In this document: in pieces, positions 1 through 64,000 of the stretch
Layout: every line of letters begins with the position of its first letter
How positions within the stretch are numbered: position 1 is the first letter of the stretch
Source: Candidatus Chloroploca mongolica
GTDB lineage: Bacteria > Chloroflexota > Chloroflexia > Chloroflexales > Chloroflexaceae
Direction of reading: 5' to 3'
Length of the DNA: 64,000 nucleotides
Assembly: GCF_004762035.2 (NCBI RefSeq)
Contig: NZ_SIJK02000004.1
Coordinates: 1 to 64,000 of the forward strand
Translations under genes and position numbers: made by a program
Notes under the pieces: generated by a model
What the model was told of the DNA's origin: nothing
Seen by the model: the letters and a program-made list of their open reading frames with translations, nothing else
Database searches by the model: none

Positions 1-60
1 CATGCTGCCACAGAGAGCGTATTTTTTATCCGGTTTCGTATGATGCAATCGCCCTGACGC

Positions 61-83
61 ACAGGCAAGCATCGCTTGCCTGT
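61..83. terminator. Perfect hairpin, 10-bp stem, three-base loop
   Basis: The arm ACAGGCAAGC is followed by the loop ATC and the exact reverse complement. It could terminate a transcript entering from the left. Its right arm also overlaps the -35 element proposed for the downstream promoter. It resembles the longer triloop hairpins found between other genes of this window. Confidence 0.5.
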
Positions 84-103
84 CCTACAAACTATGCTAC
101 AAT
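76..103 (+). promoter_or_regulatory. Candidate sigma-70 promoter for the first glycan operon
   Basis: TTGCCT (76-81) is separated by 16 bases from TACAAT (98-103), followed by a purine-poor leader to the first gene at 149. The match is moderate. Apart from the overlapping hairpin, nothing else in the first 148 bases looks like a gene. Inference only. Confidence 0.4.
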
Positions 104-148
104 CACGTGTTGGCAGTTGAACCTTAGCGATGTGCCGCGTGTCGGTGC

Positions 149-832
149 ATGCCGATGCCGGAAAGAGTGATGGTTTCACGACGACTCCTGCTTGGCGCGA
201 CAATCTTTTGCCTCGCAGTTGGTGCGCTGGGTGCGCTGCTCTATCTTCAGCAACGGATCGCTCGTTGCAATCCGCTTGTTGCCCGTGAGTTGTTGCCAAA
301 TGCTGACTTTGCCCTCGTGAGTCTGCCTGGTACACTCCCTGATGGCTGGAACCGCCGTGCCGGTGGCGTCGAGTTGCGTGGCCCGGCGGTTGATGGTCAG
401 GGCTTTGATCTTGATGGCGATGGCCGTGCGATGCAGGTGATCGGCATTGGCAATTATCTCCAGACACCCGCTGTGCCGGTGCAATCCGGTGTGCGCTACT
501 GTGTGTCGGGGTTTGCCCTGACCGATTCGATCCAGCGCTCGCCCACCCGTCTGCGCGTTGCGTTTCACTGGTACGATGAGGCCGACCAGCCTATCCAGAC
601 CGACCGAACCCTCTGGCAGCCTGTGGTGCTCTGGACCCCTGCACAACCTCCACGGGATTGGTCGCCGATCCTGGGGAGTTTTGAGGCCCCTGCTGAGGCA
701 GCGAGCCTGACCATCCGATTTGCGCCGGCCTCAGATGATCGCATCTACCTTGATCGCCTGCGTGTTCGCCACGGCGGGGTTGCCCTGGCGCAACTGGCTG
801 CCATGCCCGATCCACGCTGCTGCGACCAGTAA
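149..832 (+). CDS. Membrane-anchored hypothetical protein with beta-rich extracytoplasmic domain
   Basis: A 227-residue protein with a positively charged N-terminus and one hydrophobic segment at about residues 11-32, then a domain rich in beta-prone and aromatic residues. The domain layout is like the jelly-roll carbohydrate-binding modules attached to cell-surface enzymes, but I see no diagnostic motif. It lies four bases before the polysaccharide deacetylase gene and is probably cotranscribed with it. A second possible start is the ATG at 170, which has a purine-rich stretch just upstream; the ATG at 149 has no clear ribosome site. A role in surface glycan handling is inferred from the neighbours only. 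Confidence 0.6.
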   Translation: MPMPERVMVSRRLLLGATIFCLAVGALGALLYLQQRIARCNPLVARELLPNADFALVSLPGTLPDGWNRRAGGVELRGPAVDGQGFDLDGDGRAMQVIGIGNYLQTPAVPVQSGVRYCVSGFALTDSIQRSPTRLRVAFHWYDEADQPIQTDRTLWQPVVLWTPAQPPRDWSPILGSFEAPAEAASLTIRFAPASDDRIYLDRLRVRHGGVALAQLAAMPDPRCCDQ

Positions 833-836
833 GCCT

Positions 837-2198
837 ATGAAACCAACCAGACCAGGCCAGCAATCAGGGTTCCTCTCACGGCGTCGCTTTTTGCGGCTCG
901 CTGGGGCATTGGCTGGCGGCTCCCTGCTTGCTGCCTGTGCATCACGTACGCCTGCTTCTCTCGGCGATACACCCTTCCTCCCTCGACTTGCAACCTGGCC
1001 GGCCGGGCGGCGGGCGGCGGTCGCTTTTACCTTCGATTGGGAAACGGCGATGGGAGGCCTGGTTCATTCGCGTTCGATTGGCGATCCAAATGTTGATCAA
1101 GACTATCTGCTGCGCGCCCGGCGTATGCGCGAGGGCCTTGCGACAACCATGGCTATCTTTGCCCCACTCGCGATCCGGGCGACCTATTATGCGACGGGCT
1201 ACAATTTTTTGCGCGGCAACCGCGAGCAGCGTCAGTTCCTCGGCAATCCGATCTTTCCCTGGGCGACCCAGGCCAATGGCTGGACTTCGGATCGCTGGAC
1301 GACAACGCCCTGGTTTGCCGATGACCCCTTTGGCACGGTTGAGTCCCATCCCGAGTGGTATTTTGGGGATCTGATTGAGCCGTTGCGTGAAGCCGGGCAT
1401 ACGATTGAGAGCCATACCTTTAGCCATTTCCACGGCGGCCTTGTTGATCCAGTGACCTGGCGCCTTGATCTCCAGACGTGGAATAACCTTGCGGCAGAAC
1501 GGGGTGTGCCCCCCGCTCGTTCGCTCGCCTTTCCCTGGAGTAGTAGCGCAGGTATGAGCGATGCTTCGTGGGATGAATTGGAATTGGCAGGCATCACCAG
1601 TGTGACTCGTCTCAGTAACCAGGCCCAGTATAGTCTCTGGGAGGTTGATCAAGACGGGGTTGTGCTCCATCCGCGCCCATGCTGGTTGCCTGGACGTGAG
1701 GGCCGCATGATGGCGTGCCCCGATTTTTACCTGACGGTATCGCGCACAAGCCTCGCCCTGGTGCAAATTGAACGAGCCGTCGAGACTGGTGGTATGATAG
1801 ACTTCTGGGCGCATACCGAAGAGGTGGTTAGCGCTGAACAGATTGCTTCCTGGCAACGGGTGGCTACCCGCGTGGCGAATGATATCCGCCTCTGGGTTGC
1901 ACCATTAGATGAGCTTGCGACATGGTCTGCGGCTGTTGCCGAAGTACGTGTTGAGGCTGATGCGCTTGATGCGCAGCGTGGCGATCTTCATCTGCAACTC
2001 ACCAATCCAACGCGAACCGCTTTATCTGGCCTGACGCTGCATGTGCCAGCGGCAACGCAGCAGGTTTTTGTCGAAGATGTCGAGCTTGAAACTTTGCGTG
2101 GGCGGTTGTCGTGGCGGATGGGTTGGTGGCCCGCCGCCGCCCTGGTCACGCTCGATCTCCCTGCGGAAACAGTACTACGTATGCGGATAGTAACGTGA
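837..2198 (+). CDS. Tat-exported lipoprotein polysaccharide deacetylase (NodB/CE4-like)
   Basis: Expected to remove N- or O-acetyl groups from a polysaccharide outside the cytoplasmic membrane. The start at 837 gives an N-terminus SRRRFLRLAG (twin-arginine signal, residues 14-23) followed by a lipobox LAAC with the lipidated cysteine at residue 34. The NodB-type core shows FTFDWE (Asp67) and SHTFSHFH with His193 and His197, the usual metal-binding histidine pair. The second aspartate of the classical TFDD motif is replaced by Trp, with Glu next, similar to the FDVE variant known in some exopolysaccharide deacetylases. The last 85 or so residues form a separate beta-rich tail. Its stop overlaps the next start (GTGA), so it is translationally coupled to the exporter permease. 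An upstream in-frame ATG at 720 would overlap the previous gene and bury the signal peptide. Confidence 0.82.
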   Translation: MKPTRPGQQSGFLSRRRFLRLAGALAGGSLLAACASRTPASLGDTPFLPRLATWPAGRRAAVAFTFDWETAMGGLVHSRSIGDPNVDQDYLLRARRMREGLATTMAIFAPLAIRATYYATGYNFLRGNREQRQFLGNPIFPWATQANGWTSDRWTTTPWFADDPFGTVESHPEWYFGDLIEPLREAGHTIESHTFSHFHGGLVDPVTWRLDLQTWNNLAAERGVPPARSLAFPWSSSAGMSDASWDELELAGITSVTRLSNQAQYSLWEVDQDGVVLHPRPCWLPGREGRMMACPDFYLTVSRTSLALVQIERAVETGGMIDFWAHTEEVVSAEQIASWQRVATRVANDIRLWVAPLDELATWSAAVAEVRVEADALDAQRGDLHLQLTNPTRTALSGLTLHVPAATQQVFVEDVELETLRGRLSWRMGWWPAAALVTLDLPAETVLRMRIVT

Positions 2199-4063
2199 AT
2201 TTCTTTGATCGTCTTGCTCTGCTCAATCGAGTTGTCCTGGGCTTACGGCTCTATCAATGGCTCTGGGTGCTGCTTTCCGTAGTGGGTGCTCTTGCCGTTG
2301 CCGTGCCGCGGGTACTCGCGCAGCCGGTTGTCTATTATGCGACGGCGCAGACCCATTTTGATCTCGAGCGCTATGGCGCGATCTATAATCCGGTTGGCCC
2401 TAATGTGACTGGCCTGAGCATTGCGATCGGCGATGCCAATGAGGTCTTGCGTCAGCGCGCCTTTGCCCGTGGCGATGTGCGCTTTGGGCTGCCTAATTAT
2501 CGGGTTGATTTCATTCCTGACGAGCCTGGCGTGGTGCTGGTGCGCGGCGTTGGGTCAACCGCAAGTGACGCACAGGCTCTTGCAAATGCTGGGGCCGAAG
2601 AACTGGTTCGCCAGATTCGTGCCGCCGGTGGCCGCGAGATCCTGCGCAATATGCTTGGTTGGGAGCTCTGGTTGTCTACCTCGCCTGAGGCTACGCCCAC
2701 TGAGCCTGATGCGTTTGCGCAGTTGCTGCGCCAGATTATTCGCTCTCAGGCATTTCCGATGTCACGCGAGCTTGAGCCCTTTGCGACGCCTCGCGATCTG
2801 GCGACCCTCCCTGAAGAGGAACTCCAGGATGTGGCTCGTGCGCTCGAAGCGCGCTACGATCTCTGGCGTTTTGCCATCAATACGCGCAATGCGACCCTCG
2901 ATGCCCTCTGTGGTACCGCCGGGATCAATGGTACTGAAGCCCGCGAGACTGCGTTGGTGACCTGTGCAGCGACGAATCCCGTTGCTGGCGCTGAGCTCGC
3001 CGAGCGTGATCGCGCCATTGTGCGCCTCCGCATCATTGAGGCAACGCTCAACTATGTCGTCGTGACCTATGATGTACGGTTTGATCCAACGTCCCCCGCT
3101 AGTGTCTGGGCAGTTCCGGCACCCCTGCCGGAAGCCTCTGAGCCACGGTATGTTCCCCATTTGATCGCCCTCGCGACCGTCTTTGGCCTCACCTTTGGAG
3201 TCACAGGGGTTGCTTTTGAGCGGAGTGCCGGGATTACCTCCAAAGCTGTTGAGCTCTGGAGCTATCGTGAACTGATTCGCAACCTTGCCCTCCGCGATCT
3301 CCGCACGCGCTATAAAGGCAGTGCGCTTGGCTACCTCTGGACGCAACTAGCCCCCCTGGGGATGATGCTGGTCTATGTGATTGTTTTTAGCCTGCTGCTG
3401 CCTAGTAGCATCGCCATGTTTCCGGTCTTTATTATTGTCGCGCTCTTGCCCTGGAACTATACCGCCGAGTCGATCATCGGTGGTACCCGCAGCATCATTG
3501 ACAACGCGTCTTTGATCAAAAAGGTCTACTTTCCTCGCGAGGTTTTGCCGCTGGTGACGGTCTTTTCGAGTCTGATCAACTTTGTGCTCTCGTTGCCGAT
3601 GATGTTTCTGGTGATGGCGGTGGTGCAGTTGACGACTATCGGGCGCCTCAATTTTGCCTGGTCGTTTGCCTATTTGCCGGTGCTTATGCTTATCCAGACG
3701 ATCATGCTTGTGGGTTTTGCCATGCTGCTCGGCTCGGCGGCGGTCTTCTATCGTGATGTTGTCCACCTTATCGGCATCATCATGAATATCTGGTTCTTCC
3801 TGACGCCAATTATCTATCCGCTTGGGGTCTTTGGCGAAGGATTAGCGGTTCGCCTGGTGCGCTGGTTCAATCCGATGGCGTCATTGATCGAATTTTATCG
3901 TGAAATTCTGTATGGCAATGTCGTTGCCGTTGGGCAGATCCCGACGCCCGCACTCCCTGCGTTGAGCAGCGTTTTACGCGTGAGTGTGATGGCGCTGGTG
4001 ATTCTCGTGGTTGGTTACTGGGTCTTTCAGCGCGTTAGCCGCAATTTTGGGGAAGAAATTTGA
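2195..4063 (+). CDS. ABC-2 glycan export permease fused to an N-terminal Wzz-like extracytoplasmic domain
   Basis: A 622-residue membrane protein in two parts. Residues 1-45 hold one membrane helix, residues about 45-315 a large soluble domain, and a second helix follows at about 318-340. This two-helix bracket around a periplasmic domain is the layout of Wzz-type chain-length regulators. From about residue 345 the protein is a normal ABC-2 (TagG/KpsM/Wzm type) permease with the family opening YRELIRNLALRDLRTRYK, six predicted helices and the late FFLTPIIYP segment. Usual Wzm/TagG permeases are about 260-280 residues, so the N-terminal half is additional. The GTG start at 2195 overlaps the previous stop as GTGA, and its own stop overlaps the TTG start of the ATPase gene. 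The permease assignment is firm; the chain-length role is inferred from topology. Confidence 0.85.
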   Translation: MNFFDRLALLNRVVLGLRLYQWLWVLLSVVGALAVAVPRVLAQPVVYYATAQTHFDLERYGAIYNPVGPNVTGLSIAIGDANEVLRQRAFARGDVRFGLPNYRVDFIPDEPGVVLVRGVGSTASDAQALANAGAEELVRQIRAAGGREILRNMLGWELWLSTSPEATPTEPDAFAQLLRQIIRSQAFPMSRELEPFATPRDLATLPEEELQDVARALEARYDLWRFAINTRNATLDALCGTAGINGTEARETALVTCAATNPVAGAELAERDRAIVRLRIIEATLNYVVVTYDVRFDPTSPASVWAVPAPLPEASEPRYVPHLIALATVFGLTFGVTGVAFERSAGITSKAVELWSYRELIRNLALRDLRTRYKGSALGYLWTQLAPLGMMLVYVIVFSLLLPSSIAMFPVFIIVALLPWNYTAESIIGGTRSIIDNASLIKKVYFPREVLPLVTVFSSLINFVLSLPMMFLVMAVVQLTTIGRLNFAWSFAYLPVLMLIQTIMLVGFAMLLGSAAVFYRDVVHLIGIIMNIWFFLTPIIYPLGVFGEGLAVRLVRWFNPMASLIEFYREILYGNVVAVGQIPTPALPALSSVLRVSVMALVILVVGYWVFQRVSRNFGEEI

Positions 4064-5310
4064 GCCCTGTCATTGAATTCAACCAGGTTAGCAAGCGCTT
4101 TGTCTTGCACAAAGATCAGCGCAAGACCGTGCAAGAGCGGGTGATTGGGCTGGTGCGCCCGCGGCCGCCTGGCGATGTCTTCTGGGCGTTGCGTGATGTT
4201 GATTTTGTTGTTCACGAAGGGCAGTCGCTGGGCCTGGTTGGGCATAATGGGGCCGGCAAGAGCACGGCGCTCAAGTTGATTACGCGGATTCTCGAGCCAA
4301 CAAGTGGGCGCGTGCGTACCCGTGGGCGCATTGCAGCGCTGCTTGAGCTGGGGAGCGGCTTTCATCCCGAGTTGAACGGGCGGGACAATGTCTTTCTCTA
4401 CGGGTCGCTGATGGGGATCGGGCGGCGCGAGATGGAACGCAAGCTCGAAGAGATTGTTGATTTTGCTGATATCGGCCCCTTCATTGATACCGAGATCAAG
4501 CACTATTCTTCGGGTATGTATACGCGCCTCGCCTTCGCTGTTGCGACCGCAGTTGATCCTGATATCTTGATCACCGACGAGGTGCTGGCTGTTGGCGACG
4601 AGGCGTTCCAGCGCAAATGCATGGAACGCATTTATGGTTTTCGACGGGCTGGCAAGACGATCATCTTTGTCTCGCACGCCCTCGAAGTCGTGCGCTCGCT
4701 CTGCGATGTGGCCGTCTGGCTTGACCACGGTGAACAGCGCGCCGATGGCCCCGCAGGCATGGTCATTGATGCCTATCTCGCTGAGGTCAACCGGAAAGAA
4801 AAGATTCGCCTCGAGCACGAGCGTACCCGTGAGGGTGAGGAGAGCGAGGATGCTTCACCAGCGACCGAGAGCCTCTTTCGGCGGGGAACACGCGAAGTTG
4901 AGGTTGTTCGTGTTCAATTGCTTGATGAGACCGGTGAAGAACGGGCTGTCTTTCACACCGGAAAATCTTTGACAATACGGATACATTACGAGGCCCACGA
5001 GCCGATCACCGAGCCGGTGTTTGGGGTGGGTATCTACCACGAGAGCGGGATCTGGATCAGTGGCCCCAATACCGGGTTTGACAGTGTTGCAATCCCACGT
5101 ATCATGGGCCAGGGTTTTCTTGATTACACCGTCAACGATCTGCCTCTCTTGACCGGTCGCTATAGCCTTAGTGTTGCGGTCGTGGATACTACCCAGTTGC
5201 ATGTCTTTGACCTGCATGATCGGCTCTATCAGATTGTTGTGCATAATGATGCCGGACGTGAGCGTTATGGAATGCTGGCGTTGCGAGGCACTTGGCGTTG
5301 TGATGCGTGA
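4060..5310 (+). CDS. ABC transporter ATP-binding protein with C-terminal Wzt-type glycan-recognition domain
   Basis: ATPase subunit of the polysaccharide exporter. Walker A is GHNGAGKST (about residues 60-68), the signature region is HYSSGM (about 148) and Walker B is DILITDEV (about 168). Residues about 270-400 form an extra beta domain like Wzt_C, which in O-antigen exporters binds the finished end of the glycan. Such a domain suggests export of a chain with a recognisable terminal modification; the methyltransferase domain in the next gene could supply one. The start is TTG at 4060, overlapping the permease stop as TTGA. Total length of 416 residues fits Wzt rather than the shorter KpsT. 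Confidence 0.9.
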   Translation: MSPVIEFNQVSKRFVLHKDQRKTVQERVIGLVRPRPPGDVFWALRDVDFVVHEGQSLGLVGHNGAGKSTALKLITRILEPTSGRVRTRGRIAALLELGSGFHPELNGRDNVFLYGSLMGIGRREMERKLEEIVDFADIGPFIDTEIKHYSSGMYTRLAFAVATAVDPDILITDEVLAVGDEAFQRKCMERIYGFRRAGKTIIFVSHALEVVRSLCDVAVWLDHGEQRADGPAGMVIDAYLAEVNRKEKIRLEHERTREGEESEDASPATESLFRRGTREVEVVRVQLLDETGEERAVFHTGKSLTIRIHYEAHEPITEPVFGVGIYHESGIWISGPNTGFDSVAIPRIMGQGFLDYTVNDLPLLTGRYSLSVAVVDTTQLHVFDLHDRLYQIVVHNDAGRERYGMLALRGTWRCDA

Positions 5311-5324
5311 GAAGGAGCAGCGGG

Positions 5325-8300
5325 ATGTCGGAACAGAATCCGCAGAGCCTGTACGATAAGTTCTATTTTGCGACAGGCTGCGGAAGACCGTATGAGCGTG
5401 ATGATCACTGGACGAATTTTTTTGGTGAGATTGCCGACGAAATCGTTGCCACGATTGCTCCCAGCGATGCCCTTGATGCAGGCTGTGCTCTCGGGTTACT
5501 GGTGGAACAATTGCGTGAGCGCGGGGTCGCCGCCGAGGGAATTGATATCTCGGAGTTTGCGATTGCCAATGCTCCCGAAACAGTCAAGCCCTATGTCCGG
5601 GTTGGCTCGGTGGCTGAGCCATTTGAACGTCGTTATGACTTGATCATCTGCATCGAAGTCCTCGAACATATGCCAAAGGAAGACTCCGAGCGTGCGGTGG
5701 CGAATTTCTGCGCCCACAGCGACGATATCCTCTTCTCCTCTTCGCCGTTTGATTATAAAGAAGTCACCCACTTCAACGTCAATCCCCCTGAATACTGGGC
5801 TTCCCTCTTTGCGCGTCACGGTTTCTACCGTGATGTTGATTTTGATGCGTCCTTCATTACGCCCTGGGCGGTACGCTTCCGCCGTCGCAATGAACCGACA
5901 GCACGCATTGTGCGTGATTATGAGCGCCGTTTCTGGGAATTATGGAAAGAGACGACCGACCTGCGGACGTTGAACCTGGAACAGCGCGATCAGTTGCGCG
6001 ATCTCAATGCGTTGTATGTGCAGGCCCAGCAGAACTATGAGGACGAACAGCGTCGTCATTACGAGACTTTCCAGCGTTATGAGGACGAACAGCGTCGTCA
6101 TTACGCGACCCTCCAGCATTATAATGAAGCGTCGCAGCAGAACCAGGAATTCGACGCACAACTTCGCGATTTGCGGCAACAAGTCGCTGCACTCAAGCAG
6201 AGCAAAGCCCTTTTGCGCCAGCAGCGTGACCTGATCCGGGCGATGGCGCGTGAGGATCTTGCCGATCTCCGCACTGATCCAACGCTGAGTCAAACCCAGG
6301 CCTATGCCCATCACCTTGAAGCTGAGATCACGCATCGCGATGAGTATATCGCCTGGCTTGAAAGTCTGGTGCGGGCCTTTGAGCAGGGACGGTTGATGTC
6401 ACTGATGCGACGTTTGCGCCGGAGTGGCACGATCCTCCCGCCTGCTTCTTCGCCTGCTCCTGCGCTTCCACCGCCGCCACCATCACTGCCTGAAGCGCCT
6501 CCTGCACCAGTGGCCTTGCCTTCTGATCCTGCGTCGGTCTATGCACGCTGGATCGCGGCCCATGAGCCCGATGCGGTTACGTTGATTGCCCAGCGGCAGC
6601 AGGGGCATCACCTGGCCTATCGTCCCTTGATCAGCATGGTGACGCCGGTCTATAATCCTGCTCCAGAAGCCCTCAAGGCGATGCTTGCGTCGGTCTTTAT
6701 GCAGACCTATGATCGCTGGCAGTTGTGTCTCGCCGACGCTTCGACCGAGCCAGAGGTGCGTGCGTTGCTCCAGCAGTTTGCTTCAACTGATCCCCGCGTA
6801 CGCCTGACGACCCTTGAACAGAATGCGGGTATTAGCGCCAATTCCAACGCTGCCCTTGCCCTTGCCACCGGTGAGTTCGTTCTGCTCCTTGATCACGATG
6901 ATACACTGGCCCCCGAGGCGCTCTTTCAGGTGGTGCAAACCCTCAATGCCCATCCAGAGGCTGATATCGTCTACTATGATGAAGATAAGCTCAGTGAGGA
7001 CGCGACGACACGCCATAGTCCCTGGTTCAAACCGTCGGCCTGGTCGCCGGATCTGTTGCTCTCGACCAACTATCTGATGCACGGGGTCTTCCGGCGGAGC
7101 CTGGTCGAAGAGTCCGGGCGCTTCAATCCGGCTACCGACGGTGCCCAGGATTGGGATCTGGCGTTGCGTTGCAGTGAGCGTACCAGGGCGATCTACCATC
7201 TTCCGCGGGTGCTCTACCACTGGCGTCAGATGCCTGGTTCAGCTTCGCGTGATGCCAATGCCAAGCCGTGGGCGCTGGTAGGCCAGGAACGTGCGCTGCG
7301 CGATCATCTTGCGCGTGGTCTCGGTTCTTCCGCCGAGGTGGTGCGGCTCAATGTGAGTGACCTCCGGGTGCTCTGGCCTGTTTCAGATAAACTTGTTTCG
7401 ATTATTATTCCCAACCGCGATCGCTACGAGTTGCTGCATGCCTGTCTCAGTTCGATCTTTGCCGCCACAACCTATCCCAACTATGAGGTGATCATTGTTG
7501 ATAATGGCTCGGTTGATGGGCGGACGCTGGCCTATTATGAGCAACTCAAGGCCGACGGTCGGGTGCGCGTCGTTCCGCTTGCGGAAGCCTTCAACTGGTC
7601 GCGGGCCAACAATCTTGGAGTCGCCGAGGCGCGGGGCGATCTGCTGCTCTTCCTCAATAATGATACCGAGGTGCGTGCCGGTGACTGGTTGCACGAACTG
7701 GTTGGCTGGGCCGAGCGCCCCGAGGTTGGGGTGGTTGGCTGTAAGCTGATCCGCCCTGATGGCACGACCCAGCACGCGGGGATCGCGATTGGTGTGGAAG
7801 GCCACGGGAGCCACCTCTTTGATGGGGATGTGACCCCGACCTATGGCCCTTTTGGTTCCTCTGAGTGGTATCGCGATCTGCTGGCGCTTACGGGTGCCTG
7901 TATGATGATGCGCCGCGATGTTTTTGAAGCCATCGGTGGCTTTGATGAACGCTACCGTGTCGGTTATAGTGATCTGACCTTCTGTCTTGCCGCCCATCAG
8001 CACGGTCTGCGGGTTGTTTATACCCCGCACGCCTCGTTGTTGCACCACGAAGGTGCATCACGCGGTTTTGCTTTGCCCTTTGCTGATATCCTGCGGGCCA
8101 CGCTTGAGATGTTGCCACACATTCTGGCAGGCGATCCCTACTTTAGCCCCCATCTTTCGCCGGTGCAGCGCCGTCCCGCGATTGCCGATCCCGCCGGTGA
8201 AAAGATCATTGAGCGGATGGCGCTGCTTGTTTCCACGTTTCACCTGACCAAGACGTATGATCCCGCCCAACTGGCTGCAGTTGCCGAGCAATTGCTCAAG

Positions 8301-9452
8301 CCACGTCTTCCTGCGCAGCCGGTAGGATCAAGCGCACCACGACTCCTCGTCTGTTCGCACGAGCTCTCATTTACCGGAGCACCGTTGATCCTCTTCCAAC
8401 TGGCCCAACACTTTGCCGCGCAGGGTTATGAGGTGACGATGGCTTCGGTCAAACCCGGGCCACTCGGGGCTGTGGTCGAGGCCGCCGGCATCCCGGTCGA
8501 GGTTAATCCATTGCTCTATGACGATGCCCTGGTTGCAGCTACCCTGGTGCGTGACTATGATCTGGTGCTGGTCAATACGATCCTCGGCTATCGGGTGATC
8601 CTGGCTGCCCACGTGATGGAGGTTCCCTCGGCCTGGTGGATCCACGAGTCGCGCTCGGGCTATGCGTTGATGGAAAGCGAGGCGGCCCCGCGTGAGGCGT
8701 TGTCCCTTGCCGATCGCTTGATCTTCCCCGCCGCAGCGACGGCGGCCCTCTATCGCGGCTTTACCTCGCGTCAACTTCCCACGCCGCTGCCGTATGGAGT
8801 TCCCGACCTGCCCTTTGAGCCTGACCGGCCACGCGATCCTGAAGAACCGCTGATGGTGCTGGTGATCGCCAGTATGGAGACCCGCAAAGGCCAGGATCTT
8901 GTGGTCAAAGCCTTTCAGCAGTTGCCCCCGGCGTTGCGTGCGCAGTTTGAACTCTATTTCATCGGTGGGATTCACGATCCACACTATTATCGCCAGGTAC
9001 GCGCCGATCTCGCGGCTGAACCGAATGTCTATTTTATTGGGTTGCTCAACCGCGATCAGACCCTGACCTATCTGCGCCAGGCCGATATCTTTGTTCTGCC
9101 TTCGCGTGACGAGGTGTTGCCCGTCTCGATCCTTGAGGCGATGGCCTGTGGCAAGGCGATGGTCGTGACTGATGTTGGGGGTGTGACCGAGGCAGTTCGC
9201 CATGAACAAGAAGGCCTTGTCGTACCGCCTGATGACCCGGATCAACTGGCTGAGAGTTTGGCCCGCTTGATCAGTGCGCCCGAGCTCCGTCAACGCCTCG
9301 GTCGTGCCGCACGTGTACGCTACGAAGAGCGTTTTACCGCTGCGACCTTTGCGCAAGCGATGGATGCGCTTGTGCGTGATCTTTTACCCCCTGAACGTGC
9401 GTTGCCCGCTGGTGAAGATGCTGATGCAGAGACTCAGGTACCCCAGGAGTAA
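5325..9452 (+). CDS. Multidomain methyltransferase / coiled-coil / GT2 / GT2 / GT4 protein
   Basis: A 1375-residue protein likely to build and cap or modify the exported glycan on the cytoplasmic face. Residues about 40-160 are a class I SAM methyltransferase (DALDAGCALG). Residues about 205-345 are coiled coil and include a 14-residue tandem repeat YEDEQRRHYETFQR / YEDEQRRHYATLQH. A proline-rich linker follows (about 370-400). The first GT2 domain runs about 435-680 (DHDDT), the second about 690-930 (NNDTE), and a GT4 domain with a C-terminal EAMACGKAMVVTDVGG element fills about 1005-1365. The order resembles WsaE-type trifunctional rhamnan enzymes with an added GT4. The ATG at 5325 is chosen because AAGGAG stands seven bases before it; a GTG at 5307 would overlap the previous gene. 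Confidence 0.88.
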   Translation: MSEQNPQSLYDKFYFATGCGRPYERDDHWTNFFGEIADEIVATIAPSDALDAGCALGLLVEQLRERGVAAEGIDISEFAIANAPETVKPYVRVGSVAEPFERRYDLIICIEVLEHMPKEDSERAVANFCAHSDDILFSSSPFDYKEVTHFNVNPPEYWASLFARHGFYRDVDFDASFITPWAVRFRRRNEPTARIVRDYERRFWELWKETTDLRTLNLEQRDQLRDLNALYVQAQQNYEDEQRRHYETFQRYEDEQRRHYATLQHYNEASQQNQEFDAQLRDLRQQVAALKQSKALLRQQRDLIRAMAREDLADLRTDPTLSQTQAYAHHLEAEITHRDEYIAWLESLVRAFEQGRLMSLMRRLRRSGTILPPASSPAPALPPPPPSLPEAPPAPVALPSDPASVYARWIAAHEPDAVTLIAQRQQGHHLAYRPLISMVTPVYNPAPEALKAMLASVFMQTYDRWQLCLADASTEPEVRALLQQFASTDPRVRLTTLEQNAGISANSNAALALATGEFVLLLDHDDTLAPEALFQVVQTLNAHPEADIVYYDEDKLSEDATTRHSPWFKPSAWSPDLLLSTNYLMHGVFRRSLVEESGRFNPATDGAQDWDLALRCSERTRAIYHLPRVLYHWRQMPGSASRDANAKPWALVGQERALRDHLARGLGSSAEVVRLNVSDLRVLWPVSDKLVSIIIPNRDRYELLHACLSSIFAATTYPNYEVIIVDNGSVDGRTLAYYEQLKADGRVRVVPLAEAFNWSRANNLGVAEARGDLLLFLNNDTEVRAGDWLHELVGWAERPEVGVVGCKLIRPDGTTQHAGIAIGVEGHGSHLFDGDVTPTYGPFGSSEWYRDLLALTGACMMMRRDVFEAIGGFDERYRVGYSDLTFCLAAHQHGLRVVYTPHASLLHHEGASRGFALPFADILRATLEMLPHILAGDPYFSPHLSPVQRRPAIADPAGEKIIERMALLVSTFHLTKTYDPAQLAAVAEQLLKPRLPAQPVGSSAPRLLVCSHELSFTGAPLILFQLAQHFAAQGYEVTMASVKPGPLGAVVEAAGIPVEVNPLLYDDALVAATLVRDYDLVLVNTILGYRVILAAHVMEVPSAWWIHESRSGYALMESEAAPREALSLADRLIFPAAATAALYRGFTSRQLPTPLPYGVPDLPFEPDRPRDPEEPLMVLVIASMETRKGQDLVVKAFQQLPPALRAQFELYFIGGIHDPHYYRQVRADLAAEPNVYFIGLLNRDQTLTYLRQADIFVLPSRDEVLPVSILEAMACGKAMVVTDVGGVTEAVRHEQEGLVVPPDDPDQLAESLARLISAPELRQRLGRAARVRYEERFTAATFAQAMDALVRDLLPPERALPAGEDADAETQVPQE

Positions 9453-9453
9453 T

Positions 9454-10887
9454 ATGACACGTGTTTTGATGGTGAGTACCGATGTGGTCGGTCCATCGAT
9501 GGCGGGGCCCGGTATTCGTGCGCTCGAATTGGCTCGCGTGCTCGCACGCACACACGAGGTGACACTTGCGATCCCCGCAGGGAGTAGCCCTGCTTCGCTG
9601 CCATATGCGGTTGTTCACTATCAGCCAGGGCGCATTGGTGATCTCGCGGCTGCTGTCGCGGCTGCCGAGGTGATCGTTGGTCAGGGGTTTGTCTTCACCA
9701 GCCATCCTGAATTGCTGGCTGCCTCACAACCGATTGCCATTGACCTTTACGATCCTCAGATCCTCGAGAGTCTGCATCTGGTGCGCCAGGTCGATCCGGT
9801 GACGGCGGCTATTGAGGCTCAGGGTTTTGTTGTTCGTACCAGGGCGCAACTCGAGCGCGGTGACTTCTTTTTCTGTGCGACTTCGGTGCAACGCGATTAT
9901 TGGCTCGGGGCTTTGAGTGTACTTGGCCGTATGACGCCAACCCTGGTGGCTGAGGCTGATGATGATCTGCGGAGTTTGATCGATCTCGTGCCGAGTGGTC
10001 TCGATCCTCAACCGCCACGCCGTGACGAGCCGGTGTTGCGTGGGGTGCATCCAGCGATCCCCGAGGATGCGTTTCTCTTGATCTGGGCCGGTGGTCTCTG
10101 GGATTGGTTCGATCCGCAGCTTGTCGTACGTGCCGTTGCGCAACTGCGTGAGACGTGTCCCCAACTCAGGCTCTGCTTCTTTGCTGGTGCTCGCCCTAAT
10201 CCTGATGGCCCGCCGATTGTGACGCCCGAGGGTGTTGCCGTTCGCGAGTTGGCCGCTCACCTTGGGGTGCTCAACGAGACGGTGATCATGCTTGATACCT
10301 GGGTGCCCTATGCTGAACGTGGTCGCTATCTCAGCGAAGCGGACGTTGGCGTCTCGGCGCATATGCCTGGGATCGAGACCCATTTTGCGTTCCGAACTCG
10401 CTTGCTCGATTATCTCTGGGCGCGCCTGCCGATCCTCTGTTCGCTGGGTGATAGTCTGGGGGAGCAGATCGCGCAGGCGGGGGGCGCGATCTGTGTTGCG
10501 CCCTACGATCTTGATGGCTGGTGCGCGGCCCTTCATCAGCTCTATCACAATCGTGTGCAATGCAGTACCATGGCTGCGTCAAGCGATGGCGTGGCTCGTA
10601 CGTTCACCTGGGACGCGGTTGCGCAACCGCTGGTGGCTTTCTGTGATGCACCGCGCCGCACGGCACCCGATCATGTTGCAACAGAACGCCCTGCCCCAGT
10701 TGGGCTTGATCCGCAGGTGCTCGCGGCTAAACAAGCGCAACTCGCCGCGCTTGATCACTATGCGCGGCAGCTTGACACCGCCTTGAACCAGAAAAATCAG
10801 CACATTGTCCACCTCGAACGCCATATCGAGCGGATCGAGATGGGCCGTGTGATGCGCTTGCTCAAGCTTTTCACCCGACAGCGCTAG
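9454..10887 (+). CDS. Glycosyltransferase, GT4-like, with C-terminal coiled coil
   Basis: A 478-residue protein with a GT-B type layout. The N-terminal domain begins TRVLMVSTDVVGPSMAGPGI, a variant of the GT4 acceptor-side loop; the C-terminal nucleotide-sugar domain carries LIWAGGLWDWFDPQLVVRA and TWVPYAERGRYLSEADVGVS. The usual EX7E motif is not obvious. The tail from about residue 420 is predicted coiled coil and may dock other enzymes of the cluster. ATG at 9454 is one base after the previous stop and has AGGAG upstream. It is a paralogue of the next gene (shared MAGPGIRA.ELAR motif). Sugar and linkage cannot be read from the sequence. Confidence 0.82.
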   Translation: MTRVLMVSTDVVGPSMAGPGIRALELARVLARTHEVTLAIPAGSSPASLPYAVVHYQPGRIGDLAAAVAAAEVIVGQGFVFTSHPELLAASQPIAIDLYDPQILESLHLVRQVDPVTAAIEAQGFVVRTRAQLERGDFFFCATSVQRDYWLGALSVLGRMTPTLVAEADDDLRSLIDLVPSGLDPQPPRRDEPVLRGVHPAIPEDAFLLIWAGGLWDWFDPQLVVRAVAQLRETCPQLRLCFFAGARPNPDGPPIVTPEGVAVRELAAHLGVLNETVIMLDTWVPYAERGRYLSEADVGVSAHMPGIETHFAFRTRLLDYLWARLPILCSLGDSLGEQIAQAGGAICVAPYDLDGWCAALHQLYHNRVQCSTMAASSDGVARTFTWDAVAQPLVAFCDAPRRTAPDHVATERPAPVGLDPQVLAAKQAQLAALDHYARQLDTALNQKNQHIVHLERHIERIEMGRVMRLLKLFTRQR

Positions 10888-10967
10888 CCCCTCGTTGTTC
10901 GTTCCGTTGATCTGTGTGGCCTCGGCCGACTCTGGCCTGGAGCGATCAGCCTGGCTTTTCTAACGTT

Positions 10968-12539
10968 ATGCAGTTGTTGATGTTGAGCCACGATGTTGTA
11001 GGATCGCGCATGGCCGGGCCCGGTATCCGCGCCTGGGAGCTTGCCCGTGCCCTGGCGAGCTATGTGCCAACGACCCTGGTTGCGCCCAATCAGATTGATC
11101 TGACGCCACCACCTGGTTTGCAACTCGGTTCTTATACTTTGGGTGAGCCAGCTAGTTTTGCTCCCTGGCTTGCTGGTGCGACCGTTGTGTTGCTCAACGG
11201 GCATTTGCTTGAGGCGCATCCTGAACTGGCTGAGCTCGATGTGCCTTTGATCATCGATCTCTACGATCCCACCATGCTCGAAAATCTTGAGCTTTTCCGC
11301 ACTGCCTCGGCGGCGGAACGCTCATTGCGCCACCAGCGTGATGTGGTGCTTTTCCAGCGTCAGTTAGCCGCCGGGGATTGTTTTCTCTGCGCCACCGAGC
11401 GTCAGCGTGATCTCTATATCGGTGCTTTGCTCCTCGCTGGCCGGGTGACGCCCACCTTGACTGACCACGATCCCGATCTTCGTCGCCTCATTGATGTGGT
11501 GCCGTTTGGTCTCCCTGCCGCTGCTCCTGTTCGCCAGGGGCCAGGGTTGCGCGGTGTGGTGCCCGGCATTGGCCTAGATGATCTGCTGCTGCTCTGGAGT
11601 GGCGGCCTGTGGGATTGGATGGATCCGCAGACGCTGGTCGCGGCGATGCCGGCGGTTGCCGAGGCGCTGCCTCAGGTGCGGCTGGTCTTTCTGGCGGGGC
11701 GGCACCCTGGGCACGCGCTGCCAATGCAGGCAGGGGCGCAGGCACGTACGCTTGCGGCACGCCTTGGTCTGCTTGATCGCCACGTCTTTTTCTACGACGA
11801 ATGGGTGCCCTATGCCCAACGCGCCGATCTGCTGCTTGAGGCGGATCTCTTTGTCTCGTTGCATCGAGACCACCTCGAGACCCGCTATGCGGCGGTGCGT
11901 TCGCGGGTGCTTGATCATTTCTGGGTGGGTCGCCCCAGTCTCTTGAGCGACGGCGATCCAGCGGCGGAATTGATCCGTGCCGAAGGCGTTGGTCTGGTTG
12001 TTCCCCCTGAAGATCCTGCTGCCGTCAGCGCGGCCCTTGTGCAGTTGCTTGAGGATGCTGAACTGCGGGCACAACAGGCGAGCCGGGCGCACGCCCTGGC
12101 GTCACGGTTGCAATGGGCTCACCTGATTGAGCCAATCCTGCGGTTTGTCCGTGAGCCTCGGCATACCCGAGTCCTCGTTCCCCTTCTCCGTGAGCCTGTC
12201 CGCCCGACGGTGGCTTCGCCGGTTGGGCGACGCAATGAAGCCGTGCGATTGCTGGAAGAACGCTGGCACCAGTTGCAGCAACCTGCCCCTGGCACGCCCT
12301 TTTTGGCCCACCTCGGCAGACGCCTGGCGCATCTGCTGGTGCGCCCCGTCATGCCGCTGCTCGCAGCGCATATTCAGGTTGTCTATGCCCAGGCCGAAGT
12401 AACCGATCATCTGGCTCGGGTTGGCAAAACCCAGATCGAAGCCTTTGCGATGCAACTCCAGGGCCTCGAAGACGCTGTGTTGCGCCTGGAGGCGCTGCAA
12501 CGCGGGGAGGTTCCACCTCCCCCGATCAGTAAGGAGTAA
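10968..12539 (+). CDS. Glycosyltransferase, GT4-like, paralogue of the preceding gene
   Basis: A 523-residue GT-B type enzyme. The N-terminus MQLLMLSHDVVGSRMAGPGI matches the previous gene, and the nucleotide-binding half carries LLWSGGLWDWMDPQTLVAAM and EWVPYAQRADLLLEADLF. The C-terminal 90 residues contain an amphipathic helical segment. The ATG at 10968 is chosen because it places the Rossmann strand at the N-terminus; an upstream ATG at 10914 adds a stretch with no similarity to the paralogue. There is an 80-base gap to the previous gene without a convincing terminator, so cotranscription is likely. Acceptor and donor are unknown. Confidence 0.8.
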   Translation: MQLLMLSHDVVGSRMAGPGIRAWELARALASYVPTTLVAPNQIDLTPPPGLQLGSYTLGEPASFAPWLAGATVVLLNGHLLEAHPELAELDVPLIIDLYDPTMLENLELFRTASAAERSLRHQRDVVLFQRQLAAGDCFLCATERQRDLYIGALLLAGRVTPTLTDHDPDLRRLIDVVPFGLPAAAPVRQGPGLRGVVPGIGLDDLLLLWSGGLWDWMDPQTLVAAMPAVAEALPQVRLVFLAGRHPGHALPMQAGAQARTLAARLGLLDRHVFFYDEWVPYAQRADLLLEADLFVSLHRDHLETRYAAVRSRVLDHFWVGRPSLLSDGDPAAELIRAEGVGLVVPPEDPAAVSAALVQLLEDAELRAQQASRAHALASRLQWAHLIEPILRFVREPRHTRVLVPLLREPVRPTVASPVGRRNEAVRLLEERWHQLQQPAPGTPFLAHLGRRLAHLLVRPVMPLLAAHIQVVYAQAEVTDHLARVGKTQIEAFAMQLQGLEDAVLRLEALQRGEVPPPPISKE

Positions 12540-12544
12540 CGCCG

Positions 12545-13543
12545 GTGCGGGTGGCTGTGTTGGTCTTGAGTTGGAACGCTGCCGATGCTCTGTGCGCCTG
12601 CCTCGCCGCTGTGTTGCGCCAGCAGCGCCCTGCCGACAAGCTTCTGGTTGTGGATAATGCCTCTGCTGATGCGAGTGTCGCCCGGGTTGCCACCACCTTC
12701 CCCGAGGTTGAAATCCTGGTGAACGCACGCAATCTTGGCTTTGCCGGCGGCATGAATGTGGGTCTGCGCTCCCTGCTCGCCGCCTCGCCCCCGTTTGACG
12801 TTGCTGTCCTGCTTAACCAGGATACCCTGGTTGATCCAGGCTGGTTGGCCGGTTTGCTGGCTCCGCTCGATGAGCCTCAGGTTGCAGCCGTTGGCAGCAA
12901 GATTCGCTACCCTGATGGACGTCTGCAGCATGCCGGGGCTTTGCTTGAGTGGCCGTTGGGCCTGGTGCGCCATGTCGGCCTGGGCGAGCCTGATCAGGGC
13001 CAGTATGAGTCGCTGCGTGACTATGAATTGCTGACCGGCGCGGCACTGGCGTTGCGCCTGTCGGCCCTTGTTGAGGTTGGTCTGTTTGATGAAGGCTTCT
13101 GGCCTGCGTATTACGAGGACGTCGATCTCTGCTGGCGACTCGCCCGGGCTCGCTACCGACTCGTCTATGCACCAGCGGCAACCCTCACCCATCAAGAGTC
13201 GCATTCGACACGCGACGAAGTCACCCGCATGACCTACTATCACCGCGGTCGTCTACGGTATCTCTTCAAACGCATCACGGTCGATCAGTTAACCAGAAGC
13301 TTTCTGCCTGCCGAAATGACCTACCTGGCGACCAGGATTGCCTCACCCGAAGCGCGCGCCCTCCGGCGAGCATATGCTGACATCCGTGACACGGTGGCCG
13401 AACTCTGTGCGGCGCATGCCTTCTTCCATCCAGATGAGTCTGATATCAGCACGCATCTACCAGCTATCCTTGCTCGTGTGCAACACACCATCGCCCAGGT
13501 CTACGATCGGCAGGCGCACGAAGCGGCTACTGCCTTGGGTTGA
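12545..13543 (+). CDS. GT2 family glycosyltransferase (rhamnosyltransferase-like)
   Basis: A 332-residue GT-A enzyme. It opens with VAVLVLSWNAADALCACLAA, has VVDNASAD for nucleotide binding, the metal-binding variant LNQDT, and EDVDLCWRLARARYRLVYAP near the end of the catalytic domain. This is the arrangement seen in WbbL/rhamnosyltransferase-like GT2 proteins. The start is GTG at 12545, with AAGGAG at 12531-12536 in the tail of the preceding gene. It is the last plus-strand gene of this run before a gene of opposite orientation. Confidence 0.85.
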   Translation: MRVAVLVLSWNAADALCACLAAVLRQQRPADKLLVVDNASADASVARVATTFPEVEILVNARNLGFAGGMNVGLRSLLAASPPFDVAVLLNQDTLVDPGWLAGLLAPLDEPQVAAVGSKIRYPDGRLQHAGALLEWPLGLVRHVGLGEPDQGQYESLRDYELLTGAALALRLSALVEVGLFDEGFWPAYYEDVDLCWRLARARYRLVYAPAATLTHQESHSTRDEVTRMTYYHRGRLRYLFKRITVDQLTRSFLPAEMTYLATRIASPEARALRRAYADIRDTVAELCAAHAFFHPDESDISTHLPAILARVQHTIAQVYDRQAHEAATALG

Positions 13544-13556
13544 GCCTGGACTGTAA

Positions 13557-14480
13557 TCAGATAGTACGTAAAATCATAATAAATTCAAGCTCGTTTTTGA
13601 TTGTCATTTCAGTATCAAATAACAATGCAAAATCGCGCCTTAAAATTATCAGAAGCTCAAGTAATTCAAATTGCGTCCAGGCGTGATAGTGGATGCTGTA
13701 ATCCATCCCCAACAGAAAAGCGACGTGCTGGGCAATCGCTTCTTCCCCTTCGACTTTATGGACAAATTGAGTCCACTCTTCAAAATGTTGATGCTTTGAC
13801 CAGGTCGGTCCTTCGGCATGATCACGTAACAGATGTTCAATGCTGGTTGACGGGCGTTCATGGTCAAAGGTAAAGCGTTTATCGGGAACAGCCAGGTAGA
13901 GGATGCCTCCGCGCTTCAAGACACGTAACAGATTTTTGATCGTGCCAATGGGATCCTCGCAATGTTCAAGGAAATGATTGGCAATCACAAAATCTTGCGA
14001 CTCACTGCCAATGGTTGTTAATGTTTCACCGTTGTCAATAATGTCTGGTTCAACCAGATCTAGATGGGCCAGTTCAGCATAGTGTGTACGCAAATCGGCG
14101 ACTGACATCCGATCCACATATTTGACATGGGCTGTAGGCGGAACACGTAACGGTTGATTGAGTGCCCCGATCTCAAGTCCTTCACCGTGGAGGTACCGCG
14201 ATGCGGCGAGCCAACGCCCCATCTCGAAAGGTGTGTTAGGTGCAGGCTCGGCAGGTGGGGCTTCTTCGCTGGGTGGGGCTTCTTCGCTGGGTGGGGCTTC
14301 TTCGCTGGGTGGGGCTTCTTCGCTGGGTGGGGGTGGCTCGGCGATTGAAACGGTGCTTGATAGAACTGGGGGTGGTATCGAAGCTGGGCCTGATGGAACC
14401 GGCATTGCAACAGGCTCAACTCCTGCTAGCGCACGGAGGCTTGCACGGAGGCGTTTCTTGACTCCATTCAATCCTGACAT
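13557..14480 (-). CDS. SAM-dependent methyltransferase with repeat-bearing N-terminal linker
   Basis: A 307-residue protein. Residues about 45-75 are Pro/Glu-rich and contain tandem copies of the six-residue unit EEAPPS, encoded by an 18-bp repeat. The remainder is a class I methyltransferase fold: EGLEIGALNQPL near the start, IIDNGETLTTIGSESQDFVI, and HFLEHCEDPIGTIKNLLRVL with GGILYLAVPDKRFTFDHERP after it. This subtype is frequent in glycan clusters. It is transcribed against its neighbours and is visibly richer in A/T than they are, which may mean separate acquisition. GGAGGAAG stands about ten bases before the ATG at 14480. Confidence 0.8.
   Translation of the reverse strand: MSGLNGVKKRLRASLRALAGVEPVAMPVPSGPASIPPPVLSSTVSIAEPPPPSEEAPPSEEAPPSEEAPPSEEAPPAEPAPNTPFEMGRWLAASRYLHGEGLEIGALNQPLRVPPTAHVKYVDRMSVADLRTHYAELAHLDLVEPDIIDNGETLTTIGSESQDFVIANHFLEHCEDPIGTIKNLLRVLKRGGILYLAVPDKRFTFDHERPSTSIEHLLRDHAEGPTWSKHQHFEEWTQFVHKVEGEEAIAQHVAFLLGMDYSIHYHAWTQFELLELLIILRRDFALLFDTEMTIKNELEFIMILRTI
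14254..14325. repeat. Four exact tandem copies of an 18-bp unit
   Basis: The plus-strand unit GGTGGGGCTTCTTCGCTG occurs four times without change (14254-14325), followed by a partial copy. It lies in the methyltransferase gene and encodes its Pro/Glu linker. The unit is a multiple of three, so copy-number change would lengthen or shorten the linker without breaking the frame. Confidence 0.9.
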
Positions 14481-14625
14481 AAGATCTGCTTCCTCCAGGT
14501 TATGTTACGCAGAAAATTACAGTCCCCATTGCATGTCAATAGCACGCTCTTATTGATGAAACGAGGATAGCGCAAGTATATCACATTGCAATCTCATGCG
14601 TTTTCTGCTAGAGGTCTTCACAACT

Positions 14626-14657
14626 TTGCAAGGCTTGAAGGACTGGTATAGTATAAC
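14626..14657 (+). promoter_or_regulatory. Candidate promoter for the 14707 gene pair
   Basis: TTGCAA (14626-14631) is 17 bases from TAGTAT (14649-14654), inside overlapping TATAGT/TATAAC options. It sits in the 226-base spacer between divergent genes, upstream of the GTG at 14707. Weak to moderate match, inference. Confidence 0.3.
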
Positions 14658-14706
14658 AAGTACGACGTTAGGCCATCCTCTTTATGACCAGGGCTGAGGA
14701 GCCGTT

Positions 14707-15105
14707 GTGACCAAGAAGTTTGACCCCCAACCGCTGTTTGTTGTCCCTGATACCCACGACGAGCCGCTGCTCGCTGCGGTTGAACGTGGTTTGCACGCTG
14801 ATCACCCTGCGCTCGCGTTGTTGCCGACGCTGACTGAGCTTGCACTGCGCGATCCGTTTCTTGCCCGTGAGTTGATTACGCTGCGTGAGCAGTACGAGCT
14901 CCGCCCGCCTCCGGCGCACGGTTTCATTGCCCGTCTCCGTACACGTCTGGCCTGGTGGTTGCTTGGCCCCGAGTTGGCCCAGACGAGTACGTTCCATGCT
15001 TCGCTGGTGCGTGTTGTTGATAGCCTGACGGCCCATCTTGATGAAGAACGGGCCGCCCGCGCACGCCTCGAAGCGCGTGTACAGACATTGGAGCGTGAGG
15101 CGTGA
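14707..15105 (+). CDS. Small helical protein, GTGA-coupled to a glycosyltransferase
   Basis: A 132-residue soluble protein without a recognised domain. It is mostly helical and ends in a charged heptad-like stretch (about residues 100-132) suited to coiled-coil pairing, similar to the coiled-coil tails of the other glycosyltransferases in this cluster. Start GTG at 14707; its stop overlaps the next start as GTGA. It may be a partner of the following glycosyltransferase; this rests on coupling and helix content alone. Confidence 0.65.
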   Translation: MTKKFDPQPLFVVPDTHDEPLLAAVERGLHADHPALALLPTLTELALRDPFLARELITLREQYELRPPPAHGFIARLRTRLAWWLLGPELAQTSTFHASLVRVVDSLTAHLDEERAARARLEARVQTLEREA

Positions 15106-16178
15106 CCGAACTTGTCTGGCATTCCTCGTTTACCTCGCTCACCGGCTATAGTGGCTCGTCCCGGGCGCTTGTGCTTGCGCTGCGTGATCAGGGGCGGGCT
15201 GTGCGCCCCCTCTATCTCTTCGACTCAGATGACCGCGAGGCTGCCCTCTTTGGGGTCGGTGATGCGCAGGTTACCGCTTTGCAAGCGTTGCCCCTGCGCC
15301 TCGATGTGCCCCAGGTAGTCTATGGCCGCGGCGATCTCTTTGCCAAGAATAGTGGCCGTTATCGGATTGGCTTCACGATGCTTGAGGTTGATCGCTTGCC
15401 GGCAACCTGGGTTGACCAGGCCAATCTGATGGACGAGGTCTGGACGCCGACGGCGTGGGGGGCGGCAATGTTTCGCGACAGTGGCGTGACGCGCCCGGTA
15501 CACGTGGTGCCACTCGGCGTTGACCTGGCAATGTTTCGCCCCGGGCCTGCCCGTGAACGTCTTGCCGAGCGGACGATCTTTCTTTCGGTCTTTGAGTGGG
15601 GGCGGCGCAAGGGGTGGGATCTGCTGTTGTCGGCCTATCGGGCGGCCTTTCGCCCTGATGATCCGGTGCTTTTGCTGCTGAAACTTGACTGTCGTACGCC
15701 TGCGACCAATCCGCTCCGTGAGTTACACGCTGCCTTGCCCGCGCCTGCTCCGCCTGTAGGTATTCTTTACAACCGTGCCATGACTGCGCCGCAACTGGCT
15801 GAACTCTATCAGAGTGCCGATTGTTTTGTGCTGCCGAGTCGCGGCGAGGGTTGGTGCATGCCCGCCCTTGAAGCAATGGCCTGTGGGTTGCCTGCGATCG
15901 TCACGGACTGGAGCGGATCGACTGCTTTTCTCACTGAACCCTATGGCTATCCGCTCGCCGTGCGTCGCCTGGTGCCTGCTGATCCGCACGAGCCACTCTA
16001 TCGTGGTGCGCAGTGGGCCGAGCCTGACCATGACCATCTGGTCGCCCTGTTGCGCCACGTCCATCTGCATCGTGACGAAGCCCGCGCCCGCGGTCAGGCC
16101 GCCGCGCTTGAGGCGCAACGCTGGAGTTGGGCGACAGCCGCAGACGTGATCGGGCATCGCCTTGATGCGCTTACGTGA
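15102..16178 (+). CDS. GT4 family glycosyltransferase
   Basis: A 358-residue retaining GT-B enzyme. N-terminal loop WHSSFTSLTGYSGSSRAL, donor domain start TIFLSVFEWGRRKGWDLLL, and the EX7E element SRGEGWCMPALEAMACGLPA are all visible. GTG at 15102 overlaps the stop of the small helical protein. It ends the first glycan cluster; the next genes are on the other strand and unrelated. Donor sugar unknown. Confidence 0.88.
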   Translation: MTELVWHSSFTSLTGYSGSSRALVLALRDQGRAVRPLYLFDSDDREAALFGVGDAQVTALQALPLRLDVPQVVYGRGDLFAKNSGRYRIGFTMLEVDRLPATWVDQANLMDEVWTPTAWGAAMFRDSGVTRPVHVVPLGVDLAMFRPGPARERLAERTIFLSVFEWGRRKGWDLLLSAYRAAFRPDDPVLLLLKLDCRTPATNPLRELHAALPAPAPPVGILYNRAMTAPQLAELYQSADCFVLPSRGEGWCMPALEAMACGLPAIVTDWSGSTAFLTEPYGYPLAVRRLVPADPHEPLYRGAQWAEPDHDHLVALLRHVHLHRDEARARGQAAALEAQRWSWATAADVIGHRLDALT

Positions 16179-16285
16179 CTGCGACTATCTATTGTACGCT
16201 TGGCGTCCAGATACGTTCTCAAAACCCTTTGCGCCTTTGCGCCTTTGCGTCAAATCATCAGAAAGGTGATTGAACGTGCTGCTCG

Positions 16286-17425
16286 TTACGCGGCATCCCC
16301 CAGAACCTCGCCCACCTTCAGCACCTCTTCCGTTGTATTGTAGAAGTGGGGCGCAAAGCGCAACCCGCCGCGTACCGTCGCAATCACCCCGGCTTCATCA
16401 AGGCGCTTGCTGGCTGCATCGGGGTCGGGCAGGTTGTTGATGACCACAATGCCACTGCGATGCGCTGGCGACGGATCGGCGGCAAACGTATACCCGCGCT
16501 CACTTAGGTCGTTGATCAGCGTATCCACATGGGTCAGCACCTGGCGCTGAATCCGCTCGATGCCAACCTCTTGCAGCAACATCACCGACTCGCGCAGCGC
16601 CACCGCCCCGTAAATATTCGGCGTGCCAAGCGTAAAGCGATCAGCGCTTGCCGGGAAGGTCAGGTTGTAATCGAGGTAGTTCATCGAGTCAACGACACTC
16701 GATGCCCCCACATACGCCCCTGGCTCAAGCTCATCAAGCAGTTCTTGACGGACATAGAGAAAGCCCGCCCCCGGTGCCGCGAGCATCCATTTTTGCGAGC
16801 CAGCCGCCAGGAAATCAATGTTGCACGCCTGCACATCCATCGGGAACGCCCCCAGCGTCTGGATGCCATCAACCACAAAATAGATCCCACGCTCTTTGCA
16901 GAGTTTGCCGACGGCCTCGATATCATTGCGAAAGCCGGTGGCAAACATTGCGGTACTCAGAGCAATCACGCGGGTATGGCGATCAATGCGGGCGGCGAGC
17001 ATGTCGAGATCGAGGCCACCCTTGTGTTGCGGCACTACCTTGGTCAGAACGCCCTTGTAGGCCAGTTGCTGCCACGGGTAGACATTCGCCGGATAGTCAC
17101 CTTCGAGAATCAAGACATTATCACCGCGCCGCAACGGTAGACTGACCGCCGCCGTATTGAGCCCCATCGCCGTATTAGGCATCAACACAACTTCAGCGGA
17201 CTCGCGGGCATTGATCAGCGTTGCCAGGCGTTGGCGCAGATCGCCCATGAGCTGAAAGACCTGCCCCAGAAAACGCATCGGCGGCTCGGTTGAAGCAAGT
17301 TGATTGTGGGCGGCAACGGCCTGCACAATGCGCGTATTGAGTGGCGAGACAGCCGCATGACTCAAAAAGGCGTATTTCTCAGTAATCGGAAATTCGGCTC
17401 GGTAACGTACGAGATCTTCGCTCAT
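16286..17425 (-). CDS. Class V aminotransferase (cysteine desulfurase/selenocysteine lyase-like fold)
   Basis: A 379-residue PLP enzyme of fold type I. The N-terminus FPITEKYAFLSHAAVSPLN and the PLP lysine context GSQKWMLAAPGAGFLYV are typical of the class V family that includes cysteine desulfurases and isopenicillin N epimerase. No active-site cysteine loop typical of SufS/NifS is evident, so the substrate is open. ATG at 17425 is used because AGAGGA lies just upstream and this leaves 13 bases to the hydrolase stop; an alternative start at 17455 would overlap that gene. Probably one operon with the hydrolase. Confidence 0.83.
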   Translation of the reverse strand: MSEDLVRYRAEFPITEKYAFLSHAAVSPLNTRIVQAVAAHNQLASTEPPMRFLGQVFQLMGDLRQRLATLINARESAEVVLMPNTAMGLNTAAVSLPLRRGDNVLILEGDYPANVYPWQQLAYKGVLTKVVPQHKGGLDLDMLAARIDRHTRVIALSTAMFATGFRNDIEAVGKLCKERGIYFVVDGIQTLGAFPMDVQACNIDFLAAGSQKWMLAAPGAGFLYVRQELLDELEPGAYVGASSVVDSMNYLDYNLTFPASADRFTLGTPNIYGAVALRESVMLLQEVGIERIQRQVLTHVDTLINDLSERGYTFAADPSPAHRSGIVVINNLPDPDAASKRLDEAGVIATVRGGLRFAPHFYNTTEEVLKVGEVLGDAA

Positions 17426-17438
17426 GCCATCCTCTTGC

Positions 17439-18290
17439 TCAATCAAGAAACTCACGCAATACGCGATGGTAGACCTTCGGGCGCTCGATCATTGGCAAAT
17501 GCCCACACCGCTCGATCCAGGCGAGTCGGCTATTGAGGATCAGCCGTGCCACCTCGGGGGTTCCTGATGGTGGCATAATCGTATCCTGGCGTGCCCCGAT
17601 CACCAGGGTTGCATTGCGTACCGACGCCATCGCCGGATGGATGGCGTGATCGCCGGCACTCGACGCCGTTTCGAGCGCGGTACGCTGATCCATCTTCATA
17701 AAGTCAATGAAACTCTCGTAGAGGATCTGATCGTCACTGGGCGTTCGGTAAAAAAAGCGTGACGCAACCGTACGATAGAAAGGGCGAACCCGCCCCATCC
17801 ACGGTCGTCGTAGCGCCATCCAGAGCGCTAGAATATGGTGAACCTGCTCGACAATGCGGCGTTCGCCTTCACTGCGAAACGTGCTTACGCAGGTAAGCAC
17901 CAGCCGTCGCACGCGGTGCGGATAGCGCACTGCCAGATAAACGGCGACACTTGCACAGAACGAGTGCCCATTAAGGTCAAACTGTTCCAGGCCCATCCTG
18001 TCGGCAAACGCAATCACCATCTCAGCCAGATTCTCGGCGGTAGCAGTACCCTTGAGTGGTGGCGACTCACCGAACCCGGGCAAATCAGGGGCGATCACCA
18101 CACGATCGTTGCCCAGATCCGCCATCGTGGGTCGCCAGTAGCGTGACGAGCCGCCCCATCCGTGCAAGAGCAAGAGGGGTGGGTGAACCGCTGGCTCACC
18201 AATCGTTTCACGGTAAAAGACAGGCCCATCCCAGATTTGAACCGGCCCACGGAGTGGATACTCATCAACGGGCAGGACGTTTGCCTGCAT
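17439..18290 (-). CDS. Alpha/beta hydrolase
   Basis: A 283-residue alpha/beta hydrolase fold protein. The oxyanion region is LLHGWGGSSRYWRP, the nucleophile elbow GHSFCA holds the serine, the acid residue is probably in GARQDTIMPP, and the histidine is in CGHLPMIERP. Substrate is unknown; it is the first gene of a two-gene unit with the class V aminotransferase. The ATG at 18290 has GGAGG upstream; a longer reading from 18350 would start within the divergent promoter region. Confidence 0.85.
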   Translation of the reverse strand: MQANVLPVDEYPLRGPVQIWDGPVFYRETIGEPAVHPPLLLLHGWGGSSRYWRPTMADLGNDRVVIAPDLPGFGESPPLKGTATAENLAEMVIAFADRMGLEQFDLNGHSFCASVAVYLAVRYPHRVRRLVLTCVSTFRSEGERRIVEQVHHILALWMALRRPWMGRVRPFYRTVASRFFYRTPSDDQILYESFIDFMKMDQRTALETASSAGDHAIHPAMASVRNATLVIGARQDTIMPPSGTPEVARLILNSRLAWIERCGHLPMIERPKVYHRVLREFLD

Positions 18291-18343
18291 AATGCCTCCG
18301 CGAACTAAACCGAGCACATAATGTCTGCTATTATACACCACGC

Positions 18344-18373
18344 TTGACAATCATTAGCGCAATGCGCTATACT
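18344..18373 (+). promoter_or_regulatory. Strong sigma-70-type promoter
   Basis: TTGACA (18344-18349), an 18-base spacer and TATACT (18368-18373). It points to the coiled-coil gene cluster and would start transcription near 18380. It lies in the divergent space between the hydrolase and that cluster and is one of the best promoter matches I see here. Confidence 0.65.
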
Positions 18374-18515
18374 TCCCCCGAAAGCGGCGCGTAAAATTGC
18401 GCAGTCTGATGCCGCAAATGTGCCTGAGCAATCTTGTTCACAGTGCTGTTCAGCGTCTCTCCTCCCCGGTGTTTGTACAGCATGCACCAGTTTGCACAAC
18501 CACGAGGTTTGTCCT

Positions 18516-19601
18516 ATGGCTCAAGGCTCTGCCTGGCCTCCTGAACCTGATCTCCCGCCGTCTTCAGCCCAGGAAAGTTCGTTTGATGACGAACAGCGCT
18601 TCAGTGAGTGGATTCAGAAGCGGTTGGCGATCTATCAAACACTTGAGCAGCAAATTCAAACTAGTATCCAGCAGACAGTGGAGTTTGGTGGTGAGTTTAC
18701 CCGCCAGCTTGAGCAGGAGACCGAGCGCTTCATTGCGCGCTATCGGCGTCAGCGTCAGGAGCAGATCCAGATGCGCGATGCTCTGCGCCAGGAACTTGCC
18801 GATCTCCGCGTGGCTCTCGCTGAGGAACGCCGCCAGCACGAGCAAGCTCTGAACCAGGCTCGTCATCAGGCCGACCAGGAACGTGCCCAGACACGCCAAC
18901 AGGTGGCCGCCGAGGTTGCCCAGCAACGCGCTTCCGCTAAAGCCGATTGCGAACGCATGATCCGTGAGGCCCAGGCCGAGCGTGAGCAGATCCTTGCTGA
19001 AACGCAGCAGATGTCCGTCCAGTTGATGGACCTCCAGCGCTCGCTCAGCAATATGCTCAAGCCAATGTCTTCGGTCGGGTTGCCCCCGTCATCTACCTCT
19101 GAAGCAAAAAAAAACGCTGAACTAGCTGAACGCTCCTATGCGCGTGTCAGTGAGTCACCGTCGACTGTTCCTCCCCCCTCTGTTCGTACGAACTGGCCCG
19201 AGCCATCGGTGCGCCCGTCTGTGCCCGATGCTCCTGCGTCTCAGCCAGCTCCCGAGGCTCAGCGGATGGTCGAAGCGACAGTGCCCGGTGAGCCTGCGGT
19301 GGTGGTTGAGCCCGAGCCGCCCGCCGAACCTGCGCCGCCCGCCGAACCTGCACTGCCCGCTGCCCCCCTTGAACAAACCGAATACACGGTGCATTTCAAA
19401 GATGTGCAGAGTTTTATCATTGCCTCGGATCTGCTTGATCGCATCGGCAACCTCAACGGGATTGAAAGCACGCGTCTGGTAGAGTACGAGCATCAGCAAC
19501 TCTCGGTTGCGGTAAGCTACCGAGGTACTATTCCTCTTGAGCGTATACTCAAAGAACGCCTGTCAGAAGTCACCGTAGTGGTTGACGCAGCTGGTCAGTA
19601 G
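18516..19601 (+). CDS. Coiled-coil protein with C-terminal alpha/beta domain, unknown function
   Basis: A 361-residue protein. Residues about 25-190 are a long charged coiled coil rich in Gln, Glu and Arg; a Pro/Ala linker with repeated PAEPA-type units follows; the last 75 residues (YTVHFKDVQSFIIASDLLDR onward) look like a compact alternating beta-alpha domain, possibly ferredoxin-like. It leads a three-gene set with two membrane proteins and could be a scaffold. The ATG at 18516 has GAGG eight bases upstream. A GTG at 18420 in the same frame would add a CxxC-CxxC segment resembling a zinc ribbon, so the true N-terminus is uncertain. Confidence 0.7.
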   Translation: MAQGSAWPPEPDLPPSSAQESSFDDEQRFSEWIQKRLAIYQTLEQQIQTSIQQTVEFGGEFTRQLEQETERFIARYRRQRQEQIQMRDALRQELADLRVALAEERRQHEQALNQARHQADQERAQTRQQVAAEVAQQRASAKADCERMIREAQAEREQILAETQQMSVQLMDLQRSLSNMLKPMSSVGLPPSSTSEAKKNAELAERSYARVSESPSTVPPPSVRTNWPEPSVRPSVPDAPASQPAPEAQRMVEATVPGEPAVVVEPEPPAEPAPPAEPALPAAPLEQTEYTVHFKDVQSFIIASDLLDRIGNLNGIESTRLVEYEHQQLSVAVSYRGTIPLERILKERLSEVTVVVDAAGQ

Positions 19602-19615
19602 CCTTCGCAACGCTG

Positions 19616-21001
19616 ATGACACGCCACCCTCAGCCATCAGACGCCTTTCTTATTGATGTTGCCAGTGATGGTCAACCATTTCTTGTTGATACCCTGACCG
19701 GTGTTGGCTATCAGGTGACGTTGCTTCGCCATGATCAGGTGCCGTTCCATCCTCTGGTGGAAATGGCTGTGCTGGTTGTCGTTGGCAGTGCCGGTGGTGA
19801 TACGAATGTCCTGATCACCTATCGCCATTTTCATCATCATCCCCCGCTGATCATTGCTGCTTCCGATCAGGTGCGCCTGGCTGCTGGCTTCGAGCCTCTT
19901 CCTCCCGGGCCGCATCCCCTTGCCACTTTGCCTGCGTTGCTCCGTCAACATCGTGGCCTCCCTGAGCCTGCGCCTTTCGCCGGGGTTGGTGGCGATGATT
20001 CTCACTCTGAGGCGCTAGTGAGGCCGGAAGCGCCGCTCACGCCTGCCGAGGTAGCGACAGAAGCGCCGCCCGCCGAGGTGGCTGAGGTAGTGGCAGAAGC
20101 GCCGCTCGCGCCCATTGAGGTGCTTGAGGTCGATGACGGGGAGCATCTCGTTCGCCCGGGAAGTGAAGACCAGCCCGTGTCGGAAGAAGACTCGCGAGCT
20201 TCCTGGGGTGATCAGCCTCGCCAGTCCCCGTTCCGCAGTCCGCTCGAAGAGGCTCTTGGTACATATGGCAAGCCCGCTGCTTCTTCGACCGTAACACCTG
20301 ATGAGGGGGCTGAGGAAGAACGTTCTGGCCCGGTCCTATGGATCTGGCTGCTCTTTTTGCTTGGTGTGGTGATGTTGGTCGTTTTTGTGGTGGGCAACCT
20401 CATTGCGCGTCAAGACCCGCTTGCTGGGCAAACACCGGTGGCAACCGCTGTCCCGACTCTGCCGACTAGCCTTGTCGAGGCTACAGCACTTCCTCTTCCA
20501 CCTGAGCCATCGATCATTGCCAATACCCCAACCCCCGTTTTGCCACCGACGCCGACCCCGGTGCCTGCCATGGCGCAGATCGAGATCGCGATCGTTGCCG
20601 TCACGCCTTCGCAACCACAGGTTGGTGAAAACGTCAATATTCTCGTTCAGGTGCGCAATGTTGGTACCAGGCCAATCAATCAACCCTTCTGGGTAGATCT
20701 CTATGTTGATCCTGATTTGCCGCCGGCGCTGGCCGTCGCCTGGCCCGAGATTGCCGAGTACGGCTCAACATGGCGGGTTGATCGATTGGCACCGGGTGAA
20801 GTTCGCGATCTTAATACACTCAGTGCCGACCCCGAACGCTCGAACTTCCTTGCGTTCTCCACCGCCCAGGAGTACGAGATCTATGCACTGGCCGATACAT
20901 TTGACGAGTTGTCAACTGACCCCTCCTTTGATCAAAGTGATCTGTTGCCCCTCGCAATGATCACGGTGAACGTGGTGGAGAATGTCTCAACACAGCCGTA
21001 G
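19616..21001 (+). CDS. Membrane protein with pseudo-receiver-like N-terminal and CARDB-like C-terminal domains
   Basis: A 461-residue single-pass protein. Residues 1-120 follow the alternating strand/helix pattern of a response-regulator receiver, but the expected phosphoacceptor strand reads AVLVVVGSAGGDTN without the aspartate, so any such domain would be non-phosphorylatable. A Pro/Glu-rich segment follows, then a membrane helix (about 240-265), a Pro/Thr-rich stalk, and from about 320 an Ig-like domain of CARDB type (VTPSQPQVGENVNILVQVRN). The topology suggests a cytoplasmic sensory part and an external adhesive part. Fifteen bases after the coiled-coil gene; both domain calls are by pattern and need profile searches. 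Confidence 0.7.
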   Translation: MTRHPQPSDAFLIDVASDGQPFLVDTLTGVGYQVTLLRHDQVPFHPLVEMAVLVVVGSAGGDTNVLITYRHFHHHPPLIIAASDQVRLAAGFEPLPPGPHPLATLPALLRQHRGLPEPAPFAGVGGDDSHSEALVRPEAPLTPAEVATEAPPAEVAEVVAEAPLAPIEVLEVDDGEHLVRPGSEDQPVSEEDSRASWGDQPRQSPFRSPLEEALGTYGKPAASSTVTPDEGAEEERSGPVLWIWLLFLLGVVMLVVFVVGNLIARQDPLAGQTPVATAVPTLPTSLVEATALPLPPEPSIIANTPTPVLPPTPTPVPAMAQIEIAIVAVTPSQPQVGENVNILVQVRNVGTRPINQPFWVDLYVDPDLPPALAVAWPEIAEYGSTWRVDRLAPGEVRDLNTLSADPERSNFLAFSTAQEYEIYALADTFDELSTDPSFDQSDLLPLAMITVNVVENVSTQP

Positions 21002-21431
21002 TCTCTTCCTCCCGCTTTTGCTGATCCTCCTGGCATTGATGATCGCCTCGGGGGTATACGCGGATGGAACAAGGGTAGTGCAGGCACATGCCAGTCCGCC
21101 TCGCGAGGCAGGTGGAGCCATGGTTAGCCTCCGCCCAACGCTTGATCCGACTCGGAAGCCGCTCACCACGCAGCCAGTTGAGACGATTCGCGCCGAATTG
21201 ACGGCTACTGTACTGGCTTCGTCACCGACTCCCTCACCGACTCCCACCGCAATGCGACCAACCGTCACACGCACGCCTAGTGCCATTGCCACGGTCACCC
21301 CGACGAGTCCACAAGTTCCCCACGTAGGGGCCTCCCCTTCCTCCGCAGGATCGCTCTCTTTGCTCTGGATCGGGTTCTTCTTCTGTGTCGTAGGGCTTGT
21401 CTTCAAGTGGCTCAGTTCACAACGTTCGTAG
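20982..21431 (+). CDS. Pro/Thr-rich membrane protein, unknown function
   Basis: A 149-residue protein with an N-terminal signal sequence or anchor (residues 7-27), a Ser/Thr/Pro-rich middle of about 70 residues that looks like an extended extracytoplasmic stalk, and a C-terminal membrane helix (about 125-143) followed by a few charged residues. The start overlaps the end of the previous gene by 20 bases, with GTGGAG just before the ATG, so it belongs to the same operon. Confidence 0.7.
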   Translation: MSQHSRSLFLPLLLILLALMIASGVYADGTRVVQAHASPPREAGGAMVSLRPTLDPTRKPLTTQPVETIRAELTATVLASSPTPSPTPTAMRPTVTRTPSAIATVTPTSPQVPHVGASPSSAGSLSLLWIGFFFCVVGLVFKWLSSQRS

Positions 21432-21470
21432 CACGAGGCTAGCGTTGTTCAGCAGGCTGAAGAGCAAGGC

Positions 21471-21947
21471 TCAATGCGAAGATACGTGCGCAGCAAGTTC
21501 GGTGCTTGTGGCCGCAGGTTCAGCCGACGTTTTAGCGTGCGAAGAGATGGTTGGTTGGCGCAGGGACTCTTGTGATCGCTTATAGCGCACGGCCAGCGGC
21601 CACTTGCCCCAGACAAGCAATGAGTCGAGGCCAGCAGCATTTTTGTTTGCCGAACGTCGCCAGCGATAGCCACGCCCATTAAAAGCTGTCAGGTTCTCTT
21701 CACCCCAGACGATAACGCACGTGCGGCCATTCATCCGCAGTTCATGAAAAAGCCTCAAAATGTGCGTATCAGAATGGGTAAGGGGCAGAATAACATAATC
21801 AGGCATCTTTTCTGTCACCTGATAATAGGCTTCTTTACTATCTTCTATGATCTTGAACTCAACCAGAATGCGCACAGCCTCAAGCAATGAGCTATTCTCA
21901 TCGCTTATTTCACCAACAAAAATGGCTATGTAGGCACTGTGTATCAA
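21471..21947 (-). CDS. Possible degenerate NYN-type nuclease-like protein
   Basis: AT-rich gene giving about 159 residues from a TTG at 21947, or 202 from a GTG at 22079. The segments HSAYIAIFVGEISDEN and PDYVILPLTHSDTHILRLFH followed by GRTCVIVWG align in order with the NYN-domain pattern (opening strand with DGEN, then the SGDSDF strand and the closing strand), but the acidic catalytic positions are mostly changed (VGEI for VDGE, THSDTH for SGDSDF). It is therefore either an inactive relative or a decaying gene. A TATAAT near 21975 on the minus strand and AGAAG before the TTG favour the shorter form. Its base composition differs from its neighbours. Function uncertain. Confidence 0.45.
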   Translation of the reverse strand: MIHSAYIAIFVGEISDENSSLLEAVRILVEFKIIEDSKEAYYQVTEKMPDYVILPLTHSDTHILRLFHELRMNGRTCVIVWGEENLTAFNGRGYRWRRSANKNAAGLDSLLVWGKWPLAVRYKRSQESLRQPTISSHAKTSAEPAATSTELAAHVSSH

Positions 21948-22078
21948 AATACTCTTCTGCTTTCTTCTCTCACCCACATACGTATTATAGCATATAACAT
22001 CCCCAGAAAAGAAGCTTTTTGCGTTGGTCAAGTGTGAGGTTTTCGGGGCAATGTGCAGGATCGTTAGGCCTGCTGCCA

Positions 22079-22088
22079 CCCCCCCCCC
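22079..22088. repeat. Run of ten cytosines
   Basis: A homopolymer of ten C on the plus strand directly abuts the upstream GTG of the NYN-like reading frame on the minus strand. Such tracts are prone to slippage, so length may vary between cells or between sequencing reads. Confidence 0.6.
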
Positions 22089-22121
22089 AGTTCGCTAGCG
22101 GGAGGAGCTGGGAGGGAGGTT

Positions 22122-22154
22122 GGCTCGGTCGCGGGCGTAGCCCGAAACCGAGCC
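22122..22154. terminator. Hairpin with GGCTCGGT / ACCGAGCC arms
   Basis: Outer arms GGCTCGGT and ACCGAGCC enclose a second perfect stem CGGGC-GTA-GCCCG with small internal mismatches. It is followed on the plus strand by a T-rich stretch and has the three-base loop seen in other hairpins of the window. It lies between the NYN-like gene and glnA. Confidence 0.45.
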
Positions 22155-22575
22155 AGGTGGGCATTTGTTTCTTTTATACAATCAGGCCGTGCTGAGATTG
22201 GATCTTCTCACTCTGGCACGAGGGCCAAGTGTCGCTTATGATGGAATGTAATGTGCATGGGCAAATTGCTTGTCCAGACCCGCGCAAGGAGAGATCGACA
22301 TCGTGGTGCGCCAGGTACGCGTGATAGTTGTCGACATTGCAATGGCGCAGACAGTCGCAATCAACGGTTCAGCCCTTTCTGTATCTCGGAAGACATACAG
22401 AGTCCCCGGGGTTGACGTTTTCTCGTATCTTCTCCCGTCCATCGCCCATCAGGGCATGTCGTCAGTGCATTCGCGCCGTGTCGCGCCCCAGTATTGTCGC
22501 GCCGCCGCGTTGCGCAGGTTGGATCGCGTCCGCAGGACCCTGTCCGTTCTGTAGCTACACAAGGAGATTGGCTGT
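22155..22575 (+). other. Long leader region of glnA, no confident gene
   Basis: About 420 bases precede glnA. I see TGGCACG at about 22215, matching the -24 half of a sigma-54 promoter but without a fitting -12 element. An AAGGAG at about 22286 is followed by GTGGTG and an open frame to 22554, which could be a leader peptide but shows no codon pattern I trust. The closest signal to glnA is its own ribosome site AAGGAG at about 22561. Confidence 0.35.
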
Positions 22576-23997
22576 ATGAGTATGACCGCTAAGGACGTTC
22601 TCAAACTGATTAAAGACCATGACATCAAGATTGTCGACACCCGTTTTACCGATCTTTTCGGTGCATGGCAGCACTATTCACTGCCTGCCTCGCGGTTGAC
22701 CGAAGATATGATGGAAGAGGGTCTGGGGTTTGACGGTTCATCAATCAAGGGTTTTCAAGTCATCAACGAGAGCGATATGCTCATGGTGCCTGATCCCAGT
22801 TCGGCCTTTGTTGATACGACGCTCGGGGTGCCGACGCTGGTGCTGATCTGTGACATTATTGATCCGCTTGTCCGCGAACCCTATTCGCGTGACCCGCGCA
22901 ATGTTGCCAAGAAGGCCGAAGCTTATCTCAAGAGCACTGGCCTTGCTGATACGGCCTACTTTGGCCCCGAGGCTGAGTTTTTCCTCTTTAGCGATGTGCG
23001 CTTTAGTCAGGCGGCGAATCACGGCTACTACTTCGTGGATAGCCCCGAGGCAGTGTGGAATACCGGCGCAGAGGTTCCTGGCGGCAATAAGGGCTATCGC
23101 ATTCGCCACAAAGAGGGTTATTTCCCTGTGCCGCCCACCGATACCCTTCAGGATCTTCGTTCCAAGATGATCTTGAAGATGATGGAGTTTGGGATCGATA
23201 TCGAGTTGCACCACCACGAAGTGGCCACAGCCGGGCAGTGCGAAATTGATATGCGCTTTGATACGCTGGTCAAGATGGCTGACCAGTTGCAGAAGTACAA
23301 GTATGTGGTGCGTCAGATCGCACGTGAGCATGGCTATAGCGCGACCTTTATGCCCAAGCCCCTCTTTGGTGACAATGGATCGGGTATGCACTGTCACCAG
23401 AGTCTCTGGAAAGATGGCGAGCCGCTCTTCTTTGATGAGACGCAGTATGCGCTGCTCTCGAAGATGGCGCAGTATTACACTGGCGGCATTCTCAAGCACG
23501 CCCCGGCTCTGCTGGCGATCTGTGCGCCTTCAACCAATAGCTACCGGCGTCTGGTTCCAGGCTTCGAGGCTCCGATCAACCTGGTCTATTCGGTACGCAA
23601 CCGTTCGGCGGCCATTCGTGTCCCGACCTATTCGTCGTCGCCCAAGTCACGCCGCATCGAGTTCCGTGCCCCCGATGCCATGTGCAACCCTTATCTGGCC
23701 TTTGCTGCGATGATGATGGCTGGCTTGGATGGGATTATGAACAAGATCGAGCCGCCTGCGCCGCTTGATGTTGATATCTACGAGCTATCGCCCGAAGAGA
23801 AGGCCGATATTCGTGGTACGCCTGGTTCGCTGAGTGAAGCGCTGGATGCGCTTGAGGATGACTACGAGTTCTTGCTCCAGGGTGGCGTCTTTACGCCTGA
23901 CCTGCTCGAGGCGTATATTGATGCCAAGCGCCGTGAGGCTGTCTCCATTGCTCTGCGCCCCCATCCCTATGAGTTCTCGATGTACTACGACGCATAA
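22576..23997 (+). CDS. glnA: Glutamine synthetase, type I
   Basis: Makes glutamine from glutamate, ammonia and ATP in the cytoplasm; the entry point of ammonium into metabolism. The 473-residue protein has the expected GSI blocks: [53 protein letters not shown] and [16 protein letters not shown]. The tyrosine in DIYELSPEE matches the adenylylation site of GSI-beta enzymes, so covalent control by a GlnE-type enzyme is possible, although none is in this window. AAGGAG precedes the ATG at 22576; a second ATG two codons later is equally usable. A 31-bp perfect hairpin follows the stop. The ammonium transporter lies 0.6 kb downstream in opposite orientation. Confidence 0.97.
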
Positions 23998-24000
23998 GCC

Positions 24001-24065
24001 GCGGTTACAGACGAACACAAAAAAGGCCAGCATTGCTGGCCTTTTTTGTGTTCGTCTGTAACCGC
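24001..24065. terminator. Bidirectional terminator with 31-bp perfect stem
   Basis: Two 31-base arms (24001-24031 and 24035-24065) are exact reverse complements around the loop ATT. The inner part AAAAAAGGCCAGC / GCTGGCCTTTTTT is a symmetrical intrinsic terminator that works in both directions, fitting its place between the convergent glnA and the small membrane protein gene. The further 18 paired bases are more than termination needs. Confidence 0.85.
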
Positions 24066-24078
24066 GATTTATCTTACT

Positions 24079-24357
24079 TCAAGAGCGGGTGTGTGTCCGA
24101 CGCGACACGCCAATCACCATAATCACGCCAAGGGCAAGCGTCGTGATGCATACATACAGCACGGCGGTGTAGGTGGTGAGCAAGCCTTGCAACACCAGCG
24201 CCCCAAACGCGGGAATCATCCAGATCGTCCAACTAAAGACACTCATGACTCGACGGTCGGTAATGGTTAAACGTGAAGCATTCTCAAGCATCAACGTGGT
24301 GGCTGCCCAGCCGATCAACCCGATCAGGATACTTTGCAGGTCAGATAACATTTCCAT
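24079..24357 (-). CDS. Small three-helix membrane protein, unknown
   Basis: A 92-residue hydrophobic protein with three predicted membrane helices (about 5-25, 35-58 and 62-84) and a basic C-terminus. No family recognised. It follows amt on the same strand, but a hairpin terminator lies between them. The ATG at 24357 has GGAGG eight bases upstream; an upstream in-frame start at 24405 lacks one. Confidence 0.65.
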   Translation of the reverse strand: MEMLSDLQSILIGLIGWAATTLMLENASRLTITDRRVMSVFSWTIWMIPAFGALVLQGLLTTYTAVLYVCITTLALGVIMVIGVSRRTHTRS

Positions 24358-24506
24358 GGTTGAACCTCCGCTGCATCGTTGCAGTTTCTTTCCCGGTTCA
24401 ATCATAGCAGACTAATTGGATCATTTCAACAAATACAAGCACGATGAAGTGTACAAAATGCACAACTAATGGCTTTCTGAGGTGATATGATTGGTTGTGA
24501 GACAAC

Positions 24507-24540
24507 AAAGAGGTGGCAGGCTCGAGCCTGCCACCTCTTT
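24507..24540. terminator. Perfect palindromic terminator after amt
   Basis: A 34-base perfect palindrome, arms AAAGAGGTGGCAGGCTC and its exact complement, 24 bases beyond the amt stop and upstream of the small membrane protein gene. It probably ends the amt transcript. Confidence 0.75.
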
Positions 24541-24564
24541 ATACTCGCTTGATGAAAGCAAAGC

Positions 24565-25884
24565 TTACTTGGCTGGAGCGCGGCTGACACCACCGGAAGG
24601 AGGAGCAGGCGGGGCCATGCCCGGGGTTGGGGTCGGGATGAAGTCAGGATAGGCAGCCATACCGTGTTCGCCAAGGTCGAGGCCGAGTTCCTCTTCCTCT
24701 TTGCTGACGCGCAGACCGATGGTGGCCTTGATGCCATAGAACAGCGCACCCGAGAGTACCACGGTCCAGACACCAACCGCGACCACACCAATCGCCTGAG
24801 CGATCAACAGGGCCATCCCGCCACCATAGAAGAGGCCAAGCGTGCCCGTGTTGCCTTCGATGGCGGCAAAGAGACCAAGCGCCAGCGTGCCCCAGACGCC
24901 ATTGACCAGGTGGGCAGGCACAGCGCCGACCGGGTCGTCAATCTTCAGCGACTCAAGCCAGGAGGTCGAGAAGACCAGGAGCGGCCCGGCGACCAGGCCG
25001 ATGATCACGGCACCCACTGGCGTTACAAAAGCACACGCCGCAGTAATTGCCACCAGACCGCCGATGACACTGTTGAGGGTCAGGGCAGCATCGGGCTTGC
25101 CCGTGCGGATCCAGGTGAGAATGACAGTGGCAACAGCAGCAGCAGCGGCCGCCAGGGTCGTATTGACGGCAACCAGGGCCACCGCATTGGCATCAGCCTG
25201 TGACGAGAGCGCCAGCTGGCTCCCAGGATTGAAGCCGAACCAGCCGAGCCAGAGAATGAAAACACCAAGACCGACCAGCGAGACGTTGTGGCCAGGAATT
25301 GGCTGCGATTTGCCATCTTTGGAGAAGCGGCCAATGCGTGCGCCGAGCACAATGGCTCCCATCAAGGCGGCCCAACCACCGACGCTGTGGACGACCGTGC
25401 TCCCAGCGAAATCGGTAAAGCCAAGATCGGTCAGCCAGCCTGCGCCACTCCACACCCAGTGAACCACCACCGGATAGATGAGCACGGCCATCACGGCGCT
25501 GACAATCAGGTAGGACGAGAACTTCGTGCGTTCGGCCATAGCTCCCGAGACAATTGTGGCTGCGGTACCGGCAAAGACGACCTGAAAGAGCCAGCTTGCC
25601 AGGATTGGTACGCCACCAGCCTCAGTTGCATCATAGCCGAGGAAGAACTGATCGATACCGATAAAACCACCTGCTGAAGCACCATAGGCAAAGCCCCAGC
25701 CGATCATCCAGAAGGTGAGCGCTGCGATGCAGAAGTCCATCAAGTTTTTCATCAAAATGTTGACGGCATTTTTTGAGCGCGTCGCCCCTGCTTCCAGCAA
25801 GGCAAACCCGGCCTGCATGAAGAAGACAAGGAACGCTGCCAACAGCAACCACATCGTATCAAGTGCAACTACCATCTCTTCCAT
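24565..25884 (-). CDS. amt: Ammonium transporter
   Basis: Channel-type transporter of NH4+/NH3 in the cytoplasmic membrane. The 439-residue protein shows the Amt/Mep/Rh pattern with about eleven helices. The two pore histidines are recognisable in STVVHSVGGWAAL and VPAHLVNGVWGTLALG, and the family signature WFGFNPGSQLA is present. The C-terminal tail is extended by a Pro-rich stretch ending GGVSRAPAK. No PII (glnB/glnK) gene adjoins it, unlike in many bacteria. The ATG at 25884 is selected because AAGGAG lies eight bases upstream; a GTG at 25893 is too close to that site. Confidence 0.95.
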   Translation of the reverse strand: MEEMVVALDTMWLLLAAFLVFFMQAGFALLEAGATRSKNAVNILMKNLMDFCIAALTFWMIGWGFAYGASAGGFIGIDQFFLGYDATEAGGVPILASWLFQVVFAGTAATIVSGAMAERTKFSSYLIVSAVMAVLIYPVVVHWVWSGAGWLTDLGFTDFAGSTVVHSVGGWAALMGAIVLGARIGRFSKDGKSQPIPGHNVSLVGLGVFILWLGWFGFNPGSQLALSSQADANAVALVAVNTTLAAAAAAVATVILTWIRTGKPDAALTLNSVIGGLVAITAACAFVTPVGAVIIGLVAGPLLVFSTSWLESLKIDDPVGAVPAHLVNGVWGTLALGLFAAIEGNTGTLGLFYGGGMALLIAQAIGVVAVGVWTVVLSGALFYGIKATIGLRVSKEEEELGLDLGEHGMAAYPDFIPTPTPGMAPPAPPSGGVSRAPAK

Positions 25885-26325
25885 TCTGAACACTCCTTAA
25901 ACAACATATGCAGCTTGTGACCAGTTCGGATGCGTGAAACTTATGATACATACGAGAGAAATCCATCCGGTCGACTTCGGAAGTACGCTACTCAGCGATA
26001 GTTGTGTCTCGTTAGAGCAGCTCACCCCCGGCGCTGCGACGTTGCAGAGCGGGTAGCGAACGTAGTACTCACCCCCTTACGCATGTTGGCGCACATGGCC
26101 TGAAATATCTGTCTTCTTTGGTTGCTAGATAGTAACCATGTTAACAGAATGCTCCGTTGCATCAAGGGTCAAGGCATCCAAAATCATTCGAACGAAAGCT
26201 GGATCTTTTGTACAAGTCATTCATGTTGACTGCACACAACCGTATCCAGACGCGGTACAATAGAGACAATGGTGGCGAGCTACGTCTGCTTGCCGGCAAG
26301 CCCGTATGGGCAAGGAGCACGTGCC
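25885..26325. other. Divergent intergenic region, no gene seen
   Basis: About 440 bases between the divergent amt and stress-protein genes. The minus-strand motif GGGGGTGAG occurs twice, at about 26026 and 26067, which might be a regulatory repeat for amt. I see a TACAAT at about 26256 facing right without a well-spaced -35 element. No RNA gene or credible small ORF. Confidence 0.35.
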
Positions 26326-26886
26326 ATGGCAATGGTGATGGCAACCTTTACTGACCAGGCGCAAGCCCAACTGGCGGCGTCCCGTTTGCGAGAGGCTGGT
26401 TTTGGTGAGGTGACGGTCGGGATGAGTGACGATGACGCTGGTGCGTACCTTGGTCTTGGCGAGACGGTTGAATGGTTTCGCATCAAGACCATTCTGGTCT
26501 CGACCCTGGGTGGGATGGTGACCATCGGTGCGCTCGGTGGTCTGCTCGGGTTGATTTATGGGGTCTTTCCCGAGAACCGGAATATGGGTGTGCTGGCAAA
26601 CTTTCCGACGACCCTTGCCGTCGCGCTGACCTGGCTCGGGGTTGCCCTGGTTATTGGCATTGTCCTCGGTTTTCTGGCTGGCATTCCGGTTGCGTATCTG
26701 CTGGGCAGCGCGGCCGAGAAGGCCGCTGCGCGCGGTGAAATTCAGCGCCGACCGTTGGTGTCGGCCAGTGCGCCTACCCCTGAGTCCGTTGATACGGCGT
26801 TTGCTGTTATCAAGACCTGCAGTCCTTTTGAGATCGCTCGCGTCGAGCCTCCGACCGGGCTGCGACGGATGACGGTACGAGCGTAG
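26326..26886 (+). CDS. Two-helix membrane protein of general-stress (YflT/DUF1269-like) type
   Basis: A 186-residue protein. The first 30 residues (FTDQAQAQLAASRLREAGF) match the start of general-stress proteins that carry a small alpha/beta domain before a glycine-rich pair of membrane helices; here the helices are at about 57-82 and 98-128. The last 40 residues form another small soluble segment. Physiological role is not known for the family. ATG at 26326 has AAGGAG eight bases upstream; an earlier ATG at 26269 does not. Confidence 0.65.
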   Translation: MAMVMATFTDQAQAQLAASRLREAGFGEVTVGMSDDDAGAYLGLGETVEWFRIKTILVSTLGGMVTIGALGGLLGLIYGVFPENRNMGVLANFPTTLAVALTWLGVALVIGIVLGFLAGIPVAYLLGSAAEKAAARGEIQRRPLVSASAPTPESVDTAFAVIKTCSPFEIARVEPPTGLRRMTVRA

Positions 26887-26907
26887 GCTCCCAGGAGGGG
26901 CTGTTTT

Positions 26908-26952
26908 AACTTGCTCAAAAACGCCAGCTACGCTGGCGTTTTTGAGCAAGTT
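26908..26952. terminator. Terminator hairpin with 21-bp perfect stem
   Basis: Arms of 21 bases around the loop TAC, with the inner core AACGCCAGC / GCTGGCGTT. It separates two plus-strand genes, 22 bases after the stress-protein stop. Confidence 0.8.
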
Positions 26953-26965
26953 GAATCTCCCCTGT

Positions 26966-26994
26966 TTGGGCAATCACGCTAGCTATGGTATGAT
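26966..26994 (+). promoter_or_regulatory. Candidate promoter for the GT4/AceE-like operon
   Basis: TTGGGC (26966-26971), 17-base spacer, TATGAT (26989-26994), placing the start of transcription about 32 bases before the ATG at 27033. It follows directly after the terminator hairpin, which fits a new transcription unit. Confidence 0.55.
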
Positions 26995-27032
26995 CATGCT
27001 GGTTCCGGCTTACCCCAGACAGAAGGGTAGCG

Positions 27033-28289
27033 ATGAAGATTTTACTGCTTGCCCCGTATCCTCCTTTCCCACCGCGTAGTGGCGGTGCTTTGCGCGTCTT
27101 TCATCTGGCTCGCGGCCTTGCGATGCATCATGATCTGACCTTGCTGACGTTTGCTCCCAATCAGGCTGCGGCTGCTGCACTGGCGCCGTTGCGCGAACGT
27201 TATAGTGTGGTGACCGTGCATGGCCCTCCCCCGCGTTCGATGCTGCGCCGTGCCGTGACCACGCTGGCTGCACCGTTGCCCGATATGGCCCTACGGAATC
27301 GTAGCCAGCCGTATGCAGAGGCGCTGAGCCGGTTGTTGGCGGCGGAACATTATGATGTGGTGCAGGCCGAGAGTATCGAGATGGCTCATTATGCGCTGAT
27401 GGCCCGCGATCTGACGCAGCGGATCGTGCTTGATCAGTTCAATGCTGAATATCTGTTGCAACGCCGCGCTGCGCTTGCCGATCTGAAGGGCGGTCTCGCG
27501 CTCCCACCTGCCAGGCTCGTTGCCGGGATCTATTCGTTGGTGCAGTGGCGTAAGTTGTCGCGCTATGAACGACGTTTGCTGCGGGCGTTTGACCATATTC
27601 TGGTGGTCTCGGAGCAGGATCGCGCTGCGCTGCAACGCCTGGTGCCTGCGGCTGCGTCGAAACTGGCGGTTGTTCCCAATGGTGTTGATACGGCGCGCAT
27701 CCGTCCTGGGGCCGTGCGGGGCGATCTTGGTGCCTCGACCATGGTCTTTGTGGGTGCGCTTGACTATCGACCCAATCTTGATGCCCTGCGCTGGTTTACC
27801 ACTGAAGTTTTGCCTCTGCTGCGCCAGAAACGTCGCGGGGTGCGCCTTTTGGTTGTTGGCCGTGCCCCGGGGCGTGTTGTGCAGACACTGGCAAGCGATG
27901 AGGTGGAATTGGTGGGTGAGGTGCCCAGTGTTGCCCCGTATATTGATGGGGCTGCGGTCTTTGTTGTCCCGATGCGCATTGGCGGTGGCTCGCGCCTCAA
28001 GTTGCTCGAGGCGCTCGCGATGGAGGCACCAGTGGTGGCTACCTCAATGGCGGTTGAGGGAATTGCCGGGCTGCGCAATGGCAAGCATCTCTTGATTGCG
28101 GATCGACCCCAGGCCTTTGCCGAGGCAGTGATCCGCTTGATGCACGATCCCGAACTGGGACGGACGCTCGGGGCCGCCGGGCGTGACCATGTAATCAATC
28201 ACTATGATTGGGATGCAAGCATTGCCTCGCTGAATCAATTGTATCAGCAGGTGAGTGAACCAGTAGCCAACGAACGGAAACGACGATGA
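27033..28289 (+). CDS. GT4 family glycosyltransferase
   Basis: A 418-residue GT-B enzyme. It opens MKILLLAPYPPFPPRSGGAL with the glycine-rich acceptor loop, has FVGALDYRPNLDALRWF at the start of the donor domain, and GGGSRLKLLEALAMEAPVVA as the late conserved block. Similar proteins occur in exopolysaccharide loci. Unusually, it is coupled (ATGA) to a pyruvate-dehydrogenase-like gene instead of glycan genes. Confidence 0.87.
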   Translation: MKILLLAPYPPFPPRSGGALRVFHLARGLAMHHDLTLLTFAPNQAAAAALAPLRERYSVVTVHGPPPRSMLRRAVTTLAAPLPDMALRNRSQPYAEALSRLLAAEHYDVVQAESIEMAHYALMARDLTQRIVLDQFNAEYLLQRRAALADLKGGLALPPARLVAGIYSLVQWRKLSRYERRLLRAFDHILVVSEQDRAALQRLVPAAASKLAVVPNGVDTARIRPGAVRGDLGASTMVFVGALDYRPNLDALRWFTTEVLPLLRQKRRGVRLLVVGRAPGRVVQTLASDEVELVGEVPSVAPYIDGAAVFVVPMRIGGGSRLKLLEALAMEAPVVATSMAVEGIAGLRNGKHLLIADRPQAFAEAVIRLMHDPELGRTLGAAGRDHVINHYDWDASIASLNQLYQQVSEPVANERKRR

Positions 28290-30697
28290 CAGCTTCCAGG
28301 CAGCGCCGCCCGGCAGATGCGTTGCCAGTGGACACGCCACTGGCTCCGGTTGTATCCGCAGATGAGCTTGCGACCCTTGAACGGGTGCAGCAACGGATTC
28401 GCTGGTTGTCTACGCTCATTGTCCATCATGCCAATTATGTACGCCCAAATCATGATGGCACCAAGATTGGTGGTCATCAGGCTTCTTCGGCTTCGATGAT
28501 TTCGATCTTGACGGCACTCTATTTCCACTATTTGCGCCCTGGCGACCGTGTGGCCGTCAAGCCCCATGCCTCACCGGTCTTTCATGCGATCCAGTATCTG
28601 CTTGGTCAGTTGCCCGAACACTATCTGCCGACGCTGCGCGCCTTCGGTGGGTTGCAGGCCTATCCGTCGCGCACCAAAGATCCTGATCACGTCGATTTTT
28701 CGACGGGTTCGGTTGGGCTTGGTGCGGTGGCGCCTGCGTTTGCGGCCCTTGCCGGGCGCTATGCGACCGCCCATTTTGGCGCACCCGATACCCGTCGTTT
28801 TGTCGCCCTTGTCGGTGATGCTGAACTCGATGAGGGCAATGTCTGGGAGGCGATTCTTGATCCGGCCCTCGCCGGTCTTGAGCATCTGCTCTGGATCGTT
28901 GATCTCAATCGGCAGAGCCTTGATCGGGTCGTGCCTGGGATTCGGGCAACTCATCTCAAGCGTCTTTTTGCCGAGAGTGGCTGGCGTGTGCTAGAGGCGA
29001 AGTATGGCCGTCGCTTGCAGGCGCTCTTTGCCTGTGAGGGTGGCGCGACGCTTCGGCAACGCATTGATGAGATGCGCAACGAGGAGTATCAGGCGCTGAT
29101 TCGGTTGCCGGGGGCGGAACTTCGCCCGCGTTTGCTTGGCGATGATCTGGCTCTGGCTGCGTTGCTGGCTGATGTTCCTGATGCTGAATTGCCGCAGATC
29201 CTGGCGAATCTGGGTGGTCACGATCTCGAAGAACTGCTGGCAACGCTGGCTCAGGCTGATGAAGCGCCGCGTCGCCCGACGATCATTTTTGCCTATACGA
29301 TCAAGGGGTGGGGGTTGCCGATTGCCGGGCATCCGCTGAACCACTCGCAGTTGCTGACAACTGAGCAGATCGAGACGCTCCGTGAAGACCTTGGCATCAA
29401 GCCTGAGGCGCTCTGGGCTGGTTTTGAGCCTGCTAGCCCCGAAGGGCAGTTGTGTGCTGCCGTTGCGCAGCGTCTGTATGGGCCACGCGAGGCGTCTTCG
29501 GGGGCGCGTGAGCGGCTCGCAGCGGTGGTGGCGGCGATGCCTGATGATCTTGAGGTACTGGCGACTGGGCAGACAAGTACGCAGGAGAGTTTTGGGCGTG
29601 CGTTGATGCGACTGAGCGAGGTGCCGGGGCTGCGTGAACGCATTGTGACGACCTCGCCGGATGTCTCGGTGTCAACGAATCTTTCGGGCTGGATCAATAA
29701 GACCGGGGTCTATGCGCCCACCGAAGAACCCGATTTCGAGAGCGCCGAGGTTTATCGGTTGCTCCGCTGGAAACGCGGGCCTTCGGGTCAGCACATTGAA
29801 CTGGGCATCTCCGAGATGAACCTGTTTATGCTGCTGGGCATGTTTGGGTTGAGTCACGAGTTGCTTGACGAGGTGCTGCTACCGATTGGCACCGTCTATG
29901 ACCCATTTGTGTGTCGGGGGCTTGATGCTTTGATTTACGGGCTCTATGCGGGGGCAAAGTTTGTGGTAGCCGGCACGCCTTCGGGGATTACGCTTGCCCC
30001 CGAGGGTGGAGCGCACCAGTCAACCGTCACGCCTTCGCTCGGGATCGAGTTGCCCAATTTGCATAGTTTTGAGCCTTGCTTTGCGGTTGAATTGGTCTGG
30101 ACGCTGCTGGAGGGGCTAACGCAGTGTTGTGATCGCGAGCAGGGCCGGGCGACCTATTTGCGTCTTTCGACGCGGCCACTTGATCAGGGCTTGCTTGAAC
30201 CAGCGCTGCAACGGCTTGGGCGGGCCGAGTTGCGGCGTCAGGTACTGGCGGGTGGGTATCGGCTGATAGACCGCCGTGATCATGCCGATCATCCTGCGGC
30301 CCCGGTCTTGCAACTGGCGGCAGCGGGCGCAGTTATGCCCGAAGTGGTGGCGGCGGCTGAATATCTGCGTCGCGAGGGCGTTGCGGTCAATGTGCTCAAC
30401 CTGACGAGCCCGCGGCGGCTCTATGAAGCCTGGCGTGCTGGTGATGACCTGACCTGGCTGCTTCCACCAGATGAAGCTACCGCACCTTTTGTGACCGTCC
30501 ATGATGCTGCGTCACACGCACTGGCCTGGCTCGGCAGCATCTATGGTGCGCCGGTTCTTGCGCTGGGCGTGGATACCTTTGGTCAGTCGGGTACACGTGA
30601 TGAGCTCTATCGAGCGTTTGGACTTGATGTCGAAGGCATTATCAAGGCGGGTTTTGAGGCGGTTGATCGTATACTGGTGCCCACAGCAGGGTGGTAG
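28286..30697 (+). CDS. AceE-like thiamine-diphosphate enzyme (pyruvate dehydrogenase E1 / transketolase family)
   Basis: An 803-residue ThDP-dependent enzyme. Near the N-terminus IRWLSTLIVHHANYVRP and KIGGHQASSASM parallel the homodimeric E1 of pyruvate dehydrogenase; KPHASPVFHAIQYLLGQL, GSVGLGAVAPAFAAL and the ThDP motif GDAELDEGN with VDLNRQ about 23 residues later follow in AceE order. The second half has ELGISEMNLFMLLGMFG and the C-terminal transketolase domain. It is shorter than E. coli AceE (887 residues), and no E2 or E3 gene is nearby, so oxidation of pyruvate through a lipoyl E2 cannot be assumed; transketolase-like or other 2-oxoacid chemistry is possible. ATGA overlap with the preceding GT4. 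Confidence 0.78.
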   Translation: MTASRQRRPADALPVDTPLAPVVSADELATLERVQQRIRWLSTLIVHHANYVRPNHDGTKIGGHQASSASMISILTALYFHYLRPGDRVAVKPHASPVFHAIQYLLGQLPEHYLPTLRAFGGLQAYPSRTKDPDHVDFSTGSVGLGAVAPAFAALAGRYATAHFGAPDTRRFVALVGDAELDEGNVWEAILDPALAGLEHLLWIVDLNRQSLDRVVPGIRATHLKRLFAESGWRVLEAKYGRRLQALFACEGGATLRQRIDEMRNEEYQALIRLPGAELRPRLLGDDLALAALLADVPDAELPQILANLGGHDLEELLATLAQADEAPRRPTIIFAYTIKGWGLPIAGHPLNHSQLLTTEQIETLREDLGIKPEALWAGFEPASPEGQLCAAVAQRLYGPREASSGARERLAAVVAAMPDDLEVLATGQTSTQESFGRALMRLSEVPGLRERIVTTSPDVSVSTNLSGWINKTGVYAPTEEPDFESAEVYRLLRWKRGPSGQHIELGISEMNLFMLLGMFGLSHELLDEVLLPIGTVYDPFVCRGLDALIYGLYAGAKFVVAGTPSGITLAPEGGAHQSTVTPSLGIELPNLHSFEPCFAVELVWTLLEGLTQCCDREQGRATYLRLSTRPLDQGLLEPALQRLGRAELRRQVLAGGYRLIDRRDHADHPAAPVLQLAAAGAVMPEVVAAAEYLRREGVAVNVLNLTSPRRLYEAWRAGDDLTWLLPPDEATAPFVTVHDAASHALAWLGSIYGAPVLALGVDTFGQSGTRDELYRAFGLDVEGIIKAGFEAVDRILVPTAGW

Positions 30698-30799
30698 CCA
30701 TTTCTCAACACCCTGTAGAGCGCATGAAACCATTTTCCTGATCGTGGCTGTGACTGCCGGGTGTATACTACATAGCATCCAGTGAAAGGCAGTGCGGCC

Positions 30800-31513
30800 A
30801 TGAGCATTGATCACTATCCTAATCGCATCCAGGAACCATCGGGGCGCTTTCTCGAAATTGCTGAGCGTGAGGTCGGCCGGATCATTCTTGACATTCATGA
30901 TGGCCCGGTGCAAAATATCTTTGCCGCGCTCTCACAACTCTATGTTGTGCAACGCCGGATGGTGCAAAGCCCTGATCAGGCCCCGGATGAGCTCGAACGG
31001 ATCAGACGTAGTGTGACCTTGCTTGAGCACGCCCTCAATGAGATTCGTACCTTTATGGGTGCGTTTCGTCCACCTGAATTTGAACGTCGTGACCTGGTTG
31101 CCATCCTTGAAGGGTTGGTGATCCAGCACGAGGAATTGACGGGTAATTCGGTCTGTCTTGAGCTTGAGGGTGAACTGCCTTCGGTGCCTTTGCCCGTGAA
31201 GATCAGCTTCTATCGTATCTTGCAAGAGGCGCTTTCGAATGCGGTGCGCCATGGCGAAGCCGATCATCATACGGTGAGCCTGCGTTGCAAGGGTCAGAAT
31301 GTGATCATGGAAGTACGCGACAATGGCTGTGGCTTTGATGCCCCGTCGGTGTTGCAGCAGGCGCTTACTGGTCATTTCGGGTTGCAAGGCATGCGTGAAC
31401 GGGTGAGTCTGCTCGGGGGTACCTTCATGATCGAGAGTAGCCCTGGCCTTGGGACGTGTGTGCGGGTTATCGTGCCATGTGGTGACAATGATCAAAGTCT
31501 TTCTTGCGGATGA
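30800..31513 (+). CDS. Soluble NarL-type sensor histidine kinase
   Basis: A 237-residue kinase with no membrane helix and no sensor domain: it starts almost directly at the HisKA_3 dimerisation helix, whose phosphoacceptor is His33 in DIHDGPVQNIF. The HATPase part carries NAVRHGEADH (N box), DNGCGFD (G1) and GLQGMRERV. It would phosphorylate the response regulator encoded just downstream (26-base overlap). The signal must come from another protein or a cytoplasmic cue. ATG at 30800 is preferred over a GTG at 30782 because AAGG precedes it. A TATACT stands at 30764 without a clear -35. Confidence 0.87.
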   Translation: MSIDHYPNRIQEPSGRFLEIAEREVGRIILDIHDGPVQNIFAALSQLYVVQRRMVQSPDQAPDELERIRRSVTLLEHALNEIRTFMGAFRPPEFERRDLVAILEGLVIQHEELTGNSVCLELEGELPSVPLPVKISFYRILQEALSNAVRHGEADHHTVSLRCKGQNVIMEVRDNGCGFDAPSVLQQALTGHFGLQGMRERVSLLGGTFMIESSPGLGTCVRVIVPCGDNDQSLSCG

Positions 31514-32117
31514 CCATGCGCTTGTCCTTGAAGGTCTGCGTTCGCTGATCGAGAGTGAAGGCGACATGGAGGTTGTAGGGACGGCCAGTGACGGTGATCA
31601 GGTGCTCGAACGAGTTCGTGCGCTTGCGCCCGATGTGGTGGTGCTCGATCTTCAGATGCCGACCGTTGGTGGGATTGCGTGCCTGCAGAGTATCCGGGCG
31701 GCGAATGTGCCTGCGAAGGTGTTGATTCTCTCGGCCTTTTATGACGGTGATACGATGCAATCGGCGCTTGAGGCCGAAGCCGATGGCTTTGCGCTCAAAA
31801 CCGAGGCCCCACAACAGACCCTGGCCTGTATTCGTCAGGTCTACCAGGGCCAACTTGTCTTTCCGCAGGCGGCCAAGCGTTGGTTACGGCAACACCGCCA
31901 GCGCCCCAGCCCGGCCTCCGATCTCTCCGATCGTGAAGCCGAGGTCTTGACCCTGGTGGCGCAGGGGTTGACGAATACGCAGATCGCCCAGCGCCTTCAG
32001 GTGAGCGATAATACAGTCAAGTTCCATCTGCAGAATATCTACCAGAAGTTGGGTGTGAGCAACCGAACCGAAGCAGCTGGTATCTTCTTCAAGCTGCGTC
32101 AGGAAGGTCGGCGGTGA
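31488..32117 (+). CDS. NarL/LuxR-family response regulator
   Basis: A 209-residue regulator. The receiver holds the acidic pocket in FLADDHALV, the phosphoacceptor Asp54 in VVVLDLQMP and the conserved Lys in ALKTEAP. The C-terminal LuxR helix-turn-helix (LSDREAEVLTLVAQGLTN and VSDNTVKFHLQNIYQKLGVS) is complete. The partner is the overlapping histidine kinase. ATG at 31488 lies inside the end of the kinase gene; a stretch of earlier in-frame codons back to 31449 is unlike any receiver. Confidence 0.92.
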   Translation: MIKVFLADDHALVLEGLRSLIESEGDMEVVGTASDGDQVLERVRALAPDVVVLDLQMPTVGGIACLQSIRAANVPAKVLILSAFYDGDTMQSALEAEADGFALKTEAPQQTLACIRQVYQGQLVFPQAAKRWLRQHRQRPSPASDLSDREAEVLTLVAQGLTNTQIAQRLQVSDNTVKFHLQNIYQKLGVSNRTEAAGIFFKLRQEGRR

Positions 32118-32377
32118 GTGCGTATGTGCTCTTCTTCGGTGCTGTCGTGTTGCTAATCGGGCTGATTGGCCTCGTCTGGTATGCCTGGTTCACATTTGTG
32201 CGCCGGAGTCCCGCTGAGCAAGAGCATGAGCGGGCGCTGGCGTCACTCAACGATGCCCAGGCCAACCGGTTCAGTGATGAGCAACTGACGCAGGTTCCCG
32301 ACACGGATACCGCCTGGCAGACGATGGTGCAACGAGGGAACGCACCGCCACGTCGCACAAAACGACGACGGCGTTGA
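32114..32377 (+). CDS. Small membrane protein, coupled to the two-component system
   Basis: An 87-residue protein with one strongly hydrophobic helix (residues 4-28), a charged cytoplasmic part and a very basic C-terminus (RRTKRRRR). GTG at 32114 overlaps the regulator stop as GTGA. It may modulate or be controlled by the two-component pair, but no family was recognised. Confidence 0.65.
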   Translation: MSAYVLFFGAVVLLIGLIGLVWYAWFTFVRRSPAEQEHERALASLNDAQANRFSDEQLTQVPDTDTAWQTMVQRGNAPPRRTKRRRR

Positions 32378-32385
32378 GTTCATTC

Positions 32386-32428
32386 TTCGTGCCCCCCAAA
32401 CCCGCGCAGCGGGTTTGGGGGGCACGAA
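32386..32428. terminator. Bidirectional hairpin with 20-bp perfect stem
   Basis: Arms TTCGTGCCCCCCAAACCCGC and its exact complement around the loop GCA. Located between the convergent small membrane protein and MFS genes, six bases before the MFS stop. It has no T-run inside, unlike the GCCAGC class. Confidence 0.7.
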
Positions 32429-32434
32429 AGATTC

Positions 32435-33790
32435 TTACACCAGGGCTGGTGCCTCATTGCCCACTTCTTCGATCGCACGACGGACGTTGACAAAGAAGAG
32501 CAAGACAATGCCGGCAATGAAGAAGACCATCAGCGAGATGAGGGCAATGCGGTAACTGCCCGTCATTTGGAAGGCGAGACCAAACAAGAGCGGTGCAAGC
32601 CAACTCGTGCCACGTTCGCTGATCTCGTAGATGCTGAAATATTCGGCTTCCTGCCCCTTCGGGATCATGAGCGAAAAGAGCGAACGACTGAGCGCCTGAC
32701 TGCCCCCGAGAACGACGGCAATCGCTGCGGCAAGCAAGAAAAATTGGGCTGGCACCCCGGCGGGCATCACATAGCTATAGGTGACCACAACAGTCCAGAT
32801 CACGAGACTGAGCATAATCGCCCTTTTGCTGCCGATGCGCTGCGCTAACCAGCCAAAAGCGAGGGCACCAAAAAAGGCGACAAACTGCACCATCAGGATC
32901 GCCTGAATGATCACGCCCTGGGGCATACCGAGCTCTTCGGCGCCAAAGAGGGCGGCCAGCGCAATGACGGCCTGAATGCCATCGTTATAGAGCAGGTAGC
33001 CCAGCAAAAAGAGCAGCGTCTGGCGATAGTGCCGCATCTGGCTAAACGTATGGGCCAGTTGTTTGAAGCCGATCGTCAGGTAGCGCTCGCCGGGGGGCAG
33101 GCGCTTGATAGCACCACGGGTACGCAGGCGGATCAGCGGCATAATCGTGAAGATAGCCCACCAGAGACCGGCAGAGGTGATACAGATGCGGACTGCTGTA
33201 CTTTCGTCGATCCCCAGCGCCTCGGCATTGGTAAAGAGGATCAGATTCAGGAACAAGAGCAAGCCGCCGCCAAGGTAGCCCATGGCCCAACCCCGTGACG
33301 AGGCCCGGTCGCGGTTATCGGGGCTGGCAATTTCGGGCAAGAAGGCATTGTAGAAGACAATGGAAGCGCCAAAAGCGAGATTGGCGATCAAAAAGAGCGA
33401 GCCACCAAGTATATAGCGTTCGCCCTGAAGGAAAAACATGCCCATGGTGGCAAAGGCCCCGATATAGGCAAAGATACCGAGCATGAGCTTTTTGGCACGC
33501 GAGTAGTCAGCAATCGCCCCGAGGATGGGCAGGAAGAAGACCTGGAGGAGCACTGAGAGCGAGACGATATAGGCGAAATAGGAACCGGCTGCGACTGGAA
33601 TACCGAGCGGATAGATCATTCCATCGGCATCGGCTGCGGCTCGGGCAATTGATGTGAGATAGGGGCCAAGAAAGACTGTCACCACCGTGGTTGAAAAGGT
33701 CGAGTTGGCCCAGTCATAAAAATACCAGCCAACCAGTTCGCGTCGATCATCAATGGGATACTCGGTTGTGGCCGTTTGCTCGGCGCTCAT
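32435..33790 (-). CDS. MFS transporter, UMF1/Atg22-like
   Basis: A 451-residue transporter with about twelve helices. The opening ELVGWYFYDWANSTFSTTVV is the hallmark of the UMF1 (unidentified major facilitator) family related to yeast Atg22, a vacuolar amino acid exporter. The second half carries GGSQALSRSLFSLMIPKGQE, also typical. Substrate in bacteria is not established; nucleosides, amino acids or peptides are possible. It is a single-gene unit, with convergent and codirectional hairpins on either side. Confidence 0.85.
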   Translation of the reverse strand: MSAEQTATTEYPIDDRRELVGWYFYDWANSTFSTTVVTVFLGPYLTSIARAAADADGMIYPLGIPVAAGSYFAYIVSLSVLLQVFFLPILGAIADYSRAKKLMLGIFAYIGAFATMGMFFLQGERYILGGSLFLIANLAFGASIVFYNAFLPEIASPDNRDRASSRGWAMGYLGGGLLLFLNLILFTNAEALGIDESTAVRICITSAGLWWAIFTIMPLIRLRTRGAIKRLPPGERYLTIGFKQLAHTFSQMRHYRQTLLFLLGYLLYNDGIQAVIALAALFGAEELGMPQGVIIQAILMVQFVAFFGALAFGWLAQRIGSKRAIMLSLVIWTVVVTYSYVMPAGVPAQFFLLAAAIAVVLGGSQALSRSLFSLMIPKGQEAEYFSIYEISERGTSWLAPLLFGLAFQMTGSYRIALISLMVFFIAGIVLLFFVNVRRAIEEVGNEAPALV

Positions 33791-33860
33791 AGAGACTCTT
33801 TCTGCTCAGATGCATTAACCTCCAGCACGAGCGCAATCCTCGGGAGTCTGCGACCCCATC

Positions 33861-33911
33861 ATACTTCTGACGCAAGATGCCAGCAAAGCTGGCATCTTGC
33901 GTCAGAAGTAT
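33861..33911. terminator. Hairpin with 24-bp perfect stem
   Basis: Arms of 24 bases around the loop AAA, with the tip GCCAGC / GCTGGC. It sits between the preP-like gene end and the MFS gene start on the minus strand. Confidence 0.75.
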
Positions 33912-33916
33912 CTTTC

Positions 33917-33937
33917 CTGGGGGCTGCAGGCCCCCAG
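33917..33937. terminator. Short GC-rich hairpin at the end of the preP-like gene
   Basis: CTGGGGGC / GCCCCCAG arms with a five-base loop, ten bases beyond the protease stop. Together with the adjoining 24-bp hairpin it forms a double terminator. The motif GGGGGC...GCCCCC recurs near 45343 and 48918. Confidence 0.5.
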
Positions 33938-33946
33938 AAAGCACCC

Positions 33947-36865
33947 CTATCCCATCACGTTCACCGGGTTGAGTAACCCTGGGTGTTCGCGGTTAGCGGT
34001 GGCGATCGCCTCGGCGGAACCAACGACGGCAATGATACCATGATCTTGCACGGTGTCGAGGATCTCGGCGAAGGCACGGAAGTCGGCTTCGGTCGCATTG
34101 AGGATCTGTTCGCGCAGTTCTTGACGGTAGGCGTCGGTAATGCCATTAAGGTGGCGCATCATGGCGGTGTAGCCTTTGGCGTCGGGCAGTTGGTAGCCGT
34201 CAATGTCGCCAATGGTTCCGATGATGCTGCGTTCGATCGCCGTCGCATCCATTGCTACCGTGCGCAGATAGTCGCCGGCATGGTCATAGACAGCAAGGGT
34301 TTTGAGCAGATGTGGGTCACGATATGAGACAGCCCCGAAGATGCCCGTACTACGTTCAAAACTGGCTCCGACCCCATAGGCACCGCCTTGAACACGCACT
34401 TTTTCGAGGTAGTAGCCGATATTCATGAAGCGGGTAATGGCACTTGCGGCGCCACTGACCTTGAGACCCAACGGGTAGAGGCTTGCAGCTTTGGCGACAT
34501 AATTGACTTTGGCGGGGACGATCAGGCCTTCACCGGGGCCTGCCTCGGTGATCGGCCACAGGGCCGGTTCGTAGGTGGTGGAAGGCAATGCGCCGAGGAA
34601 GGCGGCGAGGGCCGGTTCCACCTGGCGCTGATTGGCTTCGTCGAGCGTCAGATTCGCCACCATCGTGCTGCGGTTGATCAGGCTGGTGCGGATCAGTTCG
34701 AGATCGGCGAGTACACCCGGCCAGTCCTCGTCGATGCGTTGCACCAGTTGACGGACAAAGAAGAGGGCGCTGATGCCACCGAGTTGCTCGTCGGCCCATT
34801 CGGCAGGGGCGAGTCGAGCGAGAATGCGCTTGCGGGCGAAGGCATTGCCACTTGGCACAAGGGCTGACTCGCGCATGGCCCGACTGCGGGTGGCGATCTG
34901 GCGGAACCGCTCGCGGTCATTGAGGTTGACGGTTAGCAGAATGTCCCGCATTAGGGCGAGCATCGCCTCGGTCTGGGCGACGGTCGCCTTGCCTCGGATC
35001 ACGAAGTGCCCCAGCGGTTCGCCGGTCTGGAGATGGGTTGAGGTGCTTGTTGAGGCATAAATGCCACCGGTATCGCGTCCGATGCGCTGGACAAGGCGCA
35101 CAAAATCCTCGTTGGCGGTGCCCATCTCGGTCAGGGCGCGGGCGAAGAGCGGGACATAGCCGAGCAGGTGCGCTGGAACCGCTCGCAGATCAAAGGTGAG
35201 ATCGAGATAGACGATGCCGTTGGTAAAGAGATCGTGATAGAGCAGGGGCACTTCAGCGCTGGTCAGTCGTGCCGTTGGGATCGTTTTGCTCTGACGATCT
35301 AGGTCGCCCAGGGTCAGCGTGGGAATCCGGGCGAGATCTTCGGGGCGATCCGGGGTCTCTTGCAAGATCTTCAAGGCCTGGGTGTCGGCAATAATTTGTT
35401 CAAGATCCTGGTCGTTCAGGGTCGCCTGGACGGCGTCGAGCCGAGCGCGTTCTTCGGCCGCATCGCGGGCTGCCTGTTCGGGATCGGGGCGCAGCATCAC
35501 TCGTACCCGGTGCGTATTTTCGAGCAGGGTGCGCCGGATTAGATCTTCGAAAATTCGTTCGCCGTTGGTCAGGGCAGCCTTGATCGTTGCCAGCGGTGTC
35601 TCGAAGCGCAGCGGGGCCAGCGGGTCGCCATCGTAGAGCCAGGTATCGAGCGCCCGGAGCATGATGCTCAGCCCGCGAGGGAAGCCGCCGGTATTATTCT
35701 CACGCAGCGAAAACTCGACCGTGTTGAGTGCAGAGGCCAATTGGTCGGCATCAAAGCCTTCGTCGGCCAGGCGCTGCAACGTGGTCAGAACGAGATCCTC
35801 GATGGCCGATGCATCGGTCGGATCAATGCCTTTGAGCCCCACCGAAAAGGTGTGTTGCCGTAGCCCATCGTTATAGCCCCCGCCGGTCAGGCTATCGCCG
35901 AGGCCCGAGTCGGTGAGTGCCTTGTAGAGCGGTGCGGCTGGCGTGCCGAGCAACAGATAGCTCAGCATTGCCATCGCGAGGACACGGGTTTCGTCGGCTT
36001 CTTCACCGATCATCCAGTTGATCGTCACCATCCCCTTCTTGCTGCTCTCTTCAGAGGGTGCCGTATAGGTCTCTTCGACAATGCGAGGCTCGGGGAAGCG
36101 GGGTTGCAGGGCCACTTCTGATGGGATCGGCAGAGCTTCGAACTGTGCGAGGTACTCGTCGAGCAGTTCGAGGCGGCGCTCGGGATCGTCATCGCCATAA
36201 AAATAGATCCGAGCGTTGGAGGGATGGTAGAGCGTCGTGTGGAAGTTTTGGAACGCCTCAAAGGTGAGATCGGGAATGTATTTTGGATCACCTCCCGAGG
36301 CCATGCCATAGGTTGTCGCGGGGAAGAGCGCGGCCTGACTGGTGCGATAGAGCAGATAATCAGGTGACGAATACTGCCCCTTCATCTCGTTAAAGACCAC
36401 CCCGTGGAAAGAGAGCGGCTCATCTTTGCGGGTCAGTTCGTAGTGCCAACCCTCCTGCTTGAGCACTTCGGGCGTGATGCGCGGGAAAAAGACCGCATCA
36501 AGATAGACATCAACGAGATGATAAAAATCGGCAAGATTCGTTGATGCGACGGGATAGGTCGTCTTATCCGGGTAGGTCATCGCATTGAGGAAGGTCTTGA
36601 CTGAACTCTTGATTAACTCAAAGAAGGGCTTCTTAACCGGATACTTACGTGAGCCACAGAGCACGGAATGTTCGAGAATATGGGCAATTCCAGTATGATC
36701 GGATGGCGGCGTACGAAAGGTGATGCCAAAACATTTATTTTCATCGTCGCACTCGAGCGAAAGCAGTTCGGCCCCGGTGCGCGTGTGGCGATACAGCCGG
36801 GCGCGGGTATTCAACTCGGTGATCTGCTCATCGCGAAGCAGTTCAAAACCGTGGTTACGCGTCAT
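33947..36865 (-). CDS. PreP-like M16C zinc metalloprotease
   Basis: A 972-residue peptidase of the pitrilysin M16C group, which degrades presequence-size peptides within a closed clam-shaped chamber. The inverted zinc motif HILEH, within GIAHILEHSVLCGSRKYPVKK, is near residue 52, followed by the PF/FEL and MTYPDKTTYP segments characteristic of PreP. The length is that of the full four-domain enzyme. No signal peptide is visible, so it should act in the cytoplasm. The ATG at 36865 has GGAGG six bases upstream. The next gene upstream, of unknown function, is only 31 bases away on the same strand. Confidence 0.92.
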   Translation of the reverse strand: MTRNHGFELLRDEQITELNTRARLYRHTRTGAELLSLECDDENKCFGITFRTPPSDHTGIAHILEHSVLCGSRKYPVKKPFFELIKSSVKTFLNAMTYPDKTTYPVASTNLADFYHLVDVYLDAVFFPRITPEVLKQEGWHYELTRKDEPLSFHGVVFNEMKGQYSSPDYLLYRTSQAALFPATTYGMASGGDPKYIPDLTFEAFQNFHTTLYHPSNARIYFYGDDDPERRLELLDEYLAQFEALPIPSEVALQPRFPEPRIVEETYTAPSEESSKKGMVTINWMIGEEADETRVLAMAMLSYLLLGTPAAPLYKALTDSGLGDSLTGGGYNDGLRQHTFSVGLKGIDPTDASAIEDLVLTTLQRLADEGFDADQLASALNTVEFSLRENNTGGFPRGLSIMLRALDTWLYDGDPLAPLRFETPLATIKAALTNGERIFEDLIRRTLLENTHRVRVMLRPDPEQAARDAAEERARLDAVQATLNDQDLEQIIADTQALKILQETPDRPEDLARIPTLTLGDLDRQSKTIPTARLTSAEVPLLYHDLFTNGIVYLDLTFDLRAVPAHLLGYVPLFARALTEMGTANEDFVRLVQRIGRDTGGIYASTSTSTHLQTGEPLGHFVIRGKATVAQTEAMLALMRDILLTVNLNDRERFRQIATRSRAMRESALVPSGNAFARKRILARLAPAEWADEQLGGISALFFVRQLVQRIDEDWPGVLADLELIRTSLINRSTMVANLTLDEANQRQVEPALAAFLGALPSTTYEPALWPITEAGPGEGLIVPAKVNYVAKAASLYPLGLKVSGAASAITRFMNIGYYLEKVRVQGGAYGVGASFERSTGIFGAVSYRDPHLLKTLAVYDHAGDYLRTVAMDATAIERSIIGTIGDIDGYQLPDAKGYTAMMRHLNGITDAYRQELREQILNATEADFRAFAEILDTVQDHGIIAVVGSAEAIATANREHPGLLNPVNVMG

Positions 36866-36895
36866 TGCAACCTCCATCGAAAACAAGGATCAGTT

Positions 36896-37864
36896 TTACG
36901 CGACTGGTGACGATGACTGGAACGTAAGCGCCGGATAGAACCGGTTCATCAAGCCAGCCGTCTGCTGGAGCAAGGTCGGGGTTTCGTGGGCAAGGCTGAC
37001 CAGGCGGTTGTGCATCGGCGAGCCTTCATCATATGCTGCATTGACCCTGGCCCATTTGGGCAAGACATCCTGCTCGATCCACTGCCAGCGGTCGGCAGCA
37101 TTGGTGACACTGCGTGTCCCGGCGAGCACCGCGAGCGGCCCATAATAGAACGTGAACGAGGCCTGGCTTTCCAGACTGGTGCCGCCTTCAAAGTCGAGCC
37201 ACGAACCAAGCGAAGCAATACGTCGCCCCAGATCTGACATCTGCTCCATATACCGGGGCAAGACGGTCATTTGCTCGTGGCGCAGCATCGTCACCGCCGC
37301 CTGGTTGATCAGGGTGAGGCCTGCCTGATACTCCTGTGGTTTGCAGAGCAAGTGGACGCCTGCGTCGAGCATCCGAAACGCCTCGCGCAACCCGGATTGA
37401 TCATGTGACGTAAGATTCGCCTCTACGGTATCAAGGCCACCATAGAGATAGGCGAGGTGGGCCCAGCCAATATCATTGAAGATGGCGTCGTTGGCCTGCT
37501 TGACCAGTTCGAGGTCAGCGAGCAGTAGGGGGCGCGTGGCGGCATCGTGGAGGGCCAGCGGAAGTGAGAGCATCAGGTTAAAGACACGCACCGCCATCTC
37601 ATTGTTGGCTGGAGACTGTCCGCTCGCGAGCGCCTCTTTGACGCGCACGGCCTTGTGTGGGGCAAGGAGCATCTCGACCATCGCGAGGCCGACGCCTACC
37701 TGGAAGGAGGCAAACGCCGCCATACCGGCCCATTTGAAGAGCCACGGCTCTTGCAGGTACCACCCCGCATAACAGGCGGTAATCGATCGATTACGGGCAA
37801 TATAGGTTGATTGAGGCGGAAGTTCGTGCTCAAGAATGGCATTCCACTCATCGCGTGTAGGCAT
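36896..37864 (-). CDS. Hypothetical helical protein
   Basis: A 322-residue protein with no domain I recognise. It is mostly helical with a mildly hydrophobic patch (about residues 30-60: YLQEPWLFKWAGMAAFASFQ) and scattered aromatic pairs, and has no signal sequence. It probably shares a transcript with the preP-like gene (gap of 30 bases). The ATG at 37864 has GGAG about eight bases upstream; the reading from 37882 does not. Confidence 0.7.
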   Translation of the reverse strand: MPTRDEWNAILEHELPPQSTYIARNRSITACYAGWYLQEPWLFKWAGMAAFASFQVGVGLAMVEMLLAPHKAVRVKEALASGQSPANNEMAVRVFNLMLSLPLALHDAATRPLLLADLELVKQANDAIFNDIGWAHLAYLYGGLDTVEANLTSHDQSGLREAFRMLDAGVHLLCKPQEYQAGLTLINQAAVTMLRHEQMTVLPRYMEQMSDLGRRIASLGSWLDFEGGTSLESQASFTFYYGPLAVLAGTRSVTNAADRWQWIEQDVLPKWARVNAAYDEGSPMHNRLVSLAHETPTLLQQTAGLMNRFYPALTFQSSSPVA

Positions 37865-37979
37865 AGATAGATCTCCAGGCAAAGATGATCGGTAGGGCAG
37901 AACGACACCAAGGCTGTTATGGGTACAGAATGTTATAATTCATTATACGTCAGTTCAGATAGGCTTGGATATTATTTTG

Positions 37980-38924
37980 ATGCAACAATTCCTGCGGCTG
38001 CAACAGCATATTACCCCTATTCTCGAGTTGCTTGACGAGGGGTTGCGGCTTTACCGGCGTCATTTGACGCGGTTTCTCTTGCTGGTTGGCATGCTTGCTT
38101 TGCCCCTGGGGGCGGCGTTGTTTGGCATGTTCCTGTTAGCGGATCGCGTGAGTGAGGCGGTTGTCGTATTGATGATCCTGGGCGGCACTCTTCTCACCCT
38201 CCCACTGAGCTTTTATATTATGGGCGCCCTGAGTCGTGCGGCGGTGATGGCGGTTGCAGGTGAGCCGGTCCGTCTGCGTGCTGCGCTGGCGATCAAGCCG
38301 CGGCATCTGGCCGGGATGGGCTGTTATGGCACGATCTTTCTGATAGTCGCGAGTACGATGATGAGCATTGCAAGCCTGGCGTGCATCTTTCTTGCCTACC
38401 TCGTCGTCTTTGTTGGCATTATCTCGGCGGCGGCCCTGCCTCTCGGTGGCGGGGCGATTGAGCAGGCGACGGCTGGCTTGCTGGTGATAGTAGTCGTGCT
38501 CATCTTTATCGCCAGTTATGTGGTGAGCCTCGTTGCGAACGGGGCGGTCTATAGCAGTACGATCTATGCCTTGCAGCCGTTTGTGCAGGATCAGATCGGG
38601 GTACGTGCCGCGATGCAGCGGAGTCTCGATCTGGTGACCTATCGGTTGGGGCAGAACCTGTTGATGTTTTTCTGTGCGAGCCTGGTCTTTGGGGCGGCAG
38701 CGTTGGCGACCACACTGGCAATCGGGGTGCTGGTGCCCTTGCCGACCTTTTTTTTGCTGGGGGAAGAGTCGGCGGTGGCCCAGGCGATCACGGCGGCGGC
38801 CTGGGTTACGGGCCTGGCGGCGGCGATTCCGTTGCTGCCGATCTGGATGGCCCTCTTTTACCAGCAGCGGCGCATTGCGCGACGTGGTGAAGACCTCGCC
38901 GCTCGGATTAACAGAGTCGCCTGA
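37980..38924 (+). CDS. Polytopic membrane protein, unknown
   Basis: A 314-residue protein with a 35-residue amphipathic N-terminus and about six hydrophobic helices (starting near residues 36, 60, 115, 165, 225 and 265), many with glycine and alanine. This resembles the membrane domain found in DUF975 or glycerophosphodiester phosphodiesterase-associated proteins, but I cannot assign it. A TATAAT at 37934-37939 stands 40 bases before the start. The ATG at 37980 is used; a TTG at 37965 is also in frame. Confidence 0.7.
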   Translation: MQQFLRLQQHITPILELLDEGLRLYRRHLTRFLLLVGMLALPLGAALFGMFLLADRVSEAVVVLMILGGTLLTLPLSFYIMGALSRAAVMAVAGEPVRLRAALAIKPRHLAGMGCYGTIFLIVASTMMSIASLACIFLAYLVVFVGIISAAALPLGGGAIEQATAGLLVIVVVLIFIASYVVSLVANGAVYSSTIYALQPFVQDQIGVRAAMQRSLDLVTYRLGQNLLMFFCASLVFGAAALATTLAIGVLVPLPTFFLLGEESAVAQAITAAAWVTGLAAAIPLLPIWMALFYQQRRIARRGEDLAARINRVA

Positions 38925-38990
38925 GTGATGGTACAATAGAACATCATACAGGCGTGCTCCAGTCGTTCCATGTGTTTAGCGCAGAGTTCT

Positions 38991-40217
38991 ATGCCCATTG
39001 CTTATCAAGAGCCTGAAGCGTTTGTGTGCCCCGACTGTGGTGCCGATTTCGAGGCACCAGTCTGGCTCATTCTTGATGCCCAGGAAGTGCCAGAAGCGGT
39101 TGCGGCGTTGCTTGAGGGCACCCTCAATCTGGTGACCTGCCCGGCGTGCCAGCGGCGTGGTCCCGCCGGTGCGCCATTACTTTTTCACGATGGTCTGGCG
39201 CGCCGCGTGATTTTTGCGCCTGCACCGGGCTTGCCCGAGCATGCCTGGGGTGAGCAGGCCCGCGATTTGCATGCAGTGCTGGTTGGCTCGATCCCTGAAG
39301 AAGCGCGCCGCCCCTATCTGGCGGATGTTGATATTGCCCAGGATCTGGCCGGTATTGCCCATCTGTTGCGTCGGATGAAGCGTCGTCCGATGGCGCCTGC
39401 GCAGGCCCAACCAGCCGAGGCACCTGTTGCGCCACTTGTACGTGAACCACTTGTTGAGGCGCAGGCGCCCCCGCCAGCCGATGAGCAAGATGCTCCTCCA
39501 CTGTTGCTGGCGGTCGAGGCGTTGCTGGGGGCCAATAGCGCCGAAGAGCTTGAGCAGGTCGTGGCGCAGTACCCCATTCTCTTTGATCCGACCACTGATG
39601 CGGTGCTCAACGAACTCGCTGAGGTTGCCGTGAATCAGCGTGCCTTCGAGATTGCCGAGAGTCTGCGTGAGGCGCGGGCTTTGCTCGCCCGGATGAGCCA
39701 GCGCCTCAGCGTTGCTCTGCCGCCCTCTCTCGTCGCCGGTGAGTCTGTCTCCCCTGCTCCGCTCACCCATGTGCCTGACGAGGTGCTCCAGGCGTTATTG
39801 CAAACCCAGAGTGCCACAGAAGTTGCGCAGGTTGCGGCACAGTATCCGCTGCTGTTACAGCCAGAGATTGATCAATTGCTGGCAGAGCGTATCGAGCAGG
39901 CCCTTGATGATGAGCACGAGCGCCTGGCGCAGGTGCTCGAAGATCGCCGTGAGGCTCTTGCTCAGGTGCGTGAGCAGGTTGCTGGTGGGCCAGGTGAGCT
40001 TGATGAGGCGATTGAAGCACTCTTGCTGGCCGATGGGGCTGACAGTCTTTCGCAGGTGCTGGATCGCTACCCGATTTTGCTCGAAGAGATTGCCTTGCAG
40101 GCGCTCTGGCAATTTGCCGCCGAGGCGCGTGCCGTTGATGATCAAGACCTAGCCCGCTATGCCATCGAATGTCGTGAAATGTTGCTTCGTGTTCGTAAGG
40201 GACTGAATTCGTCGTAA
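38991..40217 (+). CDS. CpXC-type zinc-binding protein with three internal helical repeats
   Basis: A 408-residue protein. Residues about 10-60 carry the CpXC pattern: CPDCGADFEAPVW then LVTCPACQRRG, four cysteines likely to bind zinc. After a Pro/Ala linker come three related helical units beginning near residues 172, 266 and 340, each with a core like SAEELEQVVAQYPILF, SATEVAQVAAQYPLLL or GADSLSQVLDRYPILL. The role of such proteins is unknown. The ATG at 38991 puts the zinc domain at the N-terminus. The next gene, gcvT, begins 15 bases after the stop, so this could be the first gene of the gcv transcript. Confidence 0.75.
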   Translation: MPIAYQEPEAFVCPDCGADFEAPVWLILDAQEVPEAVAALLEGTLNLVTCPACQRRGPAGAPLLFHDGLARRVIFAPAPGLPEHAWGEQARDLHAVLVGSIPEEARRPYLADVDIAQDLAGIAHLLRRMKRRPMAPAQAQPAEAPVAPLVREPLVEAQAPPPADEQDAPPLLLAVEALLGANSAEELEQVVAQYPILFDPTTDAVLNELAEVAVNQRAFEIAESLREARALLARMSQRLSVALPPSLVAGESVSPAPLTHVPDEVLQALLQTQSATEVAQVAAQYPLLLQPEIDQLLAERIEQALDDEHERLAQVLEDRREALAQVREQVAGGPGELDEAIEALLLADGADSLSQVLDRYPILLEEIALQALWQFAAEARAVDDQDLARYAIECREMLLRVRKGLNSS

Positions 40218-40232
40218 GCAAGGAAAGATGCC

Positions 40233-41330
40233 ATGCTCAAACGCACGCCGCTTTTTGCAACCCATGTTGGCATGGGTGCTCGCATGGTCGAGTTTGGCGG
40301 CTGGGAGATGCCGGTACAGTATAGCGGGATCATCAATGAACATATGGCGGTACGTCAGGGGGCGGGTCTCTTTGATATCAGTCATATGGGGCGTTTTATG
40401 GTGCGCGGGCCGCAGGCCGAGGCTTTTTTGCAGTATGTGGCGAGTTGCAATGTCGCCGCGATTACGCTGGGCCAGGCCAATTATGGCTTGCTCTGTCAGC
40501 CTGACGGTGGCATTGTCGATGATATTTTCATCTACCACCTGCTCGATGAATATCTGGTGGTGGTGAATGCGTCGAACCGCGACAAGGATTGGGCCTGGTT
40601 GCAGCAGCATTGCGTCGGGTTTGACGTTGAGCTTGAAGATCGCTCCGAGCGCTGGGCGATGCTCGCGTTGCAGGGGCCTGCCGCCGAGCAGTTGCTTGCT
40701 CAGGCTGAAGACTCAACCACCCACGATCTGACCCATCTGCCGTTTCACGGGGTGGCGCTGACGACGGTCTTTGGACAGACGGCGCTGATTGCGCGTACGG
40801 GTTATACGGGTGAAGATGGCTTCGAACTCTTTTTTGCGGCGGGTGCAGCGCCCGAGATGTGGCAGCGCCTGCTGGCCCTTGGTGACGTCAAGCCGTGTGG
40901 CCTTGGGGCGCGTGATAGCCTGCGTTTTGAGCCGTGCCTTGCGCTTTATGGGCACGAGATTAGCGCGACGATCAACCCGTACGAGGCCCGCCTTGGCTGG
41001 GTCGTCAAGCTCGATAAGGGCGATTTTGTGGGGCGTGAGACGCTGGCCGCGATCAAGCAAGCGGGGCCAACGCGTCGCCTGACCGGTTTTGAACTGGTTG
41101 GCAAGGGCGTTGCCCGTGGTGACTATGCCGTGCATTCGGTGGAAGGTGAACCGATCGGTGTTGTGACCACTGGCATGCCTTCACCAACGCTCGGCAAGCC
41201 ATTGGGGATCGCTCTGGTGCCGACCGCCCTCAGCAGTGAAGGCAGTGCCTTCGATGTTATCATTCGCGACCGCCCGGTTCGTGCGCGTGCCGTGAAAATG
41301 CCGTTCTATAAGCCGCGCTATAAGAAATAA
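40233..41330 (+). CDS. gcvT: Glycine cleavage system T protein (aminomethyltransferase)
   Basis: Transfers the methylene of the aminomethyl-lipoyl H protein to tetrahydrofolate and releases ammonia. The 365-residue sequence has the family marks: MVEFGGWEMPVQY, GLFDISHMGRFMVRGP, ALQGPAAEQLL, RTGYTGEDGFELFF and GLGARDSLRFEPCLALYGHE (folate-binding region). First gene of the gcvT-H-PA-PB set; AAGGAAAG lies upstream of the ATG. Confidence 0.96.
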   Translation: MLKRTPLFATHVGMGARMVEFGGWEMPVQYSGIINEHMAVRQGAGLFDISHMGRFMVRGPQAEAFLQYVASCNVAAITLGQANYGLLCQPDGGIVDDIFIYHLLDEYLVVVNASNRDKDWAWLQQHCVGFDVELEDRSERWAMLALQGPAAEQLLAQAEDSTTHDLTHLPFHGVALTTVFGQTALIARTGYTGEDGFELFFAAGAAPEMWQRLLALGDVKPCGLGARDSLRFEPCLALYGHEISATINPYEARLGWVVKLDKGDFVGRETLAAIKQAGPTRRLTGFELVGKGVARGDYAVHSVEGEPIGVVTTGMPSPTLGKPLGIALVPTALSSEGSAFDVIIRDRPVRARAVKMPFYKPRYKK

Positions 41331-41339
41331 GAGGAGACC

Positions 41340-41729
41340 ATGAGTATCAGTATCCCAGGCGATCTTCGCTACAGCACGTCTGACGAGTGGGTGCGCACCG
41401 AGGGTGAGGAAGTGGTGATCGGGATCACCGATTATGCCCAGGATGCGCTTGGCGATGTGGTTTATATCGAACTGCCTGCCGTAGGTACGGTATTGATCCC
41501 GGGGGAATCGTTTGGTGTGATCGAGTCGGTGAAAGCCAGTTCTGATCTCTATGCGCCGGTCGGTGGCGAGGTTGTGGCGGTGAATAGTGACCTTGAAGCC
41601 AATCAAGAACCGATTAATCAGGATCCCTATGGTGCCGGATGGCTGTTGCGCATCCGCCCGTCAGGTGAAGAAGAGCCGTTGATGGATGCGACGGCCTATG
41701 CCGCCTATTGTGAAGAACGAGCCCACTAG
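41340..41729 (+). CDS. gcvH: Glycine cleavage system H protein
   Basis: Lipoylated carrier of the glycine cleavage complex. The 129-residue protein has the lipoyl attachment lysine Lys65 in GVIESVKASSDLYAPVGG and the usual opening DLRYSTSDEWVRTEG. GAGGAG precedes the ATG at 41340, nine bases after gcvT. Confidence 0.97.
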   Translation: MSISIPGDLRYSTSDEWVRTEGEEVVIGITDYAQDALGDVVYIELPAVGTVLIPGESFGVIESVKASSDLYAPVGGEVVAVNSDLEANQEPINQDPYGAGWLLRIRPSGEEEPLMDATAYAAYCEERAH

Positions 41730-41740
41730 TGGAGCAGAGC

Positions 41741-43075
41741 ATGTCCCATTATATTTCGATTACCGCGACGGAACGCGCCGAGATGCTCAAGGCGATCGGA
41801 ATTGCGTCAACTGATGACATGTTTGTTGATGTGCCGGAAGCATGGCGTTTCCCGGCCCTTGATCTGCCCGCGCCAATGTCTGAACCAGAATTGGTACGTG
41901 CTCTGCTCGAGCGGAGCAACAAGAATGCGCATGTCCATACGCACAGTATCTTTCTGGGGGCAGGTGCGTACAACCATTTTGTGCCGACGGCGATTGACCA
42001 GATCCTGCGTCGTGGTGAGTACTATACCTCGTATACCCCCTATCAACCTGAAATTAGTCAGGGAACGCTCCAGGCGATCTTTGAGTACCAGAGCATGATC
42101 TGCTCGCTGACCGGGATGGAGATTGCCAATGCGTCGCACTACGATGGTGCGACGGCGCTGGCCGAGGCGGCGATCATGGCGCTCAATGTGACCCGCAATC
42201 GGCGCAAGATCGTCGTGGCCCGCAGTGTCAATCCGCAATATCGTGCGGTGTTGCGCACCTATCTCCAGGGGCTCGACATTGAGGTTGTCGGTGACGAGAC
42301 GCCGGGCAGCAGTATCGACGATGCGCTGGCTCTCGTGGATAAGCAGACGGCCCTGTTGATCGTGCAGAGTCCTGATTTCTTCGGGCGGATGCACGATCTG
42401 CGTGGTCTGGCCGACAAAGTCCAGGCCCAGGGCGCGCTCCTGTGTGTCCATTTCGACCCGATTGCGTTGGGGCTCTTTCAGACGCCCGCTGAAGTGGGGG
42501 CCGATATCGCGACCGCCGAAGGGCAACCGCTGGGTCTTGGGCTCAATTTTGGTGGGCCATACCTCGGTATCTTTACCACGCGCCAGAAGCATGTCCACAA
42601 GATTGCCGGACGCATTGTTGGTGTTACCAAAGATGTTGATGGGCAACTGGCCTATGTGTTGACCCTGCGTGCGCGTGAGCAGGATATTCGGCGCGAGCGG
42701 GCGACGAGCAATATCTGTACCAACCAGGGCCTGATGGCGCTTGCCGCAACGGTCTATATGAGCCTGATGGGGCGCCAGGGGATGCGCAAAGTGGCCGAGC
42801 TTTGTTATCATCGGGCGCACTATGCCGCCGAGGCGATTGCCCGGTTGCCTGGATATCAGGTTGAACCGGGGACGTTCTTTAAGGAGTTTGTGGTGCATTG
42901 CCCACGACCGGTGGCCGAGATTAATGCGGCCCTACGTGAGCACCAGATGATTGGTGGCTATGATCTGGCTGAGGATGAACCGACGCTCGGCAACGCAATG
43001 TTGCTCGCAGTGACCGAGATGAATAGCAAAGCAGAGATTGATCGCCTGGTGGAACTGCTTGGTCAGTTTGATTGA
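41741..43075 (+). CDS. gcvPA: Glycine dehydrogenase (decarboxylating) subunit 1
   Basis: N-terminal half of the split P protein. The 444-residue protein begins with the family motif YISITATERAEMLKAIG, followed by HTHSIFLGAGAYNHFVPTAI and YTPYQPEISQGTLQAIFEYQ. With GcvPB it decarboxylates glycine and loads the aminomethyl group on GcvH. ATG at 41741 is preferred (GGAG upstream) over a GTG at 41729. The gcvPB gene does not follow directly: an unrelated Uma2 gene and a 170-base spacer intervene. Confidence 0.95.
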   Translation: MSHYISITATERAEMLKAIGIASTDDMFVDVPEAWRFPALDLPAPMSEPELVRALLERSNKNAHVHTHSIFLGAGAYNHFVPTAIDQILRRGEYYTSYTPYQPEISQGTLQAIFEYQSMICSLTGMEIANASHYDGATALAEAAIMALNVTRNRRKIVVARSVNPQYRAVLRTYLQGLDIEVVGDETPGSSIDDALALVDKQTALLIVQSPDFFGRMHDLRGLADKVQAQGALLCVHFDPIALGLFQTPAEVGADIATAEGQPLGLGLNFGGPYLGIFTTRQKHVHKIAGRIVGVTKDVDGQLAYVLTLRAREQDIRRERATSNICTNQGLMALAATVYMSLMGRQGMRKVAELCYHRAHYAAEAIARLPGYQVEPGTFFKEFVVHCPRPVAEINAALREHQMIGGYDLAEDEPTLGNAMLLAVTEMNSKAEIDRLVELLGQFD

Positions 43076-43158
43076 TGCCGACGAACGTTGGGTGTCTGGA
43101 CAGGCCTCATGCTTGTGCACAGAGGCCGAACTCAGGTCAATCGTTGCCCATGCCTTGC

Positions 43159-43190
43159 CGGGGGCAGGGCTGCTGAGCACGCAGCCCTTT
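43159..43190 (+). terminator. Possible hairpin between gcvPA and the Uma2 gene
   Basis: GGGCTGC and GCAGCCC arms enclose TGAGCAC and are followed by TTTGG. It may terminate or attenuate the transcript after gcvPA. A second, weaker pair GGCCTC / GAGGCC lies at about 43104-43129. The remainder of the 170-base space shows no gene. Confidence 0.35.
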
Positions 43191-43244
43191 GGTGAGCGAA
43201 CCCACTCTTGCGATGGCACTACTGAGAGGTGAAGAGGTGACACG

Positions 43245-43787
43245 ATGAGTACGCTCACGCGCTTACTGACAGCTGAAACCTTTGCCCTTGTACCTGGTTC
43301 ACGACATCAGGAACTTGTAGCTGGAGAGGTTATTGATCAGGTGCCGCCTGGTGGTGTGCATGGGGTTGTGGCCGCTATGCTTGCGGCCCTTTTGATCCAG
43401 TGGAACAGGCAAACCAACCAGGGTTTTATTGGCGTTGAGTCGGGGTTTGTGCTTGCGCACGATCCGGACACGGTGCGCAGCCCTGATGTCTATTACGTTC
43501 GTGCCGAGCGATTGCCTAAGAATGGCCTTCCCGAGGGCTTTTGGCCTTTTGCGCCTGACCTTGCCGTCGAGATTGTGTCACCTCATGATACAGCCGATGA
43601 AGTACAAGCCAAAGTGGGTGAATACCTGCACGCTGGTACGCTTGCCGTCTGGATGGTCTATCCGACGACGCACCTGCTGGTGGTACATACGCCAGATGGG
43701 CTGGCCCGTACCTATGGCCTTGAGGCAACGCTAGATTCTGTTGCATTTTTGCCTGGTTTTGTGTTGCCGATCAACGCTTTGTTTTAA
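43245..43787 (+). CDS. Uma2-family (DUF820) PD-(D/E)XK nuclease-like protein
   Basis: A 180-residue protein of the Uma2/DUF820 group, abundant in Chloroflexota and cyanobacteria and related in fold to restriction endonucleases. Visible marks: RSPDVYYVRAERL, then the catalytic strand PDLAVEIVSPHDTADEVQAK with the Asp/Glu positions, and VWMVYPTTHLLVVHTPDG. The usual lysine of EXK is displaced to the following helix (QAKV), as in this family. Its biological role is unknown. It lies between gcvPA and gcvPB on the same strand, with its own ribosome site (AGAGG). Confidence 0.85.
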   Translation: MSTLTRLLTAETFALVPGSRHQELVAGEVIDQVPPGGVHGVVAAMLAALLIQWNRQTNQGFIGVESGFVLAHDPDTVRSPDVYYVRAERLPKNGLPEGFWPFAPDLAVEIVSPHDTADEVQAKVGEYLHAGTLAVWMVYPTTHLLVVHTPDGLARTYGLEATLDSVAFLPGFVLPINALF

Positions 43788-43844
43788 CGGGGCAATCATC
43801 GAGCGCCCTGGTGCCAACGATACGTGTGAAATAAGGAGAGCTAC

Positions 43845-45320
43845 GTGGATACGTACGAACCACATATTTATGAACTTTCGGCTCTGGGCAAGCATGGCAC
43901 TAACCTGCCGCGCCTGGATGTACCCGAAGCAGCGTTGCCGACCGCATTGCTGCGGCAGGACGGGATGAATGACTTTCCCGAACTGACCGAGCCTGAGGTT
44001 ATGCGGCACTACACGCGGATCAGCCAGCGCAATGCTTCGCCAGATACGATGATGTATCCGCTGGGCTCGTGTACGATGAAAGCGACGCCCAAGTTACACG
44101 AGGAAGTGGCCCGTTATGCGGGGTTTGCGGCGGCGCACCCGTTGCAAGACGAGAGTCTGAGCCAGGGCGCGTTGCAATTGATGTACGAGTTGCAAGACTA
44201 CCTTGGTGAAATCTCGGGGTTCGAGGCGGTCTCGTTGCAACCGGCGGCGGGCGCGCAGGGCGAATTCACGGGCATTCTGGCGTTCCGGGCGTATCACCTT
44301 GATCGCGGCGACGATGATCGCACCGAAGTGCTGGTGCCCAACGCTGCGCATGGAACCAACCCTGCGACCGCCGCGATGGTCGGGCTCAAGGTTGTCGAGT
44401 TGAAGAGCGATGCCCGGGGCAACGTGGATATGGACGATCTGCGGGCGAAACTTTCGCCACGTACGGCCGGCTTGATGCTGACCAATCCCAATACGCTCGG
44501 GCTCTTCGAGGATCAGATTGTCGAAATTTGCCAGCTTGTGCATGACGCAGGTGGCCTGATGTACGGGGATGGTGCTAATTTCAATGCAATTCTTGGTATT
44601 GCAAAACCTGGCGAACTTGGTTTTGATTTTATGCACTATAACTTGCACAAGACCTTCACGACCCCGCACGGTGGTGGTGGTCCTGGCTCAGGGGCCGTCG
44701 GTTGCACGGCAGAACTTGCGCCCTTCTTGCCGGGGCCACGGGTACGCCAGACGGCGAGCGGCAGCTACGAACTTTTTACCCCCGAGAAGAGCATCGGGCG
44801 GATGAAAGCTTTTCATGGCAACTTTGCGATGCTCGTGCGGGCGTGGACGTACATCCGCACGCTAGGGGCGGCAGGGTTGCGCGAAGTGAGCGAGATTGCG
44901 GTTCTCAACGCCAACTACGTTCGGGTCAAACTGAAAGACCTCTACCCGCAGGCTGTTGACCGTATCTGCATGCACGAGACCGTGCTCAAAGGGCAGATTG
45001 CAGGTGCGCAGGGTATTCGCACCCTCGATATCGCCAAGCGGTTGATTGACTACGGGTTCCACCCGCCAACGGTCTACTTCCCCCTGATCGTGCCCGAAGC
45101 ACTGATGATTGAGCCAACCGAAACGGAAGGCAAACGCACCCTGGACATCTTTATCCAGGCCATGCGCGACATTGCCCGCGAAGCCGTCGAGACCCCCGAC
45201 GTCCTGCATGACGCCCCGACGACCGCACCAGTGCGCCGACTCGACGAAGTGAGGGCCGCCCGCCAACCAATTTTGCGTTACAACGCCGCAGCCTTTGCGC
45301 AGATCCTCAACGAGCGGTAG
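43845..45320 (+). CDS. gcvPB: Glycine dehydrogenase (decarboxylating) subunit 2
   Basis: C-terminal half of the split P protein, carrying the PLP lysine in DFMHYNLHKTFTTPHGGGGP. The 491 residues include MYPLGSCTMKATPKLHE and SLQPAAGAQGEFTGILA, both typical. GTG at 43845 follows AAGGAG at about 43834. A terminator hairpin occurs ten bases after the stop, closing the gcv unit. Confidence 0.96.
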   Translation: MDTYEPHIYELSALGKHGTNLPRLDVPEAALPTALLRQDGMNDFPELTEPEVMRHYTRISQRNASPDTMMYPLGSCTMKATPKLHEEVARYAGFAAAHPLQDESLSQGALQLMYELQDYLGEISGFEAVSLQPAAGAQGEFTGILAFRAYHLDRGDDDRTEVLVPNAAHGTNPATAAMVGLKVVELKSDARGNVDMDDLRAKLSPRTAGLMLTNPNTLGLFEDQIVEICQLVHDAGGLMYGDGANFNAILGIAKPGELGFDFMHYNLHKTFTTPHGGGGPGSGAVGCTAELAPFLPGPRVRQTASGSYELFTPEKSIGRMKAFHGNFAMLVRAWTYIRTLGAAGLREVSEIAVLNANYVRVKLKDLYPQAVDRICMHETVLKGQIAGAQGIRTLDIAKRLIDYGFHPPTVYFPLIVPEALMIEPTETEGKRTLDIFIQAMRDIAREAVETPDVLHDAPTTAPVRRLDEVRAARQPILRYNAAAFAQILNER

Positions 45321-45328
45321 CGGATGGG

Positions 45329-45361
45329 CAAGGCTTGGGGGCCACAGGCCCCCAAGCCTTG
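45329..45361. terminator. Terminator hairpin with 15-bp stem
   Basis: CAAGGCTTGGGGGCC paired with its complement around the loop ACA and followed by GTTTT on the plus strand. It terminates the gcv transcript. The tip GGGGGCC-ACA-GGCCCCC matches a second hairpin class in this window. Confidence 0.75.
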
Positions 45362-45534
45362 GTTTTAGGCCGCTAGCCCTAACGCCTCTATCCCCCACTT
45401 TCCCCACTTAGCGGTATAATAACTCAAGCGTATCTGGACGATGAGCTCTCCCGGCAGATACCATCCATGCCAGAAACAAAGTTGAGCCAGGGATTAGCCG
45501 TGATTCATCTGAAGAACGGCGTGCGGAGCACGCG

Positions 45535-46230
45535 ATGAGCCTCTATCGGAGCCGCCACGCTGCGGCGCGTTTTCTGCCCGGCATGTTTGTGCGTTTTGTA
45601 CAAATGTATGTGCGGCCGCGCATCAGTGGGCTTGAGTATCTTCCTCACGAGGGTGGGTTTGTCATTGCTGCCAACCACCAGAGTCACGCCGATACGGCCG
45701 TCATTTTTGCAAGTCTTCCTCCCGATATTCGGGCGCATTTTGTGGCGGCAGCGGCTCAGGACTATTTTTTTCAGGGGGGGCCGCAGCAATATTTTTCCCG
45801 CGTGCTGTTCAATGCAATTCCAATTGCCCGCGATCGCCGCGGTGGTCAGGATCCACTTCGCCATGCGGCGCGGGCGCTGCGTGAAGGGTATGCGCTCTTG
45901 CTCTTTCCTGAGGGGACGCGGAGCAAGGACGGCTCACTGGGGCCTTTTCGGGCAGGCATTGGCAAGTTGCTGGCTGATTTTCCGCAGATCCCGGTAATTC
46001 CAACCTGGATCGGCGGGACTACCAGGGTCATGCCCAAGGGTAAGTTTGTGCCCCGCCCGGTGCAGGTGACGGTTCGTTTTGGTGAACCGCTACATGTCGA
46101 GGCGCATCCGCGGATGCGGCGTTCGTGGCAGACTGCTGCTGACCAGATTCGCAATGCGATCCTTGCCATTGGTGAGTATCCTCCCGAAACGCCTGATCAA
46201 ACCGATGATTTTGTCCAGGATGATGAATAA
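45535..46230 (+). CDS. 1-acyl-glycerol-3-phosphate acyltransferase-like (PlsC family)
   Basis: A 231-residue acyltransferase acting at the cytoplasmic membrane in phospholipid synthesis or remodelling. The catalytic box ANHQSHADTAV (HX4D) and the substrate box LLFPEGTRSKDGSLGPF are both present, followed by VIPTWIGGTTRVMPKG. The exact acceptor cannot be told. ATG at 45535 chosen; a GTG at about 45500 is possible. A TATAAT stands at 45415-45420. The following DhaL-like gene is 18 bases downstream. Confidence 0.88.
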   Translation: MSLYRSRHAAARFLPGMFVRFVQMYVRPRISGLEYLPHEGGFVIAANHQSHADTAVIFASLPPDIRAHFVAAAAQDYFFQGGPQQYFSRVLFNAIPIARDRRGGQDPLRHAARALREGYALLLFPEGTRSKDGSLGPFRAGIGKLLADFPQIPVIPTWIGGTTRVMPKGKFVPRPVQVTVRFGEPLHVEAHPRMRRSWQTAADQIRNAILAIGEYPPETPDQTDDFVQDDE

Positions 46231-46248
46231 CCAAGAGGAGTTTTGTGC

Positions 46249-46992
46249 ATGGCTGATGCAAAGAGTCTTGTCGCCCTGTTTGAGGCGATGACCGAGAATC
46301 TTGAGCGCGATCGCCCCGATCTCAACCAGCTTGATCGCGATGATGGTGATAGCGGCGACAATATGGTCAATAATTTTCGTCTGGTTACCAGTGCGTTGCA
46401 GCAACAGATCAATACTGGTGCTGGCAGTGACCTCGGAGCCGCGCTGGCTCAGGCGGCTCAGGTATTGCGTGACAATGGCAAAGGGGCGACGGCACCGATC
46501 TATGCTCAAGGGCTTGATCAGGCCGCATCGAATCTGTCCGGGCGCTCGGATTTTAGTCTCAATGATCTCCAACCGATGCTTGAAGGTCTCCTGGGTGGTG
46601 CTCAGCAGTCGAGTGGTGCGGCTCCCGGCCAGGGTACCCTGCTTGATGTCTTGTTGCCCGCGATTGGGGCCTTCAGTCAGGCGAAGAAGAAGGGCGATGG
46701 CGATCTCGATGCGATCCTCACGGCGCTGCTCGAGGCGCGTCGTGCCGCAAATCATACGGCTCAATCACCTCAAGGGCACGGGCGTGGTTCGGGTCGAAAT
46801 ACCCAGGGTGAGATCGATCCTGGCGCGGCCGGTGCGGCCTCGTTGCTCGAAGGTCTCTTTGGGGCTTTGCTCAAAGGTGCCTTGAATCAGGGTGGCAATG
46901 CGGCCGGCTCCAATGAACCTGCTGCACAGCCAGCAGCGAGCGGCAACCCGATTTTTGAGATGATTGGCAGCCTTTTTCGTCCGAAGGGGTGA
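46249..46992 (+). CDS. DhaL/DAK2-like protein, unknown function
   Basis: A 247-residue protein. The segment LNQLDRDDGDSGDNMVNNF resembles the ATP/metal site LNxLDxxVGDGDTGTNM of the dihydroxyacetone kinase L (DAK2) fold, keeping the aspartates. The DhaL-type C-terminal lid and a partner DhaK are missing, and the second half is low-complexity Gly/Ala/Gln-rich. So it is probably a distant member with an altered role. AGGAG is eight bases before the ATG at 46249. Confidence 0.6.
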   Translation: MADAKSLVALFEAMTENLERDRPDLNQLDRDDGDSGDNMVNNFRLVTSALQQQINTGAGSDLGAALAQAAQVLRDNGKGATAPIYAQGLDQAASNLSGRSDFSLNDLQPMLEGLLGGAQQSSGAAPGQGTLLDVLLPAIGAFSQAKKKGDGDLDAILTALLEARRAANHTAQSPQGHGRGSGRNTQGEIDPGAAGAASLLEGLFGALLKGALNQGGNAAGSNEPAAQPAASGNPIFEMIGSLFRPKG

Positions 46993-47021
46993 TTTTGTGG
47001 GCTGCGCCGCCAAACCCAGCT

Positions 47022-47068
47022 TCTTTTGCTAAAAAAAGCCAGCGCAGCTGGCTTTTTTTAGCAAAAGA
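47022..47068. terminator. Bidirectional terminator with 22-bp perfect stem
   Basis: Arms around the loop GCA, with the core AAAAAAAGCCAGC / GCTGGCTTTTTTT. It stands between convergent genes (DhaL-like and the DUF2357 nuclease). Confidence 0.85.
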
Positions 47069-47073
47069 GAGGC

Positions 47074-48573
47074 TTACTCTTCATGCACAAGCCACGCCCG
47101 CAGCGCCGCTTCATGCCCTGGCAAGAGCGGCAAGGCGGCGATGCCACTGGCATAGTGTTCCGCTTTGCCTCGCCCTGGATAGAGCAACGCGACGCGCTCG
47201 ACGAGGCGTTGCCCTGCGCTGTTCCCGATGGCCCCCAGATAGCTGTATCCGTCGGCCAGGGCGTCGGCAGGCACTCCGCCACTGGGATCAAGGCGATATT
47301 TGGCGTCGAGCAGGCTGATCCGGGGCAGGCCTTCCGGCGGGGTGCTCTCAAGCGCAAGATCGGGGATGCGCGTGTGCCGGTCGAGTGAGCGTACGTTGGT
47401 GCCGTCAGGTGGATAGCGAGGATGATAGCGCAAGGTCAAGATGTTCCCATCCTCGTTTGCCAGCACAACAAGCGCCGTTCCTTCGGTCAGTGTCAGCCCC
47501 TGCTCGGCGGCATCGTCGTTCCACAGCGCCTGGCTGATCAGCGTATGCCCTGGCAATTCAAGCAACGTGAGCGCGACACGCACAGCGCACCATCGCTCGT
47601 AGAGGCGGGGTAACTGGCTGATGGGCAGGGTCAGGGTCGCTGCGTCCCAGGTGATCAGTGGGTGTCGCCGGAGCCATTGCCAGACGCGGGCGACAATGCG
47701 GTAGTCGGGGTCGCGCTGCATGCGCGACGTGAGTCCGCGATAGGCTTGCAGCGGAGGCACCTCGGCAAGCAAGGGCAGTGACCGCAGTTCGCGCAAGCGT
47801 TGCCGGGCTGACTCCAGGGCTGGCGTCGGGTTGATCAGGCTCGCCAGTTGACCAAGGCGATGCAGCAGCACTTCGATGAGCCGTCGCAACAGGCGTGTCT
47901 CATAGCTGTCGTAGCTCGCCTCGGTTGCCTCTTCTGGTATGCTGCTTAAGGAAGCTGGCGACAGATGCTCCGATTCAGGCGACGGCGCTGGTGATAGATT
48001 GATCAACTCGCCCCGGTGAAGGGCCGGTCTTCGCGCCGTGCCTGGATCGACCGCGATGGTACGCGTCTGTAGGCGCTCGGGGGGGCGTTGGGCGAGGCGT
48101 TCCACTGCCGCCACGAGGCGCGGGATTTCGTCGCGACAGAGGGCGTTCAGCATCGCGGTGGCATTCGCGCTCGGTGAAGTTGGATCAGGTTTTACCCCGT
48201 GACGCCCACCAGTGAGCGCAAAGACCAAGCGGGGGGCCACTGTTTGCAGATCTTCGAGCAGCAGCGCATAGTGTTCAGCGTCAAGCTTACGTGGCACAAC
48301 CACGATCTGCGCACGCACCTCTTCGGTGCGACCATCAGGCCAGCGGGCACACACCAGCACTTCATGCTCGCCTGTACTTGCTGGAGCAAGCCAGCGCCAG
48401 CGCCAGGCCGGGTCGCCCGGGCGCAAAAATGGCTCCAGAGATACCCCACCAAGGGTCAGGGTAAGCGAAGAAGCCCCGGCTGGTGGCACCGCGTGCAACT
48501 CAACCGACGCCCCCTCAACGACGGAATAGGGTTCACGATACATCTGCTCATCAAGCAACAGATCGATAGGCAT
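47074..48573 (-). CDS. DUF2357 / PD-(D/E)XK nuclease-like protein (COG1700 type)
   Basis: A 499-residue protein. The N-terminal 120 residues are beta-rich, a helical middle follows, and near residue 415 the nuclease core appears: IPDLALEST then ISLLDAKYRLD, which fits the PD...(D/E)XK pattern with DAK as the last part. This is the layout of DUF2357 proteins with a PDDEXK_7 domain. Relatives are often paired with a McrB-like AAA+ GTPase in restriction-like systems; none is present here. It follows feoC by six bases on the same strand, so it may be expressed from the iron operon. Confidence 0.72.
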   Translation of the reverse strand: MPIDLLLDEQMYREPYSVVEGASVELHAVPPAGASSLTLTLGGVSLEPFLRPGDPAWRWRWLAPASTGEHEVLVCARWPDGRTEEVRAQIVVVPRKLDAEHYALLLEDLQTVAPRLVFALTGGRHGVKPDPTSPSANATAMLNALCRDEIPRLVAAVERLAQRPPERLQTRTIAVDPGTARRPALHRGELINLSPAPSPESEHLSPASLSSIPEEATEASYDSYETRLLRRLIEVLLHRLGQLASLINPTPALESARQRLRELRSLPLLAEVPPLQAYRGLTSRMQRDPDYRIVARVWQWLRRHPLITWDAATLTLPISQLPRLYERWCAVRVALTLLELPGHTLISQALWNDDAAEQGLTLTEGTALVVLANEDGNILTLRYHPRYPPDGTNVRSLDRHTRIPDLALESTPPEGLPRISLLDAKYRLDPSGGVPADALADGYSYLGAIGNSAGQRLVERVALLYPGRGKAEHYASGIAALPLLPGHEAALRAWLVHEE

Positions 48574-48579
48574 ACGACT

Positions 48580-48822
48580 TTAGGTGAGGGTAATCGATCG
48601 TGGTCTACCACGGTCAAACGTGCAGCCTTGCGCACCGGGGTTACAGTTGCCGCATCCTCCAGCACATGCAGCCAGGCGGCTATCTTTCAGCTTGCCTTTG
48701 CGCACCCAGAAATCGATCATTCCCTCGAGTACCCCCACATCAAGCTCAAGTTGGCGACTCAACTCATCGAGCGACACTGGGCCTTGTGTCTCTTCGAGGG
48801 CCTGCAAGACTTTTTGCAACAT
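48580..48822 (-). CDS. feoC: FeoC-like winged-helix protein with four-cysteine cluster
   Basis: An 80-residue protein. Residues 1-48 form a winged helix (LQALEETQGPVSLDELSRQL), and Cys53, Cys57, Cys60 and Cys67 follow as CX3CX2CX6C, the arrangement that binds an oxygen-sensitive iron-sulfur cluster in FeoC. It is thought to regulate FeoB stability or feo transcription. It is separated from the FeoB permease gene by a hairpin terminator and so may be produced at a lower level. Confidence 0.85.
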   Translation of the reverse strand: MLQKVLQALEETQGPVSLDELSRQLELDVGVLEGMIDFWVRKGKLKDSRLAACAGGCGNCNPGAQGCTFDRGRPRSITLT

Positions 48823-48861
48823 GTGATTCTTTTCTTTCTTTGCCTGGCATAAACGGTTCGT

Positions 48862-48904
48862 TTCGCTGGAAAAAAGCCAGCGTAGCTGGCTTTTTTCCAG
48901 CGAA
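48862..48904. terminator. Hairpin with 20-bp perfect stem inside the feo unit
   Basis: TTCGCTGGAAAAAAGCCAGC and its complement around GTA. It lies between the FeoB permease and feoC on the minus strand. Read in that direction it ends in TTTTTTCCAGCGAA, so partial termination would lower feoC output relative to feoB. Confidence 0.75.
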
Positions 48905-48931
48905 GGAAGCCGGGTTTGGGGGCCGCAGGCC

Positions 48932-50653
48932 CTACAAAAAGAACCGTCCCCCCTGGAAGACGATCAGCGCTGCGAGCCAGGCAATCACAAATTGGCCGAT
49001 AATGCTGACCCACATCCAGCGTGAGCCGAACTCCTGGCGGGCAGCCGCAACCGCGACCATACAGGGTGTATAGAGCAAGACAAAGACCAGGAAGGCGAGG
49101 GCCGCGAGCGCCCCGTGCCCGCCGCTACTCGCGTCAAAACCGGTGCGAATCGCCCCTGTGAGGCCATCCGGGGCTTGCTCGTCCTCTCCTTCAGCCAGAT
49201 TGATCCCGATAATCGAGGGAAGTGCTTTGAGTGCGTCGCCGGTGGCGCTGAGCAAACCGCCGCCGATTGCCAGCAGATCTTCCCCAACGGTCGTTGCCAC
49301 GGCCTCTTCTTCTTCTGCCCCAGGCACATTGTAGACCTGGATCATCGTGCTCACCACGACTTCTTTGGCGACAAAGCCGGTCAACAGTGCCCCACTCGTC
49401 TCCCAACTGCCAAAGCCAAGGGGGGCAAAGACGGGCGTCATAACCCCTGAAACGGCTGCGAAGGCACTCTGGTCAACGTCAGTATCAGCAAAACTGCCTT
49501 CGCCGCTGACGGGAAGTGCGAGCAGCAGCCAGACAACAATGCTCGTTCCCAGGATGATCGTCCATGCTTTGCGCAAAAAGGCCGACGTACGTTCCCACAT
49601 CTGTTGCCAGACGCCACGGAGGGTGGGAAGACGATAGGGCGGCAATTCGAGCACAAAAGGGGACGGCGGCTCATTGCCAAAGAGCGTACGTTTCAGTAAC
49701 AGCCCTAGCGCAATTGCGAAGAGGATGCCCGTCAGATAGAGGCCAAAGATGACCTGACCTGCGAGAGCGGGAAAAAAGACAGCTGCGATCAGAACATAGA
49801 CCGGCAGGCGCGCACTGCAACTCATAAAAGGCACCAGCAGCCCGGTCAAAATGCGGTCGCGTCGGTTTTCGAGCGTGCGGGTTGCGTAGATCGCGGGTAC
49901 CGTACATCCGAAACCCACAATCATTGGCAGAAAACTCTTGCCATGCAGCCCAAGGCTGTGCATCAGCCGATCCATCACAAACGCAGCACGAGCCATATAC
50001 CCAGAGTCTTCCAACAGCGCGAGGGCAAAGTAGAGTGATAACAGGATGGGGACGAACACCAGAACACCGCCTACACCCGCAATAACGCCATCAATCACCA
50101 AGGACTCAAACCAGCCTCCACCGAGGCCGGTCAGCCCAAGCAGGGCCACCATCCAGTTGCTCACCGGCCCACTCAAGACCCCGTCAACCCAGTCAACAAA
50201 CGGCCCAGAGACGTCTGTGGTCAGTTTGAAGACAATCCACATCAGCGCCAGAAAGATTGGAATACCCAGCCATCGATTGGTCACAATACGGTCAATCCGA
50301 TCCGACATCGTCAAGGGAGGTGTTGATGGGCGGGTCAGGACGCGTTGCGCCAGATGATTCACAAAGCGGTAACGCTGGTCAACCATCGCCACATCAAGGT
50401 CTTCACCATAGGTCGGTTCGAGGATGGCCAGACTCTTTTCAAGGGCCTGCGTCACGAGAGGCCCACCGAGGCGTTCAACCTCGGCACGGAGCACGTCATC
50501 GCCCTCTAACAATTGAATCGCCAGCCAGCGTAACGGATAACGCGCAGCGAGCTCAGGGCATTGCCCCAGGGCATCAATCAGTCGTGTCAACTCCTCTTCG
50601 ATTGGTGGGGCATAGGTAATGCGGAGCGACGGATTCAAGGCAAGAGTAGTCAT
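48932..50653 (-). CDS. feoB: FeoB membrane half (helical domain and permease)
   Basis: Ferrous iron transport through the cytoplasmic membrane. The 573 residues start with the helical domain that normally follows the G domain in FeoB ([32 protein letters not shown]), then the permease with the gate motifs [20 protein letters not shown] and [15 protein letters not shown]. The GTPase domain is missing from this polypeptide and is encoded by the separate upstream gene. The ATG at 50653 overlaps that gene's stop (ATGA), so the two halves should be made in equal amounts. An insertion of about 80 acidic residues lies before the last helices ([20 protein letters not shown] onward). Confidence 0.93.
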
Positions 50654-51189
50654 CGTACAACCTCCTGCGTTGCCCCAACCATTGCTTCGCGTGGAGCGGG
50701 TACCAGCTTGGCCAGGATTGCCTTGAGTTCACCGATGCCTTCGCCTCGGCTGGCTGCCATTGAGACAACCGGAATATTGAGTTGCTCACTGAGCACTCGT
50801 GGCTCAAGGATAAGACCTCGTGACGCGGCGACGTCAGTCATATTCAACACCAAGATCATTGGTGCCCCTGTTTCAAGGATCTGTGCGGTTAGATAGAGAT
50901 TGCGCTCAAGATTGGCTGCATCAAGCACATTCACAACTGCATCGGGCCGTCCACACACGATGAAATCGCGGGCGATCTCTTCTTCAGGCGAGCGTGCAGC
51001 GAGACTGTACGTGCCTGGCAGGTCGATGATGGACAGGCGTTTCCCGTTCATCACGACTTCACCCTCTTGCTTTTCCACCGTTTTGCCGGGCCAGTTACCG
51101 ACATGTTGCCGTTTGCCTGTGAGAGCATTAAAGAGCGTGCTTTTGCCCACATTCGGATTGCCAGCGAGCGCAATTGTGAGATGCGTCAT
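50650..51189 (-). CDS. feoB: FeoB GTPase domain as a separate protein
   Basis: A 179-residue G protein equal to the N-terminal domain of FeoB. Motifs: G1 [10 protein letters not shown]2 region [11 protein letters not shown]3 DLPG, G4 NMTD and G5 near AASRGEG. Normal FeoB has this domain at residues 1-165 of a protein of about 700-770. The stop overlaps the start of the permease half as ATGA, which argues for a genuine split rather than a sequencing frameshift; the two pieces together cover the whole of FeoB without loss. Confidence 0.93.
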
Positions 51190-51443
51190 GAGCCATTCCT
51201 CTCCAGGAAAGTAACCAGCACTTTATGGGCAAGACCTCGCCCTACACCCAGGCGGGTGTCACCAACTGCCAACAACAGGGCACCCCCATCATTATTCAGA
51301 ATCGTTACTTCTGATCCAGGGGTCAAACCAAGCTCGGCCAGACGATGTGCACTGCGCATGCCGCCGCTGAGTCCGACGATCTGGACACGGGCACCTGTCC
51401 CTGCGATCGAGAGCGGAAGCGTTGGTTCAGAGGTTGGATGCAT
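51186..51443 (-). CDS. feoA: FeoA-domain protein (second copy)
   Basis: An 85-residue SH3-like protein ([20 protein letters not shown] and [13 protein letters not shown]) of the FeoA family, which supports FeoB. The ATG at 51443 follows GTGGAG and overlaps the first feoA by 17 bases. Its stop overlaps the FeoB G-domain start. Confidence 0.85.
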
Positions 51444-51687
51444 TGACTGACTCCACAATAATAAGGCGAGCCTCTGCTTTGCGCAGTGACAGGTGATACC
51501 CTTTTACCAGCAGTTCAAGGGGGTCACCCATGGGGGCAACACCGGTAAGCGTGACCTTTTCCCCTGTGACGAGGCCCATATCAAGTAAGCGCCGTCGGAG
51601 GGTTCGTTCGCCACTCACCCGTACAATTCGTCCCTGTTCACCATGCCCGAGTTGATCAAGGGTTCTTTCGCTAGAAACGGCCGTCAT
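51427..51687 (-). CDS. feoA: FeoA-domain protein (first copy)
   Basis: An 86-residue FeoA protein and the first gene of the operon: GEQGRIVRVSGERTLRRRLL, DMGLVTGEKVTLTGVAPMGD, DPLELLVKGYHLSLRKAEA. It differs clearly from the second copy, so the two may form a heteromer or have distinct partners (G domain and permease are also separate here). Confidence 0.9.
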   Translation of the reverse strand: MTAVSSERTLDQLGHGEQGRIVRVSGERTLRRRLLDMGLVTGEKVTLTGVAPMGDPLELLVKGYHLSLRKAEARLIIVESVNASNL

Positions 51688-51764
51688 TGCGCGTCCTCAC
51701 TCCTTGTTTGTTGCCGCAGTCAGAGCGGATACGATGCGATCTTTGGGTGTGCCTGTACACTAGA

Positions 51765-51793
51765 GGTATATCACTTTGGGTAAGGCTAAACAA
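51765..51793 (-). promoter_or_regulatory. Predicted feo promoter
   Basis: On the minus strand TTGTTT (51793-51788), 17-base spacer, TATACC (51770-51765), giving a leader of about 70 bases before feoA. The -35 element and most of the spacer are covered by the DtxR-type box. Confidence 0.6.
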
Positions 51794-51794
51794 G
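51776..51794. promoter_or_regulatory. Candidate DtxR/IdeR operator over the feo promoter
   Basis: TTGGGTAAGGCTAAACAAG matches the DtxR consensus TTAGGTTAGGCTAACCTAA at 14 of 19 positions, including the central AGGCTAA. It overlaps the proposed -35 and spacer of the feo promoter, the position expected for iron-dependent repression, and a DtxR-family gene stands 220 bases away on the other strand. Confidence 0.6.
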
Positions 51795-51898
51795 TAGTGG
51801 CAAGACAACTGTTAGGAGAGAAAAATTCACTATTTAACCATCGGAAAGTATTGTATACTACTTTTGTCTCACTCGATAGTATAGGTTTACCTTATTTT

Positions 51899-51951
51899 TC
51901 TTCTACTGGTGGAAAATGTCAGTTCCACTGACATTTTCCACCAGTAGAAGA
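51899..51951. promoter_or_regulatory. 25-bp perfect hairpin upstream of the DtxR-type gene
   Basis: Arms of 25 bases around TCC. Unlike the others, it lies between divergent genes, 60 bases before the regulator start, and neither strand has a T-run after it. It could be an operator, a leader hairpin, or a transcription barrier between the two units. The half-site TAGGTT, found in DtxR boxes, is just upstream at about 51882. Confidence 0.45.
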
Positions 51952-52013
51952 GCGGATGTTGAACGCCTTGCTGCAGAGATATCGTATAGCATGCTCCAGG
52001 GTAGGAGTGGATG

Positions 52014-52742
52014 ATGAGTGAAAGTATTGAGATGTACCTGGTGATGACGGCGCTGCTCCGCAGCGAGCCGCAGCAGCCAGTACCAGTATCGTTATTGGCG
52101 AATAAGCTTGGCGTCTCGCAGGTCTCGGCCAACGAGATGTGTCACAAACTCGATGAGCGCGGCCTTCTTGCCTATCAACCCTACAAAGGGGTGACGCTGA
52201 CCGAATATGGTGAGGCTCAGGCTCAGCAGATCCTCTCACGACGCCGTCTCTGGGTGATGTTTCTGGTCGAAAATCTGGGGATTGAACCGGAAGAGGCCGA
52301 TGATCTCGCCTGTCAGCTTGAACATATTACGTCGGAACGGCTCGTGACGGCGCTCAAGGCGTTTCTCGAGCACGCACCCGGGGCGAGGCAGCGTGCGTTT
52401 GAGGCTGTTCCTGTGCAGGATCTAACCCATTGTACGGCAGGTACGCGCGGTGTCGTGGCGTCGGTCGCCACCGATCCAATGGTTGCCTCGTTTTTGCGTG
52501 CTCAAGGTCTGGTACCGGGGATGCTGGTCGAGGTGCTGGCGATCAGCGCCGAAGGTGCCGTCCTCGTCGGGCTTGGCGAACGCCACGTCGCGCTTGCCCC
52601 TTCAATGGCGTCGCAGATTATACTCGCTCCGCCTTCAACTGATCAGAGCTCACGCCATCGTGCCTGGGCCCGTTGCAGTGCCTACTGGTCGTGTCCACAC
52701 AGTGACGCCTGTGATTGTGTCCTCGACTACCAGGTGCAATGA
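52014..52742 (+). CDS. DtxR/IdeR-family iron-dependent transcriptional regulator
   Basis: A 242-residue regulator: winged helix (residues 1-65), dimerisation and metal domain (66-135) and an SH3/FeoA-like C-terminal domain (about 140-205). The primary metal site of DtxR is conserved: Met7 (DtxR Met10) and Cys100, Glu103, His104 in ACQLEH (DtxR Cys102, Glu105, His106), pointing to iron rather than manganese. The ancillary site residues (DtxR His79, Glu83, His98) are replaced by Arg, Met and Asp. A Cys-rich tail RCSAYWSCPHSDACDC is added at the end. ATG 52014 is chosen for its six-base spacing to AGGAG; ATG 52011 is too close. Likely controls the divergent feo genes. Confidence 0.9.
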   Translation: MSESIEMYLVMTALLRSEPQQPVPVSLLANKLGVSQVSANEMCHKLDERGLLAYQPYKGVTLTEYGEAQAQQILSRRRLWVMFLVENLGIEPEEADDLACQLEHITSERLVTALKAFLEHAPGARQRAFEAVPVQDLTHCTAGTRGVVASVATDPMVASFLRAQGLVPGMLVEVLAISAEGAVLVGLGERHVALAPSMASQIILAPPSTDQSSRHRAWARCSAYWSCPHSDACDCVLDYQVQ

Positions 52743-54157
52743 TAGATCTGGAGCGGGGTGGCAAACCGTGGATCGGGCAGGGCGGCAACTTCTTTACATG
52801 CTGCAGCCAGCGTAGGATCATGCGAGATCAGCGGGAAGGCCTCTTCGTGGTTGACCAGGTACGCTGGCCGGTGATGCGCAAGGGCAGCAAGCGCCGCGTC
52901 GCGGTAGCCGCCTCCCTCGCGAAAGATCGCGTTCACCTCGGGCTGGATCAGTCCGGCGAAATCAATCATGTGGCGTTGACTGTAGTAACCAATGACCCCG
53001 ATTTCGAGGGTGCCGACATGGGCGTCGGGCTCGGTATTGGCAGCCAGCCACTCGCCCGCAGCGCGGTACGCGGGAATGCGTAGATCAGGATTGCGTGCGG
53101 TAAGGTTGACGATGCTACCATAACCAGCCAGGGCGAGCACGATCAACCCTGTTGCTACGCTCAGCCCCATTCTTCGCCCCCCGACACGCTCCCCAAGCTC
53201 AGCCAGCAATTGGATGCCCAGTGCCCCGAGGATGGTCAAGCCGGTCATCACCGGGCCAAAGTACCAGAAATAGTCGGTCACCCCCAGCAGACTATAGGCC
53301 AGCGCGTGAGCCAGTGACCATCCGGCAACCAGGGCCAACGGGCCACGTTTCCAGAGCGCCTGGACGCACCCGATGACGATGAGGACGGCAAAAGGCCGCC
53401 ACGGCATCCAGTTCCAGAGGCTGCCCAGGCGCAGCACCAGGCCCGCCAGATAGCTGCGCCCACCTGGAATATCGGCCTGGCTCTGTTTGGCCCCCAGCGT
53501 CACCGGCAAAGGCGAGCCAAAATACCACCAGGCAGCCGCCACAAAAGGCAGGGTTGTCAGCGCCACAACCGCCCCAAAAGTCAGCGCCGGACGCACGCCA
53601 CTGCGTCGCAGCAAGATTGCCCCGGCCATCACCACGGCCAACCCCGCATCGGCGCGGGTCAGGGTCGCCGCCGCGAGCAGCACCCCGGCGAGCCAGGGCC
53701 GTTCGCGCCAACTCGCCTCGAAGCCCCAGAGTACCAGCGCCAGAAAGAGCATCGTTTCGGCCCCGAGCGTATTGATCAGCAGCGGCGTCAAGGGAAAGAG
53801 CAGTGCTGCCGCCGCTCCGGCGACGGGCATCCCCCCCATCCGGCCCATCCGCCAGAGCGCCACCGAACCTGCGCCGAGACTCAGCGTGCCGATCAGATTG
53901 CTCACGAGCGGCAGATCTGCCCCGACCATTGCAAACGGCACCAGCAGCAACGCATAGAGCGGAGCTGTTGTACTGAGCACCCGTTCACCAGGATTATAGA
54001 CAAACCCGTTGCCGTTCGCGAGATTGACCGCGTAGCGATAGGTAATGAAAGGATCATCAAAGCCGGCATCGCGGAAGATCACAAAGAGCACCGCAGCGCT
54101 CAGAAGCGCCCAGGCGAGGATCAGCCGATCAGAGAAGGTAGACTTCGCGATGCTCAT
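52727..54157 (-). CDS. Polytopic membrane glycosyltransferase (GT-C, GT39/GT83-like)
   Basis: A 476-residue protein with about ten to eleven membrane helices. The first external loop holds the catalytic-type acidic pair in GFDDPFITYRYAVNLANGNG, with FVYNPGERVLSTTAPLYALL after it, a pattern shared by lipid-linked-sugar mannosyl/arabinosyltransferases. It would add a sugar from a polyprenyl phosphate donor on the outer face. It is the last gene of the long minus-strand glycan cluster; its stop overlaps the end of the convergent DtxR gene by 16 bases. ATG at 54157 overlaps the preceding stop (ATGA). Confidence 0.82.
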   Translation of the reverse strand: MSIAKSTFSDRLILAWALLSAAVLFVIFRDAGFDDPFITYRYAVNLANGNGFVYNPGERVLSTTAPLYALLLVPFAMVGADLPLVSNLIGTLSLGAGSVALWRMGRMGGMPVAGAAAALLFPLTPLLINTLGAETMLFLALVLWGFEASWRERPWLAGVLLAAATLTRADAGLAVVMAGAILLRRSGVRPALTFGAVVALTTLPFVAAAWWYFGSPLPVTLGAKQSQADIPGGRSYLAGLVLRLGSLWNWMPWRPFAVLIVIGCVQALWKRGPLALVAGWSLAHALAYSLLGVTDYFWYFGPVMTGLTILGALGIQLLAELGERVGGRRMGLSVATGLIVLALAGYGSIVNLTARNPDLRIPAYRAAGEWLAANTEPDAHVGTLEIGVIGYYSQRHMIDFAGLIQPEVNAIFREGGGYRDAALAALAHHRPAYLVNHEEAFPLISHDPTLAAACKEVAALPDPRFATPLQIYHCTW

Positions 54158-54963
54158 TGCAACGCCTTTAGACGCTGATAGATCAGCAAACCGATCACCA
54201 GCCACAGCCGGAACGAAGGCGGATAATGCCGTCCATAAAAGGAGCGCAGGCTTTCATAATACGCGTCTTGCGCCGCCGGATTCTGTTGCAAACTCTGCCC
54301 ACCGAGATGGGTAATCGCAATGGTAGGCACATAACAGATCTTCCAGCCATCATGCCTGATCCGCCGACAGAGATCAACATCCTCAAAATACATAAAAAAC
54401 GCCTCATCGAACCCCTTGACCCTAGCCAGGGTTTCGCGCCGGAGCATCAAACAGGTTCCGGCAACCCAAGCCACTTCAAGCACCTGCGCAACTCCCCAGT
54501 CATGGAGCGGGCGCTTCAAGAGCAAGCGCCACAGACCTCGACGCAGCAGATAAGCAGGCGTTGGATCATCACCGAACGCAAACGCCTGTGGCTGACCCTC
54601 AGCGGTCAACAGACGCGGACTGCAAGCCCCCACCTCTGGATTGGTCGCCATAAAATGCAGCAACCCCGCGAGCGCCCCAGGTGGCACGAGCGTATCAGTA
54701 TTGAGCAACAGCAGATAGCGCCCCTGGGCAAGCGCGAGCGCCTGATTATTGGCACGGGCAAAACCCACATTCTGCGCATTCTGGATCAGCGTCACCTGCG
54801 GGAAATCAGCGGCCACCATCGCCCCACTGCCATCGTCTGACGCATTATCAACAACAATGATCTCAGCCCGATCCTGTTGAAGATAGGGCACAAGCGTTGT
54901 CAAAAGCGCGTGCAGCAGGGAGCGGGTATTCCAGTTGACGATAATGATAGAGAGTTGAAACAT
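54154..54963 (-). CDS. GT2 family glycosyltransferase
   Basis: A 269-residue GT-A enzyme: LSIIIVNWNTRSLLHALLTT, VVDNASDDGSG, metal site LLLNTDTLVP and FMYFEDVDLCRRIRHDGWKI. Rhamnosyltransferase-like by these motifs. The start at 54963 places the catalytic domain at the N-terminus; a longer reading to 55047 would lie within the upstream gene. Four-base overlap with the GT-C gene downstream. Confidence 0.88.
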   Translation of the reverse strand: MFQLSIIIVNWNTRSLLHALLTTLVPYLQQDRAEIIVVDNASDDGSGAMVAADFPQVTLIQNAQNVGFARANNQALALAQGRYLLLLNTDTLVPPGALAGLLHFMATNPEVGACSPRLLTAEGQPQAFAFGDDPTPAYLLRRGLWRLLLKRPLHDWGVAQVLEVAWVAGTCLMLRRETLARVKGFDEAFFMYFEDVDLCRRIRHDGWKICYVPTIAITHLGGQSLQQNPAAQDAYYESLRSFYGRHYPPSFRLWLVIGLLIYQRLKALQ

Positions 54964-54967
54964 TGCA

Positions 54968-56161
54968 TCAGGCTCGCTGACAGACCTTCTGGTAGATCGA
55001 CTCGAGCGTTGCAATCGTTGAGGGCCAGGCATGGTTACGCAGCACACGTTCTCGACCTGCGCGGGCTAATTGCAGCCACAGGGTATCATCTTGGAGCAGG
55101 CGTACCACTGCACGACCAAAGGTAGAAGCATCATCAGCTACAAGCACTTCTTGTTCGTCGCGTACCGCAATGCCTTCCACCCCAATGCGTGTCGTAACGA
55201 TGGGACATCCGGCTGCCAGCGCATCAATTGCCTTCTTGATAATGCCGCCCCCAACAAAAAGAGGGACGATGGCGAGCCGCGACGACGCATAAAAGTTCTC
55301 GATCCGTTCAACTGCACCCGTCACAACAACACCTGGATCGTTCGCCAGGCTTGTAATGGTATGCGGAGGATCGGCCCCGACCACCATTAAACGGGCCTCA
55401 GGCACCTGCTGGCGCACATACGGAAACACCTGGTGATAAAACCATAAAACAGCACTCACATTGAATGGACGTTGCATATGGCCCACAAACACAATATCTT
55501 TGGATTGATGCAGCTGTAGCGGCAGTTGTAGGAGGATCTCATCGACTCCGGGCAGCAAGACACTCGCTTGCACATGACGCATATGGCTCATCAGATAGTC
55601 GTGGTCTTTTTGCGACAGCGTGATGATATGGTCTATCTGAGGATAGATCTTTTTTTCGTAGCGTTTGGCATCCTTGGCATACCAAGATAGCCAGAGCTTA
55701 CGCACAAAATCCTTCTCGTTGACACAGTCCCGTTCAAGCGTCGTCGACAATACATCAATTGCACATAACACCGTCGCACTTTTTTGCTTGAGCAAGCCCA
55801 CATACTGGCCCAGTTCACTCCAATTGAGCTGCACAACATCAAAAGTTTCCTGAGCCACCAGGTTCCGCAAGATCGTTGCCAGCTTCGGATGCCAGCCTGG
55901 AAAGGTTGCCGGAGCAACGAGGTGGCGTGGCAAATACTGTACCGCATGTCGCCAGTGCGGATCGGTAGGAATCGTAATAACACGGCTACAGATCGCCTCC
56001 ATTGCCGCAAGGTGGCCTGCTTCATCCTCAGTAATAAGGGAAAGCAGTGAAACCTGATGACCACGTTCAATCAATCCCTTGATCATCTGAAACACATACA
56101 CGCCACCTGCATGTGCCACACTCGGGTAGGGAAAATAGGGTGTAACAAAAAGGATCTTCAC
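54968..56161 (-). CDS. GT4 family glycosyltransferase
   Basis: A 397-residue GT-B enzyme: MKILFVTPYFPYPSVAHAGG, VFVGHMQRPFNVSAVLWFYH in the donor domain, and GGGIIKKAIDALAAGCPIVT as the late block. Start is GTG at 56161 with no clear ribosome site. Part of the minus-strand cluster. Confidence 0.86.
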   Translation of the reverse strand: MKILFVTPYFPYPSVAHAGGVYVFQMIKGLIERGHQVSLLSLITEDEAGHLAAMEAICSRVITIPTDPHWRHAVQYLPRHLVAPATFPGWHPKLATILRNLVAQETFDVVQLNWSELGQYVGLLKQKSATVLCAIDVLSTTLERDCVNEKDFVRKLWLSWYAKDAKRYEKKIYPQIDHIITLSQKDHDYLMSHMRHVQASVLLPGVDEILLQLPLQLHQSKDIVFVGHMQRPFNVSAVLWFYHQVFPYVRQQVPEARLMVVGADPPHTITSLANDPGVVVTGAVERIENFYASSRLAIVPLFVGGGIIKKAIDALAAGCPIVTTRIGVEGIAVRDEQEVLVADDASTFGRAVVRLLQDDTLWLQLARAGRERVLRNHAWPSTIATLESIYQKVCQRA

Positions 56162-56170
56162 AGCAATGGG

Positions 56171-56992
56171 CTATTTTCTACCGACAATGATGATCTGACT
56201 TCCGATTGATGTGTAATGCAGCAAGCGATCATACAACGGTCGCAGTCCTCGTCCTAGCAGGGGCATCTGTGTTGTTGCTACGACCATGCGATGAACCCAA
56301 TGCTGGGGTTGTCCACGCACAATTGGCTTGACCGCAATCTTGCGCAGACCAGCTTTCCGCAGGGCCTGCACATACTCAGACTCGAGATAGCTATGTTCAT
56401 TCACCCCAAACGGAACGGCGGGATGGCGTTGCCGAAACTGTTCATCGCTACTCCACCATGGGCGACGATGATCGCCATAAGCATAAAAGATCCCACCTGG
56501 TTTGAGCACACGGATCAAGTTTTTTGTTAATTTTTGCAGATCAAAGGCATGATGCAACGCCTCACGGCAATACACAATATCGAACTTATCAGCTTGCACG
56601 GCAATATATTCGCCATCAGCAACAACAGGCTGGATCTGCTGGCGATAGGGCTGAAAAATATCTGCACTCCGCATCATCCCAAGGCCGGCATCCTGACTTG
56701 CATTGATGTCAATGGCTACGACGTTGCACCCAGCCTGCGCAAACGCAAATGAAGCGAGACCTCGGCCTGCACCATAATCAAGCACTGTCATACCTGGAAC
56801 GAGCTTAAGCGCGATGACTGTAGCGCGCCATTCTTCGCTCTTGCAGAAACGTTCGACCGCAACCTCGATCTCCTCATCGAGAAAATTATCGGCAATGATC
56901 TGTGCGCCATCGGGCAAACGACGCAAGGTAGCCAATACATCGCCATACCCTCGCACCTCATTCTGTTTAATATGGGCTTCATCCCTCATCAT
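56171..56992 (-). CDS. Class I SAM-dependent methyltransferase
   Basis: A 273-residue enzyme. The SAM-binding motif is VLDYGAGRGLASFAFAQAG followed by VVAIDINAS, then FDIVYCREALHHAFDLQKLT and LIRVLKPGGIFYAYGDHRRP. It probably methylates a sugar or the glycan end. The ATG at 56992 overlaps the previous gene by 14 bases; a second ATG is adjacent. Confidence 0.85.
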   Translation of the reverse strand: MMRDEAHIKQNEVRGYGDVLATLRRLPDGAQIIADNFLDEEIEVAVERFCKSEEWRATVIALKLVPGMTVLDYGAGRGLASFAFAQAGCNVVAIDINASQDAGLGMMRSADIFQPYRQQIQPVVADGEYIAVQADKFDIVYCREALHHAFDLQKLTKNLIRVLKPGGIFYAYGDHRRPWWSSDEQFRQRHPAVPFGVNEHSYLESEYVQALRKAGLRKIAVKPIVRGQPQHWVHRMVVATTQMPLLGRGLRPLYDRLLHYTSIGSQIIIVGRK

Positions 56993-58337
56993 GGATCTTT
57001 CTTTCTTTTGCCTCGTACAACGAATCCAGGATTTCGGCAAGCATACCGGTTAAATATTTGCGGTCGTAGTGTGGATAAGCCCCCACCGCTCCTGCCTGAT
57101 GTGGCTCTTGCTGAAACTGCTTGAACAACAGCATAATTGCCTCGTGGATCGCATCGACATCATCAGGATTCACCACGATTCCTGCGCTCTCCTGCCGAAT
57201 AAGTTGTGCAGCTTCACCCTCAGGCGGGACAAGCGCGAGCATCGTTTTGCCACATCCCAGATATTCAAAGAGCTTATTGCCATGCGAAAGCTCAATCCCT
57301 GGTACATCAGACGGATATTTCAAGAGAGCCACATCAGCCTGAAGTATTTCGCGTAAAGCTTCGTGATGCGTGACAGGTGGACGGAGCACAAGAAATTCAT
57401 GATCTTGCATTGCAGCGAGTTGGTACTGTATCTCTGGTAGTATATGCCCGATAAATCTGAATTGCATCGCATTGACGAGATCTGTATCGTTGTGGATTGC
57501 TTGCAAGGCTGTGATCAAGGGATCTTGCTTTGATGAAGCATACCATGTCCCTACATGCGTAACCGTGAATCTTGCATGCGATTTGCGATCAGGTCCAAGC
57601 TGAAGCTTGCTCAAGTCATAGCCATTGGTAAGCGTTACGATCTTTGCTTCTTCGAGGTCTGGCTGCTGACGCAAAGTAAGCTGGCGAATGCCCTCAGTCA
57701 CAACAAGGACGCGATCAGCCTTTTGCATACACCGACGTTCTTGTTGTACGGCGGCATGGTAGCCTGATGTTGCTTTCGTAAAGCGGTTTTCGCTCCACAA
57801 ATCGCGTAGATCCATCACCCAGGGTAGCTCAGGATAGCGTTGTTTGAGCCAGTACCCTAATAACTGGGTTCGATGTGGTGGCGATGTTGTGAAAATGGCA
57901 TCAACCGTGCCAGATTCGATGAGTGAACAGGCCTGTTGATAGGCTGAAAGCATCCATGAGCGCACATTGATCTCGAATTGCACAACCTTTTGCATGATGC
58001 TTTTGAGCGAAGAAGGCGCTCGTTGCGTTGTGAGCGCAGCTTGAACGGAACGAGCGCTGGCGGTGTGTTGTGCCATCCTCAACTTTCGCAGCGCGGTAAA
58101 AAGTCCGAACCGTTGCATTGTTGTGAAGAGATCATACGTGCGATAGATCGCTTGACCGTGTGGCAGATCCATAAACAGATCGCGATCATACTGTGAGACA
58201 AACGAGGTTGTCACAATAAGCGGCTTCCACCCATAGTCTGGCAGATATGTGCAGAACTTGGCGATTCTGATTGTTCCAGAACCAGCCTGAGGAGGATAAT
58301 AGTAGGTTAGCACCAGCACTTTTCGCACGTTTCGCAT
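56979..58337 (-). CDS. GT4-like glycosyltransferase
   Basis: A 452-residue GT-B protein. VLVLTYYYPPQAGSGTIRIA at the start, then DAIFTTSPPHRTQLLGYWLK and VMDLRDLWSENRF, which are typical of the family member often found with WcaI-like enzymes. The donor domain has FTVTHVGTWYASSKQDPLI, and FEYLGCGKTMLALVPPEGEA is the late conserved block. Its gene end overlaps the methyltransferase start. A/T content is higher than in the first glycan cluster. Confidence 0.85.
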   Translation of the reverse strand: MRNVRKVLVLTYYYPPQAGSGTIRIAKFCTYLPDYGWKPLIVTTSFVSQYDRDLFMDLPHGQAIYRTYDLFTTMQRFGLFTALRKLRMAQHTASARSVQAALTTQRAPSSLKSIMQKVVQFEINVRSWMLSAYQQACSLIESGTVDAIFTTSPPHRTQLLGYWLKQRYPELPWVMDLRDLWSENRFTKATSGYHAAVQQERRCMQKADRVLVVTEGIRQLTLRQQPDLEEAKIVTLTNGYDLSKLQLGPDRKSHARFTVTHVGTWYASSKQDPLITALQAIHNDTDLVNAMQFRFIGHILPEIQYQLAAMQDHEFLVLRPPVTHHEALREILQADVALLKYPSDVPGIELSHGNKLFEYLGCGKTMLALVPPEGEAAQLIRQESAGIVVNPDDVDAIHEAIMLLFKQFQQEPHQAGAVGAYPHYDRKYLTGMLAEILDSLYEAKERKIHDEG

Positions 58338-58348
58338 AGGAGGGTATC

Positions 58349-59182
58349 TCAGGATTGACCTCGAGTTGGGCGCGAGGCGACACGATCACGTACTTCCCTG
58401 GCAATCGCCCGAACAAAACGATACGTTCGACTGAACACATTCGTGATGGGCATCCAGCGCTCGTTTGCCTGGCGTTCGTAGAGCGTCGGATCAGGCAGCA
58501 CAAAATCATCGCGTAGCCGGGTCATCGAAGCGCGGGGCCAGATCGCTACCTCATTGCCCAGGTTGCGTTGATGCACAAGTTGCAGCCACATCGGGTCAGT
58601 GCGGAGGTTCTTGATTGGCCCGATCTCGCTGAGAAACGTATGATTGTGGCACAAAACGGTACGCGGGTTGTCCGCACGCTCGATCAGGCTGATAAACGAA
58701 TTAGAGGTGTAGTTCCGTATAAAGAGCCGACGACGCTGCAAATCGAGGGTATAGCCATCAGCAAAATTGATAAACTCAAACGCTTGAAACGCAAATTGAC
58801 TCTGCAATTGCTCGACAAAACGCCTCGAGAGTGCATCATCATTGTCAAGCCGGGTGGTGATCAAGTAGGGTGTTTGCACATAGGGCTTCACCACAGCTAA
58901 CAGACTCTCGATCGTGAAGTGCTGCATGTAGATGGGCTGGAAGTTTGACCAGGCTGCATACGCCGCGATCCTGGCACGAAATGGCTCAGGTGTTTCAGCA
59001 TCAAAGAGCACCAACCAGCGAAAATGTTGACATGTTTGCGCCTGGAGCGAAGGGAGGCAGAAGCGTTCAAACAGCTCGAAGCGATGCGCCAACCATGCCT
59101 CATCGGGAGGTTGCTGAATCCATTGTCCAATGCGCACATTGAAGCGGGTCAGAATCAGGTGCTCAAACGGTGCTTCGGTCAT
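58349..59182 (-). CDS. Putative rhamnosyl transferase-like GT-A protein (PF11316 type)
   Basis: A 277-residue protein whose features match the putative rhamnosyltransferase family: EHLILTRFNVRIG at the start, RFELFERFCLPSLQAQTCQH, FRWLVLFDAETPEPFRARI and the metal motif TTRLDNDDALS. ATG at 59182 overlaps the wecB stop (ATGA). The donor is not proven for this family. Confidence 0.82.
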   Translation of the reverse strand: MTEAPFEHLILTRFNVRIGQWIQQPPDEAWLAHRFELFERFCLPSLQAQTCQHFRWLVLFDAETPEPFRARIAAYAAWSNFQPIYMQHFTIESLLAVVKPYVQTPYLITTRLDNDDALSRRFVEQLQSQFAFQAFEFINFADGYTLDLQRRRLFIRNYTSNSFISLIERADNPRTVLCHNHTFLSEIGPIKNLRTDPMWLQLVHQRNLGNEVAIWPRASMTRLRDDFVLPDPTLYERQANERWMPITNVFSRTYRFVRAIAREVRDRVASRPTRGQS

Positions 59183-60273
59183 ACCGATCTTTTTTCCTGG
59201 GTTATCGTAGCCAAGATGGTTATGCTTTGCAGCGCTGCTTGGCCAGCACCAAATACCGCTGGTGGCGCGGATGACGGCCAGGTGTGTTCCGCCAATGTCG
59301 TGACAATGCGTTCCTTGCTAGCACCAACCACCACATTCCACCCCGCCTCGACCGTCTCAACCCACTCCGTCTCTGGGCGCAGCGTAAGACACGGCACGGC
59401 AAAGAAGTAAGCTTCCTTTTGCATGCCACCCGAATCGGTCAGGATCATCCGGGCATGCTGCTCCAGCATCAACATATCCAGGTACCCCACTGGCTCAATC
59501 AGGCGCACCTGCGGCGCATCTTTGAGCATCGCCATCACGTCGGCTTCTGCGAGTCGCGCCCGCGTACGGGGATGCACCGGAAAGATCACCGTTTCACCAC
59601 ATTCCACGAAAGCCGCGATGATTGAGCGCAGATGCTCTGGGTTATCCGTGTTGTAGGGCCGATGCACGGTCGCCAGCAGATACTGTTTGGGCGTCAGGCC
59701 AAGTGTCTCCAGGATGCGCGAGCGCTGGCGGGCAAGTTCGCCGAACTGCAACACGGCATCGTACATAGTATCGCCGACCAGATGGACGCCCTGGGTGATG
59801 CCTTCATGGGCCAGATTGTTCACCGCAGTTTGGGTGGGGCAAAAGAGCAGGTCGGCGCAGTGGTCGGTCAAGATCCGATTGTGCTCCTCGGGCATCGTGC
59901 GGTTGAAAGAGCGCAGCCCGGCCTCGACATGGGCGACGGGTACGTGCAATTTGACCGCAGCCAGCGCCCCAGCCAGCGTGGAATTTGTATCGCCATAGAC
60001 GAGCACCCAATCCGGTCGCTGCTCGAGGATCACCTCTTCGAGTCGCATCAGCATTGCGCCGGTCTGTTTGCCGTGCCCCCCGGAGCCAACCCCCAGGTTG
60101 ACGTCCGGCTGCGGAATGCCGAGCTCATCAAAGAAGATCTGCGACATCGCGTGGTCGTAGTGCTGACCCGTATGAACCAGATACTCGTGGTGACCGGCCT
60201 CGCGCAGCGCCTTGCTGACCGGCGCGGCTTTGATGAATTGGGGGCGAGCACCGAGGACGGTAAGGATGTTCAT
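59179..60273 (-). CDS. wecB: UDP-N-acetylglucosamine 2-epimerase (non-hydrolysing)
   Basis: Converts UDP-GlcNAc into UDP-ManNAc for the surface polysaccharide. The 364-residue protein is of full family length, with LTVLGARPQFIKAAPVSKAL, VYGDTNSTLAGALAA, HVEAGLRSFNRTMPEEHNR, VHPRTRARL and LTDSGGMQKEAYFFAVPCLT. Its ATG overlaps the stop of the HEPN gene (ATGA). The first 81 or so codons are repeated in the truncated copy at 61170-61538, and 176 bases there (60086-60261) are identical by eye. Confidence 0.95.
   Translation of the reverse strand: MNILTVLGARPQFIKAAPVSKALREAGHHEYLVHTGQHYDHAMSQIFFDELGIPQPDVNLGVGSGGHGKQTGAMLMRLEEVILEQRPDWVLVYGDTNSTLAGALAAVKLHVPVAHVEAGLRSFNRTMPEEHNRILTDHCADLLFCPTQTAVNNLAHEGITQGVHLVGDTMYDAVLQFGELARQRSRILETLGLTPKQYLLATVHRPYNTDNPEHLRSIIAAFVECGETVIFPVHPRTRARLAEADVMAMLKDAPQVRLIEPVGYLDMLMLEQHARMILTDSGGMQKEAYFFAVPCLTLRPETEWVETVEAGWNVVVGASKERIVTTLAEHTWPSSAPPAVFGAGQAALQSITILATITQEKRSV
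60086..60261. repeat. 176-bp direct repeat, copy 1 (wecB 5' region)
   Basis: Identical by eye to 61351-61526, in the same orientation. Sequence similarity continues for a further 60 or so bases to the left, with about eight changes. The two copies enclose the MNT/HEPN gene pair. Confidence 0.85.
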
Positions 60274-60764
60274 GCTTCGGATCCTTCGGTAGCATCTCGA
60301 AGCAAGGCTTCAAAAACCTCCAGGTCTGCTTGAACAGTGCGCCAAGTGACAGGTAGCCGATCGAGCAGCGCATGCAGGCGCTCGGCATCCAACTGAAATG
60401 TATAGATGTTGCGTACGCGGTGACGAAAGGCCAGAAATTCATCCAGCATTTCGACGGAGCCAGCGGAAAGCAGCGCTGGTCGCACACCAGGGATTTCTCG
60501 CCCCATTTGCATCAAAAGATCACGATGCCAGCGCTCGCCAACGGGGAAGGTTGGATCGAGTTGGCGGGCAATGGTTTCAAAGATGCGTTCCAATCCGTTG
60601 TAAAAGTTGTGCAAACTAAGCGCAAGCGAGTTCAAGAAATGTGTCTGCTGATCGGGGAAATCACAGGCACCCTCCCACGCCGCAGTAGCAATCTGCACCG
60701 TGTATTCAACATCCTTGCGCTCACGCATGATGCGGTCATGAAGTGCGTGCAGGTTGACGCTCAA
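60270..60764 (-). CDS. HEPN-domain toxin-like protein (HepT family)
   Basis: About 164 residues of helical protein resembling HepT-type ribonucleases that pair with MNT nucleotidyltransferases. The late motif FLAFRHRVRNIYTFQLDAERL contains the Arg/His/Asn/Tyr pattern of this HepT-like subgroup; the classical RX4-6H spacing is altered. Start is uncertain: TTG at 60764 (or 60770) behind AAGGGG gives a normal HEPN N-terminus, while the longer frame to 60986 is antisense-like overlap of the MNT gene. It overlaps the MNT gene end by 29 bases and the wecB start by four. Confidence 0.75.
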   Translation of the reverse strand: MSVNLHALHDRIMRERKDVEYTVQIATAAWEGACDFPDQQTHFLNSLALSLHNFYNGLERIFETIARQLDPTFPVGERWHRDLLMQMGREIPGVRPALLSAGSVEMLDEFLAFRHRVRNIYTFQLDAERLHALLDRLPVTWRTVQADLEVFEALLRDATEGSEA

Positions 60765-61146
60765 GATCAACCCCTTCCCGTTCAACGATTGTCCAAATAG
60801 CGGGTGGACATAACTCGGGATCAACCAGATCGACGACGATCTGATTGTCGAGGAACAAAACGTCTGCCAGCGCATCCCAGTAATGCTCAACCGCCAATCC
60901 TTCCACAGCCAGATCAACGTCCGACTGACGATGAAACTGATCGGGGGCGAGAAGCGACCCAAAGACGCGCACGCGTGTGACGCCATATTTTTGTCGTAAC
61001 AGGTGTGCAGCCTCGTGGGCGACTTCCCATGCTCGCTCGATGCGCGTACTCAAGCGGGGGCGCTGTTGGGTCGCTGCCCGACGCAACCATCGGACGTGTT
61101 GTTCATGAAGTGTGTTTGGTACAGGTGGCTCAGTGGATGCAGCCAT
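60736..61146 (-). CDS. MNT-domain nucleotidyltransferase antitoxin (MntA-like)
   Basis: A 136-residue protein with the minimal nucleotidyltransferase motif VFGSLLAPDQFHRQSDVDLAV (GS...DXD). In known type VII pairs this enzyme silences its HEPN partner by AMP transfer to the tyrosine near the active site. The ATG at 61146 has AGGAG nine bases upstream. It overlaps the HEPN gene, as usual for these pairs. The N-terminal 50 residues are helical and Arg-rich. Confidence 0.82.
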   Translation of the reverse strand: MAASTEPPVPNTLHEQHVRWLRRAATQQRPRLSTRIERAWEVAHEAAHLLRQKYGVTRVRVFGSLLAPDQFHRQSDVDLAVEGLAVEHYWDALADVLFLDNQIVVDLVDPELCPPAIWTIVEREGVDLERQPARTS

Positions 61147-61169
61147 CAATGCATGCTCCTCGTGATCGT

Positions 61170-61538
61170 TCAGAAGCCCGCACGGTTCGTCTGGACTTTG
61201 CGGTTGTCTTCATCCATCGGGATAGAGACCATTTTACAATATTCCACCCTACCTTCACCATCTCCATCCACGCTATCGTCGGACGCAGGAAGCATTACCT
61301 CTTCCAACCGCATCAGCATCGCGCCGGTCTGTTTGCCATGCCCCCCTGAACCAACCCCCAGGTTGACGTCCGGCTGCGGAATGCCGAGCTCATCAAAGAA
61401 GATCTGCGACATCGCGTGGTCGTAGTGCTGACCCGTATGAACCAGATACTCGTGGTGACCGGCCTCGCGCAGCGCCTTGCTGACCGGCGCGGCTTTGATG
61501 AATTGGGGGCGAGCACCGAGGACGGTGAGGATCTGCAT
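61170..61538 (-). pseudogene. wecB: Truncated wecB copy
   Basis: Begins as wecB (MQILTVLGARPQFIKAAPVS) and is co-linear with the intact gene for about 81 codons, to RLEEV, then continues for about 42 unrelated residues to a stop. All catalytic parts of the enzyme are missing. It sits exactly where wecB would be expected after the flippase gene: an ATG at 61544 overlaps the flippase stop (ATGA). The remaining 130 bases before the MNT gene have no similarity to wecB. Confidence 0.85.
61351..61526. repeat. 176-bp direct repeat, copy 2 (truncated wecB)
   Basis: Second copy of the block at 60086-60261. The bases just outside differ on both sides (different codons around the start and synonymous-looking changes at the other end). 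Confidence 0.85.
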
Positions 61539-61540
61539 AA

Positions 61541-62935
61541 TCATGGATTCACTGATTTCAGTCCGGTGATTTTAGATAAGACAAGCTGTAATTGATGAAA
61601 GATCTGTGCATCATATGCATTGAAAAGAAAAACTTCATGCCAAGCATTTTTACTCAACCGTGCATACATCCAGACCTGAGTAACGCAAGCTACAAGGTAT
61701 GCAATAGTTGTCGCAAGGGCGGCCCCTGTGATGCCCATGCGTGGTATTAAAACAATGTTCCCTACGATATTAATCACCACAACGATAGCCATATTGTACA
61801 TATTTAATTCAGGGCGTCCACGTGATGCCAGATCATTCGCTAAGATTCGTACAAGACTCCAGCTTACAATGCCAGGTAGTAAAAAGAGAAGAGGGTTGAG
61901 CGTTTCTCTATAGGCGGAGCCAAATAGGATCTTAATCAAAAATGGGGCGATAATGGCAAGCGCAATAGCTCCTGCGGTTGTGAAGATGAGCGTCCAACGC
62001 GCAATCAAGGGGGTTAGTTGCTTGCGAACCTCATCATCATTATGGAGTTCTGCCAGGCGCGGGAGCAGTACAGCGCTGATTGACTGTGATAGAAACCATA
62101 ATTTTTCACTGAGTGATAGAGCAATAACATAAACCCCTGTCATTGCTGGATTCAGCATTAAATTAACAAAGAATAAATCTGCTCGGTAATTGATAAAAGT
62201 CAAAATCCCGCTTCCGTGGGCTTTTATGCCATATTTTGCGGCTTGAATTACATATTGTTTGTAATTGATATCTTGTTGTGTCGTTGCCACCTCATCTACA
62301 TCTGATCTCAGATGGTGTTGAACTAATAGATAATGGATTATGACGTTGATAACCTGAACAACAACTATAGCTACGATGACAGCAGTAATTCCTCCTTTAA
62401 ATACAAGGAGTAGCGATACGAATCCAAACATCATGACAGGTGAGGAAATGGTTGCCAGATTATAACGACGAAAATCTTGTACTGCCTGAAGCAGACTCCC
62501 TAGATAAAATTGCAATAACCCTGGTGGAAAGGAGAGTAGCGCTAACCAAAGGAGCAATGCCGGTATTCCCGGAAAGAGAATATCATCATAAAAGAAGATT
62601 AACACGCCCCCGATAAGCATGCCAATACCTGAAAGGCTTATCCATATATAGAGACTAGCCTTAAAAGCAGTATCTGGTGTGACTTCTTGACGTCCTACAT
62701 AATACACATTGGCTGCACCAATACCTAACTCTAATAGGGTCAAGAGAAATGTTGGGAGGAGCAGAGCAATCGCATACTGTCCATTGCCTTCAGGACCAAG
62801 TACACGGGCTATGATGACAACTGTGCCAAGACCAAACAGAAAGCCAAGCAATTGCCGCCCAAGGGTCTGTCCAATATTGCCAGCGATTTTGCCTAGACCC
62901 AGTTGACGTGGTGGCTTGTCTTCTTGGGAAACCAT
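61541..62935 (-). CDS. Wzx-type polysaccharide flippase (MATE/MOP superfamily)
   Basis: A 464-residue membrane protein with twelve to fourteen predicted helices. IAGNIGQTLGRQLLGFLFGLGTV and VLGPEGNGQYAIALLLP at the N-terminus, and ISAVLLPRLAEL in the middle, are typical of oligosaccharide flippases. It would move lipid-linked repeat units across the membrane for the second glycan cluster. The gene is much richer in A/T than region 1. Its stop overlaps the ATG of the truncated wecB. Confidence 0.88.
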   Translation of the reverse strand: MVSQEDKPPRQLGLGKIAGNIGQTLGRQLLGFLFGLGTVVIIARVLGPEGNGQYAIALLLPTFLLTLLELGIGAANVYYVGRQEVTPDTAFKASLYIWISLSGIGMLIGGVLIFFYDDILFPGIPALLLWLALLSFPPGLLQFYLGSLLQAVQDFRRYNLATISSPVMMFGFVSLLLVFKGGITAVIVAIVVVQVINVIIHYLLVQHHLRSDVDEVATTQQDINYKQYVIQAAKYGIKAHGSGILTFINYRADLFFVNLMLNPAMTGVYVIALSLSEKLWFLSQSISAVLLPRLAELHNDDEVRKQLTPLIARWTLIFTTAGAIALAIIAPFLIKILFGSAYRETLNPLLFLLPGIVSWSLVRILANDLASRGRPELNMYNMAIVVVINIVGNIVLIPRMGITGAALATTIAYLVACVTQVWMYARLSKNAWHEVFLFNAYDAQIFHQLQLVLSKITGLKSVNP

Positions 62936-62936
62936 G

Positions 62937-64000
62937 TTATGCTTTCATCTGCACAGGTGTCATATCATCAATGACCTGATGCACGAAGGATGTGTAATTG
63001 CTCTCGGCGTTGAAGTGTTTGATGATCCATTGTCTTGCTGCTTGACGTGTCTGGTTATCTTTATAGTGATCATAGGCACATAAGGCACAGGCTATTTCTT
63101 CTATCGAGGGTTCGGTTGATAATAAACATCCATGTTCTGGTCGTACCAGTTCTGGAATACCACCGACAGTTGGTGCAATGCTTGGAATGCCATGGGCCAT
63201 GGCTTCCATAATCGAAACAGGTATGCCCTCAGACGCGCTTGTATTGATCAGTACATCAATAGAATGTGTTTTGAGATAATGTAATACTTCTTGATTCGCA
63301 AGCTGGCCTACAAATGTGAAGTTGACATTGCTAAGTTTGCCAAGCATCTCTTTGGCATATGCGATCAGTTCGTCTTGAAGATCTCCTGCCCCTATATGAA
63401 CCCAGTCTATGCCTACTTCTTGTCCGATCTGCGTTGATGCAAGCGCCAGAGCATCAATGATGCGATCAATTCGCTTTATAGGTATGCAGAACGCAATAGA
63501 TACAACCTCTATCTTGCCATCTGGTGATGGTGGTGTTACGTCCTGAGCGATGTTGACACCAAGCCGCGCAATGGCAAGGCGATCGTGAGGGATGGCATAT
63601 TCTTTGTTTAGATAAGCATAACTTGCTTGTGAAATGGTAAAAATTTTATCAACTTTATCTCTGAACTGTCTTTTAATGGGCATATAATGTTCTTTTTGAC
63701 GTTCTTGATACACATCTGAACTATGTGCTCGTGTAATGACCTTGTGCAATAGATTTTTCTCTTTTAATAACGCGGCCCCATACGTTCCAATATCAAACCA
63801 GTAGCTATAACAAACTACGGACTCAGCTTCTGTTTTTTTGCGTTTGTGCTTTAAGCTTGTATATATACGGAGAACGGTTCCTGTCATGCGCCAGGCAAGC
63901 AAGATACTATGGAGAGAGCAAGCTCTGTTTTGTTGTAACCAGATAACCTCACGCAGGAAGATTACAGAAAATAGTGCTTGAACAAGCGAAAAGAATTTTC
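62937..64000 (-). CDS. GT4 family glycosyltransferase, 5' end cut by the window
   Basis: The reading frame runs without a stop to the last base of the window, so the true start lies beyond 64000; a TTG at 63900-63902 is only an internal codon. The visible 354 residues include AHSSDVYQERQKEH, IDWVHIGAGDLQDELIAYAK and NTSASEGIPVSIMEAMAHGI (EX7E), with GGIPELV after it, typical of GT4 enzymes of the cap/eps type. Strongly A/T-rich. One base separates its stop from the flippase start region. Confidence 0.88.
   Translation of the reverse strand, partial: KFFSLVQALFSVIFLREVIWLQQNRACSLHSILLAWRMTGTVLRIYTSLKHKRKKTEAESVVCYSYWFDIGTYGAALLKEKNLLHKVITRAHSSDVYQERQKEHYMPIKRQFRDKVDKIFTISQASYAYLNKEYAIPHDRLAIARLGVNIAQDVTPPSPDGKIEVVSIAFCIPIKRIDRIIDALALASTQIGQEVGIDWVHIGAGDLQDELIAYAKEMLGKLSNVNFTFVGQLANQEVLHYLKTHSIDVLINTSASEGIPVSIMEAMAHGIPSIAPTVGGIPELVRPEHGCLLSTEPSIEEIACALCAYDHYKDNQTRQAARQWIIKHFNAESNYTSFVHQVIDDMTPVQMKA

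Follow-up and report, generated by a model that had tools for sequence, protein, structure and literature searches.

A methyltransferase–coil–glycosyltransferase protein as candidate polymerase and chain terminator beside an ABC glycan exporter in Candidatus Chloroploca mongolica

The window, the whole stretch of 64,000 nucleotides that was analysed (contig NZ_SIJK02000004.1 of Candidatus Chloroploca mongolica, positions 1 to 64,000), carries one uninterrupted frame that runs from an ATG at 5325 to a stop codon at 9450-9452 and encodes 1375 residues (Table 1). It lies directly behind the genes for a Wzm permease and a Wzt bearing a carbohydrate-binding domain. An in-frame GTG at 5307 overlaps the Wzt stop codon, but for most homologous methyltransferases the alignment starts with the residue that position 5325 encodes, or close to it. 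Read from the N-terminus, the protein begins with a SAM methyltransferase (MT), which a long helical spacer joins to a pair of GT2 domains and a final GT4 domain. The motifs are intact, and the Pfam matches [Methyltransf_23, residues 44-133; Glycos_transf_2, twice; Glyco_trans_4_5, 1006-1147; Glycos_transf_1, 1169-1330] all exceed the cut-off. The original prediction, a five-part protein in the order of WsaE with an extra GT4 and an adjoining Wzt-type recognition domain (Wzt_C, 4867-5307), is confirmed in each of these respects: MT and two glycosyltransferase (GT) domains follow one another in one chain, to which coil and GT4 are added. The SAM-binding residues are present, the motif D.GCA.G ... 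G.DIS being invariant in all 17 aligned MTs. No kinase domain was found between MT and coil; the MT ends at about residue 224, the helix starts at 218 and no Pfam match falls between them.

Table 1. Coordinates of the five-part gene, its parts and its neighbours in the window.
Feature	Position	Strand	Basis
Wzz/PCP-like extension at the N-terminus of Wzm (soluble part between two TM segments)	2195..3238	+	profile comparisons
Wzm ABC-2 permease part	3239..4063	+	Pfam
Wzt: ATPase and Wzt_C carbohydrate-binding domain (domain 4867-5307)	4060..5310	+	Pfam, alignment
Five-part protein, 1375 aa	5325..9452	+	frame, Pfam, orthologues
Type I SAM-dependent methyltransferase domain, residues 1-224	5325..5996	+	Methyltransf_23, conserved motifs, motif columns
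Long helical spacer (coil), residues 218-314	5976..6266	+	helix from low-confidence model; sequence analysis
42-bp tandem repeat inside coil, 2.1 copies; unit of 14 aa, two heptads	6036..6122	+	
43-aa tail module, residues 325-368, ends 'EQGRLMSLMRRLRR'	6297..6428	+	
Pro-rich linker, predicted disordered, residues 369-401	6429..6527	+	AlphaFold2 model, sequence
First GT2 domain, residues 426-680, DHDD and QDWD motifs	6600..7364	+	Pfam, motif columns
Second GT2 domain, residues 686-940, NNDTE and YSD motifs	7380..8144	+	Pfam, motif columns
GT4 (GT-B) domain, residues 1001-1355, E-x7-E motif	8325..9389	+	Pfam, motif columns
GT4-like protein ending in tail module (10756-10884)	9454..10887	+	Pfam, tail comparison
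GT4-like protein	10956..12539	+	Pfam
GT2 protein	12545..13543	+	Pfam

The design has been published for ORF6 of Klebsiella pneumoniae O7 and for WsaE; measured against what those accounts describe, the lack of a recognisable kinase and the extra GT4 are new here. ORF6 (MT-kinase-CBM-coiled coil-GT2-GT2) is a demonstrated terminator and shares the N-terminal MT, the central coiled coil and two C-terminal GT2 domains in one chain; its cluster contains wzm and wzt, and its relatives occur with and without GT modules (PMC11231755). As described there, a kinase and a CBM separate the MT of ORF6 from its coil, its caps are methyl-phosphate and it lacks a GT4; the MT of the window's protein passes directly into the coil, and the chain carries a GT4 besides. 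In WsaE of Geobacillus stearothermophilus, compared here by its description in a review, an MT precedes two glycosyltransferase domains, and the genes run wzm-wzt-wsaE with overlapping codons; its MT has been suggested to terminate the chain by a 2-O-methyl cap to which Wzt binds, and the description gives no GT4 and mentions no coil (PMC2943079). WbdD of E. coli O9a/O8, a terminator of an ABC-exported glycan, is described as having an N-terminal MT, a C-terminal coiled coil and, in O8, a kinase-free form, but its polymerase WbdA is a separate protein (PMC3482155). Similarity of the MT to the WbdD chains in the PDB is not significant (E 0.29-0.40). A related arrangement is an MT-coil-GT2-GT2 protein on pRt1078 of Rhizobium tumorigenes (homologous MT, 36-37% identity; GT2-GT2, 39% overall), whose gene neighbours are rfbABCD and the genes for an ABC permease and an ATPase; unlike the window's protein it has no GT4, and the ATPase, at about 250 aa, is too short for a Wzt_C domain.

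With a probability of roughly 0.6, we read the protein as the polymerase and chain terminator of an ABC-exported surface glycan, a methyl cap licensing export. The GT2, GT2 and GT4 domains would add repeat sugars onto a lipid carrier in the cytoplasm, coil and tail would keep the MT away from the GTs, making the capping of short chains less frequent, and the carbohydrate-binding domain of Wzt would read the cap before Wzm exports the chain. The sequences themselves establish the architecture, the motifs, the link between MT and Wzt across the order and the mutual exclusion of two MT types; the end cap, its reading by Wzt and the setting of length by the coil are inferred. In favour of the reading as a whole are the position of the type I MT (MT-I, the type of the five-part protein) directly behind Wzt, the substitution of a second type (MT-II), the pairing of MT with Wzt_C, a changed Wzt column at Ala348, whole-heptad repeats in the coil, a swap of coil and GT4, and the ORF6 precedent.

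Residues 225-312 contain neither Pro nor Gly, and the self-similarity of the coil is maximal at lags of 14 and 7. AlphaFold2, run on MT-coil with a two-sequence input (mean pLDDT 53; the MT is not modelled, and the helix call alone is usable), gives a helix at 218-314, a break, a helix at 320-353, a second break, a helix at 357-367 and a disordered Pro-rich linker at 368-401; with helices 218-314 and 320-353 as the coil, a low-confidence call, the MT (1-224) sits at its N-terminal, distal end, as in coiled-coil terminators of the WbdD, O7 ORF6 and WbbB kind. Hydrophobic periodicity near 3.45 exceeds that of shuffled sequences only nominally (71/2000 as high) and the MT domain, used as a control, scores as well (33/2000); it was discarded as evidence. 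A helix-like spacer is retained behind every intact type I MT in Chloroflexales, and in that sense the predicted conservation of the coil holds; it extends neither to sequence (across eight fused proteins, none of 100 coil columns is invariant) nor to length (54-141 residues over 24 MTs). Coils of fused proteins (80-141) are longer than most of those in stand-alone MTs (54-112), ten of which are short, with 54-65 residues between MT anchor and tail Gly. The repeats seen within the coil are in frame and comprise whole heptads (42 bp in two sister species, 21 bp in genome G037), and between sister species the coil, as a block, and the GT4 have been swapped while MT and GT2 domains were retained. 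A constant heptad register is absent: coil lengths modulo 7 are spread over the 24 proteins (remainder 2, nine; 6, five; 1, four; others, six), an observation that counts against the polymerase-terminator reading.

The repeats and the block swap agree with the molecular ruler originally predicted, and a coil acting as ruler is plausible; the tail module fits it less well. This 43-aa element has 46 carriers, of which 22 lack MT-I, many being glycosyltransferases without a terminator, a distribution that also speaks against the polymerase-terminator reading. It is internal in the five-part protein, C-terminal in most other carriers, and also ends the neighbouring GT4-like protein (9454-10887). 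Because so many carriers lack MT-I, assembly or membrane docking explains the tail as well as a ruler does. Coil and tail could then be a device that gathers the protein and the neighbouring GTs, chain length being set elsewhere, for example by the proportion of the enzymes to one another or by the Wzz-like portion of Wzm. We consider this unlikely, albeit the strongest of the alternatives. The tail shared with the neighbouring protein and the short coils of the ten stand-alone MTs favour it, as does the disordered linker of about 30 residues after the tail, since the spacing of coil and GTs need not be rigid; against it stand the longer coils of the fused proteins and, in the repeats seen, the whole-heptad shifts in coil length. 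A membrane-associated amphipathic helix at the coil end, such as WbdD has, gains little or no support: by hydrophobic moment (<5% of shuffles), tail windows are amphipathic in 0 of 45 cases at 18 residues and in 6 of 45 at 13 residues.

Gene content across 82 genomes links MT and Wzt_C throughout the order. MT-I occurs in 26 genomes and MT-II, a different MT family, in 30; the two types are in this survey mutually exclusive, occurring together in one of 55 MT-bearing genomes. Both Wzt_C and an MT are present in 52 genomes (of 61 with Wzt_C), Wzt_C alone in nine, an MT alone in three and neither in 18 (P = 7e-9); the same table by genus reads 27/2/1/4 (P = 0.0015). MT-I, fused or alone, lies directly behind Wzt in most MT-I-bearing genomes of Chloroflexaceae, and several loci that lack MT-I have MT-II, mostly with a coil and a GRVMRLL-like end, behind Wzt or close to it. 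The genomes with Wzt_C and neither MT are seven Chloroflexus-like ones, G030 and G050, and in genus g32 (type I MT) the MT and Wzt occupy separate loci; both observations weigh against the polymerase-terminator reading.

Nearly the whole of Aquifex aeolicus Wzt (Wzm-Wzt, PDB 8dku) can be aligned with the family of the window's Wzt (profile E 3.5e-87). Among 24 Wzt_C columns near-invariant in 51 MT-bearing genomes, one, otherwise Ala, is Ser or Thr in two of the three lineages that lack an MT, and it aligns with Ala348 of A. aeolicus Wzt, described as forming a wall of the pocket for the 3-O-methyl group (PMC9445017). Five control trios gave 1, 0, 0, 0 and 0 such columns; the finding was arrived at post hoc among four inspected pocket residues (Leu300, Thr346, Ala348 and Trp362), with just three MT-less lineages to compare. 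In the window's Wzt the equivalents of Thr346 and Ala348 are Ser and Ala, whereas Leu300 and the lid residue Trp362 are not kept, being Gly and Leu; W362L is reported to abolish binding in A. aeolicus Wzt (PMC9445017), and these losses are a further point against the polymerase-terminator reading. Coupling of the lid residue to MT type was rejected, as the position tracks lineage. Genome G012, which might have served to check the pocket column, is uninformative, its MT not lying beside Wzt and its frame breaking in the tail. Decorating MTs are frequent in glycan gene clusters. An MT that modifies internal sugars of an ordinary O-methylated glycan, with no part in termination or export, would be at ease with the missing Trp lid; such a role is made improbable by the co-occurrence of MT and Wzt_C throughout the order, by the mutual exclusion of the two MT types and by a pocket column that changes solely where both MTs are missing.

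Seven other Chloroflexales genomes hold five-part orthologues, among them a full-length copy in Candidatus Chloroploca sp. Khr17 that is 95% identical, and dN/dS against the nearest relative is 0.06-0.10 in every part save the Pro-rich linker; the protein is therefore not a product of chance. Other Chloroflexales have the same MT unfused, terminating after its spacer. That a stand-alone MT gene merely ran into a GT gene with no functional coupling is highly improbable given this purifying selection and similar fusions in 5 of 11 genomes outside Chloroflexales and in Rhizobium, even though fused and stand-alone forms are interspersed on the MT tree (five changes, at least two forced) and G343 encodes MT-coil and GT2-GT2 as a split pair of adjacent proteins.

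The least expected part of the locus is the putatively Wzz-like N-terminal extension of Wzm, which is specific to Chloroflexales; this exporter type was seen in no other order of the phylum sample. Profile comparison with Wzz gives a probability of 95.9% (E 5e-9; controls at most 1.3%), falling to 18% (controls at most 0.5%) when TM1 is removed, and Pfam Wzz matches 3 of 20 members (best E 0.005). A PDB profile search with the extension returned nothing significant, and its AlphaFold2 model (mean pLDDT 46), like that of MT-coil, is too poor for fold comparison. Tentatively, and with odds clearly against it, the locus may hold two physical length devices, an exchangeable cytoplasmic coil between capper and polymerase and a Wzz-like domain in the exporter.

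The polymerase-terminator reading brings into the Chloroflexota, here filamentous green bacteria, a coiled-coil type of terminator established for the O antigens of Gram-negative bacteria. The 24 natural spacer lengths behind one conserved MT, fused and unfused, make the ruler idea testable across cultured relatives, and two exclusive MTs together with an altered Wzt pocket residue amount to a testable prediction for cap recognition. A Wzz-like domain in an ABC exporter would, if true, newly connect two pathways that are as a rule kept apart, and two length devices in one locus would be a natural counterpart, with a nearly constant MT, of the ruler-length series built in the laboratory.

A single open frame encodes 1375 residues of the five-part protein, and the original prediction that a SAM methyltransferase (MT), two GT2 domains and an additional GT4 are combined in one protein is borne out by Pfam matches above cut-off. 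The Wzt-type recognition domain noted beside the gene is also present, as Wzt_C. The SAM-binding motif, which was to be checked, is intact in the window (LDAGCALG), as are DHDD and QDWD in GT2a, NNDTE and YSD in GT2b and E-x7-E in GT4, all of them catalytic motifs. Among the eight fused orthologues (window included), that of genome G039 (L092 5102-8899) deviates in the GT2b and GT4 motifs; its second GT2 lacks the acidic motif residues and its GT4 motif is altered, as if one domain were dead.

Features of the five-part gene and its neighbourhood
Feature	Position	Remarks
Polysaccharide-deacetylase-like protein	738-2198	upstream of Wzm; weak, below Pfam cut-off
Wzm N-terminal extension	2195-3238	TM-soluble-TM, 345 aa; ahead of permease
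Wzm	2195-4063	upstream of five-part gene; Pfam
Wzt with Wzt_C	4060-5310	upstream of five-part gene; Pfam
Five-part protein	5325-9452 (+)	single frame
Methyltransferase domain	residues 44-133	Pfam, above cut-off
Two Glycos_transf_2 domains		Pfam, above cut-off
GT4 pair of domains	residues 1006-1147, 1169-1330	Pfam, above cut-off
Tail module copies	6297-6428; 10756-10884	
Tail-bearing gene	9454-10887	next after five-part gene
GT4-like and GT2 genes		downstream of five-part gene; Pfam
Another methyltransferase	13557-14480 (-)	PPSEEA repeat close to its start

Three parts make up the spacer of the protein: a coil free of Pro and Gly, a tail of 43 residues and a Pro-rich linker. Across the eight orthologues none of 100 coil columns is invariant, against 7 of 44 in the tail. 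The original proposal was that the coil is a ruler setting the distance between capping MT and polymerase. Among relatives in the order, each intact MT of this family has a helix-like spacer behind it; measured between one constant position in the MT and the Gly of the tail, the length varies from 54 to 141 residues in 24 of 26 MTs (the tail of the other two being unreadable). Fourteen residues of the coil are duplicated through a 42-bp tandem repeat, both in the window and in its near relative Khr17, and 21-bp repeats occur in the coil of G037 and the linker of G032. Between the window and Khr17, dN/dS is 0.06-0.10 for every part but the linker, where the value of 2.1 has very few synonymous changes behind it. 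Compared at third positions with G014, from a sister species, the MT is 82-92% identical and the GT2s, over most of their length, 66-96%. Identity drops to 28-43% for coil plus tail and to 28-52% starting at residue 951, with flanking stretches 89-92% identical; coil and GT4 therefore appear to have been exchanged as blocks in one lineage, with MT and GT2s retained.

The tail is not confined to this protein. Its profile, run on 2820 frames (window plus 77 loci), identifies 46 proteins: 24 carry the MT family of the five-part protein (type I), with the tail C-terminal in 16 and internal in the eight fused ones, and 22 lack it, the tail being C-terminal in all (nine with a GT2b-type domain, 13 others). 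The consensus Y..LE..L..K..HI..LE..I..E.GR.MR.L closes many glycosyltransferases and methyltransferases in the studied loci. This sharing is the strongest point in favour of docking by coil and tail, as an assembly or membrane anchor, and against a pure ruler.

In a search of genome contigs the only full-length match is Candidatus Chloroploca sp. Khr17 (95% identity). Matches at E <= 1e-40 occur in 29 of 82 genomes of the order Chloroflexales, 26 of them including the MT part; GT parts alone are matched in G031 (at a contig end), G060 and G070. MT and GT2s share a frame in eight genomes, the window's included, and most remaining MT genomes have a stand-alone MT of ~285-400 aa ending after the spacer; G032 has both forms. 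The MT tree requires five changes of fused state, at least two forced by well supported branches. Beyond the order, type I MT is found in 11 genomes of a 301-genome phylum sample, fused to GT2-GT2 without GT4 in five; there the MT-to-GT2 stretch is 87-196 residues, with no clear coil in one (L216). In G343 the MT with its coil and the GT2-GT2 part are encoded by separate, adjoining frames.

Wzt_C is present in 61 of the 82 genomes, type I MT in 26 and an alternative family (type II) in 30, G003 alone having both; the family search gave no type II match in the window's genome. Several loci without type I have a type II MT near or behind Wzt, in most cases with a coil and a GRVMRLL-like end. Type II MTs with coil and basic tail replace type I near Wzt in L114, L117, L120, L136, L137, L144 and L147. 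By genome, Wzt_C and either MT occur together in 52, Wzt_C alone in nine, MT alone in three and neither in 18; by genus the counts are 27, 2, 1 and 4, and the association tests take account of kinship up to genus only. In G012 (L061) the type I MT lies away from Wzt, its frame broken inside the tail. In genus g32 (L124, L126-L129, L148-L152) GTs follow the extended Wzm, no Wzt_C protein adjoins it, and MT and Wzt_C are found in other loci.

The window Wzt aligns over almost its full length with that of A. aeolicus, whose methyl-pocket residues include Leu300, Thr346, Ala348 and Trp362 (PMC9445017); the equivalents are Gly, Ser, Ala and Leu. Surveyed in 60 of the 61 Wzt_C genomes (the G012 Wzt is cut at a contig end), the Ala348 equivalent is Ala in 51/51 MT-bearing genomes examined. 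Of the genomes with neither MT, seven Chloroflexus-like ones have Ser at this position, G050 has Thr and G030 retains Ala. No other of the 24 near-invariant columns is altered in two of the three lineages that lack an MT; for five control trios the corresponding counts were 1/22, 0/20, 0/20, 0/20 and 0/23. A link of the Trp362 position to MT type was rejected, as this residue varies by lineage.

Wzm is matched in 77 of the 82 genomes, some over the permease only, and is extended in most genomes of the order; the extension profile matched 28 of 301 phylum genomes, every one from the order. A Chloroflexales Wzz profile hits the extension with 95.9% probability (controls <= 1.3%), falling to 18% (controls <= 0.5%) when the first TM helix is removed, and Pfam Wzz gives weak matches in 3 of 20 members. 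By these comparisons the extension, a conserved part of Wzm restricted to the order in this sample, is putatively Wzz/PCP-like. Among the papers listed, in coverage that takes in few subscription journals, none was on a co-polymerase domain fused to an exporter.

Among plasmid records, the nearest relative of the GT2-GT2 part by identity is a S. fredii NGR234 protein (47.6% over 434-914), which adjoins dTDP-rhamnose genes; its own N-terminal MT is from a different Pfam family than that of the window. R. tumorigenes has an MT-coil-GT2-GT2 protein adjoining rfbABCD and an ABC transporter. RmlD-type reductases are present in the window's genome (the best at 129 kb on the same contig). Together these observations make a rhamnose-containing chain likely.

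Coiled-coil terminators are established for WbdD (PMC3482155) and Klebsiella O3, O4, O5, O7 and O12 (PMC11231755). The single chain of O7 ORF6 carries an MT, a kinase, a CBM and a coil followed by two GT2 domains, with relatives described from alpha- and gammaproteobacteria and cyanobacteria (PMC11231755), and WsaE has an MT and two GTs (PMC2943079). Among the papers listed, subscription journals being mostly outside the coverage, none was on a terminator of this kind in Chloroflexi. Unlike O7 ORF6 the window protein is kinase-free as far as its sequence tells, and it has an added GT4 compared with both O7 ORF6 and WsaE. The coiled-coil terminator design itself is already known; what is new here is a form with an added GT4 and no kinase seen in its sequence, in a different phylum.
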